43,228 bases of DNA, taken from IMG/VR virus record IMGVR_UViG_3300042889_000795, positions 1 through 43,228 of that record, one strand, 5' to 3'. The notes below the pieces were generated by a model, which saw nothing but the letters and a program-made list of their open reading frames with translations, made no database searches and was not told the origin of the DNA. Position 1 is the first letter of the stretch; every line of letters begins with the position of its first letter. The stretch comes from a virus. Positions 1 through 43,228 of the stretch are shown in pieces. The position numbers and the translations under genes were made by a program.

Positions 1-13
1 ATAAGGGATTCTC

Positions 14-23
14 TATATTTATA
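14..23 (+). promoter_or_regulatory. Late-type promoter box TATATTTATA
   Basis: The box lies 20 bases before the start codon of the first fibre gene. It is one copy of an ATATTTATA motif found in about a dozen of the short gaps of this window, each time before a + strand gene. No -35-like element is visible. A promoter role is inferred from its position. Confidence 0.55.
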
Positions 24-43
24 ACAAAGCTGGAAAGTAACGC

Positions 44-3000
44 ATGGCAATAAGTAATCTATTAACGGGCAGGGTAAGGGTTGTAAGCCCGAAAAATGTA
101 ACATCTGACAGGTATCAATTCTTGGATTTATCTCAAGCAGAGCCGAATTTGGGTGTTCCTAGCTTTTCTGCATCATTATTAACGAATCCTGCTATTGTAG
201 TTTCGGATAGTGAAGGTAATAGAGGATTTGCAAGAACAATTAGTTTAGACCAAATTTCAGGTTCTTTTTCTGGTTCATTTCAAGGGGATGGTAGTAACTT
301 AACAAATCTACCTGCAGCAATTAGAATAGCTAGTGGTTCAGCAACTGCATCTTTTATAGGAGGCAATTTAGTTGTAAATACAAATACAACAGTTCAAGGA
401 AATTTAATTGTAAGAGATTCTATATTTGCAGAACAATTAGTAGTATCTTATATTTCATCATCTGTAATATATTCATCGGGTTCAAATAAGTTTGGAGATG
501 ATATATTAGATATACAACAAATAACTGGTTCACTTAATATTAGTGGTAGTGTTATAATAACTGGTTCTCTTAAAGCCCAAGAAATAACAGGTTCTGTATC
601 TGGTGCATTTACTGGAGATGGTGCTGGATTGTTTAACATTCCTCGTTCTGCATTTAGTGGTGATTCATTTAGAATAGCTAGTGGTAGTGTAACTGCTTCC
701 GTAGACCCTACATATGGATTTAAAGTTGAATCGGCATTAAGTGGTTCTGAATTTACTGGTAGTGTGGATATTAGTGGTAGTATATCAGCATCGTTATTTA
801 TTGGAGATGGTAGAGGATTATTTAATTTACCAGCTTTAACAGCAACATTAATAGCAAGTGGTTCTGCAACTGCATCTATCGCACCAAACACTGGATTGGT
901 TGTAAATACATTCTCAACATTCCAATTTCCAGTATCCGCATCAATGTTTAGTGGTAGTGGTAAGGGATTATTTGATATTCCACAATCAGCTTTAGCAGAG
1001 GATGCAACTTTAATAGCAAGTGGTAGTGTAACGGCATCGGTATCACCTAATTTTGGATTTAGAGTAGAATCTGCTACGGTTGGTTCTCAGATAACTGGTA
1101 GCATGTTTGTTACTGGTAATATTCAATTGGGTGTTGGTGGTGTTTATTCTGGTAGTGGTGCAAGATTATTCGATATACCACGTTCAGCATTAACTCCGGA
1201 TGCATTGGTAGCAACATTAATAGCAAGTGGTAGTGTAACGGCATCAACATCTCCGGATTTTGGATTTAAAGTAATATCTGCACAAAGTGGTTCTAGTTTT
1301 ACTGGTAGTTTATTTGTAAGTGGTGGAATTGAAATTAATTCTGGTTCATCTTACTCTGGTAGTGGTGCTAGATTATTTGATATTCCAGTAAGAGCATTAA
1401 GAGATTTAGACTTATCTAAGATTTCAAGCGGTTCGGCAACGGCATCAATTTCTCCTGATAAAGGATTGGTGGTAAATACATTCTCTACATTTAGTGGAAG
1501 TATGCTTATTTCAGCATCTAAGCAATATTTTCCATCCGAATCTATACAAACTGTATTTAACGTAACTAATAATGATAATTTAAATTATAATTTTACTGGG
1601 GCAGCTATTGGTTCGAATCCAACATTAACATTAGTAAGAGGTATAACTTATATTTTTAATTTAAATGTAAGCGGACATCCTTTTCAAATAAAAACAATTA
1701 ATACAACCGGAACAAACGATTTATATAATACGGGTGTAACGAATAATGGAGGTCAAGTTGGTACTTTAATATTTGCAGTACCATCAAATGCACCTGATAG
1801 ACTTTATTATATTTGTCAATTCCATGCATCTATGGCTGGTACTATTAATATAGTAGATGGATTATTGCAAAAAGGTGATGGTGTTACCATAACAGGAAGT
1901 TTGGATGTTAGTGATATTATTAGAGCTAGAGAATTTACTGGCTCATTTAGTGGTTCGTTTTTCCAAGGTGATGGTGGGGGATTATTTAATATTCCAAGAG
2001 CAGCATTTACTGGAGATTCTCCTAGAATAGCAAGTGGTTCTGTAACGGCTTCTGTAAGTCCTGATGATGGGTTTTTAGTAAAATCAGTTGAAAGTGGTTC
2101 AACTTTTAGTGGGTCTGTTGATATTAGTGGTTCTTTAATTATATTTGGAAATTTAATTGGACAAGAAATTAGTGGTTCAAGCTTTAGTGGTTCATTTCAA
2201 GGAGATGGTAGTAGATTAACAAATATAAACGTACCACCTCAAGTTGCAACAAAGATAGTATCTGGTTCGGTAACAGCTTCTGTAAGTCCTGATTCTGGAT
2301 TCGTAGTAGTATCTTCTGATAAAGGTTCTCAATTTACTGGTAGTATATTTTTAAGTGGTAGTATATTTGGAAATTCAAGTATAGAAATATCCAGTGGTTC
2401 GTTTAGCGGTAGTGGTGCTAGATTATTTGATATACCAAGAGCAGCTTTAACGCCAGATGCTTTATTATCTACTGAAATAAAAAGTGGTAGTGTAACGGCA
2501 TCGGTTAGTCCTGAATTTGGATTTAAAGTATTATCTGCGGAAAGTGGTTCTCAATTTACTGGTAGTTTATTTGTTAGTGGTAATATATCATTAGCAAGTG
2601 GTTCATCTTATTCTGGTAGTGGTAAAAATTTATTTGATATCCCACTATCAGCATTGGCAAACTTAGACCTTTCTAAAATTTTCTCTGGTTCGGCAACTGC
2701 ATCAATTTCTCCTGATAGAGGATTTGAGGTATTCGCTTCAGTATCAAACTTTTCTGGTTCAGTATCAGCATCCGTATTTAGTGGTAGTGGTAAAGGATTA
2801 ACAGATATTCCATTTTCAGCGTTATCAGAAGAATTAAAAAGAATTGCTAGTGGAAGTGTAACTGCATCGGTTTCTCCTGATGATGGATTTAGAGTAATAT
2901 CAGCTGAAAGTGGTTCTCAATTTACAGGTTCTTTATTTGTAACTGGTGGATACATTAGAGTTGAGACTGGCTCATTTTTCTCTGGTTCTGGTGCTGGATT

Positions 3001-6000
3001 AAAAGATATTCCTAGAAACGCATTGACCGAAGATGCTTTAATATCTACCGAAATTAAAAGTGGTAGTGTAACTGCATCTGTTTCTCCTGATTTTGGATTT
3101 AGAGTAATATCAGCTGAAAGTGGTTCGCAATTTACTGGTAGTTTATTTGTAACTGGTGGATATATTAGAGTTGAGACTGGTTCTTTCTTTAGTGGTAGTG
3201 GTGCTGGATTATCTGATATTCCTGAATCTGCATTATCATTTAAAATTAATAGAATTGCAAGTGGTTCGGTAACTGCATCAATTTCGCCTGATTATGGGCT
3301 TAGAGTAAATACATTTTCTACAATTAGTGGAAGTTTTATAGTATCATCTTCTGCAAGAGAATTAGCATATTCTGATATAGATACTGTATTTAACGTAACC
3401 AATGCTGGAAGTAGTGCATATAATATAAGTAATAGATTAGTAAGTGGTTCAAACCCAACTTTAACTTTAGTTAGAAATGTAAATTATACATTTAATGTAA
3501 ATGCTAGTGGGCATCCATTTTGGATTAAAGATACAAATAGTACAGGTACTGCAAACTCATATGATACTTGGGTAACTAATAATGGTGATGATGTTGGTGT
3601 TATAACATTTTTAGTTTCAGGAAGTGCACCGAATACACTTTATTATAATTGTCAATTACATGGTTCAATGGCCGGCACTATTAATGTAGTAGATGCATTA
3701 TATGTTCCAGCAGAAATAAAATTAATTGGAGATACAAAAGTAATTGGTGTAGTAACTGCTTCTGTATTTAGTGGTAGTGGTAAAGGATTATTTGATATTC
3801 CTTTCTCAAATATTACTGGTGATGCAGTACGAATAGCAACTGGTAGTATAACAGCATCGGTATCACCACAAAAAGGATTTTTTGTTGAATCAGTTGAAAG
3901 TGGTTCATCTTTTAGTGGAAGTATTTTAATTGATTCATCTTCTTTTATTTATTCAGAAGGTACTTATTTACGAAATATTCCTCGTTCTGCATTAACTGAA
4001 GATGCATTAGCTTCATCTGAAATTAAATCAGGTTCAGTAACAGCATCGGTATCTCCTGTATTTGGATTTATAGTAAAAACACCATTTACTTCATCAGTAA
4101 GTGAAAGTTTCTTTGTTACACAAATAGCATCTCAATTTACGGGTTCAATATCCGTATCTGGTAGTTTATTTGTAAATGATACAAGCGGAGGACTATTTAT
4201 AGATTCATCATCATTTATATTTGCTGATGGAACATATCTTAGAAATATTCCTCGTTCTGCATTAACTGAAGATGCACTATTATCATCGTTTATTGTATCT
4301 GGTTCAGTAACGGCATCTGTAAGTCCTGATTTTGGATTTAAAGTAATAGCAACTAATATATTTAGTGGTTCTGAGTTTGGTTCTCAATTTACTGGAAGTG
4401 TTGATGTAAGTGGAAGTGTTAGAGCATTTAGATTTATAGGAGATGGTTCTCAAATTACAAATGTACAAGCGGCAGCATCACCTTTAATAGCAAGTGGTTC
4501 TGCAACGGCTTCGGTAGCTAGTGGTGATACTTTTGTAGTTACAACCGGTGCAACTGGTTCTGGCTTAAATTATCAAATTGGTACTCGTATAACTGGTAGT
4601 GTTGATGTTAGTGGTAGTTTAAAAGCTCAATTTATATTAGGTGATGGTAGATTTATAACAAACGTACAAGCGGCAGCTGCACCATTCATTGGTAGTGGTT
4701 CTGCAACTGCATCGGTTCAAAGTGGTGATTCCTTTGTAGTAACAACTGGAGCAACTGGTTCGGCCATTGGTTCTAGATTTACGGGTTCAATTGACGTAAG
4801 TGGTAGTGTTAGAGCATTTTCATTCATTGGAGATGGTTCTCAATTAACGAATGTACAAGCATCTGCAGCTCCATTAATAGCAAGTGGTTCTGCAACGGCA
4901 TCCGTTCAAAGTGGAATACAATTTGTAGTAACAACGAATGGTGTATTCTCAAGTGTAGGTTCTAATTCTGGTTCTTATTATGGTTCTATATTCACTGGTT
5001 CGGTAAGTATTAGTGGTTCGATATCATCATCTCGTTTTGAAGGTGATGGTGGTGGATTGTTTAATATCCCAGCATCGGCATTAGAAGATTTACAATTAAG
5101 TATAATTCAATCTGGTTCTGGTAGAGCAATTGTAGACCCAGAAAAATTAGATGTAAACGTACCTATAACAGCTGCATTATTTATTGGTGATGGTGGTGGA
5201 TTATTTAACATTCCGGCAAACGCATTACAAGACCTTAAATTAGATAGAGTTATATCTGGTTCGGTTGAAGGTGTGATATCTCCAAATAAAGGATTTGAAG
5301 TAAATACATCTGTAAGAATATTCTCTGGTTCACTAACTGTGAGTGGTTCGGTATTTGTTAGTGGTGGAAATGTAATAGCAGCATCTGGTTCTTCATTTAT
5401 TGGAGATGGTAGTGGATTAAGAAATATCAATATCGCTAATTTAGCATTTGAAACTTCTCTATTACAATCTGGTTCTGTAACTGCACAAATCTCTCCAAAT
5501 TTAGGATTAGTTGTAAATACATCAGCATCTATACAAGGTGATTTGAATGTATTGAATAAAATATTAGTAAATAATATTACGGCAAGTAATGTTATTAAAT
5601 CTCAATTATTTACCGGTTCATTCTTAGGTACATATAATTTCCAAGGAGTTGGGGCTACGGCTAGTGCAGAATATGATATTTTAAGATTCAATCCAACACA
5701 AGGATATTTCATACCTCAGCCGGAAACATCATTAACTGAAACAGTAGCATTTAATAATGTAAGTAATTTAACTATTGTACACAATTTGGGTATAAAATAT
5801 CCAATGGTTCAGGTGTACGCTACTGGTTCTGAAGACCAAATTTTACCTGGAACAATAAAATCAATTGATGATGATACTATACAAATTGTATTTAGTGGAT
5901 TAACATCTGGACATGTTGTAATTGGTAGTGGTGGTTCTTTAATAAATGGAACTATTAATGGAGATAGGGTATTTGGTGAAGTTTATTCGGCATCTTATGC

Positions 6001-9000
6001 TAGGAGAGCAGCTTTAGCAGACGCTGTAACTGGATTTGATTCGGCATCGTTGGTAGCATTATCAGCATCGTTATCAAATGCAAACGCTTATGTAAGAAAT
6101 GACCAAACAGCTTCAATGGCTGTTTTAAATTCTAAATTTGCAGAAACTGCATCATATGTAGCTGATTTAAGTAATCTTAATTTAACTGATTATGTAAGAA
6201 ATAGTAGAACATCTTCAATGACTGTTGGTACTGCTTCTTTAGCAATTACCGCATCATATGCATTATTTGCACAAAATGCATCAAACGTTGATACGGCTAA
6301 CTTTATACAAAATTTCCAAACCGCATCAATGAGAGTTGGTACGGCTTCATTGGCAATATTTGCATTTACCGCATCATACGCTTTAAATGCAGCTGGAAGT
6401 GATACTTCATCGTTCTTACAAATTAATACTGACCAAACTTTTAGAGCATCTTTAGTAGTTAGTGCTAGTTTGGGTGTGAGTGGTAGTGTATTTTTTGGAA
6501 ATTTACCATCTGCATCATATGAGCAAGTAGTAATATGGGATACAGTAACAAAAAAATTAGGATATAGAAATATAGCAGCAGCTGTGGGTTCATCTGGTAC
6601 ATCAGGAACTTCTGGTATAAGTGGAACGGATGGTACATCAGGAACTTCTGGTACAAGTGGTACAAGCGGTACTTCTGGGACTTCTGGAACATCTGGAGTA
6701 GATGGTACATCAGGAACTTCTGGTACATCAGGAACTTCTGGTACATCAGGAACTTCTGGAACTTCTGGATTAGATGGTACATCAGGAACTTCTGGTACAT
6801 CAGGAACATCAGGAACTTCTGGTACATCAGGAACATCAGGAACTTCTGGAACTTCTGGAACTTCTGGAACATCGGGAACTTCTGGAACATCTGGAACATC
6901 GGGAACTTCTGGAACATCTGGGACATCGGGAACTTCTGGAACATCAGGCACAAGCGGAACATCTGGAACATCAGGCACAAGCGGAACATCAGGAACTTCT
7001 GGAACTTCTGGAACATCAGGAACATCAGGAACAAGCGGTACAAATGGAACTGCAGGAAGTGGTGGTTCATCAGGAACTTCTGGAACATCAGGAACTTCTG
7101 GAACATCAGGAACTTCTGGAACATCGGGAACAAGCGGTACAAATGGTTCTGCTGGTACAGCAGGTACTTCTGGTACATCGGGTACTTCAGGAACTTCTGG
7201 TTCTAATGGTAGTAGTGGTACTTCGGGAACTTCTGGTACATCGGGAACTTCTGGTACATCGGGAACTTCTGGTAGTGGTGGTGATAGTGGTAGTAGTGGA
7301 ACATCTGGTAGTGGTGGTTCTTCTGGTACATCTGGAACAAGTGGTACATCTGGTTCAACTGGTTCAGATGGTACATCAGGAACTTCTGGTACATCCGGCT
7401 CAGCTGGACAAGATGGTACATCGGGAACTTCTGGTTCATCAGGAACTTCTGGTTCAACTGGTTCGGCTGGAACTTCAGGTACATCGGGAACTTCTGGAAC
7501 TTCTGGAACATCAGGAACTTCTGGTTCGGATGGTACATCAGGTTCATCTGGTACAAGCGGTACATCGGGAACTTCTGGAACAAGCGGTACATCTGGTACA
7601 AGTGGTAGTGACGGTTCATCTGGTACAAGTGGTACTAGTGGTAGTAGTGGTACTTCGGGAACTTCGGGAACTTCTGGTACATCGGGAACATCGGGCACAA
7701 GTGGTAGTGATGGTTCATCTGGTACAAGCGGTACATCAGGAACTTCTGGTACAAGCGGCGTTGGTACTGATGGTACATCTGGTACATCAGGAACTTCTGG
7801 AGAAAGTGGTTCATCTGGAACTTCAGGCACATCTGGTACAAGTGGCACAAATGGTAGTGCTGGTTCAAGTGGTACAAGTGGTGTTGGTACTGATGGTACA
7901 TCAGGAACTTCAGGAACTTCTGGAGAAAGTGGTTCATCAGGAACTTCTGGAGCAAGTGGTACATCGGGAACTTCAGGTACAAATGGTTCAGCTGGTACAT
8001 CCGGTACAAATGGTTCAGATGGAACTTCTGGAACATCAGGAACTTCTGGTAGTGATGGAACAAGCGGTACAAGCGGCACAAGTGGTAGTGATGGAACTTC
8101 TGGAACATCTGGAAGTGGTGGTACAAGTGGTACATCAGGAACATCTGGATTAGATGGAACTTTCTTTGGTAGTAGTGGTACTTCTGGTACAAGCGGTACA
8201 AGTGGCACATCAGGAACTTCAGGAACTTCTGGAGAAAATGGTTCATCAGGAACTTCTGGTTTAAACGGAACATTCTTTGGTAGTAGTGGTACAAGCGGCG
8301 TAAGTGGTTCTGATGGTACATCGGGAACATCAGGAACTTCTGGAGAAAATGGCTCATCGGGAACTTCTGGAGAAAATGGTTCTTCTGGAACTTCTGGATT
8401 AAATGGTACATTCTTTGGTAGTAGCGGTACTTCTGGAACATCGGGAGAAAGTGGAAGTAGTGGAACGAGTGGAATAAATGGTACGGATGGTACTAGCGGA
8501 ACTTCAGGAACTTCTGGATTAAACGGAACTTTCTTTGGTTCTTCAGGAACTTCTGGTATAAATGGTACTGATGGTACGTCTGGTACAAGTGGTACAAGTG
8601 GTACATCGGGAATAAATGGTACTGATGGTACTTCAGGAACTTCTGGATTGAATGGTACAATGTTTGGAAGTAGTGGTACTTCTGGAATAAGTGGTACTTC
8701 AGGTACTTCTGGAGAAAGTGGTTCTTCTGGAACTTCTGGAACTTCAGGAACTTCTGGTTTAAATGGTACAATGTTTGGAAGTAGTGGAACATCTGGTTTT
8801 GATGGTACTTCTGGTACAAGCGGAGCTGGTACATCTGGAACTTCTGGAGAAAGTGGTTCATCGGGAACTTCTGGTTTAAATGGTACAATGTTTGGAAGTA
8901 GTGGTACTTCTGGAGAAAGTGGTTCATCGGGAACTTCTGGTTTAAATGGCACGGATGGTTCATCAGGAACTTCTGGTACATCGGGAACATCAGGAACTTC

Positions 9001-10153
9001 TGGATTAAATGGAACTTTCTTTGGAAGTAGTGGTACAAGTGGTACTTCAGGAGTAAGTGGAAGTAGTGGTACTTCTGGAACTTCTGGAACTTCTGGTTCG
9101 GCTGGAACTTCTGGTTTAAATGGTACAATGTTTGGAAGTAGTGGTACTTCTGGAACATCGGGTACTTCCGGAGTAAGTGGTACATCGGGCACATCTGGTA
9201 TTTCTGGGACAGCAGGAACTTCTGGATTGAATGGTACTATGTTTGGTAGTAGTGGTACAAGCGGCACATCAGGAACTTCTGGAGTATCTGGTTCTGCTGG
9301 TACATCGGGAACTTCAGGTACATCAGGAACTTCTGGATTAAATGGTACAATGTTCGGTTCATCAGGAACTTCTGGAATAAGTGGTACGGCTGGAACATCG
9401 GGAACGTCTGGATTAGGAACTTCTGGAACTTCTGGTACATCAGGAACTTCTGGTGTTAATGGTACATTCTTTGGTAGCAGTGGTACGAGTGGTATTAATG
9501 GTGAAACTGGCGCTTCCGGTTCTTCTGGTACATCAGGTACAAACGCTCCGGGATTTTCATCTGGTACTTCTGGTAGTGGTGGTGCAAATGGTACTTCTGG
9601 ATTAAATGGTACATTCTTTGGTTCATCTGGGACTAGTGGTGCAAATGGTACATCGGGTACTAATTCACCGGCATTTTCATCTGGAACTTCTGGTACAAAT
9701 GGATTTTCTTTGGTTGGAACAACCAATGATGGATTATTAACTTACACAAATGCACCCGTTGGTGCAACTGTTGAAAGTAATATAACATTTGATGGTACGA
9801 ATTTAGCAGTAGTAGGTAACGTAATATCAACAACATATAGAGAAACATTTAATGATTTAGGAACTGGTGGAAGTGCAACATTGGATTTATCAACAGCAAA
9901 CAACTTTAGAAGACAATTTAACGGAACTGCAACAATAACAATAACAAACGCACCTAATTCTCCAATTGGATTTGGATTTACATTAGTAACCGTAAATGCC
10001 GGAGCATATGCAATTACTTGGCCTGCTAGTGTTGATTGGGTTGGTGGAAGTGCGCCAATACTTACTTCTTCTGGAACTGATGTTTTAGTATTCTACACTT
10101 ATAATGGTGGAACATCTTACTATGGATTTGTAACAGGTAAAAACTTAAGTTAA
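44..10153 (+). CDS. Giant tail fibre with cupredoxin-like domains and Gly-Thr-Ser tract
   Basis: A 3369-residue virion fibre, probably attached to the baseplate. After an N-terminal region (1-70) come many diverged modules of about 70 residues, to about residue 1850, built on the pattern SGSVTASVSPDFGF, SGSQFTGSL, then SGSGAGLFDIP. Two insertions, about 503-605 and 1114-1217, resemble cupredoxins: His545 with Cys591-x2-His594-x2-Met597, and His1157 with Cys1203-x2-His1206-x2-Met1209. Residues about 1880-1970 hold a domain with the motif VHNLGIKYPMVQVY, which I recall from other phage fibres. Residues about 2183-3221 are nearly pure Gly-Thr/Ser-Ser triplets, collagen-like in spacing, broken about 13 times by NGTFFGSS or NGTMFGSS. 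The last 140 residues form a compact C-terminal head without an S74 domain. The long fibre role is well supported; the receptor is unknown. Confidence 0.85.
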   Translation: MAISNLLTGRVRVVSPKNVTSDRYQFLDLSQAEPNLGVPSFSASLLTNPAIVVSDSEGNRGFARTISLDQISGSFSGSFQGDGSNLTNLPAAIRIASGSATASFIGGNLVVNTNTTVQGNLIVRDSIFAEQLVVSYISSSVIYSSGSNKFGDDILDIQQITGSLNISGSVIITGSLKAQEITGSVSGAFTGDGAGLFNIPRSAFSGDSFRIASGSVTASVDPTYGFKVESALSGSEFTGSVDISGSISASLFIGDGRGLFNLPALTATLIASGSATASIAPNTGLVVNTFSTFQFPVSASMFSGSGKGLFDIPQSALAEDATLIASGSVTASVSPNFGFRVESATVGSQITGSMFVTGNIQLGVGGVYSGSGARLFDIPRSALTPDALVATLIASGSVTASTSPDFGFKVISAQSGSSFTGSLFVSGGIEINSGSSYSGSGARLFDIPVRALRDLDLSKISSGSATASISPDKGLVVNTFSTFSGSMLISASKQYFPSESIQTVFNVTNNDNLNYNFTGAAIGSNPTLTLVRGITYIFNLNVSGHPFQIKTINTTGTNDLYNTGVTNNGGQVGTLIFAVPSNAPDRLYYICQFHASMAGTINIVDGLLQKGDGVTITGSLDVSDIIRAREFTGSFSGSFFQGDGGGLFNIPRAAFTGDSPRIASGSVTASVSPDDGFLVKSVESGSTFSGSVDISGSLIIFGNLIGQEISGSSFSGSFQGDGSRLTNINVPPQVATKIVSGSVTASVSPDSGFVVVSSDKGSQFTGSIFLSGSIFGNSSIEISSGSFSGSGARLFDIPRAALTPDALLSTEIKSGSVTASVSPEFGFKVLSAESGSQFTGSLFVSGNISLASGSSYSGSGKNLFDIPLSALANLDLSKIFSGSATASISPDRGFEVFASVSNFSGSVSASVFSGSGKGLTDIPFSALSEELKRIASGSVTASVSPDDGFRVISAESGSQFTGSLFVTGGYIRVETGSFFSGSGAGLKDIPRNALTEDALISTEIKSGSVTASVSPDFGFRVISAESGSQFTGSLFVTGGYIRVETGSFFSGSGAGLSDIPESALSFKINRIASGSVTASISPDYGLRVNTFSTISGSFIVSSSARELAYSDIDTVFNVTNAGSSAYNISNRLVSGSNPTLTLVRNVNYTFNVNASGHPFWIKDTNSTGTANSYDTWVTNNGDDVGVITFLVSGSAPNTLYYNCQLHGSMAGTINVVDALYVPAEIKLIGDTKVIGVVTASVFSGSGKGLFDIPFSNITGDAVRIATGSITASVSPQKGFFVESVESGSSFSGSILIDSSSFIYSEGTYLRNIPRSALTEDALASSEIKSGSVTASVSPVFGFIVKTPFTSSVSESFFVTQIASQFTGSISVSGSLFVNDTSGGLFIDSSSFIFADGTYLRNIPRSALTEDALLSSFIVSGSVTASVSPDFGFKVIATNIFSGSEFGSQFTGSVDVSGSVRAFRFIGDGSQITNVQAAASPLIASGSATASVASGDTFVVTTGATGSGLNYQIGTRITGSVDVSGSLKAQFILGDGRFITNVQAAAAPFIGSGSATASVQSGDSFVVTTGATGSAIGSRFTGSIDVSGSVRAFSFIGDGSQLTNVQASAAPLIASGSATASVQSGIQFVVTTNGVFSSVGSNSGSYYGSIFTGSVSISGSISSSRFEGDGGGLFNIPASALEDLQLSIIQSGSGRAIVDPEKLDVNVPITAALFIGDGGGLFNIPANALQDLKLDRVISGSVEGVISPNKGFEVNTSVRIFSGSLTVSGSVFVSGGNVIAASGSSFIGDGSGLRNINIANLAFETSLLQSGSVTAQISPNLGLVVNTSASIQGDLNVLNKILVNNITASNVIKSQLFTGSFLGTYNFQGVGATASAEYDILRFNPTQGYFIPQPETSLTETVAFNNVSNLTIVHNLGIKYPMVQVYATGSEDQILPGTIKSIDDDTIQIVFSGLTSGHVVIGSGGSLINGTINGDRVFGEVYSASYARRAALADAVTGFDSASLVALSASLSNANAYVRNDQTASMAVLNSKFAETASYVADLSNLNLTDYVRNSRTSSMTVGTASLAITASYALFAQNASNVDTANFIQNFQTASMRVGTASLAIFAFTASYALNAAGSDTSSFLQINTDQTFRASLVVSASLGVSGSVFFGNLPSASYEQVVIWDTVTKKLGYRNIAAAVGSSGTSGTSGISGTDGTSGTSGTSGTSGTSGTSGTSGVDGTSGTSGTSGTSGTSGTSGTSGLDGTSGTSGTSGTSGTSGTSGTSGTSGTSGTSGTSGTSGTSGTSGTSGTSGTSGTSGTSGTSGTSGTSGTSGTSGTSGTSGTSGTSGTSGTNGTAGSGGSSGTSGTSGTSGTSGTSGTSGTSGTNGSAGTAGTSGTSGTSGTSGSNGSSGTSGTSGTSGTSGTSGTSGSGGDSGSSGTSGSGGSSGTSGTSGTSGSTGSDGTSGTSGTSGSAGQDGTSGTSGSSGTSGSTGSAGTSGTSGTSGTSGTSGTSGSDGTSGSSGTSGTSGTSGTSGTSGTSGSDGSSGTSGTSGSSGTSGTSGTSGTSGTSGTSGSDGSSGTSGTSGTSGTSGVGTDGTSGTSGTSGESGSSGTSGTSGTSGTNGSAGSSGTSGVGTDGTSGTSGTSGESGSSGTSGASGTSGTSGTNGSAGTSGTNGSDGTSGTSGTSGSDGTSGTSGTSGSDGTSGTSGSGGTSGTSGTSGLDGTFFGSSGTSGTSGTSGTSGTSGTSGENGSSGTSGLNGTFFGSSGTSGVSGSDGTSGTSGTSGENGSSGTSGENGSSGTSGLNGTFFGSSGTSGTSGESGSSGTSGINGTDGTSGTSGTSGLNGTFFGSSGTSGINGTDGTSGTSGTSGTSGINGTDGTSGTSGLNGTMFGSSGTSGISGTSGTSGESGSSGTSGTSGTSGLNGTMFGSSGTSGFDGTSGTSGAGTSGTSGESGSSGTSGLNGTMFGSSGTSGESGSSGTSGLNGTDGSSGTSGTSGTSGTSGLNGTFFGSSGTSGTSGVSGSSGTSGTSGTSGSAGTSGLNGTMFGSSGTSGTSGTSGVSGTSGTSGISGTAGTSGLNGTMFGSSGTSGTSGTSGVSGSAGTSGTSGTSGTSGLNGTMFGSSGTSGISGTAGTSGTSGLGTSGTSGTSGTSGVNGTFFGSSGTSGINGETGASGSSGTSGTNAPGFSSGTSGSGGANGTSGLNGTFFGSSGTSGANGTSGTNSPAFSSGTSGTNGFSLVGTTNDGLLTYTNAPVGATVESNITFDGTNLAVVGNVISTTYRETFNDLGTGGSATLDLSTANNFRRQFNGTATITITNAPNSPIGFGFTLVTVNAGAYAITWPASVDWVGGSAPILTSSGTDVLVFYTYNGGTSYYGFVTGKNLS
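240..5600 (+). repeat. Tandem diverged ~70-codon fibre modules
   Basis: More than fifteen modules inside the first fibre gene share the order SGSVTAS, SP-D/N-x-GF-x-V, SGSxFTGS, GDG or SGSG, and LFDIP or LFNIP. Neighbouring copies can be almost identical at the DNA level: compare about 2842-3050 with 3057-3260. Recent tandem duplication is therefore likely. The cupredoxin-like insertions interrupt the series. Confidence 0.8.
6590..9705 (+). repeat. Coding 9-base repeat tract (Gly-Thr-Ser)n
   Basis: About 3.1 kb made of short units such as ACATCAGGA and ACTTCTGGA, coding Thr-Ser-Gly. Synonymous codons are mixed (aca/act, tca/tct/tcg/agt/agc, gga/ggt), so the protein repeat is cleaner than the DNA repeat. 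The tract creates long spurious open frames on the other strand. Confidence 0.95.
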
Positions 10154-10164
10154 TAATTATAGTT

Positions 10165-11067
10165 ATGGGAATATTTAGAAGACTAGTAGAATCAGAAACA
10201 TCGGCAGTTTTTCCGTTTGTATTTAGAATAACAACGACTACGGCTAATACTGTATTTACAACTCCTTTAGTAGATTATGGTGGTTTAACTCCTAATTTAA
10301 CGATTAGCTGGGGAGATTCTACATCATCACCACTAATAACATCATCAAATTCAGTAGATAGAATACATACCTTTGTAACAGCCGGAACTTATACAATTAC
10401 TATAAATGGATTTATGCCAGGTTTTCGTGTCGATAATAATGCTGGTATTAGAACTCTTGTTACGGAATTAGTACAATGGGGAATTGTTGGATTAAGAACT
10501 ATAAATTTTTATGGATGTACTAATTTGACAGCAATACCTGGAAGTGCTTCATTGAGTGGTGTGGGTGGGTATACTGGTTTAGCAGAGGTAGTTTCTTTTG
10601 CCTCTTTTATGAGAGGTACTAGAATAACAGCAATTCCTGAGGATGTATTTGATTATTCACCAAACGCAACAACATTTACGGATAGTTTTTCTGGTATAAC
10701 AACTATAACAACCGTACCAACTGGATTATTTGATAATGTAACTTTAGCAACAACATTTGCATCTTGCTTTTTTGCTTGTACTGGATTAACATCAGTACCT
10801 TCTACATTATTTGATACTAATACTTTAGTAGTAAACTTTTCATCAACTTTTAGAAATTGTAGAGCATTAACAAATGTATTACAATTTACATTTAATACAA
10901 ACGTAACTATTTTTAATAATATTTATAATATGAGTTCAACTGTAAATTCATTAACGGGAACTGCACCTGAATTGTGGTTAAGAACTCCAACTCCATCTGG
11001 AACTGATGCATTCAACAATTGTACTGGTTTATCAAATTTTGCATCAATACCTGTAAACTTTAAATAA
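10165..11067 (+). CDS. PKD plus BspA-like leucine-rich repeat adhesin
   Basis: A 300-residue protein starting 11 bases after the large fibre gene, so probably in its operon. Residues about 44-90 resemble a PKD fold, with the markers ISWGDS and HTFVTAGTYTITINGF. From about residue 105 onward, spaced motifs such as LTAIPGSASL, ITAIPEDVFDYSP, ITTVPTGLFDNV and LTSVPSTLFDTN match the BspA/DUF285 type of leucine-rich repeat, which occurs in bacterial surface proteins and adhesins. There is no signal peptide, consistent with a virion part. Between two fibres and beside a tail-fibre-chaperone-like gene, a fibre tip or receptor-binding subunit is the best guess. Domain assignment is fairly sure; the receptor role is inference. 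Confidence 0.65.
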   Translation: MGIFRRLVESETSAVFPFVFRITTTTANTVFTTPLVDYGGLTPNLTISWGDSTSSPLITSSNSVDRIHTFVTAGTYTITINGFMPGFRVDNNAGIRTLVTELVQWGIVGLRTINFYGCTNLTAIPGSASLSGVGGYTGLAEVVSFASFMRGTRITAIPEDVFDYSPNATTFTDSFSGITTITTVPTGLFDNVTLATTFASCFFACTGLTSVPSTLFDTNTLVVNFSSTFRNCRALTNVLQFTFNTNVTIFNNIYNMSSTVNSLTGTAPELWLRTPTPSGTDAFNNCTGLSNFASIPVNFK

Positions 11068-11068
11068 T

Positions 11069-11512
11069 ATGTATTTACGAATTATAGATGAAACAATAAA
11101 CTATCCTTATAGTATTCCTCAATTAAGAGCAGCATTTCCAAATGTAAGCTTACCTAGCGAATTAACTGATACATCATTGATAGAGTGGGATATGTATGTA
11201 GTTACTCCAACTCCAATGCCAACCGATTACACAAAAAATATCACCGAAGGAACGCCTGTTTTAACTGATGGTGTATATTATCAAAATTGGATTCAAACCA
11301 ATGCATCTCAAACTGAAATAGATTATAGATTAGAAAATCAATGGTTTATTGTTAGAGAAACTCGAAATGAATTATTGGTAGAGTGTGATTGGACACAATT
11401 AGCAGATGTATCAGCTGAAACAAAAGCAATTTGGTCTGAATACAGACAATCTTTAAGAGATATTACATCTCAACCCAATCCATTTAGTATAACTTGGCCT
11501 GTGAAACCTTAA
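11069..11512 (+). CDS. Tail fibre assembly chaperone-like protein
   Basis: A 147-residue protein whose start lies one base past the stop of the adhesin gene, so translation is probably coupled. The C-terminal part carries RNELLVECDWTQLADVS, then WSEYRQSLRDIT and a closing proline-rich stretch. This resembles the Phage_tail_APC pattern (short basic lead, TDWTQL, then W-x-x-YRQ-x-LRD-I) in tail assembly chaperones. Such proteins usually help fold or attach the neighbouring fibre and need not remain in the virion. The N-terminal 90 residues are not recognised and may bind the specific fibre. It closes the operon: a late-type promoter box follows. Confidence 0.6.
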   Translation: MYLRIIDETINYPYSIPQLRAAFPNVSLPSELTDTSLIEWDMYVVTPTPMPTDYTKNITEGTPVLTDGVYYQNWIQTNASQTEIDYRLENQWFIVRETRNELLVECDWTQLADVSAETKAIWSEYRQSLRDITSQPNPFSITWPVKP

Positions 11513-11525
11513 AAGGAAAATTATT

Positions 11526-11535
11526 TATATTTATA
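11526..11535 (+). promoter_or_regulatory. Late-type promoter box TATATTTATA
   Basis: The box lies in the gap after the chaperone-like gene, 28 bases before the start of the 92-residue gene. It would drive the second fibre operon (11564 to about 20007). Confidence 0.55.
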
Positions 11536-11563
11536 CACATAACACAAAAGTATATAGATATAG

Positions 11564-11842
11564 ATGGTAATACATAGTCCAATATTTTCAGGTTCAATTA
11601 TTCAAGCTTCAAATGCATACGCAAATTTAAGCGGTTCATTTACTGGTTCATTTACTGGTTCATTTAAAGGAACTATTGATGTATCTCAAGCATCTTTTGA
11701 TTTTCTTAATATAAATCAAAGATTATCTGTTACTGGTTCTCAAATAATTACTGGTTCTATTAGATTAACACAAGGTGGTTATTTAGTAGATGGTGTGGAC
11801 GTATTAGATTCGGCAATAGCCTTTGCAATAGCATTAGGATAA
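11564..11842 (+). CDS. Small fibre-like structural protein
   Basis: A 92-residue protein, first in the second fibre operon. It contains the tandem segment GSFTGSFTGSF and the phrase VTGSQIITGSIRL, the same vocabulary as the modules of both giant fibres. It may be a short connector or fibre subunit, or a remnant of a longer fibre. No known domain is recognised. The start is fixed by the promoter box 28 bases upstream. The next gene begins 12 bases after its stop. Confidence 0.55.
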   Translation: MVIHSPIFSGSIIQASNAYANLSGSFTGSFTGSFKGTIDVSQASFDFLNINQRLSVTGSQIITGSIRLTQGGYLVDGVDVLDSAIAFAIALG

Positions 11843-11854
11843 AAATAAAACAAA

Positions 11855-12187
11855 ATGGCAAATACATTTAAAAATAGTATAACAAGTTCAATCGGAATAA
11901 CAGGCGTAAAAGTATATGAAGCTCCGGCAGGAACAGCAGCAACTGTAATTGGTGTCAATGTAGCAAATACATCAACTCAAAATATTTCTGTAAGTGTAAT
12001 GCTTAGAGATAATGGTGGAAACAAATGCGTATTTTTGGTAAAGAATGCTTTAATTGTACAAGGTAGTTCAAATGTTATGGTAGGTGGAGACCAAAAAGTT
12101 GTATTAGAAGCAACAGACTTTATTTCAGTTACATCATCGTTAGCAGCTTCGGCAGATGTAATTGTTTCAGTATTAGAATTGACATAA
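11855..12187 (+). CDS. Conserved phage structural protein
   Basis: A 110-residue protein of alternating hydrophobic and polar residues, predicted all-beta. It contains the stretches VIGVNVANTSTQNISVSV and GGDQKVVLEATDFISV. From memory, proteins of this shape accompany fibre genes in marine T4-like phages and are listed there as virion structural proteins. No enzymatic motif is visible. It sits 12 bases after the previous gene and 16 bases before the second giant fibre, so it is probably co-expressed. A small trimeric or ring-forming adaptor is possible but unproven. Confidence 0.55.
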   Translation: MANTFKNSITSSIGITGVKVYEAPAGTAATVIGVNVANTSTQNISVSVMLRDNGGNKCVFLVKNALIVQGSSNVMVGGDQKVVLEATDFISVTSSLAASADVIVSVLELT

Positions 12188-12203
12188 TAAAAAGATATAT
12201 TAA

Positions 12204-15200
12204 ATGGCGTTTAACGGTAATAATCCAAATGGTTTAAATCAGACTAGTGTAAATAGTGTATCACTTTTTGTAAGTGGTTCTCCTATTTTAAATGCCTCAT
12301 CTGAATCTGTTAATATTGTAGGAAATTTTAGTTCTTCTGCAGTACAAACAAATGTAATTGGAGTAATTGGTACATCACCACTTCAAATAAAAGCAAATAC
12401 CCAAATTAGTGGCTCTTTTAATATTTCATCATCAATATCAGCATCTTTGTTTAGAGGAGATGGTAGTGGATTGTTTAATATATCAGCTACATCAATTGGT
12501 GATTTGGATAGATTAAAATCAGGTTCAGCAACGGCAATAATTTCTCCAAATAAAGGTTTAGTAGTTAATACTGATTTAACAGTAGCTGGTACAATAAATG
12601 CAACTGAATTAAAAGTAACTTACATTTCATCATCAATAATATACGCAAGTGGTTCATCAAAATTTGGTGATGCTCAAACTGATAAGCAAGAATTTACTGG
12701 AAGTGTTGGTATTACTGGTTCATTAACATTTGGTGTTGGCTCTTTACCGCAAGATGGTAGTACAAATGAAGTTTTAGTTTATAATACAACAACTGGTAGG
12801 GTTGGTGTAAAAACAGCAGCAGCAACATCAGGAACATCTGGTACTTCTGGAACATCGGGAACATCAGGAACATCTGGTTCATCTGGTACATCGGGTTCAT
12901 CAGGAACTTCTGGTTCTCAGGGTTCGTCTGGAACTTCTGGAACATCAGGAACTTCTGGAACATCAGGAACTTCTGGTTCAACTGGTTCGGCTGGCACATC
13001 AGGAACTTCTGGAACATCAGGAACTTCTGGAACATCAGGAACTTCTGGTACAAGCGGTAGTAGTGGTACAAGTGGTACATCGGGAACTTCTGGAACATCA
13101 GGCTCAACAGGTAGTAGTGGTACAACGGGTTCGGCAGGAACTTCTGGAACATCAGGAACTTCTGGAACATCAGGAACTTCTGGTACAAGCGGTACATCTG
13201 GACTAAGTGGTAGTAGTGGAACAAGCGGTACGAGTGGTTCATCGGGAATAAGTGGTACAAATGGTACGGGTGGTACAACTGGTACAGCTGGTACATCGGG
13301 AACCTCTGGAAGAAGTGGTAGTAGTGGTACTTCGGGAACTTCTGGAACTGCAGGAAGTGGTGGTATAACTGGTGGTGGCGGTTCAAATGGAACATCAGGA
13401 ACTTCTGGTAGTAGTGGGACAAGCGGTACAAGTGGAACGAATGGAACGGCTGGTAGTGGAGGTTCATCGGGAACTTCAGGTATAACTGGAGCCGGTGGAG
13501 GAAGTGGTTCATCGGGAACTTCGGGAACAAGTGGAAGTAGAGGTACATCAGGAACTTCTGGTTCATCAGGAACTTCTGGTTCATCTGGAACTTCTGGAAT
13601 AAGTGGTAGTGGGGGTTCATCGGGAACTTCAGGAACTTCGGGAACAAGTGGAAGTAGAGGTACATCAGGAACTTCTGGAGCACAAGGTTCATCGGGTTCA
13701 GCAGGAACATCAGGAACATCAGGAACTTCTGGAGCACAAGGTTCATCGGGTTCAGCAGGAACATCAGGAACTTCTGGTACATCTGGAATTTCAGGTTCGG
13801 CAGGTACATCGGGAACATCTGGAACTTCTGGAGCACAAGGTTCTTCTGGTTCAGCAGGAACATCTGGAACTTCTGGAGCACAAGGTTCTTCTGGTTCAGC
13901 AGGAACTTCTGGTACAAGTGGTAGTAGAGGCACTTCAGGAACTTCTGGTATAAGTGGTAGTAGTGGGACTAGTGGTAGTAGTGGGGTGAGTGGTTCGGCT
14001 GGAACTTCAGGAACTTCTGGTACAAGTGGTTCGGCTGGAACTTCTGGTACAAGTGGTAGTAGAGGTACTTCAGGAACTTCTGGTACAAGTGGCTCATCGG
14101 GAACTTCTGGAGTAAGTGGTTCTGCTGGTACAAGCGGTAGTAGTGGTACTTCTGGTTCTTCTGGAACTTCTGGAAGTAGTGGTACTTCTGGTTCTTCTGG
14201 AACTTCTGGAAGTAGTGGAACATCAGGTACGCGTGGTACATCTGGTACATCTGGATTATTAGCATTAACTGGTACAACTGATAATGGTGTAATCACACTA
14301 AATGGTTCAGCTCCTAACGGAACTGTTGAAGCAAATTTAAGATTCGATGGTACTACATTAGCAGTAACTGGTAACGCTACAATTAGTGGTGACCTTACTG
14401 TAAGTGGTACAACAACATATATTAATACAACAACTCTTAACGTAGGTGATAATATCCTTACACTTAACGCAGATATTGGAGCATCAACTGCACCAACTGA
14501 AAATGCAGGTATAGAAGTTAAGAGAGGTAATGCAGCAACGAAAGCATTTTATTGGGAAGAAGCAAATGATAGATGGTATGCCGAAGATGGTCTTTATGTA
14601 GCAGGTAATGTAGTTCTTAGTGGAACTGTTGATAGTGGACAAGGAGCAACTGAAGTTCATTTAATGAACCAAAATGTTCGTACAACTGATTCACCATCAT
14701 TCAATAGAATAACATCAACTGTAGCAACTGGTACATCACCATTAGCAGTATCATCTACAACTTTAGTTAGTAACTTAAACTCTGATTATTTAGGTGGACA
14801 ACAAAATTCATCATTCTTTAGAAATTTAAGTGGAGGTACTGGTACTAGTATTGATACTTATGTTGATAATGGATTTAGAACCTTAAGTTATACAGGATAT
14901 AGTTCTGGATTGTGGTCTACTAATATGGGTGGTTCTACTGGAACAGTTCAAATGGAGTTTGAATATAATACTCCTGTTAGAGGATTCAAAATAAGAAATA
15001 GAACGGATAATACATCTTGGTCATCGGTTGGATGGGTAACTATGACAACTGCAAATCAAGGACATATTGCTGGAACAATTTGGCATAGTGCAAATGATGG
15101 AACTGGTACTGGATTGGATGCGGATTTATGGGATGGTTACCAATTCTCAGATTATTTAAACCAACCGGTTAGAACAACTGATAACGTAACACATAATAGA

Positions 15201-18200
15201 CTAACATTAGGAGTTGCAACTGGTACATCTCCATTGGTAGTTTCATCAACTACATTAGTATCAAGCCTCAATTCAGATTTATTGGATGGGCAAGAAGGTA
15301 CTTATTATGACCAAAGACAATATACAAGAGCAGATAACTATTTAGGTGGTTATTATGTGAGTGGTGGTAGTGAAAAACCAAACAACGCTATATTTGGAGC
15401 TGGTAAGTTTAAGGTAGCAATGTTATCCAGTGGTAATTTAGGATTTAGTGGTCCTTGGAGTGATGTGTTATGGACAAGTACATATAGTGGTGGTGATGTT
15501 AAGAGTAGTTTCGCTATTGTAAGTGACAAATACTCAGAAAATGTTTTCTTCGCAAAACAAGCATTTGATTCGGCAAATTGGGGAAGTGGTAGATTAGTTC
15601 TTACTGATTTCAATTCTCCATATGCATATTATATGAATCAGTATGTTCGTACAACCGATTCTCCTACTTTTAATGATTTAACAGTAACAGGTAGAGCTGT
15701 AATTGGTGGTAACTTTAGTAATCAGGCATATAGTTCAGTAGGTTCTACTAGATTACATTTTGGTGGTGGTGATAGTGATGCAAATAGTAATTACTACATT
15801 GGTACTAATATAGAAAATTTTGGAGGTTCATATACCAAATTAGATTTAAGATGGCACACTGGTATTCGTATGGGTGCACAACCTGGATATGGTGGAGTTC
15901 GTTTCTATAATAATGAAGATTTAGATGCAGTTATTTTATCAGTTGGTACTAGTGATGCAAACGTTAAAGTAACAAATAGTTTAATAGCTGGAAGTACTGG
16001 TACTCCTCAAGCTACTATACAAGCCGTTGGTAATTTAAGATGGTCTTCTGGTGGTAACTCATATTACACTTATAGTGATATGGATAGTGGCGGTCTTTAT
16101 ATTGAGACTGTTGATAATGGCACCAGCCGTGCAAAAATGAGATTCCAAACTAGACCATCAAACTCTGGAGCATATACAACATATCAAATTGATGCTAATA
16201 ACAACGCTCATTATTGGAGTATTAATGGAACAAATTATTTAACATTAGATACTGGTAATTTGAATGTAAACAATGCCGGTTTAATTGTAAATGGTTTAGC
16301 AAGATTCAATAGTAGTGGCGCTCCGTTTATGAGATGGCATAATACATCTGCATCTGGATATATGTTATTGGGAATGTATGATGATAATAGTACTCAAAGA
16401 GTTTGGTTTGGTATGGGTGGTAGAACACAATCTTTTGGTTCTTATGCAGCATATTCTACTGATGGATTATCTATGAATTTAGATGGAGCTGGGGCAATTA
16501 ATATATCAAATAGAGGTTCATCAAAAAGAATCAATTTAAATACTGGTACTGAAGGTGCATCGAATTTTACTACATTAAGAATGGTAAATCAGGAAGTATA
16601 TGTAACGCCTGATTCGGTAAATGGTAATTTACGTTCACCACTATATTATGTTTCGGATGATACAACTTATTTATGGAATAGTAATAGAATAGTAGTAAAC
16701 CAAGTAACATTCCCTTATAGAGAATGGGATTATAGTTGGGGAGCTCATGGTACTGGTAGTGGTACTCAATCAATGTCCTTTAGAATGTGGGATAGTTACA
16801 CTCAAAGTGGAGCACCTTCATCTTATGGTACATTAATTGAATATTATGGATTAGGTGGGCATCAACATGACCAATACTATTTCTATCAGGGTGAAATTCT
16901 TCATAGATACGGATGGTATGGTACTACGAACTGGCAAAGTGGGTGGAGAGCAATGTTGCATGCTGGAAACTATTCTGGATACGCAATTCCTATTAGTGGT
17001 GGTATAAATATGACTGGTTCTTATGGTTTAAATGACCAAAGATTATATCTAAGAACTAACGGAGATACCAATCACTTTATATGGAATGCGGATGATGATT
17101 GGGAAGAAATGAGATACTATTTTGGAACTGGATTTAGAGTTCAAAGTAGTAATGGTGTAACATCGGCAACATTTACAAATAGTGGTATTAACGCCGTTAA
17201 TATGACCATTGGTGGCGCACAAGTTTGGTATAATAGTGGTGGTTGGTTAGGTGATTTAGCATCTTATGGATTTACTAGAGCTTGGGGACATGCTATGTCT
17301 GGGGGTTCTGAATTTGTAATCCTATATAAAGGTGGACAAGGATATACATTAGTTGATGGCTCTTATTACGCTTACGAAGCAGGTGGATTCTATTCATCAA
17401 ATAACTCAGCAGGAAACACATTATTAGGATTTAATGCAGATAGTACATCTTCTGTTAGATTTAATTCGGCAGTTAGAATTGGTACAAACAATAACCTTTA
17501 CTTAGATTACAACTACGGACAATCTGTTGTAGGTGTTTATACATCTACTAGATATCAGGGTGTATTCGCAATGGGTGATTCATATAAATTAGCAATTGAT
17601 GGTTCATCTCCTGGTTCTTTATATGGTTTAGCTTGGTCACATCCAAACGCTGGAGGACAAGCTGGATTCTTAAATGACCACGGATTATTGGTAATGAACT
17701 ATGGTACTACATTCGCAGCAATTTCTTCTAGAATTTGGGCAAGAGACCAAATGAACGCACCAATCTATTACGATAGAGATACTGGTTACTATTTTGATGG
17801 TAACGGAAATACTAACTGGCAAGGTTTGACCGATTATGGTAAAATGAGAATTGGACAGACTGCAAAAGGTAACTTCCGTAGAAATGATTATACTGGGGAT
17901 TCTAACTATTGGGTAGGTTCAATGGGTTGGGGTACAACTGACCTTATTTCAGTATTTACTTGGGGTAGTGGATTCTTTGATACGTGGAGTAACCCAGCTA
18001 ACCAACCCGCTGGTACATCTCACTGGACTGGAGTTCAGGCACTTCACTATGTAAGTTCATATAATAGTGGATATGGGTGGCAATTAGTTGGTGGACCTAT
18101 TGAAGGTGCATGGTGGACATCTTATTGGAGTTCAAAGCGTGCTTGGTATAAGTTAGCAATGTACGGATTGAATGAAGTTGGTGTTGGTTCACTATATTCT

Positions 18201-19571
18201 ACAATTATGTACGATGCCAATGACACATCTCGATATGTAGACCCTAATGGATATAGTTATTTTACAAACACTGGTTTAGTATTAGAAGTTGTAAAACTTG
18301 GAACAGGTCCTAATAGTAGAGCATTTATGGCAGCAAACAACCAGGGTGATAACTCTTGGGGTATTGTTGGTGAATTTAGAGTAAATGGTGGACCTGGAGG
18401 TGATAGACCTTCTATCTTATTCTCAAGCGGATTTAATAGTAATACATGGTCTTGTGGATATGGATATGCAGATGATTCTTATTTTAGAATCAACCACGAC
18501 CACGGCCATAGAAACCAAAGTTGGGGTACTACTGATTTCTATATAGATAGGGGTGGTAACTCATATTCAAATGGTAGTTCTAGAGCACCTATATTCTATG
18601 ACCAAAACAATACAGGATATTATACTGACCCTACTGGATATTCTCAAATGAGTTCTGGTGAATTCAATAACTATATGAGAGCAGCTCGTATTGATTTTAT
18701 TGGTACGGGTGGTAACTCTGGACAAGGTACAAATGCATACTCTATCTTCCAAGAAGGTGGTGGATGGGGTTATCCTTATCCGGATTTAAGAATTGCATAC
18801 CATACTGGTATTAAATTGGGAGGAAATGCTGGTTCTTATGAAGGAACTAGAGTTTATTCTGATTACGATATGAGTGATTTGTGTATCCAATTGGCAGGTT
18901 CATCAAACTATTCATTTAAGTATAAGTGGATGTGGACAAATGATACTGGATATTACGCCAGTCAAAACGGAGCTCACTGGTATCCAAACAACATCACATA
19001 TGGTGCTTGGAGAATGAATGGTAATAGAAATGGATGGTATGGACACGTAATCGATTCAGCATATTTACCTCACTATATGTGGGAGAGTGGTAATGGTGGT
19101 TGTTATTTACAAGACGCTGGAAGATGGGTATGGTATCATTCATTGGGAAATAACTGTACGGGATTTTGTACATCTTCAACATCTGGAGCATATGGTATAT
19201 ATGTAGCTAAAGGTATTTATTCTGAAGGTAATATAGTAGCTTATTCTGATAGACGAGCAAAAGAAAATATTATAACTGTTGATAATGCTTTAGATAAAGT
19301 ATCACAAATGAGAGGTGTATTTTATAGTAGAATTAATGATGAAACCAAAAAAAGAAATATAGGGGTAATTGCACAAGAAGTAGAAAAAATATTACCTGAG
19401 GTAGTAACATACGCAGCTGATGTGGATGAGTATGGTGTTTCATATGGTAATTTTGCTGGTTTATTTATTGAAGCAATAAAAGAACAAAATGAAATTATAA
19501 AAAAACAATCAGCTGAAATTAAAGAATTGAAAGAAATTTTAAATAATTTAATACTTAATATTAAAGGATAA
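12204..19571 (+). CDS. Long tail fibre with collagen-like tract and S74 C-terminal chaperone
   Basis: A 2455-residue fibre. The first 200 residues repeat the module language of the first giant fibre, including VTYISSSIIYASGSSKFGD, so the two are paralogues at this end. Residues about 209-684 are Gly-Thr/Ser-Ser triplets. Then comes a long beta-rich region with three motifs of the form YD-x4-T-x-YY-x-D near residues 1855, 2003 and 2132. The C-terminus (about 2340-2455) is a peptidase S74 intramolecular chaperone: SDRRAKENI contains Ser2348 and Lys2353, the expected dyad, and the family cleaves just before this serine. IGVIAQEVEKILPEVV and a terminal coiled coil follow. The family trimerises the fibre and then cuts itself off. 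Confidence 0.88.
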   Translation: MAFNGNNPNGLNQTSVNSVSLFVSGSPILNASSESVNIVGNFSSSAVQTNVIGVIGTSPLQIKANTQISGSFNISSSISASLFRGDGSGLFNISATSIGDLDRLKSGSATAIISPNKGLVVNTDLTVAGTINATELKVTYISSSIIYASGSSKFGDAQTDKQEFTGSVGITGSLTFGVGSLPQDGSTNEVLVYNTTTGRVGVKTAAATSGTSGTSGTSGTSGTSGSSGTSGSSGTSGSQGSSGTSGTSGTSGTSGTSGSTGSAGTSGTSGTSGTSGTSGTSGTSGSSGTSGTSGTSGTSGSTGSSGTTGSAGTSGTSGTSGTSGTSGTSGTSGLSGSSGTSGTSGSSGISGTNGTGGTTGTAGTSGTSGRSGSSGTSGTSGTAGSGGITGGGGSNGTSGTSGSSGTSGTSGTNGTAGSGGSSGTSGITGAGGGSGSSGTSGTSGSRGTSGTSGSSGTSGSSGTSGISGSGGSSGTSGTSGTSGSRGTSGTSGAQGSSGSAGTSGTSGTSGAQGSSGSAGTSGTSGTSGISGSAGTSGTSGTSGAQGSSGSAGTSGTSGAQGSSGSAGTSGTSGSRGTSGTSGISGSSGTSGSSGVSGSAGTSGTSGTSGSAGTSGTSGSRGTSGTSGTSGSSGTSGVSGSAGTSGSSGTSGSSGTSGSSGTSGSSGTSGSSGTSGTRGTSGTSGLLALTGTTDNGVITLNGSAPNGTVEANLRFDGTTLAVTGNATISGDLTVSGTTTYINTTTLNVGDNILTLNADIGASTAPTENAGIEVKRGNAATKAFYWEEANDRWYAEDGLYVAGNVVLSGTVDSGQGATEVHLMNQNVRTTDSPSFNRITSTVATGTSPLAVSSTTLVSNLNSDYLGGQQNSSFFRNLSGGTGTSIDTYVDNGFRTLSYTGYSSGLWSTNMGGSTGTVQMEFEYNTPVRGFKIRNRTDNTSWSSVGWVTMTTANQGHIAGTIWHSANDGTGTGLDADLWDGYQFSDYLNQPVRTTDNVTHNRLTLGVATGTSPLVVSSTTLVSSLNSDLLDGQEGTYYDQRQYTRADNYLGGYYVSGGSEKPNNAIFGAGKFKVAMLSSGNLGFSGPWSDVLWTSTYSGGDVKSSFAIVSDKYSENVFFAKQAFDSANWGSGRLVLTDFNSPYAYYMNQYVRTTDSPTFNDLTVTGRAVIGGNFSNQAYSSVGSTRLHFGGGDSDANSNYYIGTNIENFGGSYTKLDLRWHTGIRMGAQPGYGGVRFYNNEDLDAVILSVGTSDANVKVTNSLIAGSTGTPQATIQAVGNLRWSSGGNSYYTYSDMDSGGLYIETVDNGTSRAKMRFQTRPSNSGAYTTYQIDANNNAHYWSINGTNYLTLDTGNLNVNNAGLIVNGLARFNSSGAPFMRWHNTSASGYMLLGMYDDNSTQRVWFGMGGRTQSFGSYAAYSTDGLSMNLDGAGAINISNRGSSKRINLNTGTEGASNFTTLRMVNQEVYVTPDSVNGNLRSPLYYVSDDTTYLWNSNRIVVNQVTFPYREWDYSWGAHGTGSGTQSMSFRMWDSYTQSGAPSSYGTLIEYYGLGGHQHDQYYFYQGEILHRYGWYGTTNWQSGWRAMLHAGNYSGYAIPISGGINMTGSYGLNDQRLYLRTNGDTNHFIWNADDDWEEMRYYFGTGFRVQSSNGVTSATFTNSGINAVNMTIGGAQVWYNSGGWLGDLASYGFTRAWGHAMSGGSEFVILYKGGQGYTLVDGSYYAYEAGGFYSSNNSAGNTLLGFNADSTSSVRFNSAVRIGTNNNLYLDYNYGQSVVGVYTSTRYQGVFAMGDSYKLAIDGSSPGSLYGLAWSHPNAGGQAGFLNDHGLLVMNYGTTFAAISSRIWARDQMNAPIYYDRDTGYYFDGNGNTNWQGLTDYGKMRIGQTAKGNFRRNDYTGDSNYWVGSMGWGTTDLISVFTWGSGFFDTWSNPANQPAGTSHWTGVQALHYVSSYNSGYGWQLVGGPIEGAWWTSYWSSKRAWYKLAMYGLNEVGVGSLYSTIMYDANDTSRYVDPNGYSYFTNTGLVLEVVKLGTGPNSRAFMAANNQGDNSWGIVGEFRVNGGPGGDRPSILFSSGFNSNTWSCGYGYADDSYFRINHDHGHRNQSWGTTDFYIDRGGNSYSNGSSRAPIFYDQNNTGYYTDPTGYSQMSSGEFNNYMRAARIDFIGTGGNSGQGTNAYSIFQEGGGWGYPYPDLRIAYHTGIKLGGNAGSYEGTRVYSDYDMSDLCIQLAGSSNYSFKYKWMWTNDTGYYASQNGAHWYPNNITYGAWRMNGNRNGWYGHVIDSAYLPHYMWESGNGGCYLQDAGRWVWYHSLGNNCTGFCTSSTSGAYGIYVAKGIYSEGNIVAYSDRRAKENIITVDNALDKVSQMRGVFYSRINDETKKRNIGVIAQEVEKILPEVVTYAADVDEYGVSYGNFAGLFIEAIKEQNEIIKKQSAEIKELKEILNNLILNIKG
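12829..14256 (+). repeat. Second coding Gly-Thr-Ser repeat tract
   Basis: About 1.4 kb of the same 9-base units as at 6590-9705, here with more GSSGTSG and GAQGSSGSAGTSG variants, including near-identical local copies around 13677-13900. No NGTFFGSS interruptions are seen in this copy. Confidence 0.93.
19230..19571 (+). other. Peptidase S74 domain of the second fibre
   Basis: This segment encodes the autocleaving chaperone. The cut is predicted between Tyr2347 and Ser2348, so about 108 residues would be released. The marker order SDRRAKENI, GVIAQEVE, then LFIEAIKEQNEIIKKQ coiled coil is typical of the family. Confidence 0.85.
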
Positions 19572-19575
19572 TAAT

Positions 19576-20007
19576 ATGGCACTAATTAGAGATTACGAAT
19601 TACCAGGAACTGGATTGACTGTACCAAATGCATATCACGTTGTTACAAATATAAAAGTTGAAAAAAGAATGGCAGATTTCAAGCCACCTGTTGACCTATC
19701 TAGACCCGATGGTTTAACGCCAATGAATAGAAGCGCAGGTACGGAAGTATATTGGTCTGCTGGATATACTGGAGAAGTGGCAGTAACTATTTGGGTAAAT
19801 AAAGCTGCAAGGGATGCCAATGCAAACCCAATTGGATTTATAGGAACTAACCCATCTGATAATAAACATGGTGTTAGTATTGGTACTGCTGGTATGGACC
19901 ATAAGTGCGTATTTTTTATAGACCAATCATCACCATTGGACCATATGGCACAAGCATATAGACATTTATTAACTACCGATTATTATAGTGGTTCATTGGA
20001 AGTTTAA
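19576..20007 (+). CDS. Conserved phage structural protein next to fibre genes
   Basis: A 143-residue protein starting 4 bases after the giant fibre stop, so it is co-translated with it. It is rich in beta-strand-like segments (EVAVTIWVNKAARDA, HKCVFFIDQSS) and has no signal peptide or membrane segment. I recognise no named domain. Its fixed place between fibre and sheath suggests a tail or neck accessory. Confidence that it is a real gene is high; the function is unknown. Confidence 0.6.
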   Translation: MALIRDYELPGTGLTVPNAYHVVTNIKVEKRMADFKPPVDLSRPDGLTPMNRSAGTEVYWSAGYTGEVAVTIWVNKAARDANANPIGFIGTNPSDNKHGVSIGTAGMDHKCVFFIDQSSPLDHMAQAYRHLLTTDYYSGSLEV

Positions 20008-20013
20008 AATCAA

Positions 20014-20023
20014 TATATTTATA
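20014..20023 (+). promoter_or_regulatory. Late-type promoter box TATATTTATA
   Basis: The box is 19 bases before the start codon of the 133-residue gene, in a gap of only 35 bases. Confidence 0.5.
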
Positions 20024-20042
20024 TAATATAAAATAAAAAATT

Positions 20043-20444
20043 ATGGCATTAACATACGAATGGAAATTAATAGGACTTAAAAAGCAAAACACAGAAAATT
20101 TATCTGATGTAATTGTTGGTACTAATTGGAGATTAACAGGTACCGATGAAGATGGTAATAGTGGTATATTCAATGGAGCAACTCCTTTTCAAATACAAGA
20201 CCTTAACGGTGATGGTTTTGTAGATTATAGAGATTTGACAGAAGAATTAGTATTGGGTTGGATACAAAACCATGTAAGTGGTTCATCTCCATCAAACTAT
20301 ATGACTCATATAAATCAACAAATACAAAAACAAATTGATACTGTAAAATTTGCAACAATAGATGTAAATGAAATTGATTTACCTTGGTCACCAACATCTG
20401 GCAGTGCTACACCAACTCCACCAGAGGTTGCACCAACAACTTAA
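20043..20444 (+). CDS. Conserved T4-like phage protein with EF-hand-like loop
   Basis: A 133-residue protein beginning MALTYEWKLIGL, a start I associate with a conserved small protein near the sheath in marine T4-like phages. Residues 53-64, DLNGDGFVDYRD, fit the EF-hand or dockerin calcium loop: Asp53, Asn55, Asp57, Asp61 and Asp64 at positions 1, 3, 5, 9 and 12. The helix-like LTEELVLGWIQNHV follows directly. The tail is proline and threonine rich. A calcium-stabilised structural role is inference. It has its own late-type promoter and a strong hairpin after it. Confidence 0.6.
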   Translation: MALTYEWKLIGLKKQNTENLSDVIVGTNWRLTGTDEDGNSGIFNGATPFQIQDLNGDGFVDYRDLTEELVLGWIQNHVSGSSPSNYMTHINQQIQKQIDTVKFATIDVNEIDLPWSPTSGSATPTPPEVAPTT

Positions 20445-20470
20445 TAATATTTAAAGATTTTTATTGTAAT

Positions 20471-20520
20471 ATGTTCAAAGCACTTATTTATAAACAAATT
20501 TGTGTTTTGAACATTTTCTT
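20471..20520 (+). terminator. Intrinsic terminator-like hairpin before the sheath gene
   Basis: The arms ATGTTCAAAGCAC (20471-20483) and GTGTTTTGAACAT (20502-20514) pair over 13 positions with one G-U pair and an 18-base loop. The run TTTCTTTATAT follows. It separates the fibre operon from the sheath transcript. Confidence 0.65.
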
Positions 20521-20530
20521 TATATTTATA
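20521..20530 (+). promoter_or_regulatory. Late-type promoter box for tail sheath
   Basis: TATATTTATA directly follows the hairpin and lies 59 bases before the sheath start. This gives the sheath a longer leader than most genes here, with GGAG 7 bases before its ATG. Confidence 0.55.
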
Positions 20531-20589
20531 TAGGTAATTACATAGGATTTTCTTAATTACAAACTTAAAATACAAATTGGAGAAATAAA

Positions 20590-22956
20590 ATGGCAGAAAG
20601 AATCGTATCACCGGGAGTTTTCACAAGAGAAAATGACCTTTCATTCTTAGCACAAGGTGTAGGAGAAATCGGAGCAGCATTTATAGGACCTTTTAAGCAA
20701 GGACCTGCATTCGTACCTACAATTGTGAGAACCCAATCAGAGTTCGAAGATATCTTCGGTACTCCTGATGGAACTTATTATACTGAATATGCAGTACAAA
20801 ACTATTTAAGAGAAGCTGGACAAGCAACAATCGTAAGAGTTGCTGGTATTGGTGGATATCAACAATTAGCACCTTTAGGTATCTTAGCATCTGGTTCTAC
20901 TAATGGAGTAGGACAAAAATTTGTTGGGGTACTTTATTCAACTAATTTTGGTGATGAAAAAGTAGGTTTTACAAATGCATCAACTAATATCACAAGTAGT
21001 GCAGAAGGCGAGGGTAGTTTCGTAATTTCTGGACTAATTAGTTCAGGTTCTGGCGCAGCTAACATATCAGCATCTATATTAAGTACAGCTACTAATGATT
21101 TAGCAGACGTATTTGGTGAATCTGCATTTGGTGCTAAAGCAGCATACGCTTATAATTTCTTTGAAAACGTTGCATTATCCTACACTGGTTCTGGTGCTAA
21201 TGGTACTAATAAAACTGTAATTAGTGAGGTAACATTACCAACTCAAACTTATGGTGATGCACAAGAAGCTGAAACTCCAATTGTTCAATCTCAATTAATT
21301 AGTGGTGAAAGATATAACCTATTCCAATTTAAAACTATTGGACATGGTACATTATACAATACTAAATTTAAAGTTGGTATTTCTAATGTAAAAGCAGCTG
21401 GTGAAGATGGTTCGACTGATTATTCAACATTTACTGTAACAATTCGTTCATATAGTGATACTGATAAGAGAAAGAGTGTTGTTGAAACATTTAACAATGT
21501 AAACTTAGACCCTGCTTCTCCAAACTATATTGCTAGAAGAATTGGTGATAGATATTTCACAATTGATTCTAATGGTAAAATTACTGAATATGGTGATTAT
21601 ACATCAAAATCAAAATATGTAAGAGTAGTAGTTCAGGATGCAAACGCTAATATTTTAGGACCTGGTTCTTATCCAATATCAGCAGCACCATTTGGACATG
21701 AAGCATATACAAATCCAATCAAAACAAATTCTACAACAGAAGATGGATGGGTGCCTGCAGTAACTTATCAAACTGGTTCAGCAAATAACACATCATCATC
21801 TCCAATTTATTATAGTGGATTTGATTTTGAAACATCTGGTGTATCAATGGATAATAAACAATATTTGAAACCAATTCCTGTTGGAGCTAAATCTGGAGCA
21901 AACGTAGCATTCGCATTTGATTCTCAATTGAATTATGTAATGACTGGTTCAGCATCAACTGATATGGTTAAGAGACAATTTGTATTAGGATTCCAATTTG
22001 GATTTGATGGTACTAACCCAACTGTAAAGATAGCTAAGGCTGGCGATACTGATTGGGGTAATGCAAATCAGCAAGGTTTTAATTGCGCAACTTCAACATC
22101 ATCTGGTTCAGTAGCATATACAAAAGCAATCAACGCTGTATCTAATCCTGATGAGTATGATATCAATATGGTAGTAACTCCTGGTATTGTAAGACAATTA
22201 CATCCGGCTATTACTTCTAAAGTAATTGATATGGTTGAAGAAAGACAAGATTGTTTCTACATCGCTGATTTCAACGATTACGATGATACAATTACTGAAG
22301 CAACTGAGCAAGCAAATTCAGTAGATTCAAACTATGTAGCAACTTACTATCCTTGGGTTAAAACAATCGATAGTAACACAAATAAATTAACTTCAGTTCC
22401 ACCATCAGTATTGATGCCGGCTGTATTCGCTTCTAATGATAGATTAGCAGCTGAATGGTTCGCACCTGCTGGTTTGAATAGAGGTGGTATCACTGGAGCA
22501 GTTAGTGTATTAAATAGATTAACGCACGCTGAAAGAGATACTCTTTATGAGAACAAAGTAAACCCAATCGCAGCATTCCCTGGACAAGGTATTGTAGCAT
22601 TCGGACAGAAGACATTGCAAGATAAGGCATCTGCTTTAGATAGAATCAATGTTAGAAGATTACTTATCACTCTTAAGAAGTTTATCGCTTCAACATCTCG
22701 TTTCTTAGTGTTCGAACAAAATACATCTACGACTAGAAATAGATTCTTAAATACTGTTAATCCTTATTTAGAGTCTGTACAACAAAGACAAGGTCTTTAT
22801 ACATTCAAAGTTGTAATGGATGAAACTAACAACACACCGGATGTGATTGATAGAAACATATTAGCAGGACAAATTTTCTTACAACCGGCTAAGACAGCGG
22901 AATTTATCGTAATAGATTTCAACATCTTACCAACTGGAGCAAGTTTCACAGCATAA
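20590..22956 (+). CDS. Contractile tail sheath protein (gp18-like)
   Basis: A 788-residue protein, somewhat longer than T4 gp18 (659). The start MAERIVSPGVFTREND is the classic sheath N-terminus, whose arm links neighbouring subunits. The C-terminal domain (about 650-785) has the conserved core RRLLITLKKFIASTSRFLVF, followed by a segment ending in QIFLQPAKTAEFIVIDF. The middle third is a variable insertion, probably exposed on the outside. The sheath polymerises around the tube and contracts to drive it through the envelope. The tube gene follows 51 bases later, as in T4-like genomes. Codons are more evenly C-ended than in the fibres, consistent with high expression. The identification is firm. 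Confidence 0.93.
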   Translation: MAERIVSPGVFTRENDLSFLAQGVGEIGAAFIGPFKQGPAFVPTIVRTQSEFEDIFGTPDGTYYTEYAVQNYLREAGQATIVRVAGIGGYQQLAPLGILASGSTNGVGQKFVGVLYSTNFGDEKVGFTNASTNITSSAEGEGSFVISGLISSGSGAANISASILSTATNDLADVFGESAFGAKAAYAYNFFENVALSYTGSGANGTNKTVISEVTLPTQTYGDAQEAETPIVQSQLISGERYNLFQFKTIGHGTLYNTKFKVGISNVKAAGEDGSTDYSTFTVTIRSYSDTDKRKSVVETFNNVNLDPASPNYIARRIGDRYFTIDSNGKITEYGDYTSKSKYVRVVVQDANANILGPGSYPISAAPFGHEAYTNPIKTNSTTEDGWVPAVTYQTGSANNTSSSPIYYSGFDFETSGVSMDNKQYLKPIPVGAKSGANVAFAFDSQLNYVMTGSASTDMVKRQFVLGFQFGFDGTNPTVKIAKAGDTDWGNANQQGFNCATSTSSGSVAYTKAINAVSNPDEYDINMVVTPGIVRQLHPAITSKVIDMVEERQDCFYIADFNDYDDTITEATEQANSVDSNYVATYYPWVKTIDSNTNKLTSVPPSVLMPAVFASNDRLAAEWFAPAGLNRGGITGAVSVLNRLTHAERDTLYENKVNPIAAFPGQGIVAFGQKTLQDKASALDRINVRRLLITLKKFIASTSRFLVFEQNTSTTRNRFLNTVNPYLESVQQRQGLYTFKVVMDETNNTPDVIDRNILAGQIFLQPAKTAEFIVIDFNILPTGASFTA

Positions 22957-22976
22957 TACGAAAATAAAGGAATTAG

Positions 22977-22985
22977 ATATTTATT
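22977..22985 (+). promoter_or_regulatory. Late-type promoter box variant ATATTTATT
   Basis: A variant of the box in the sheath-tube gap, 22 bases before the tube start. It would allow extra tube transcript. Confidence 0.4.
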
Positions 22986-23007
22986 AATATAATAAAAAGG
23001 AATAAAA

Positions 23008-23496
23008 ATGGCAGAAATATTAGAGTTTGATAAGATGTTCTATACGAACTTCGAACCGAAGATGAAAAATAGATATGTGATGGAGATTGAAAACATCCCT
23101 TCATATCTTGTAAAGGCAGCAAATAGACCCACAATTCAATTTGAAACAATTACTTTAGACCATATCAACGTAAAGAGAAAGTTAAAAGGTAAAGGTGAGT
23201 GGCAAGATGTAAGTATCACTTTGTATGACCCAATTGTACCTTCGGCAGCACAAGCGGTAATGGATTGGGTTCGTTTAGGACATGAATCAATTACTGGTAG
23301 AGATGGATACGCTGATTTCTATAAAAAAGATATCACTTTCTATATGTTGGGACCTGTTGGTGATAAGATTGAACAATGGACTTTAAAAGGTGCATTTATT
23401 TCTCAGGCTAACTTTGGTGATTTATCGTTTGATTCTAATGAACCTGCAACAATAGAATTAACATTAGCTTACGATTACGCAATCTTAGAATTCTAA
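23008..23496 (+). CDS. Tail tube protein (gp19-like)
   Basis: A 162-residue protein, almost exactly the length of T4 gp19 (163). It forms stacked hexameric rings through which DNA passes. Recognisable parts are the N-terminal FEPKMKNRYVMEIENIPSYL, the central KRKLKGKGEWQDVSITLYDP and the C-terminal SFDSNEPATIELTLAYDYA, all typical of the gp19/T4 tube family. It lies straight after the sheath and before the assembly and tape-measure genes, in the expected order. AAAAAGGAATAAAA precedes the ATG. A strong terminator follows the stop, so it ends a transcript unit. The identification is firm. Confidence 0.93.
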   Translation: MAEILEFDKMFYTNFEPKMKNRYVMEIENIPSYLVKAANRPTIQFETITLDHINVKRKLKGKGEWQDVSITLYDPIVPSAAQAVMDWVRLGHESITGRDGYADFYKKDITFYMLGPVGDKIEQWTLKGAFISQANFGDLSFDSNEPATIELTLAYDYAILEF

Positions 23497-23514
23497 TCAA
23501 AAGTATATAAAATT

Positions 23515-23545
23515 AAGGGGATATCAAAAGTATCCCCTTTTTTGT
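23515..23545 (+). terminator. Intrinsic terminator after tail tube
   Basis: The arms AAGGGGATA (23515-23523) and TATCCCCTT (23531-23539) pair perfectly around a 7-base loop and run into TTTTTT. Confidence 0.85.
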
Positions 23546-23570
23546 GCTTTCTAATTTTTTAAAAAGTATG

Positions 23571-23579
23571 TATTTATAT
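23571..23579 (+). promoter_or_regulatory. Late-type promoter box TATTTATAT
   Basis: The box lies just after the tube terminator and 26 bases before the next start codon. This gene therefore begins a new transcript unit. Confidence 0.5.
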
Positions 23580-23605
23580 ATACAAACTTAAAACAAAGTA
23601 AAGTT

Positions 23606-24370
23606 ATGAACGAAAGAGAATATGATTTTCCAACCGAAGTGTTGGATTTACCATCTCAAGGTAAATTGTATCCAAAGGATAATCCGTTATCATCTGGTAG
23701 AATCACAATTAAATGTATGACTGCAAAGGAAGAAGATATCCTTTCCAATCAAAATCTTATTAAAAAAGGTGTTGTTTTGGATAAATTGTTTGAATCAATT
23801 ATAGTTGATAATGGTGTAAATTCAAAAGATATTTTAATTGGTGATAAAAACGCAATTTTATTAGCAACTAGATTATTAGGATATGGTCCTGATTATAATT
23901 TTAAATTTTATTCAAATGTTACTGGCGATGTAATATCAACAACTATTGATTTGGCAAAAATCCAAACAAAAGAAGTAGATATGTCAGTATTCAATAATAA
24001 AAACGAATTTGATTATACAACACCATTTGGTAAAACAAAATTAACATTCAAATTATTAACTCATGGTGACGAAATTGCTATTGAGAAAGATATTGAAGGA
24101 ATGCAAAAAATAAATAAAGAGTTTTCTGGTGAAATTACTACTAGATTACGTTATATGATTAAAAGTGTAGAAGGTGATACATCTTTAGGTGCAATTACAA
24201 AGTATTTAAATAATATGTTAGCTAGAGATAGTAAAGCATTCAGAGAATATGTTAAAACTATATCTCCTGATGTTGATATGTCATTTACATATACCCACAG
24301 AGATGGAGAAAAGGAGGTAAGTCCGATTCCAATGGGCGTAGGGTTTTTTTGGCCTAGCTCAGAATCATAG
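23606..24370 (+). CDS. T4-type baseplate hub/assembly protein (gp26-like)
   Basis: A 254-residue cytoplasmic protein. The N-terminal block holds LDLPSQGKLYPKDNPLSSGR, then KCMTAKEEDILSNQNLIKKG and VDKLFESIIVDNGV (approximate spelling), a pattern I associate with the T4_baseplate/gp26-type family of T4-like phages. In T4 this group acts in building the baseplate hub. Its place between tube and tape measure is where tailed phages encode tail assembly chaperones, and the length fits that role too. The last codons contain GGG TTT TTT TGG, a run of seven T, close to a second small gene in the +1/-2 frame. The family call is moderate; the exact role is inferred. Confidence 0.6.
   Translation: MNEREYDFPTEVLDLPSQGKLYPKDNPLSSGRITIKCMTAKEEDILSNQNLIKKGVVLDKLFESIIVDNGVNSKDILIGDKNAILLATRLLGYGPDYNFKFYSNVTGDVISTTIDLAKIQTKEVDMSVFNNKNEFDYTTPFGKTKLTFKLLTHGDEIAIEKDIEGMQKINKEFSGEITTRLRYMIKSVEGDTSLGAITKYLNNMLARDSKAFREYVKTISPDVDMSFTYTHRDGEKEVSPIPMGVGFFWPSSES
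24341..24353 (+). other. Possible +1/-2 translational frameshift site
   Basis: GGG followed by seven T then GGC. A +1 or -2 slip here enters the frame of the 63-residue gene at 24378, which is open from 24351 (residues GLAQNHSVQ then the downstream Met). The product would be about 320 residues. GGAGG at 24313-24317 lies 26 bases upstream, rather far for a stimulatory Shine-Dalgarno. Confidence 0.35.
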
Positions 24371-24377
24371 TGTTCAA

Positions 24378-24569
24378 ATGCATTCGCAGATATTTGATAT
24401 GGTAAATTATGGAAACGGATTTACTATGATGGAAATCTATAAAATGCCAACATATCTTCGAAACTTCTACTATAATAAATTGGTTGATTCAAAAACCAAA
24501 GAAAACGAACAAATACAAGCAGCCAATACAAAGGCTGGGAAATCATCCAAAGTTAGGATTAAACGGTAA
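24378..24569 (+). CDS. Small partner of the gp26-like protein
   Basis: A 63-residue protein starting 7 bases after the previous stop. It contains MVNYGNGFTMMEIYKMPTYL and then RNFYYNKLVDSKTKENEQIQ, ending in a basic tail KSSKVRIKR. I recall short proteins with YGNGF, MPxxLRxFY and a Lys-rich tail at the same place in other T4-like phages. It may be translated separately by re-initiation, or fused by frameshift to the gp26-like protein, as in other tail assembly chaperone pairs. Its stop lies in the 3' part of a terminator arm, so the two genes form one transcript. Confidence 0.6.
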   Translation: MHSQIFDMVNYGNGFTMMEIYKMPTYLRNFYYNKLVDSKTKENEQIQAANTKAGKSSKVRIKR

Positions 24570-24595
24570 TTTACTGGGTAATCCTAACTTTTTGT
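24549..24595 (+). terminator. Intrinsic terminator with 13-bp perfect stem
   Basis: AAAGTTAGGATTA (24549-24561) pairs perfectly with TAATCCTAACTTT (24579-24591), followed by TTGTTTTAT. The first arm overlaps the end of the 63-residue gene. Confidence 0.85.
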
Positions 24596-24603
24596 TTTAT
24601 ACG

Positions 24604-24612
24604 ATATTTATA
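24604..24612 (+). promoter_or_regulatory. Late-type promoter box ATATTTATA
   Basis: The box follows the terminator and is 21 bases before the 78-residue gene. It starts the tape-measure/baseplate operon (24634-32610). Confidence 0.55.
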
Positions 24613-24633
24613 GTAGTATAAACCCAATATTCA

Positions 24634-24870
24634 ATGAAAAAATATAAAATATCTAAATCAAATCTAAAAGAGCTGTTTGGATGGTTCGGTAAAAAGAATG
24701 TGCCAAATAAATTACAAACTATAATAGATAATGACCCGGTTTTACAACAATTGAAAGCAGATGTTAATAAAATAAACAACAAATACGCTGATGATATTGA
24801 AAAAATGAAAAAAGAAGAACCTGAATATTATAATATGTTAGTTAAAGCTGGCATTTTGGGTAAAGATTAA
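24634..24870 (+). CDS. Small helical protein upstream of tape measure
   Basis: A 78-residue, highly charged protein, Lys/Glu/Asp rich, with two likely helices (LQQLKADVNKINNKYADDIE and KKEEPEYYNMLVKAGILGK). There is no membrane segment or signal peptide. I do not recognise a family. It lies 10 bases before the tape measure and shares its promoter, so a tail-assembly role such as tape-measure binding is plausible but only a guess from position. Confidence 0.55.
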   Translation: MKKYKISKSNLKELFGWFGKKNVPNKLQTIIDNDPVLQQLKADVNKINNKYADDIEKMKKEEPEYYNMLVKAGILGKD

Positions 24871-24880
24871 TTAATAAGTA

Positions 24881-27253
24881 ATGGCATTATCCAACGAACA
24901 ATTACAACAAAGGGCTGACCTATTAGAAGAAATTGCTGAAATTGAAGCTAGGTTAGCTGTTACCAATGAAGCATTGGCAACGGCAACTGGTGCGCAACGA
25001 AGACAATTAGAACAAATAAGAGATTCCGAAAAGGAAACACTTGGATACAGAAGAGCTTCAGTAGCTCCATTAAATGAGCAAGTTGCTGCAGAAGAGAGAG
25101 CAGAAAGAGCAGCTAGAGAAAGAGCAAAAGCTTATAGAGATTCTGCGAAATCAATGGCTAGATTGGCGCCTGATGTAAAAAAGATGCTAAAAGATTCTGT
25201 TACTGGTAATAGTTTAGTTGCTGCATCTAGTAGAAAGATAGTAGAATTAAAAGCACAAGAATTAAGTTTAAGTGATGATGAATTAGAGGCAGCTCAAGAA
25301 AAAAGAGCAATTTTAGAAAATTTACAATCATCATTAATAACTCAAGCAAAAGCAACTGCATCTGCTGAAAGAAGTGCTAAAGGAATGACAGATTCTGCGC
25401 AAAGAAGATTAGAATTTCAAACATCAATAACGGATTTAAGTGAAGATGAAAGAAAAATTGCTGAGGACTTATTTGAACAAAATGAACTATTAATTAAGCA
25501 AGAGGCTAGACTAAATGAATTAAAGGAAGCTCAAGATGGAATAATTGGTGCACTACCGGCTGGATTGCAAAGTATCATTGGGGTAGCTAAAAAGTTAAAG
25601 ATGGCTTTAGCGGCTGGTTTCGGCCCTATATTTATAATAGGAGCTATATTGGCATTGGCAATTAAATCATTCGTTGATTTGGATGATGCAGCTGCAGATT
25701 TTAGAAAAGAAACTGGATTATTAAATTCGCAAATGGAGGGAATAAAATCCCAAGCAGTACAAATCAGTACGGAGTTTGCAAATATTGGATTAGAAAGTGC
25801 AGATGTCTTAAAAACCATATCATCTTTAAAAAGTGAATTTAGTGATTCGGTTGAGTTTTCAAAAGAAACAGTAGCTGCACTAAGTGTAATGAATAAAAAC
25901 TTTGGAATAGCAGCTGAATCATCAGCTAAAGTACAAGGTATATTTGAAAGTGTTGGTGGGTTGAGTGCAGAAACAGCAGCTAATGTTCAAATGCAGGCAG
26001 CTAATATGGCTAAATTAGCCGGAGTAGCTCCCGATAAAGTATTTAAAGATATTGCAGAAAATGCAGAAGCAGCATCAACGTTTTTTAAAGGAGATTTAAG
26101 TGCATTAACAAAGAATGCAGTTCAAGCCCGTAGAATGGGTACTTCTTTAAAAGAGCAAGTATCATTAGCAGAAAAATTATTAGATTTTGAAAGTGGTATA
26201 GAAGAAGAATTAGTAGCAGCAACTTTTGTTGGTGGACAATTTAATTTGAGTAGAGCTAGAGCATTAGCAATGGAAGGTAAACTTCAAGAAGCAAATGAAG
26301 AAACTCTTTCTCAAATTCAAAGAAGTGGTGATTTCCGAAAGAAAGATTACTTCACCCAACAGCAATTAGCCAAAGCAGCTGGAATGACCGTTGAAGAAAT
26401 TAATAAACAACTTAGTACTCAAGATAAATTAAATAGTCTATCAGCAGAACAAAAGAAAGCTGCCGAAGATGCGATTAGTAAGGGATTGGATATAACAAAC
26501 ATTGGGGCAGACCAATTAGCACAAGAAACTGATAAATTTGCTAAACAACAAGAACAGCAAAAGCAAGTTGAAAAAATAACAAACGCGTTTATGGGTATGG
26601 CAACTGTGATAGGAAATACATTGATGCCTTTAATTGAAGGTATTGGTATTGCATTGATGCCAATTCAAATGATAGTTGAATTAATACAATATGTATTTGG
26701 TGGTATTGGTGACTCTATTAGTAACATGATAGGTCCTTTGGGAACTGTTGGTAAAGTTTTAAAGGGACTTGCTGGTTTGGCAGTTGTTTACGCAGCTTAT
26801 AGCGCATTCCAAGGAATTATGGCAATGAGTTTGGGATTTGGATTACCATTAGCAATAGCAGCTTCGGCAGCAATATTATCGGCAGGATTTGCTACATTAT
26901 CAAAAGTTGGTGATATGAATTCACCGGCAGATGGCAAAACTCAAGTATCTACAAAAGAAGGTGGATTATTTCAATTATCTCCAAACGATGATATAGTTGC
27001 TGGGCCTGGTATATCAAATGCTTTAGCAAACGGAGGAACTCAACAAACGGGAACAACTCAACAATCGGCAACACCTCAAATGAATTTAGCAATTTTATCT
27101 GCACCATTAAATGCTATGATAGCTGAAATAAAAGGATTAAGAGCAGATATGGCTGCCGGTAAAATATCGGTACATATGGATGGAGCAAAAGTTACAGCAG
27201 GAGTATCAAATCAGGTTAATAAGAGTACACGAAATAACTTTGCAATAGCATAA
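24881..27253 (+). CDS. Tail tape measure protein
   Basis: A 790-residue protein. Residues 1-240 are strongly helical and coiled-coil-like (EEIAEIEARLAVTNEALA and similar). Hydrophobic segments lie at about 240-268 (KMALAAGFGPIFIIGAILAL), 570-610 and 624-676, and the C-terminal region carries GGLFQLSPNDDIVAGPG. Long helices with internal membrane-like segments, placed after tube and chaperone genes, are the signature of the tape measure, which sets tail length and is ejected into the envelope on infection. T4 gp29 (590 residues) is the functional counterpart. If the usual relation of about 1.5 angstrom per residue held, the tail would be roughly 110-120 nm; this is an estimate only. Confidence 0.75.
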   Translation: MALSNEQLQQRADLLEEIAEIEARLAVTNEALATATGAQRRQLEQIRDSEKETLGYRRASVAPLNEQVAAEERAERAARERAKAYRDSAKSMARLAPDVKKMLKDSVTGNSLVAASSRKIVELKAQELSLSDDELEAAQEKRAILENLQSSLITQAKATASAERSAKGMTDSAQRRLEFQTSITDLSEDERKIAEDLFEQNELLIKQEARLNELKEAQDGIIGALPAGLQSIIGVAKKLKMALAAGFGPIFIIGAILALAIKSFVDLDDAAADFRKETGLLNSQMEGIKSQAVQISTEFANIGLESADVLKTISSLKSEFSDSVEFSKETVAALSVMNKNFGIAAESSAKVQGIFESVGGLSAETAANVQMQAANMAKLAGVAPDKVFKDIAENAEAASTFFKGDLSALTKNAVQARRMGTSLKEQVSLAEKLLDFESGIEEELVAATFVGGQFNLSRARALAMEGKLQEANEETLSQIQRSGDFRKKDYFTQQQLAKAAGMTVEEINKQLSTQDKLNSLSAEQKKAAEDAISKGLDITNIGADQLAQETDKFAKQQEQQKQVEKITNAFMGMATVIGNTLMPLIEGIGIALMPIQMIVELIQYVFGGIGDSISNMIGPLGTVGKVLKGLAGLAVVYAAYSAFQGIMAMSLGFGLPLAIAASAAILSAGFATLSKVGDMNSPADGKTQVSTKEGGLFQLSPNDDIVAGPGISNALANGGTQQTGTTQQSATPQMNLAILSAPLNAMIAEIKGLRADMAAGKISVHMDGAKVTAGVSNQVNKSTRNNFAIA

Positions 27254-27264
27254 AATATAAGTAA

Positions 27265-29094
27265 ATGCCAACGATAGAAGAATTATTTAAAAGTAAAAAA
27301 TTAGTTAGTGGGCAAACTGCTGAACAACAATATGATATTCGTAATACTGCTGATTTGCGAAGAAATCCATATAATGTTTTAATGACACCATCTTTTAGAA
27401 TTGCTGAAATTGGTAGAAGAAATTTATCACTTCGAACAAGAGAAAGAAGATTAGAAGAAGAAGTAACTGGATTACGCATATTATCAAAAACAACAAGTCC
27501 TATTTTATATGGAACTGATATAATCAAATTCACTACAAAGACTAGAGGTATTGTAGATGATATGAAAGGTGGTGCTGGTGGTGTTACTAATGGTGGTATA
27601 TTAGGTACATTTTTAAATAAAGCAGAGAATTTAGGAAAAAATGTATTATCAAAACTAGGTATTAAATTACCTGAACAACTTATACCAAGTAGAATTGTAT
27701 TAGATAAAGATTTTACAAGAGAAGGTGGTGAATATAACACCATGATTACTCTAAGAAATTTAAAATTACAATCTGGTGGTAATTTACTTGGTAATCTTAT
27801 TAAAAATAATTTATCAGGAAGACCAAATCCAAACCAAATACTTGGTTCAGCTTTAGAATTAGGTAAAAAGAAATTAAACAATTTATTATTAGGTTCTCCA
27901 TCTCAAGCAGCAGTTAATTTTGCAAAAGCCGGTGGTGTTCTATATGATAGTCTAGCTCCATATGGTAAAGTAATGACTGATACCACAATCGGTTTATTAT
28001 CAAAATATACGGAATATGAAGTAGATATATTTAATACACCATTACCAATAACAAATTATATAGCAGTACCAAATGTAATAAAAACACCAAAAACAAAATT
28101 TAGTAGAAATGAAATACAACGTAATAATAGTATTGAAAGAGTTAGAGCGATGTTTACAACATCAGATTACTTAAATAAACAGGTTTCATATCCATCAGCA
28201 ACTGGGTTAAAAAATGATTTAATCAAAGATACGGAAAAGCAATTAGATGATTATGATTTTGTAACTTTAAAATTTTGGTCTGTGCATAAAAAGGCAGCAG
28301 TAAACTTTAGAGCAACTATAAGTGGATTAAGTGAAACATTATCACCTAGTTGGGATACTAATAAATTTATTGGAAATCCATTTAATTTTTATACATATAA
28401 TGGTGTTGAACGAAGTATAACTTTTAATTTTAAAGTATATTCCTTATCATATGATGAACATGTAGCAGCTTGGCAAAGATTAAATTTTTTAACAAGTCTT
28501 ACTTATCCACAAGGGTATTCACAAAACTCAGTATATGCACCTTTTATTAAATTTACATTAGGAGATATGTTTAGAAATAAAGAAGCATATATAGATTCAT
28601 TAACATATACAATTGATGATAATTCACCTTGGGATATTGGTCTTGATACTGAAACTAAAAATTGGAAATTGCCAAAAATTGTAAATGTTGATATTACGCT
28701 TAAATTAGTAGAAACAATTGGAAGTACATATCAAAAAAGATTATATGGATATGGTGATGTTCCTGCTAATGTTTCAATTAAGCAAGATAGTAACAAAGAA
28801 TTAAATGCGGATGGTTCTCCTAAAAAGAAAGAAGATGGCACTCAGACTGATGTAAAACAGGATTCAAATACAAAAAATCCATCCGAAGAAAAACCAAAAG
28901 AAAAAATAGGTCCACATGGTATATTTGTAGAAAAATACAAAGATTTCAATATATACAAAAAATCAAAACCACCAAATTTTGTATATATTACAAGAGATGG
29001 AGAGCAACCACTTCATGCAGGACCCGAAGGTAGGGCAGAGATAGAGTTACTTAACTTTGAAAGAAGATGGATTGATAATTTTATTGGAAAATAA
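27265..29094 (+). CDS. Baseplate / tube-proximal structural protein
   Basis: A 609-residue protein starting 11 bases after the tape measure. The central part (about 330-490) holds FWSVHKKAAVNFRATISGLS, then FIGNPFNFYTYNGVERSITF and LTSLTYPQGYSQNSVYAPF, a beta-rich block like that of T4-like gp48/gp54 tail-tube-initiating proteins. Residues about 505-560 are a charged linker rich in Lys, Asp and Asn. The last 50 residues (GPHGIFVEKYKDFNIYKKSK onward) form a separate small domain. Position between tape measure and the gp53-like gene supports a baseplate or tube-junction role. The exact T4 counterpart is uncertain. Confidence 0.55.
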   Translation: MPTIEELFKSKKLVSGQTAEQQYDIRNTADLRRNPYNVLMTPSFRIAEIGRRNLSLRTRERRLEEEVTGLRILSKTTSPILYGTDIIKFTTKTRGIVDDMKGGAGGVTNGGILGTFLNKAENLGKNVLSKLGIKLPEQLIPSRIVLDKDFTREGGEYNTMITLRNLKLQSGGNLLGNLIKNNLSGRPNPNQILGSALELGKKKLNNLLLGSPSQAAVNFAKAGGVLYDSLAPYGKVMTDTTIGLLSKYTEYEVDIFNTPLPITNYIAVPNVIKTPKTKFSRNEIQRNNSIERVRAMFTTSDYLNKQVSYPSATGLKNDLIKDTEKQLDDYDFVTLKFWSVHKKAAVNFRATISGLSETLSPSWDTNKFIGNPFNFYTYNGVERSITFNFKVYSLSYDEHVAAWQRLNFLTSLTYPQGYSQNSVYAPFIKFTLGDMFRNKEAYIDSLTYTIDDNSPWDIGLDTETKNWKLPKIVNVDITLKLVETIGSTYQKRLYGYGDVPANVSIKQDSNKELNADGSPKKKEDGTQTDVKQDSNTKNPSEEKPKEKIGPHGIFVEKYKDFNIYKKSKPPNFVYITRDGEQPLHAGPEGRAEIELLNFERRWIDNFIGK

Positions 29095-29129
29095 ACCAAT
29101 CTAAAAGATATAACAATTGTAAATAAAAT

Positions 29130-29420
29130 ATGCAAAGTAGATACAAAAATAGTAGATTCAAAAAAACAATAGATGGTAGGGAAGTACTACAATCTAAAAT
29201 ATATCCTAATATCGCAAAAACGGATGATGATATATATGTTGCAACTGAAACTGGTGATAGATTTGATACATTAGCATATCAATTTTATAACGATTCTACT
29301 TTATGGTGGATAATTGCTTGTGCTAATAATATTCATAATGCAAATATTGGAATAAAGGAAGGAACGATTTTAAGAATACCACAAAATTACATTGATATTT
29401 TGCGTGATTTTGAACAATAA
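29130..29420 (+). CDS. Baseplate wedge protein, gp53/LysM-like
   Basis: A 96-residue protein. The segment GDRFDTLAYQFYNDSTLWWI, then IACANNIHNANIGIKEGTIL and RIP, is a LysM-type fold as found in T4 gp53 and in P2-like tail protein X. In T4, gp53 links baseplate wedges around the hub. It is shorter than T4 gp53 (196), keeping essentially only the LysM-like part with a short basic N-terminal arm. It lies between two large baseplate genes, which fits. The start ATGCAAAGT has a 35-base leader gap. Confidence 0.7.
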   Translation: MQSRYKNSRFKKTIDGREVLQSKIYPNIAKTDDDIYVATETGDRFDTLAYQFYNDSTLWWIIACANNIHNANIGIKEGTILRIPQNYIDILRDFEQ

Positions 29421-29432
29421 TAATTTACATAT

Positions 29433-32249
29433 ATGTGGCCTAAGCTAAGTAACATTGAAGATAATATTTATATAAATTTAACATCTGAGGTATCCAGCAG
29501 TAAAGTAGGATTTAATGCAAGTAAAAGAATGGCTTGGATTAGAGTTTTTTCTGGAGCAAGGGTGCTTGAATATGATAGTAGTAAAGATACTATTGTTAAA
29601 GATAAAGATGGAAAGGAGACAACAAAAAAAGGAACTAGAGCTAGAAATGGTCTTATATTATCATCTGTAAACCAATCCGATGTTTTTAAAGGTACTACTG
29701 AATTTACAAGTACATATGGTGATAGTGTTAGTAGTGGTGATATGGGTCTTAGTTGGGACGGTAACCCAATATCATCTGGAATAGGTGCACCATTAAGACC
29801 ATCTCCAATTATAACTGCATTGGAAATAAAAGAAGGTAAAGACCAAATATCAAGAGAATGTACATTAACTATGAAAGCATTTTCATTAGCTCAAATAGAG
29901 TTAATGCAGACTTATTTTTTGGAACCTGGATATTCTTTATGCATTGAATATGGTTGGAATAGTGTAAACGGTATAAAAAGTGCAATTAATACAAATGTTA
30001 AAGAAAATAAAGCACAACATATATTATCTCAAGCTGTAAATATAAATTTAGATTATAACAAATTACATTCAATACGTGTAAATTCTGCTGGAGACTATGA
30101 TTCTTTTTTGGGATTTATAGTTGGTGGTACGGTATCATCTGATGGAGATAAATGGACAGTATCTGTTAAACTTAGAGGAGCTCCCGGATTACCAACATTT
30201 TTACAAACTCAAAATAAATCATTACAAATTGATGGTAATGGTGATATAGTTGATAAACCCGGAGAACCTAAACCTTATGGGGTATCCGAAACAGAAGAAG
30301 CAGGTAGTGGTGAAATTCGTAGAGATAGAAGATTCAAAAATATGTTTAATCAGTTACCATCTCAAAGGCAAACTGACCAAGTACGAAAATTAATGCCCAC
30401 AACTGATTGGGATTCTTATTTAAATTTAGATGCTGCTGTTAATAAAAGTATTACAACATATGCAAACCCTGGATTTATCGCTAAAATTTTCGGTAACTCC
30501 AGTGAAATAAAAGTTGGAAAATCTACAATTGAAAAGGAAAAATTATTTTCAAAAAATAAATATATACGATTTGATTTGGCTGTAAAAATATTAAATTCAA
30601 ATAGTGAATTTACTGCTTACACAATGGGTAGTAAAAAACTTAGTGTTGAATTTGATATTAGCAAAGCAAAAATTGGAGCATTTCCAAATATGTTTTCAAC
30701 TAAGGCATCTAAATTGGTAATACCGGGGTTTATGCCTGATTTCTCTGTTTATTTTTTAAATGAGGGGCAAGTAGACCAATTAAAAGGTGGTATATTTAGA
30801 AGCGGTGGTAACGAGTATGGAATAGTACGAAATGCAATTCCTGGTCAACCAATACAATTTGTTGAACAAACTGATTTAAATGAAGATGGGTATGTTGAAA
30901 AGGCGGGATATTGGGGATATTTAAAAAACTTATATATAAATTTTGATTTATTTGTTGAAAAATTAACACAAAAAAATAAAAACATAAGAGAGGTTTTTGT
31001 TGATATGTTGAATGAGATGTCATCTGCAGTAAATTCATTTTGGAATTTTCAAATAGTTGAAGAAACAGTAAACACTGGTAAGGTTGAAGAAGGAAAACCA
31101 ACGCCAAGTAAAATTATAATAACTGTAATAGATGAAAACTGGGTTGGTAGTAATCCCAATACTAACACAAAGGTATTTTATCACAGTGGGCCCAAATCTG
31201 TATTTTTAGATGCCAATCTTGATATATCAGTACCATCTGAAATGACAAATCAAATTATTAGTAGAAGATTAGCATTAGCAAATAATCCGGATGAACCAAT
31301 TGTAGGCGTAGGTGGATTTTTTAATTCACAAACTGATTTATTTTTAGATAGTGTTACTGATTCAAATGGTAATAAAAGAAAAAAATTAACTCAAGCTGAA
31401 AAGGATGCTCAAGATTTAGCACAAAAAGAACAACAAAAAGAAACAGAGAAAAAGCCACATGAAAAGATACAAGAAGATATTGTAAAAAACGAAGGAGCAC
31501 TAGAAAAAGCAAGAAACGATAAAAAAGATTTGCAGGCAGAAATTGATAAAATAAAAGCTGATTATGCAAAAAAAGGAGCTAGGGGTCTTGATGTTGAATT
31601 TATACAAGAAGCTGCTGATACAGTAGCTAATGTATTTAGAAGTGATAAAGCTATAAAAGAAGCTGCAGATAAAGAAGCTGCTAAAGATGTTCAAGAAGAT
31701 TTACGTGATAAAGATATAGCAAAAATTAGAGCTAAAATTGAGACATTGGATAAAAGTATATCGGATATCAAAAAAGAAATTGAAAAGAAAGAAGAAGAAG
31801 TAAAAGAGCAAAAGAAAAAAGATGAAGCGGATGATGAGCAAAATAAAAAAACAGCTCTTTCAAATAATTTAGCTAAAATAGATGTATTACCACTTCCAGA
31901 TTGGGCATCAATGAATCCTGATAAAATTACTGCTTTAGAAAACCCAGAAGCTTTAAAGAAATTATTTGTTATATATTGCTTAAACGATGAACCATTTTTT
32001 GATAGAATGAAAAATGATGCATTTACTGCTAAGAAGGCTAATGGAACATTATCGCATCCATTACCAATAAAATATAATTTTAAAGTATTGGGAACAAGTG
32101 GTATTCGTAGAGGAGATACGTTTAATATAAACGGAATTCCAGCTAAGTATGCTAAGCATGGTTTATTTCAAGTTACACAAATAGAGCAAAGTTTGGAAGG
32201 TATGATGTGGACAACAAATGTGACTGGAGAATATAGACAAAAACAATAA
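29433..32249 (+). CDS. Baseplate hub-like protein with long coiled coil
   Basis: A 938-residue protein. Residues about 105-250 hold SPIITALEIKEGKDQISREC and FLEPGYSLCIEYGWNSVNG, like hub proteins built from gp27/gpD-type barrels. Residues 481-489 contain DLNEDGYVE, a partial EF-hand-like loop. Residues about 650-810 are Lys/Glu-rich heptad coiled coil. The C-terminal 80 residues (IKYNFKVLGTSGIRRGDTFN, then GLFQVTQIEQSLEGMMWTTN and VTGEYR) form the typical closing beta-domain of baseplate hub proteins. It probably forms the central hub under the tube. The next gene starts one base after its stop. The long coiled coil inside a hub protein is unusual. Confidence 0.6.
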   Translation: MWPKLSNIEDNIYINLTSEVSSSKVGFNASKRMAWIRVFSGARVLEYDSSKDTIVKDKDGKETTKKGTRARNGLILSSVNQSDVFKGTTEFTSTYGDSVSSGDMGLSWDGNPISSGIGAPLRPSPIITALEIKEGKDQISRECTLTMKAFSLAQIELMQTYFLEPGYSLCIEYGWNSVNGIKSAINTNVKENKAQHILSQAVNINLDYNKLHSIRVNSAGDYDSFLGFIVGGTVSSDGDKWTVSVKLRGAPGLPTFLQTQNKSLQIDGNGDIVDKPGEPKPYGVSETEEAGSGEIRRDRRFKNMFNQLPSQRQTDQVRKLMPTTDWDSYLNLDAAVNKSITTYANPGFIAKIFGNSSEIKVGKSTIEKEKLFSKNKYIRFDLAVKILNSNSEFTAYTMGSKKLSVEFDISKAKIGAFPNMFSTKASKLVIPGFMPDFSVYFLNEGQVDQLKGGIFRSGGNEYGIVRNAIPGQPIQFVEQTDLNEDGYVEKAGYWGYLKNLYINFDLFVEKLTQKNKNIREVFVDMLNEMSSAVNSFWNFQIVEETVNTGKVEEGKPTPSKIIITVIDENWVGSNPNTNTKVFYHSGPKSVFLDANLDISVPSEMTNQIISRRLALANNPDEPIVGVGGFFNSQTDLFLDSVTDSNGNKRKKLTQAEKDAQDLAQKEQQKETEKKPHEKIQEDIVKNEGALEKARNDKKDLQAEIDKIKADYAKKGARGLDVEFIQEAADTVANVFRSDKAIKEAADKEAAKDVQEDLRDKDIAKIRAKIETLDKSISDIKKEIEKKEEEVKEQKKKDEADDEQNKKTALSNNLAKIDVLPLPDWASMNPDKITALENPEALKKLFVIYCLNDEPFFDRMKNDAFTAKKANGTLSHPLPIKYNFKVLGTSGIRRGDTFNINGIPAKYAKHGLFQVTQIEQSLEGMMWTTNVTGEYRQKQ

Positions 32250-32250
32250 A

Positions 32251-32610
32251 ATGTCAGTAAACAAATACAGATACGAAAAGATTAATAATAATTTATCGGA
32301 ATATGAACTTCCGGAAATAATCACTCACGTACCATCTCCATTAGTAGATGATTATAACAGAGGATTTATAAAAAGATACTTTATTCAAAAAGCAAATGAT
32401 GCTACTGGATACATATATGAAATTGATTCATTATCATTTTTAAATTTTAAAATAAGTCCATTTTTTAATGTTGTAATTATACGTTGGAGAATAAGTGGAA
32501 GCGTAGATGAAATAAAAGAATCTAATTTCAATTCAATAAAAATAGGAATGAAGACTATTTCATCCTTACATTTATATTTACCAAACTATTTACAATTTTC
32601 TAAACAATAA
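32251..32610 (+). CDS. Hypothetical protein at the end of the baseplate operon
   Basis: A 119-residue protein whose start ATG lies one base after the hub stop, so translation is probably coupled. It contains ELPEIITHVPSPLVDDYNRG followed by FIKRYFIQKANDATGYIYEI, and WRISGSVDEIKESN. There is no membrane segment. I recall short proteins with the theme DDY-x-RGFI-x-RYF-x-QKAND in T4-like phages near baseplate genes, but know no assigned role. Coupling to the hub gene suggests a virion or assembly function. The TTTGG of the tmRNA promoter starts on the base after its stop codon. Confidence 0.6.
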   Translation: MSVNKYRYEKINNNLSEYELPEIITHVPSPLVDDYNRGFIKRYFIQKANDATGYIYEIDSLSFLNFKISPFFNVVIIRWRISGSVDEIKESNFNSIKIGMKTISSLHLYLPNYLQFSKQ

Positions 32611-32642
32611 TTTGGTAATCTAAATTATTATTCGTATATTTA
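32611..32642 (+). promoter_or_regulatory. Host-type promoter of tmRNA: TTTGG-N19-TATATTTA
   Basis: TTTGG at 32611-32615 and TATATTTA at 32635-32642 are 19 bases apart, fitting the Bacteroidota -33/-7 arrangement (TTTG and TAnnTTTG). The tmRNA 5' end is 11 bases after the -7 box. Confidence 0.7.
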
Positions 32643-32652
32643 CATATTATAT

Positions 32653-33037
32653 GGGGATGCCATGGACTTGATTGCAATGAGAATGGTAGTACCACACGTA
32701 GACAGAAGTGCTAGATGTCTTTAAATCTGTACAAAACAATAACTGACGAAATGTCAACTATGACCTTCGAAGACCTTATGGCTTTCGTAGGTGCTGATTA
32801 CGCTGTAGCAGCCTAGTCACAACAATCGGGTCGGTGCACATACAACCTAGGAACAGAAGTGTTTACAAAGGCTTTATTCGTTGAGCCCGAATCAACGAAT
32901 TGGTGGAAAAGCTGTACTAACCATACGGCCCCAATTATTTTGGAAAGTGAATAAGATTAAACTTTACCTAAACGTGTGATATGCTGGTATTATGATTACT
33001 TTGTAAGACAGGGGTTCGATTCCCCTCATCTCCACCA
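32653..33037 (+). ncRNA. ssrA: Transfer-messenger RNA (tmRNA) with long tag frame
   Basis: A 385-base RNA that rescues stalled ribosomes. The 5' GGGGATG (32653-32659) pairs with CATCTCC (33027-33033); A and an encoded CCA follow. The T arm AGGGG-TTCGATT-CCCCT is at 33010-33026. Helix 2 is seen as ACCACACGT near 32690 pairing with ACGTGTGAT near 32972. A 9-bp hairpin ATTCGTTGA/TCAACGAAT lies in the later pseudoknot region. The tag frame ends GAT TAC GCT GTA GCA GCC TAG (stop 32814-32816), that is ADYAVAA. If reading resumes near GAC 32745 (nucleotide 93; E. coli resumes at 90) the tag is about 23 residues, against 10 or 11 in E. coli. It has its own host-type promoter and a terminator. Confidence 0.93.
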
Positions 33038-33070
33038 AAATCCCGAACTTTAATAGTTTGGGATTTTTTT
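33038..33070 (+). terminator. Intrinsic terminator of tmRNA
   Basis: The arms ATCCCGAACT (33040-33049) and AGTTTGGGAT (33055-33064) pair with one G-U pair around a 5-base loop, followed by seven T. The last T opens the next promoter box. Confidence 0.85.
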
Positions 33071-33078
33071 ATATTTAT
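33070..33078 (+). promoter_or_regulatory. Late-type promoter box abutting a start codon
   Basis: TATATTTAT lies only four bases before ATG 33083. If transcription starts 5-8 bases after the box, the mRNA would be leaderless or nearly so. The same arrangement occurs at 41018. Confidence 0.5.
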
Positions 33079-33082
33079 GTAT

Positions 33083-33469
33083 ATGATATCTTTAAAAGCA
33101 TTATTGGAAGAAAAAAATAATATTAAGTATATCCATCCAAACTTTGATAGTGAATGGGAGGAAGCTGAACGATATCCTGAATTCGTTGAAATGGGTAGAT
33201 TGGAATGGATTAAAAAAGGTAAAGCCGGATATGTTATTGATTTCAATTCTATAAAAGATATATTAGGTAATGTTGATTTAAACTTTAATTCATTAGAACC
33301 CAAAAAAATTAAATTTGTAAAACAATACATTCAAGATGGATTAGTGGAATATCCAATCGTAGTAAAGTTTTCAGATAATGATTATGATTTGGTTGCAGGT
33401 AATACTCGTTTGTCTGGATTGGTACATTATGGATATAACCCAAAATTATGGGTAGTTGATATTTCCTAA
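33083..33469 (+). CDS. ParB/sulfiredoxin-like domain protein
   Basis: A 128-residue protein from ATG 33083. An in-frame ATG at 33077 overlaps the promoter box and is less likely. The N-terminus MISLKALLEE resembles the capsid-targeting leaders of T4 internal head proteins and the start of the ADP-ribosyltransferase in this window. The C-terminal half has KKIKFVKQYIQDGLVEYPIV and LVAGNTRLSGLVHYG, where GNTRL matches the phosphate-binding GxxR motif of the ParB/Srx fold. Such domains act as nucleotide-hydrolysing DNA clamps, nucleases or modifiers. The target here is unknown. Alone between tmRNA and polymerase, it is probably a late, possibly virion-packaged factor. Confidence 0.55.
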   Translation: MISLKALLEEKNNIKYIHPNFDSEWEEAERYPEFVEMGRLEWIKKGKAGYVIDFNSIKDILGNVDLNFNSLEPKKIKFVKQYIQDGLVEYPIVVKFSDNDYDLVAGNTRLSGLVHYGYNPKLWVVDIS

Positions 33470-33474
33470 AAAGA

Positions 33475-33506
33475 TTTGGTATTTTAATATAATTTTCGTA
33501 TCTTTG
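33475..33506 (+). promoter_or_regulatory. Host-type promoter TTTGG-N19-TATCTTTG
   Basis: TTTGG (33475-33479) and TATCTTTG (33499-33506) have a 19-base spacer. The polymerase ATG is at 33512, only 5 bases after the -7 box. This also implies a very short or absent leader. Confidence 0.75.
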
Positions 33507-33511
33507 TATCT

Positions 33512-34798
33512 ATGAAGATTATTGAGTCTATTGAGGAAATTAATGAATTAAAACAAAAGCTGGAAACGGAAGCATCTATTTGGTATCCATTGTGGGTAGA
33601 TAATAGTAAGCATCCATTAAACACTTCTATTTCGCTCGTAGTTGTACGATGTTCAGATGGCTTATACATTCTACCTCATAAACATACAGACGCTCTATCG
33701 TTAAGTAATGCGCAAATAGAATCTATCATAAATACCAACGGACAAAAGTGGGTATTCCAAAAAAAGAAGATATTACATACTCTTAATGTTTCAGTAAATC
33801 TATACGATGTAGATTCTGCATACTTTAGAAAGGAAGCAAAGGTAATTGATTATGAAGCCCCTTTAAATCCTCTCCTTTCAACGTTGACTCACAAAGGGTA
33901 TAGAGATGACTTAATCCAATCCCTTCCTCTAATGAAGATTGTAGAGGTGATAGAACCGCAATTTCGTAAATACTTCCATAATGAACCATACACTACTACT
34001 CTTAAGTGGTACAACGAAGTGTTTATACCTACCCTTTCAGATATCGAACAATTTGGAATCCGTGTCGATGGGAAAAAATTTACTGATAGATGGCCACAAG
34101 CTCAAAAGCAAGTATCCTCCGATAACTTAGTGTACACCGAATACAATCCATTTACGGTGACAGGTAGACCATCCAATAGACATGGTGGTGTGAACTATGC
34201 CGCCTTAAATAAAACCGATGGTAGTAGAGAATGTTTCGTTTCCGATGGTATATTCCTACAAATGGATTATAACGCATATCACCCTCGATTGATTGGTAAG
34301 TTGGTAAACTTTGAGCTTCCCAAAACCAGTGTGCATGAGTGGTTGGCCGAACAATATGGATGTAGTGTGGATGAATCAAAGGGTATTACGTTCCAATTAC
34401 TTTATGGTGGTATTGATGATGATTTCCGTCAAATCCCATATTTTAATGCGGTAGCTGATTACATTGATACCTTATGGATTGATGTACAAAAGAAGGGATA
34501 CTTACAAACACCACATAGAGAAATCCCATTGAGCTGGATAGAACAACCAAATGCACAAAAGGTATTCAACTACTTATTACAAGCCGTTGAGACTGAGATG
34601 AACATTGAGGTTATGAGAAAGATATTGGATTATATAAGAGGTAGTGGTATTAACTTTTGTTTATACACATATGACTCGTTTCTTTTTGATGTTCCGACTG
34701 ATATTGATAAGGGATTGATTAAGGGATTGAAGGAAATCATCGAAGGAAGTGGTTTCCCTGTTAAGGCTAGTTGGGGTTTGGATTACGGAAAACTATAA
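33512..34798 (+). CDS. Compact family-A DNA polymerase-like protein
   Basis: A 428-residue protein with the palm and fingers motifs of family-A polymerases. The T-x-TGR segment is TVTGRPSN (about 221-228). Motif A is QMDYNAYHPRLIG with Asp252. Motif B is DESKGITFQLLYGG with Lys290 and Tyr298. Motif C is TYDSFLF with Asp388, where bacterial Pol I has HDE. Residues 1-150 are too short for a working 3'-5' exonuclease and no DxE motif is evident. T4-like phages normally replicate with a family-B enzyme, so this may be a second, gap-filling or repair polymerase. Both metal-binding aspartates remain, so activity is plausible. A host-type promoter suggests early or middle expression within a late region. 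Confidence 0.8.
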   Translation: MKIIESIEEINELKQKLETEASIWYPLWVDNSKHPLNTSISLVVVRCSDGLYILPHKHTDALSLSNAQIESIINTNGQKWVFQKKKILHTLNVSVNLYDVDSAYFRKEAKVIDYEAPLNPLLSTLTHKGYRDDLIQSLPLMKIVEVIEPQFRKYFHNEPYTTTLKWYNEVFIPTLSDIEQFGIRVDGKKFTDRWPQAQKQVSSDNLVYTEYNPFTVTGRPSNRHGGVNYAALNKTDGSRECFVSDGIFLQMDYNAYHPRLIGKLVNFELPKTSVHEWLAEQYGCSVDESKGITFQLLYGGIDDDFRQIPYFNAVADYIDTLWIDVQKKGYLQTPHREIPLSWIEQPNAQKVFNYLLQAVETEMNIEVMRKILDYIRGSGINFCLYTYDSFLFDVPTDIDKGLIKGLKEIIEGSGFPVKASWGLDYGKL

Positions 34799-34804
34799 GA
34801 ACCC

Positions 34805-34813
34805 ATATTTATA
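34805..34813 (+). promoter_or_regulatory. Late-type promoter box ATATTTATA
   Basis: The box lies in the 39-base gap after the polymerase, 24 bases before the exported nuclease. It would also serve the 1396-residue gene. Confidence 0.5.
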
Positions 34814-34837
34814 GTATATACAAAAACGTGCTATAAT

Positions 34838-35440
34838 ATGAAGAAAATCGTTATCCTTTTTATTTTTTTAATCCTTTCTTTGGTTTCCTTTGGACAAAAT
34901 GTAAGAATTAAAAATAATGTGTTTGAGGTTTTATACTCACAATCGTTAGAACAACCCTTAGTAATTAAGTATCGTTCTACTAACCGTCCTACAAATGTGA
35001 ATAGAGGAGCTATGGATTTTTATAAAGAAGCAAATATCAAAACATCAGATGGTGATGATTATAAAGCAAACATATATGACAAAGGACATGGTGCACCAGC
35101 TGCAACATTTTCTGATAATATGGTAAATCTAAAACAAACATTTTCTTATCTAAATTGCATAATGCAGGATAAATATCTTAATAGAGGTGAATGGAGAATG
35201 TTAGAAGAACAAATCCGTAAATGGGATGATACCGAAAATATTACCGTATTAATAAAAACATTCTTTGATACTCCTGCTAAAAGAGTAGCAACTGGAGCAG
35301 CAATACCATCCCACTTACAAAAACATATCTATTTTGAAAAACAAAAGAAATGGAAGTGTTATGTATTTCTAAATGAAAAACCTAAATTTAATTGGGATGA
35401 GTTGGAAATGGTATGTGAAGCAAACGACCATAAATTTTAA
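34838..35440 (+). CDS. Exported DNA/RNA non-specific endonuclease (NUC family)
   Basis: A 200-residue protein. Residues 1-20, MKKIVILFIFLILSLVSFGQ, form a Sec signal peptide with a Bacteroidota-style FGQ end. The mature part fits the His-Me-finger nucleases of Serratia type. DKGH at 81-84 corresponds to DRGH with the general base His84. Asn106, Gln110, Asn115 (metal ligand) and Glu123 fall in the expected spacing in SYLNCIMQDKYLNRGEWRML. GAAIPSH (about 153-159) resembles the conserved late strand. Such enzymes cut DNA and RNA without sequence preference. Export to the periplasm or outside suggests destruction of incoming competitor phage DNA, or of extracellular DNA at lysis. The stop overlaps the next start by one base. 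Confidence 0.8.
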   Translation: MKKIVILFIFLILSLVSFGQNVRIKNNVFEVLYSQSLEQPLVIKYRSTNRPTNVNRGAMDFYKEANIKTSDGDDYKANIYDKGHGAPAATFSDNMVNLKQTFSYLNCIMQDKYLNRGEWRMLEEQIRKWDDTENITVLIKTFFDTPAKRVATGAAIPSHLQKHIYFEKQKKWKCYVFLNEKPKFNWDELEMVCEANDHKF

Positions 35441-38400
35441 TGAATATGAATATAACTGAATTAATAAAGGAAATCGTATCAGATTGGGCATACAGAGTAA
35501 AAGATGGTATGCCTGATGTGAAAAATCCAACTCACTTAAAAGAGTTGCGTATTGTATTAAAAGAAATGGGAATATCTCAAATAGAAGATATGCTAATTGA
35601 AAATCTTTTAACCGAAAAGGGAAAGACTCCTCAAGATATTGCAGAAGCTGATAAAAACTTTACTAATCCTATCTTAAATAAAAAAGTAACTTATAAGAGT
35701 ACAGGTGGTGAAGATAAAGAAGGTATTGTTGGAAATCTATTAAGACAACCGGAAGGAAGTCCTGCTAGAACGGCAGCAGAAAAAATGTTACCACCGGAAG
35801 GTTCTCCAGAAAGAGAAAAATTAAATCAGGAATTGGGTGGTGAAGGACAACCAAAAAAACCTGAAGGTGGAGAAGGTGGTGCGGTAGGTGGAGCTGATGC
35901 TGAAAAGGAAAAACAAAAGCAAGCGGCATCAATGTTTGACCCAAAAGCAGACCCTGCAATGGGAGCTAGAATGGATAGAGAAAAAGCGGCAAATGATAAG
36001 ATAGCACAAAAGGATAAAGAAGCTGATTCTGAAAAATCAAAAGAAGAACCAAATCCATTAGATGCTAAATTTAATCCAATTGATATTAAAGATGTAGCAA
36101 AGGAAATGCCACAAGCCGATACTGATACATTTAGTGGTGGTAGTGATATTCCAGATGCAATAGACCCAAAGGAGTTAGAACAATTCAATACAGATATTAA
36201 TAAAGTAGCACAGCAAGTAGCTGATGCTAAAGCTAAAGGAGAACCTGCACCAAATGTTAATTTATGTGATGTAACTGTGCCAGGTACAAACTTATATTGT
36301 GATGATAACTTAGGAATACCAAGAGATGAGATGCCACAATTTAAAGGAAATGCATCGCCGGGTAGTAGAGCAGCTGGAATGGAAGCTGATGCTAGTGGTG
36401 AGGTTGATACTGAACCTGTATTCAAAGAAATGTTAAAAGAGAAGGGAATTAAAACCTTACAAACTGAAGTACCTGCTGATAAATTAAAAGCAACACAAAA
36501 AGATTTAGTTGGAGCAAAAGTAGTTGGTATGATGGGGGCTTTAGAGAAAGACCCTAATCATCCAAAAATTACCGCACCAATATATGTGAGTAGAGATGGA
36601 TATGTAATTGATGGCCACCATAGATGGGCAGCAATTGTAGCATATAATGCACAAAATCCAGACAAACAAATACCAATGAAAACAACGGTATTAGACCAGG
36701 ATATTAAAGATGCAATACCAATGGCAAATAAGTTTGCAGAAGATATGGGAATCGCACCTAAGAAAGCAGATGCAAATAAAGAGACACCATCAGCCGTAAC
36801 ATCAGTACCAAAAATTACTGATAAGATAAAACAAAAAATAGATAAATGGACTGAAAAGGAAAAAGCATTCTTTGAGAAAAACGAAGGTGCGCCTGGTTCA
36901 AAAGAACGTAGAAGTTTAGGACAGGCTTTAAAAGATAAAGCAGCTGGGGCTTTGAAGGCAATTAAGAAAGGAGCTAAGCATGAGGTTGAGGAATTTAAAG
37001 CAGCTGGTAAAGGAGTTCAAAACTTTTTTAGTGGTAAACCTTTGAGTGAGCATGAACAAAAAGCCGTTAAAGCAGTTGCATTTAAAGTAGTAACTACCGC
37101 CGTATTCGGAGCTGCATTTGGTGGATTATCACATGGTGTTGCTGCATTTGGAAAGCACGTAGCAATGGAGTTTATACCTCACATTATTGGTGAGACAATT
37201 CTAAAGGGAGTTGGTAAAGCAGCTGTATTTGCTGATGCGGATGGTGAAGCTGAAATGGATGCAAACATATTAAAGTTTACTGAATTGATTGCAAAAGGAC
37301 TTGAAGAAATGGAAATTAGTGATGAAATGATGGAGGATATGGTTGATTCATATAATAAGAAAAAAGAAAATGGTGAAACTGATAACGTTGAAACACCAAT
37401 AGAACCAAAAATGAAAGAAGAAAGTATAGATTTAGCAAATGAGTTAATGTTAGAAATGATTTATGGCTTTATAGATGAAGCAACATATCCAAAATCAGAT
37501 GATGGTAAGTATTGGGTAAAAAGTAAAAAGACTGGTAATGTTTATACTGTAATAGCACCAAAATCAGCACAACACGATGTTCCTAATAAGAGAGATATTA
37601 AAAATGCAGGAGGTACTACAACACCACAAGCTCCAACTAAAAAATTAGGAGCTGGTGATTTTAGAAAAACTCCTGATATGAAGCCGGATGTAAAAAAAGC
37701 ATCAGTTCCAGCTAAAAAAGAAAGAGTTGAAACAAATAATCCACACAAAAAGAACGGAGATGAAGGTAAGACTATTTTAGAAGTAAAACCCGAAGAACTT
37801 GATTCTATATTAGAAAAATATGTAAATACGGGAGAAGCAACTCCTGATGATATGAGAGAATTGGCACCAGAGTATTCAAACCAAGATATGGCTGATGGAT
37901 ATTCCGATGATGATTACTATTCAACTTCAAATGGTGGAAGAAAGCATTCTTCTTTGGTTAGAAAAGAGCCATATAAAGTAGATAAAGATACAAGAACAAA
38001 ATTAAAAGAATCAGGATTTCCTGAAAAATATATTAAGTTTTTAGAAAGATGTATTAATACACAAGTTAAAGGTAAAAAACCACCTGTAACTGAATTAATA
38101 AAGCAAGGTGGTGCTGGGCAAATTCAATCTCAATTTGGTGAAGTAATGGCAATGGCATTTATGTCAATGAGAGACCCACAACAAAGAAGACAACTTGCTG
38201 ATATAATGAGCGCTGAGATTGCAAAATCAGCAGAAGAATTTGGAGGTGGAAAACAAAGTTCAATTGCAACTAAAGATTGGGTAGAGGCCTCACTAACACA
38301 CGCAGAAGCATTTGATTCGGCAATGGATGAAAAATATGGTAAAGGTCAGTGGAGATTTGAAGGAGCTGCTTGGGATATTAGGAGTGATGTTGAATCATTA

Positions 38401-39630
38401 GGATTAGATTATAAAAACAAAGGATTCTCAACCGATGTAATGTTAAGAGTACAACCTTTAGATAAAAATGGTAAACCAAACGGACCTGCTAGAGCACAAA
38501 AGAATTCTTTAAAGAAAGATGAAAACATTTTCTTCTTTAATGGTTCAATTAATGAAGTTAATAATTTTGTATTAAACTTCTTAGATGATAAGGAGAGAAA
38601 AAGAGTAAAAGGATATGAAGCAATAGTAACAAAAGCAGGAGCATCAAACAAAAATCCAGAAGATAGAGCGGCCGCCTTAGCAGCAGCTGAAAGAATTACT
38701 GGATTAAAAGGTACAAAAGCAATAGCTGCATTGAAACAATTAGCAGGTGATATTAGAACAAAAGCATTTGATGCAGCACCTTCGCATGTACAACAAGCAG
38801 TTTCTAAAGTTAGAAATTTTGGAGGAGCTCAAACAAAATCAGCAGAAAGTTTAATTAAAACAGCAAACACTAATATTAGAAACGCAAATAATGTGATTGA
38901 TAATGCAAAAAATATAGATGGTGGTGATAAAGATTTTGCTAAATTTGCTTACAAAGCAGTTAAGGATTGTAAAGCAAGTGGTACTAAAGATATAACTACA
39001 TGTATAAGACAAAAATTAAGTGCAGCTGGGGAGGATACAACCGATGATAGAGTATGTAAAGTAGCAGTGTTGGCATCTAAAGTAGCAATAGCTGCTGGTG
39101 ATACTAAAGCTGAAAAAGCTTTGAGTAAACATTATAATTTAGCAGTAGAAGCCGGAAATGCTTTAATGGAAGTATTACCAGAAAGTCCTCAATTAATGGG
39201 AGGTTTAATGCAGAAATTGGCAGATGCATTCCCAATGAAGACTTGTATGCAGGGTGAGGAGTTTATGTGTATAGATGGTATGAAAGTAACTCAAAAAACT
39301 TTACAAACTGTATTTGGTGTAGCAAACTATGATGAATTACAAAAAGGTATGAAATTAAAAAGATTACCAAATGGTGAAACTATATTAGTATATGGTGCAA
39401 AAACCAAAGATGGTAAAGATATTCCGATTGGTGTAGTAGGTGCAAGACAAAAAGGTAAAGGATATGAAGGAACTGTTGGTTTTGAAATATCTTGTTCCGA
39501 TGATTTTGCATTAGCTATTTCTGAAGCAAATCGTAAAAATGGAGATACATCCGAATCAAATGAGAAAGCTAGACAATCTATTGGTAAAAGAGTAAATAAT
39601 AGAGCGGCAAAAGCAAATAAGAAAAAATAA
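35440..39630 (+). CDS. 1396-residue multidomain protein with ParB-like motif
   Basis: A very large, Lys/Glu/Ala-rich soluble protein coupled (TAATG) to the nuclease gene. Residues 1-60 are helical (MNMNITELIKEIVSDWAYRV). Residues 100-270 form a charged, proline-rich linker. Residues about 380-396 hold YVSRDGYVIDGHHRWAA, the DGHHR motif of ParB/Srx-like domains. A hydrophobic stretch, KAVKAVAFKVVTTAVFGAAF onward, lies at about 545-600. Near 676 a second leader-like segment, MIYGFIDEA, precedes KSKKTGNVYTV. Residues about 945-1055 hold a domain with FSTDVMLRVQ and KNSLKKDENIFFF that might be PD-(D/E)xK-like. The C-terminal 350 residues are unassigned. A polyvalent protein injected with the DNA is a reasonable guess; nothing proves it. 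Confidence 0.6.
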   Translation: MNMNITELIKEIVSDWAYRVKDGMPDVKNPTHLKELRIVLKEMGISQIEDMLIENLLTEKGKTPQDIAEADKNFTNPILNKKVTYKSTGGEDKEGIVGNLLRQPEGSPARTAAEKMLPPEGSPEREKLNQELGGEGQPKKPEGGEGGAVGGADAEKEKQKQAASMFDPKADPAMGARMDREKAANDKIAQKDKEADSEKSKEEPNPLDAKFNPIDIKDVAKEMPQADTDTFSGGSDIPDAIDPKELEQFNTDINKVAQQVADAKAKGEPAPNVNLCDVTVPGTNLYCDDNLGIPRDEMPQFKGNASPGSRAAGMEADASGEVDTEPVFKEMLKEKGIKTLQTEVPADKLKATQKDLVGAKVVGMMGALEKDPNHPKITAPIYVSRDGYVIDGHHRWAAIVAYNAQNPDKQIPMKTTVLDQDIKDAIPMANKFAEDMGIAPKKADANKETPSAVTSVPKITDKIKQKIDKWTEKEKAFFEKNEGAPGSKERRSLGQALKDKAAGALKAIKKGAKHEVEEFKAAGKGVQNFFSGKPLSEHEQKAVKAVAFKVVTTAVFGAAFGGLSHGVAAFGKHVAMEFIPHIIGETILKGVGKAAVFADADGEAEMDANILKFTELIAKGLEEMEISDEMMEDMVDSYNKKKENGETDNVETPIEPKMKEESIDLANELMLEMIYGFIDEATYPKSDDGKYWVKSKKTGNVYTVIAPKSAQHDVPNKRDIKNAGGTTTPQAPTKKLGAGDFRKTPDMKPDVKKASVPAKKERVETNNPHKKNGDEGKTILEVKPEELDSILEKYVNTGEATPDDMRELAPEYSNQDMADGYSDDDYYSTSNGGRKHSSLVRKEPYKVDKDTRTKLKESGFPEKYIKFLERCINTQVKGKKPPVTELIKQGGAGQIQSQFGEVMAMAFMSMRDPQQRRQLADIMSAEIAKSAEEFGGGKQSSIATKDWVEASLTHAEAFDSAMDEKYGKGQWRFEGAAWDIRSDVESLGLDYKNKGFSTDVMLRVQPLDKNGKPNGPARAQKNSLKKDENIFFFNGSINEVNNFVLNFLDDKERKRVKGYEAIVTKAGASNKNPEDRAAALAAAERITGLKGTKAIAALKQLAGDIRTKAFDAAPSHVQQAVSKVRNFGGAQTKSAESLIKTANTNIRNANNVIDNAKNIDGGDKDFAKFAYKAVKDCKASGTKDITTCIRQKLSAAGEDTTDDRVCKVAVLASKVAIAAGDTKAEKALSKHYNLAVEAGNALMEVLPESPQLMGGLMQKLADAFPMKTCMQGEEFMCIDGMKVTQKTLQTVFGVANYDELQKGMKLKRLPNGETILVYGAKTKDGKDIPIGVVGARQKGKGYEGTVGFEISCSDDFALAISEANRKNGDTSESNEKARQSIGKRVNNRAAKANKKK

Positions 39631-39639
39631 CCCGTTTTT

Positions 39640-39696
39640 ATCCTTCCTTTTGGTTTTTGATATTTATAGATAATAAAAAGACACAAGAGGAAGGAT
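39640..39696 (+). promoter_or_regulatory. Long-range inverted repeat sequestering a late start codon
   Basis: ATCCTTCCT (39640-39648) is perfectly complementary to AGGAAGGAT (39688-39696), which covers part of the ribosome-binding purines and the first two bases of the ATG at 39695. The late-type box (39660-39668) lies in the loop. Transcripts starting at that box would lack the first arm. Confidence 0.5.
39660..39668 (+). promoter_or_regulatory. Late-type promoter box of the lysis operon
   Basis: ATATTTATA, 26 bases before ATG 39695, would drive the 143-residue gene and the endolysin, ending at the terminator near 41000. Confidence 0.55.
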
Positions 39697-40126
39697 GAAG
39701 ACACAGTTACTTTGTACATTTACAACAAAAGAGGAGTTACAAAATACTCTACAACAGATAAGAGAGACTTACCATATAGTCTACAACTATATCTATATAC
39801 TACAAAACAAGTCCAATTTAGAGGAATTGTTTGTGACTTATAATATAGATACTGCTTTCCAACCGGAGACTCCATTGGAAAATACAATACTAATACATAG
39901 AAAGAAAGAATCTAATTCACTTTACACTATTAATGCTCTTAACGAATTAGTTAAAGAGGAGAATGGTGGGGTGTTAGATACATCTTTTGTCATCAATTGG
40001 CAAAAGTTTAAGAATTCAATCATATTAACAAACGCCGAAGGTACAAAGAAAATTCAGACAAGAATTTTTGAAGTAATTGATTTCGGAGAAGGAAATAAAG
40101 AAGTTACGGAAGGACAATCTAAATAA
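39695..40126 (+). CDS. Conserved phage hypothetical protein upstream of endolysin
   Basis: A 143-residue soluble protein beginning MKTQLLCTFTTKEELQNTLQ, with HRKKESNSLYTINALNELV and GGVLDTSFVINWQKFKNSII in the second half. I recall similar conserved proteins in marine T4-like phages, with no function attached. There is no membrane segment, so it is not a holin. AGAGG lies 4 bases before the ATG. It shares an operon with the endolysin, whose start is 8 bases after its stop. An inverted repeat covers its ribosome-binding site in read-through RNA. Confidence 0.65.
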   Translation: MKTQLLCTFTTKEELQNTLQQIRETYHIVYNYIYILQNKSNLEELFVTYNIDTAFQPETPLENTILIHRKKESNSLYTINALNELVKEENGGVLDTSFVINWQKFKNSIILTNAEGTKKIQTRIFEVIDFGEGNKEVTEGQSK

Positions 40127-40134
40127 TTTTTATT

Positions 40135-40974
40135 ATGTTATTAAAAAAAGGAGATAATAACGAAAACGTAAAGTTAATGCAACAAAAGCTGGGTATTGAA
40201 CCAGCGGTAACTAACTTTGGACCTAAAACCGAAGCAGCTGTAAAAGAATGGCAAGCAAAGAATGGTTTAACTGCAGATGGTATTGTAGGACCATCAACTT
40301 GGGCAAAGATTATGGGAGAATCTGTAGCAGCCCCTACTCCAATCGTATCTGCACCAATAGCACCGGTAGGTGGATTAAAATTAGATAAACTTAAAGGACA
40401 TATTCCTGATGCGGTTATTGCTATGATTCCTGATACGGCAGCTAAGTTCCAAATTAATACTCCATTGAGATTGGCACACTTCTTAGCACAATGTGGACAC
40501 GAGAGTGGTGGATTTAGAGCAACTCAAGAAAACCTAAACTATTCAGCAAAAGGATTGGCTGGTATCTTTAAGAAATACTTCCCAACTGAAGCAGCAGCAA
40601 CTCCATATGCTAGACAACCACAAAAGATTGCATCTAAAGTATATGCAAATAGAATGGGCAATGGAACTGAAGCAAGCGGTGAAGGCTATAAATTCAGAGG
40701 TAGAGGATATATCCAATTGACAGGTAAAGAAAATTACACTGCATTTGGTAAATCAATTGGTGAAGATATGACAGCAAACCCTGATAAGGTAGCATCATCT
40801 TACGCTTTATTATCAGCAGCTTGGTTCTTTTCTAAAAACGGATTACATAAGATGGCGGATGAAGGAGCTAGTGATACAGTTGTAACAAAGATTACTAAAA
40901 GAGTAAATGGTGGTACTATTGGATTGCCTGATAGAATTAAACACTTTAAAGAATATTATCATTTATTAGCATAA
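40135..40974 (+). CDS. Endolysin: peptidoglycan-binding plus GH19 lysozyme/chitinase domain
   Basis: A 279-residue enzyme that cuts host peptidoglycan at lysis. Residues 1-62 are a PG_binding_1 domain: LKKGDNNENVKLMQQKLGI, then TEAAVKEWQAKNGLTADGIV and GPSTW. A proline/alanine linker spans 63-82. Residues about 85-279 are a GH19 domain with the catalytic Glu123 in AQCGHESGGF and the signature GYKFRGRGYIQLTGKENY (184-201). There is no signal peptide, so release would need a holin, which I do not see in this window. It follows the hypothetical gene by 8 bases and ends at a strong terminator. The identification is firm. Confidence 0.92.
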   Translation: MLLKKGDNNENVKLMQQKLGIEPAVTNFGPKTEAAVKEWQAKNGLTADGIVGPSTWAKIMGESVAAPTPIVSAPIAPVGGLKLDKLKGHIPDAVIAMIPDTAAKFQINTPLRLAHFLAQCGHESGGFRATQENLNYSAKGLAGIFKKYFPTEAAATPYARQPQKIASKVYANRMGNGTEASGEGYKFRGRGYIQLTGKENYTAFGKSIGEDMTANPDKVASSYALLSAAWFFSKNGLHKMADEGASDTVVTKITKRVNGGTIGLPDRIKHFKEYYHLLA

Positions 40975-40976
40975 TA

Positions 40977-41010
40977 ACAAAAGGGAGAACGTAAAAATTC
41001 TCCCTTTTTA
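40977..41010 (+). terminator. Intrinsic terminator after endolysin
   Basis: AAGGGAGAA (40981-40989) pairs perfectly with TTCTCCCTT (40998-41006) around an 8-base loop, followed by TTTATTT. Confidence 0.88.
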
Positions 41011-41017
41011 TTTGCCT

Positions 41018-41027
41018 TATATTTATA
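41018..41027 (+). promoter_or_regulatory. Late-type promoter box abutting the ADP-ribosyltransferase start
   Basis: TATATTTATA ends only three bases before ATG 41031, matching the arrangement at 33070/33083. A leaderless or nearly leaderless mRNA is implied if the box is a -10-type element. Confidence 0.5.
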
Positions 41028-41030
41028 TAC

Positions 41031-42887
41031 ATGATTTTACTTAAAGAACTATTTGAGGCCAACCCAAAAACAACTGATTTTTCGGCAATATCCAAAAAAA
41101 CAGGTAAATTAGTATATTTTGATACTAAAGATAATATGGATACTGCAGTTAAGGATGGTACACATAATACACCTAAAGTAAAAGGAAAGGATGTAGAAGC
41201 TCCAAAATCTTCCGATTTATTTAAAGGGGATTATGAAAAGGAAAGAGGTGACACAATTGATAATAAAGAACCATCCGAAGAATTTGTAAATGCAATGAAA
41301 GATACAAAAGCTGGGACTGTTGTGGTTCGTCTTAGTAGAAAAAATAAAAACGGAAAAATAGTACCAGATGCCGAATTTAGACAATCGGATATAACATCGG
41401 AACTTATTAAAAAAACATTAGAAGATAATGATATTGATATAAATCTTGTAAATTCTTTTGGAGCAGAAACTAAAATAAAAGATAATGGTAGGAGCAAACC
41501 TTTTCATACATTTATTAGAGATTTGATTATGAAAAGTGTTGAATTAAATCAGTACGCACCAGGTGGAAAGGCTGAAGATGCAAGATATTATAATGCTTAC
41601 GGATTTAGTAAAGATGCTACTGTTGAAAAAATTAAAAAAATAATTGACCCGGAAGGAATTCAAAAGAAAGCAGATAAAAAAATAGCTAAAGCTGAATCGG
41701 ATAAAAATGATTTGTATAACGATAAAACTACTAAAAATTTAACAAATGCACTTTCAAAGGTAAAGAATAAAATTATATTTTCTGGAACATTTACTCCAAA
41801 AGATGTTGCTAAAGTGGCTAACAAATATAAAATAGATGTAAATAGAATATTACAACATCCTGAAATGTATTTTGATATATCCGGATTTACTCCAAATAAA
41901 GAAGATTTAAAAGCTTGGGGTTATAAAAGTTTATCAGAGTATGCTTTAGTTAAAATGGGGAATACCATTTATTTTGGAAAAGATAATGAGACTGATGCTA
42001 TGGATGATTTATCAAATTTACAATTAGCATATCCACTAAAATATAAAACACTTTCAGATGATGAGTGGAATAAGACAATGCAGAATGAGTTAGAGAACCC
42101 AACAACTGTGGATGGTGGACTTCGTAACTTTATTAAAAAGGAAAGGGGAGATGATAAGGATAATTCTTTTGTAGGTATTTCGGAAGCTAATGATAAAAAT
42201 CAATCTAAATGGGTTAAGCAGCAAGCTAAAAAGAATCCAAATTATATAAATGATATGATTTCATATCAATCAATGATTAACAAAGATGCATTAAATAGAA
42301 TTGATGAGATGTTGAAATCAGAACCACCACCTCCAGTACAAACAAACGCTTTGTATAGGGGTATGGCTATGAATTCTTTTGATTATTCTAAATTTATGAA
42401 ATCTTTTAAGGAAGGTGGTAATATTGATTTACCAATATCTTCATTTTCATTTGATGCAACAACAGCTACTGAATTTGCTAATAATGTTGGTAACGCAAAT
42501 TCATTGGTAAATGAATCAAATAATCAATCCATAATAATCAAAGTAGTAAATTCAAAAAATACATTCAATGGATTTTGTATGAATGCAAATGTAGGTAATG
42601 TATCTGCTAAAAATAAAGATAAAATGTTTGGTAATGATTTTGGTGATTGGTCTGGCCAACATGAAGTACTTTTACCATCAAACAATAAATATAAAGTTGT
42701 GAAAACCGAATCTACAAAAATGGAAAAAGGCCGTAATTTTACTATTATAACATTAGAACAAGCGGGAACTAAAAACGAAATTAAGTTAAGAGAGTTTATA
42801 GATGATAACGAAAAGGACATTTTAAAGAAACATCTACAATATCCAAACAGAACATCATTATTATATACAAAAGAAGGGGAAAATTAA
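41031..42887 (+). CDS. Alt-like ADP-ribosyltransferase, probably head-packaged
   Basis: A 618-residue protein. The C-terminal part (about 430-590) carries the ADP-ribosyltransferase motifs in order: Arg443 in NALYRGMAM, Ser471-Phe-Ser473 in ISSFSFDATTATEFA (the S-T-S position), and Gln543-His-Glu545 in SGQHEVLLPSNNKYKVV (the E-x-E position). T4 Alt has E-x-E here, so Gln is a notable change. The N-terminus MILLKELFEANPK resembles the T4 Alt leader MELITELFDED, which directs Alt into the prohead. T4 Alt is injected with the DNA and modifies host RNA polymerase. A similar role is inferred, though targets are unknown. The middle (about 60-430) is lysine rich and unassigned. The SKKTGKLVYF segment echoes SKKTGNVYTV in the 1396-residue protein. 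Confidence 0.75.
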   Translation: MILLKELFEANPKTTDFSAISKKTGKLVYFDTKDNMDTAVKDGTHNTPKVKGKDVEAPKSSDLFKGDYEKERGDTIDNKEPSEEFVNAMKDTKAGTVVVRLSRKNKNGKIVPDAEFRQSDITSELIKKTLEDNDIDINLVNSFGAETKIKDNGRSKPFHTFIRDLIMKSVELNQYAPGGKAEDARYYNAYGFSKDATVEKIKKIIDPEGIQKKADKKIAKAESDKNDLYNDKTTKNLTNALSKVKNKIIFSGTFTPKDVAKVANKYKIDVNRILQHPEMYFDISGFTPNKEDLKAWGYKSLSEYALVKMGNTIYFGKDNETDAMDDLSNLQLAYPLKYKTLSDDEWNKTMQNELENPTTVDGGLRNFIKKERGDDKDNSFVGISEANDKNQSKWVKQQAKKNPNYINDMISYQSMINKDALNRIDEMLKSEPPPPVQTNALYRGMAMNSFDYSKFMKSFKEGGNIDLPISSFSFDATTATEFANNVGNANSLVNESNNQSIIIKVVNSKNTFNGFCMNANVGNVSAKNKDKMFGNDFGDWSGQHEVLLPSNNKYKVVKTESTKMEKGRNFTIITLEQAGTKNEIKLREFIDDNEKDILKKHLQYPNRTSLLYTKEGEN

Positions 42888-42898
42888 TCCCCTTTTTT
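42874..42898 (+). terminator. Intrinsic terminator overlapping the transferase stop
   Basis: AAGGGGA (42874-42880) pairs with TCCCCTT (42888-42894), followed by TTTT. The TAA stop of the preceding gene lies in the loop. Confidence 0.8.
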
Positions 42899-42899
42899 A

Positions 42900-42931
42900 T
42901 TTGGTAGTTTCGTATATTTTTCGTATCTTTG
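42900..42931 (+). promoter_or_regulatory. Host-type promoter TTTGG-N19-TATCTTTG
   Basis: TTTGG (42900-42904) and TATCTTTG (42924-42931) have a 19-base spacer and the same TTCG before the -7 box as the other copies. This is the first of two such promoters before gp32. Confidence 0.72.
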
Positions 42932-42953
42932 AGTAAATCTCAAACATATATAC

Positions 42954-43073
42954 ATGCTTAAATGGGTTAAAAATATACTTCAAAAAAGATTTGGAAAGTC
43001 CGATAATTTGTCGTATATTTGTAATCTCTTAATATTTATATACATAGAGGGTGAAGGACACTCACCTAAATAA
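42954..43073 (+). CDS. Possible 39-residue small protein
   Basis: The frame runs from ATG 42954 to TAA 43071-43073. Its start, MLKWVKNILQKRFGKS, is basic and amphipathic, and a hydrophobic stretch follows. It begins 22 bases after a host-type -7 box, which is good placement. Against it, the second host-type promoter and a late-type box lie inside its reading frame, so its C-terminal part is shaped by promoter sequence. It may be leader sequence only. Confidence 0.25.
   Translation: MLKWVKNILQKRFGKSDNLSYICNLLIFIYIEGEGHSPK
42990..43021 (+). promoter_or_regulatory. Second host-type promoter TTTGG-N19-TATATTTG
   Basis: TTTGG (42990-42994) and TATATTTG (43014-43021) are again exactly 19 bases apart. 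It would start a leader of about 80 bases before the gp32-like gene. Confidence 0.72.
43032..43040 (+). promoter_or_regulatory. Late-type box before the gp32-like gene
   Basis: ATATTTATA lies 67 bases before ATG 43108 and downstream of two host-type promoters. This suggests that gp32 is expressed both early and late. Confidence 0.45.
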
Positions 43074-43107
43074 AACCATAAAACATAAACTCTTAAAACG
43101 TAAAAAA

Positions 43108-43228
43108 ATGGCTATTAACTTAGACGCAATCAGAGGTAGACTGAACAAACTACAAAGCACAACTTCAAAGAAAGTAGAACTTTGGAAACCAGCTCCGGGC
43201 AAACACACTATTCGTTTAGTCCCTTACA
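43108..43228 (+). CDS. Single-stranded DNA-binding protein, gp32-like (5' part)
   Basis: Only the first 40 codons are inside the window. The start MAINLDAIRGRLNKLQSTTS, then VELWKPAPGKHTIRLVPY, matches the N-terminal basic segment and the W-x-P-x-x-GKxxxRLVPY opening of the core domain of T4-like gp32 proteins. In T4, gp32 coats single-stranded DNA in replication, recombination and repair, and its N-terminal segment gives cooperative binding. Three promoter elements stacked in the 200 bases upstream suggest strong expression through infection. The gene runs off the end. Confidence 0.8.
   Translation, partial: MAINLDAIRGRLNKLQSTTSKKVELWKPAPGKHTIRLVPY

Follow-up and report, generated by a model that had tools for sequence, protein, structure and literature searches.

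An exported EndoG/Serratia-type nuclease of large freshwater Bacteroidota phages and its possible role at host lysis

Results

The analyzed window, a stretch of 43,228 nucleotides from the virus record IMGVR_UViG_3300042889_000795, encodes a 200-aa exported nuclease of the EndoG/Serratia type with an intact catalytic site (34838..35440, + strand, ATG start, TAA stop). Sec export of the protein is well supported, and the function favored here, although tentatively, is that of a late-made enzyme that would clear nucleic acids at host lysis.

The protein matched the Pfam profile PF01223 (Endonuclease_NS; E 4e-19, 69.6 bits versus a cut-off of 23) and the PHROG family phrog_14168, "nuclease" (E 5.8e-19), and its sequence matches in the PDB were Drosophila EndoG, Serratia nuclease and EXOG. 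An AlphaFold2 model obtained from a 78-sequence alignment had a mean pLDDT of 94.3, and replaced an AlphaFold model made with 20 close sequences in which the active-site region had a pLDDT of 71. The best PDB structure matches to the model were all EndoG, EXOG, Serratia nuclease or NucA (TM approximately 0.72-0.79 by query length; approximately 0.78 for mouse EndoG), and the beta-beta-alpha metal fold of EndoG/Serratia nuclease-like enzymes was found in it. The proposal of the first-pass annotation that the ORF encodes a NUC-type nuclease was therefore confirmed by both profile matches and by the EndoG-like predicted fold, and the enzyme is probably active on DNA/RNA. A chance match, or an over-reading of the nuclease motif, was ruled out on the basis of the PF01223 match, the invariant residues, the pLDDT and the PDB fold matches.

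The full set of His-Me finger residues that had been read from the sequence (His84, Asn106, Gln110, Asn115 and Glu123) was present at the positions claimed and showed no substitutions. His84, the general base, belongs to Asp81-Lys82-Gly83-His84 (35078..35089, +), the DKGH form of the DRGH motif; Asn106, Gln110, Asn115 (metal ligand) and Glu123 are encoded at 35153..35206 (+), and the invariant Arg56 (35003..35005, +) aligns with the catalytic-site Arg of EndoG and Serratia nuclease. None of these residues, the whole Asp81-Lys-Gly-His84 stretch included, varied among 50 distinct phage homologues. The same residues were invariant among 78 phage and bacterial homologues, with the invariance in this larger set being partly built in, since part of it was retrieved with patterns containing DKGH or TFSYLN; the first homologue set was collected with six peptides other than these, a match to a single one being enough and one of the six spanning Asn106 and Gln110. 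The literal DRGH signature was absent, with DKGH throughout the nuclease clade, and the profile match and the fold were nonetheless found. DRGH is the usual mark of the family and is not demanded by the Pfam profile, and the Arg-to-Lys replacement is conservative. The mature region of the nuclease is under purifying selection (1997 nonsynonymous versus 6514 synonymous single-change codon differences).

The N-terminus of the protein, MKKIVILFIFLILSLVSFGQ, is a Bacteroidota-style signal peptide. The predicted Sec/SPI signal covers residues 1-19 (34838..34894, +), with cleavage expected between SFG and Q20 and no lipobox Cys, and in the AlphaFold2 model residues 2-18, within the segment MKK...SFGQ, form a hydrophobic helix. 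A type I signal peptide was assigned to 151 of 155 phage homologues, and a signal peptide of any type to one of 400 neighbor ORFs of window-type loci, by a crude rule-based caller (not SignalP). The form of the signal was kept while its letters drifted (mean identity of 71% in the signal peptide versus 88% in the mature part), and it was because of this conservation of form across homologues that the signal peptide, already proposed in the first-pass annotation, was judged to be real.

A disulfide is predicted between Cys174 and Cys193 (35357..35416, +). Both cysteines occurred in 66 of the 78 homologues, neither in ten and one only in two, a co-occurrence that fits a disulfide formed in an oxidizing compartment. 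Neither a lipobox in the N-terminus nor a match to a T9SS sorting domain was found (Pfam; no NCBIfam match at all), suggesting that the nuclease is soluble and periplasmic; a lipoprotein or a T9SS surface protein was ruled out on these grounds. Packaging of the nuclease in the virion was not favored, because the Sec signal would take it out of the assembly compartment. The compartment argument, that the inner membrane would keep the enzyme off the replicating phage DNA, was counted as supported.

A late-promoter-like motif, ATATTTATA (34805..34813, +), lies 33 nt before the nuclease start. Thirteen copies were found in the window against 2.9 expected, a number reached by 0 of 100 shuffles; most are on the + strand and lie 10-70 nt upstream of a gene start, with tail genes and the nuclease among the genes so preceded. 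The genes concerned are mostly structural, and the + strand positions include 15, 11527, 20015, 20522, 24604, 34805, 39660 and 41019. With gene classes assigned by the analyst from the record annotation, TATTTATA was found upstream of 9 of 28 structural versus 1 of 39 replication/metabolic genes in the Flavobacterium phage immuto (P 0.001), of 7 of 17 structural versus 0 of 17 other genes in a 238-kb relative (P 0.007), and of 5 of 16 structural versus 1 of 17 other genes in a 274-kb relative (P 0.09), that one being the nuclease. Among loci with the same context as the window, TATTTATA was directly upstream of the nuclease in 45 of 46; it was upstream of the adjacent polymerase gene in none of 106. 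By its position only, TATTTATA appears to be a late-promoter element, and late expression of the nuclease is suggested for the window lineage.

Among the other contexts (n = 29), the motif was directly before the nuclease in three, before the first gene of the run in six and absent in 20; in seven of these 20 motif-less contexts the nuclease followed a thymidylate-kinase-like gene, with a 4-nt overlap in five. The immuto nuclease lies in a run of ribonucleotide-reductase and resolvase genes, also without the TATTTATA motif. Judging from these upstream regions, the timing of the nuclease varies within the family, and the pattern is weaker in other lineages. The TATTTATA and ATATTTATA motifs were not reported in the open-access papers searched, and a late-type motif would offer a means of testing when genes are expressed in this little-studied group of phages.

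Upstream, the nuclease is adjoined by a 428-aa family-A DNA-polymerase-like gene (33512..34798, +) that lacks the late motif; its product covers only part of the PHROG profile, and one of the two family-A polymerase genes of immuto is likewise short. The downstream neighbor encodes a 1396-aa mosaic "polyvalent"-type protein (35440..39630, +), and base 35440 belongs both to the nuclease stop and to the start of this gene, a 1-nt overlap. Translational coupling of the two genes had been taken to suggest a joint module: the 1-nt overlap is real in the window lineage, but the joint module was ruled out, since the nuclease occurs without the 1396-aa gene in many phages, a relative (L284) has lost the nuclease alone, so that its polymerase gene and the motif are followed immediately by the large gene, and the two proteins evolve at very different rates (mean identity of 0.86 for the nuclease versus 0.43 for the 1396-aa protein). 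The large protein is a neighbor, not an obligate partner. Its N-terminus is conserved and its C-terminal parts are swapped between relatives; a ParB-like stretch was recognized by eye, together with a phrog_2859 match and a weak SerK match, and the protein resembles phage "polyvalent" proteins, many of which are predicted to be packaged (PMC5512222).

Relatives of the nuclease are encoded by at least 536 viral-contig stretches and by 49 bacterial contigs, the latter mostly from aquatic Flavobacteriaceae. In the tree, the phage nucleases formed one clade (98/88) and the immuto nuclease joined another branch, a long one; because of this separate placement, at least two acquisitions by phages are probable, the second of them in immuto. 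Retention was checked starting from the polymerase gene rather than from the nuclease: 63 loci had enough downstream DNA, and the nuclease was present downstream in 62 of them. At polymerase-gene loci it is near-core. Loci without the 1396-aa gene had the nuclease beside genes for exported phage proteins, a thymidylate-kinase-like gene or a VWA-like metallopeptidase gene, among others. In one of these lineages (L051, 5358-8600) the nuclease closes a tight run of exported-protein genes with a late-type motif at its head, whose members include a 239-aa protein, a small lipoprotein-like protein and a 471-aa Ser-rich protein with a barrel-like end; in a separate phage lineage, a thymidylate-kinase-like P-loop gene (L068, 7453-8004) shares 4 nt with the start of the nuclease.

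Endolysin and tail genes lie in the same region of the window as the nuclease. A phage-encoded tmRNA was detected at 32653-33037 (Rfam RF00023, 82.9 bits), and its tag peptide according to ARAGORN, DEMSTMTFEDLMAFVGADYAVAA, looks unusually long. A 618-aa protein encoded at 41031-42887 showed ADP-ribosyltransferase-like stretches by eye (LYRGM and SFSFDATTATEFA) and no Pfam match; a stretch of approximately 70 residues at its N-terminus is found again within other large ORFs of relatives, perhaps as a shared packaging or processing segment.

Discussion

If the nuclease acts at lysis, a sugar-non-specific, metal-dependent endonuclease would be sent to the periplasm by the host Sec machinery and, in the window lineage, would be made late, together with virion and lysis genes. 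It would wait in the periplasm, with the inner membrane between the enzyme and the replicating or packaging phage DNA, until holin and endolysin break the envelope and the nuclease meets nucleic acid. Host chromosome, RNA and unpackaged DNA would then be digested, with packaged genomes protected by their capsids, and the phage would gain from a lower viscosity of the debris and an easier release of its virions. The nearest stated precedent for such a role is found in streptococcal phages, whose extracellular DNases are reported to break down bacterial DNA during the lytic phase and to lower viscosity (PMC3629212). What speaks against it is that 20 of the 29 other contexts, as well as immuto, have no late motif on or upstream of the nuclease.

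Because timing appears to differ in those lineages, nucleotide scavenging was kept as a candidate, if a rather unlikely one: exogenous or periplasmic DNA/RNA would be degraded by the exported enzyme, and the infected cell would take up the resulting nucleosides and phosphate to make phage DNA. Such a role is consistent with the nuclease overlapping or abutting a thymidylate-kinase-like gene in one lineage, with the ribonucleotide reductase and resolvase run of immuto, and with the aquatic Flavobacteriaceae relatives, many of them apparently lipoproteins, which would fit a nutritional nuclease; it is at odds with the late-type motif of the window lineage, with the fact that long DNA does not freely cross the outer membrane, and with the lack of a transporter or nucleotidase gene adjoining the nuclease in the window. 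Many large phages degrade the DNA of their hosts, and the nuclease could do so in the cytoplasm if its N-terminal helix were no working signal. This is very improbable, given that almost every phage homologue has kept its signal peptide, as has the separately acquired one, that Cys174 and Cys193 co-occur, and that a non-specific nuclease would hit the phage DNA too.

Superinfection exclusion, the role put forward in the first-pass annotation, would have the periplasmic nuclease cut the DNA of a second phage before its entry into the cytoplasm, and is unlikely in our view. The compartment is right, the fold is one of broad specificity and retention is very high (62/63); moreover, the bacterial nuclease SNIPE cuts phage DNA during injection (PMC13190303), and Imm and Sp of T4 block translocation of the superinfecting genome (PMC6832632). 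However, SNIPE is bound to the inner membrane, acts via injection proteins and was ineffective against every myovirus and podovirus of its panel (PMC13190303), so that a free periplasmic nuclease may miss DNA inside the tail tube. Exclusion is also best set up early, whereas a late-type motif precedes the nuclease in the window lineage, and no Imm/Sp-like small membrane protein, that is, no partner exposing the injected DNA, adjoins it; clearance at lysis was favored over exclusion because of this putative late expression and the missing Imm-like partner. Membership of a known defense family was not supported, as PADLOC gave no match of the nuclease to known exclusion or anti-phage families, a weak result since PADLOC covers few phage exclusion factors. 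We likewise consider it improbable that a widespread soluble phage nuclease destroys competitors' DNA in the periplasm of infected Bacteroidota, a form of exclusion that would depend on compartment and not on sequence or DNA modification. Clearing of extracellular DNA from biofilms or aggregates, so that progeny disperse, would be a variant of the lysis-stage role acting outside the cell, and one that sequence cannot separate from it; the secretion signal and the prophage DNase literature, which invokes dispersal (PMC3629212), agree with this variant, but no surface-targeting feature was found (neither a lipobox nor a T9SS domain match), and it seems decidedly doubtful.

With at least 536 viral-contig matches, export of a nuclease during infection appears to be a trait of many large aquatic phages of Bacteroidota. 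If the enzyme is late and linked to lysis, it would affect the return of host DNA to dissolved organic matter and the freeing of virions; if it is an exclusion factor, it would represent a compartment-based weapon between phages. The enzyme family is already known, and the immuto homologue is annotated as NUC1. An exported NUC-type nuclease in Bacteroidota phages was not reported in the open-access papers searched, and a survey of Baltic Flavobacterium phages did not mention nucleases; wide, conserved nuclease export by large Bacteroidota phages, with apparent late-type control in one lineage, looks undescribed in these papers.

Among known systems, gp012 of immuto (NC_055915, "DNA/RNA endonuclease G, NUC1"), a phage of a Flavobacterium, belongs to the same family, has the DKGH active site and a signal-like N-terminus, and shares 43-45% identity with the window nuclease; it differs in its separate branch of the tree, in its ribonucleotide-reductase/resolvase run without the late motif, and in lacking Cys174/Cys193. 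The closest cellular relatives are exported nucleases of Flavobacteriaceae (e.g. L088, L098 and L104), which have the same invariant residues; 18 of the 42 scored look like lipoproteins, whereas the phage forms look soluble, with a type I signal peptide (crude caller). The Serratia marcescens extracellular nuclease and mitochondrial EndoG (PF01223) resemble the window nuclease in fold (TM approximately 0.74-0.78) and in their His-Me finger residues, and are also exported or organelle-targeted; the window nuclease, in contrast, is phage-encoded and shorter, has DKGH instead of DRGH, and shares approximately 17-20% identity with them. SNIPE is similar in being a nuclease placed to encounter phage DNA at the envelope (PMC13190303), but it is a bacterial defense, bound to the inner membrane, with a GIY-YIG domain and a cytoplasmic catalytic part. 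The streptococcal prophage DNases (Spd/Sda streptodornases) are, like the nuclease described here, phage-encoded and secreted, and are tied to the lytic phase (PMC3629212), although they belong to temperate phages of Gram-positive hosts and the structural match was remote and to one streptodornase model only (E 1e-3).
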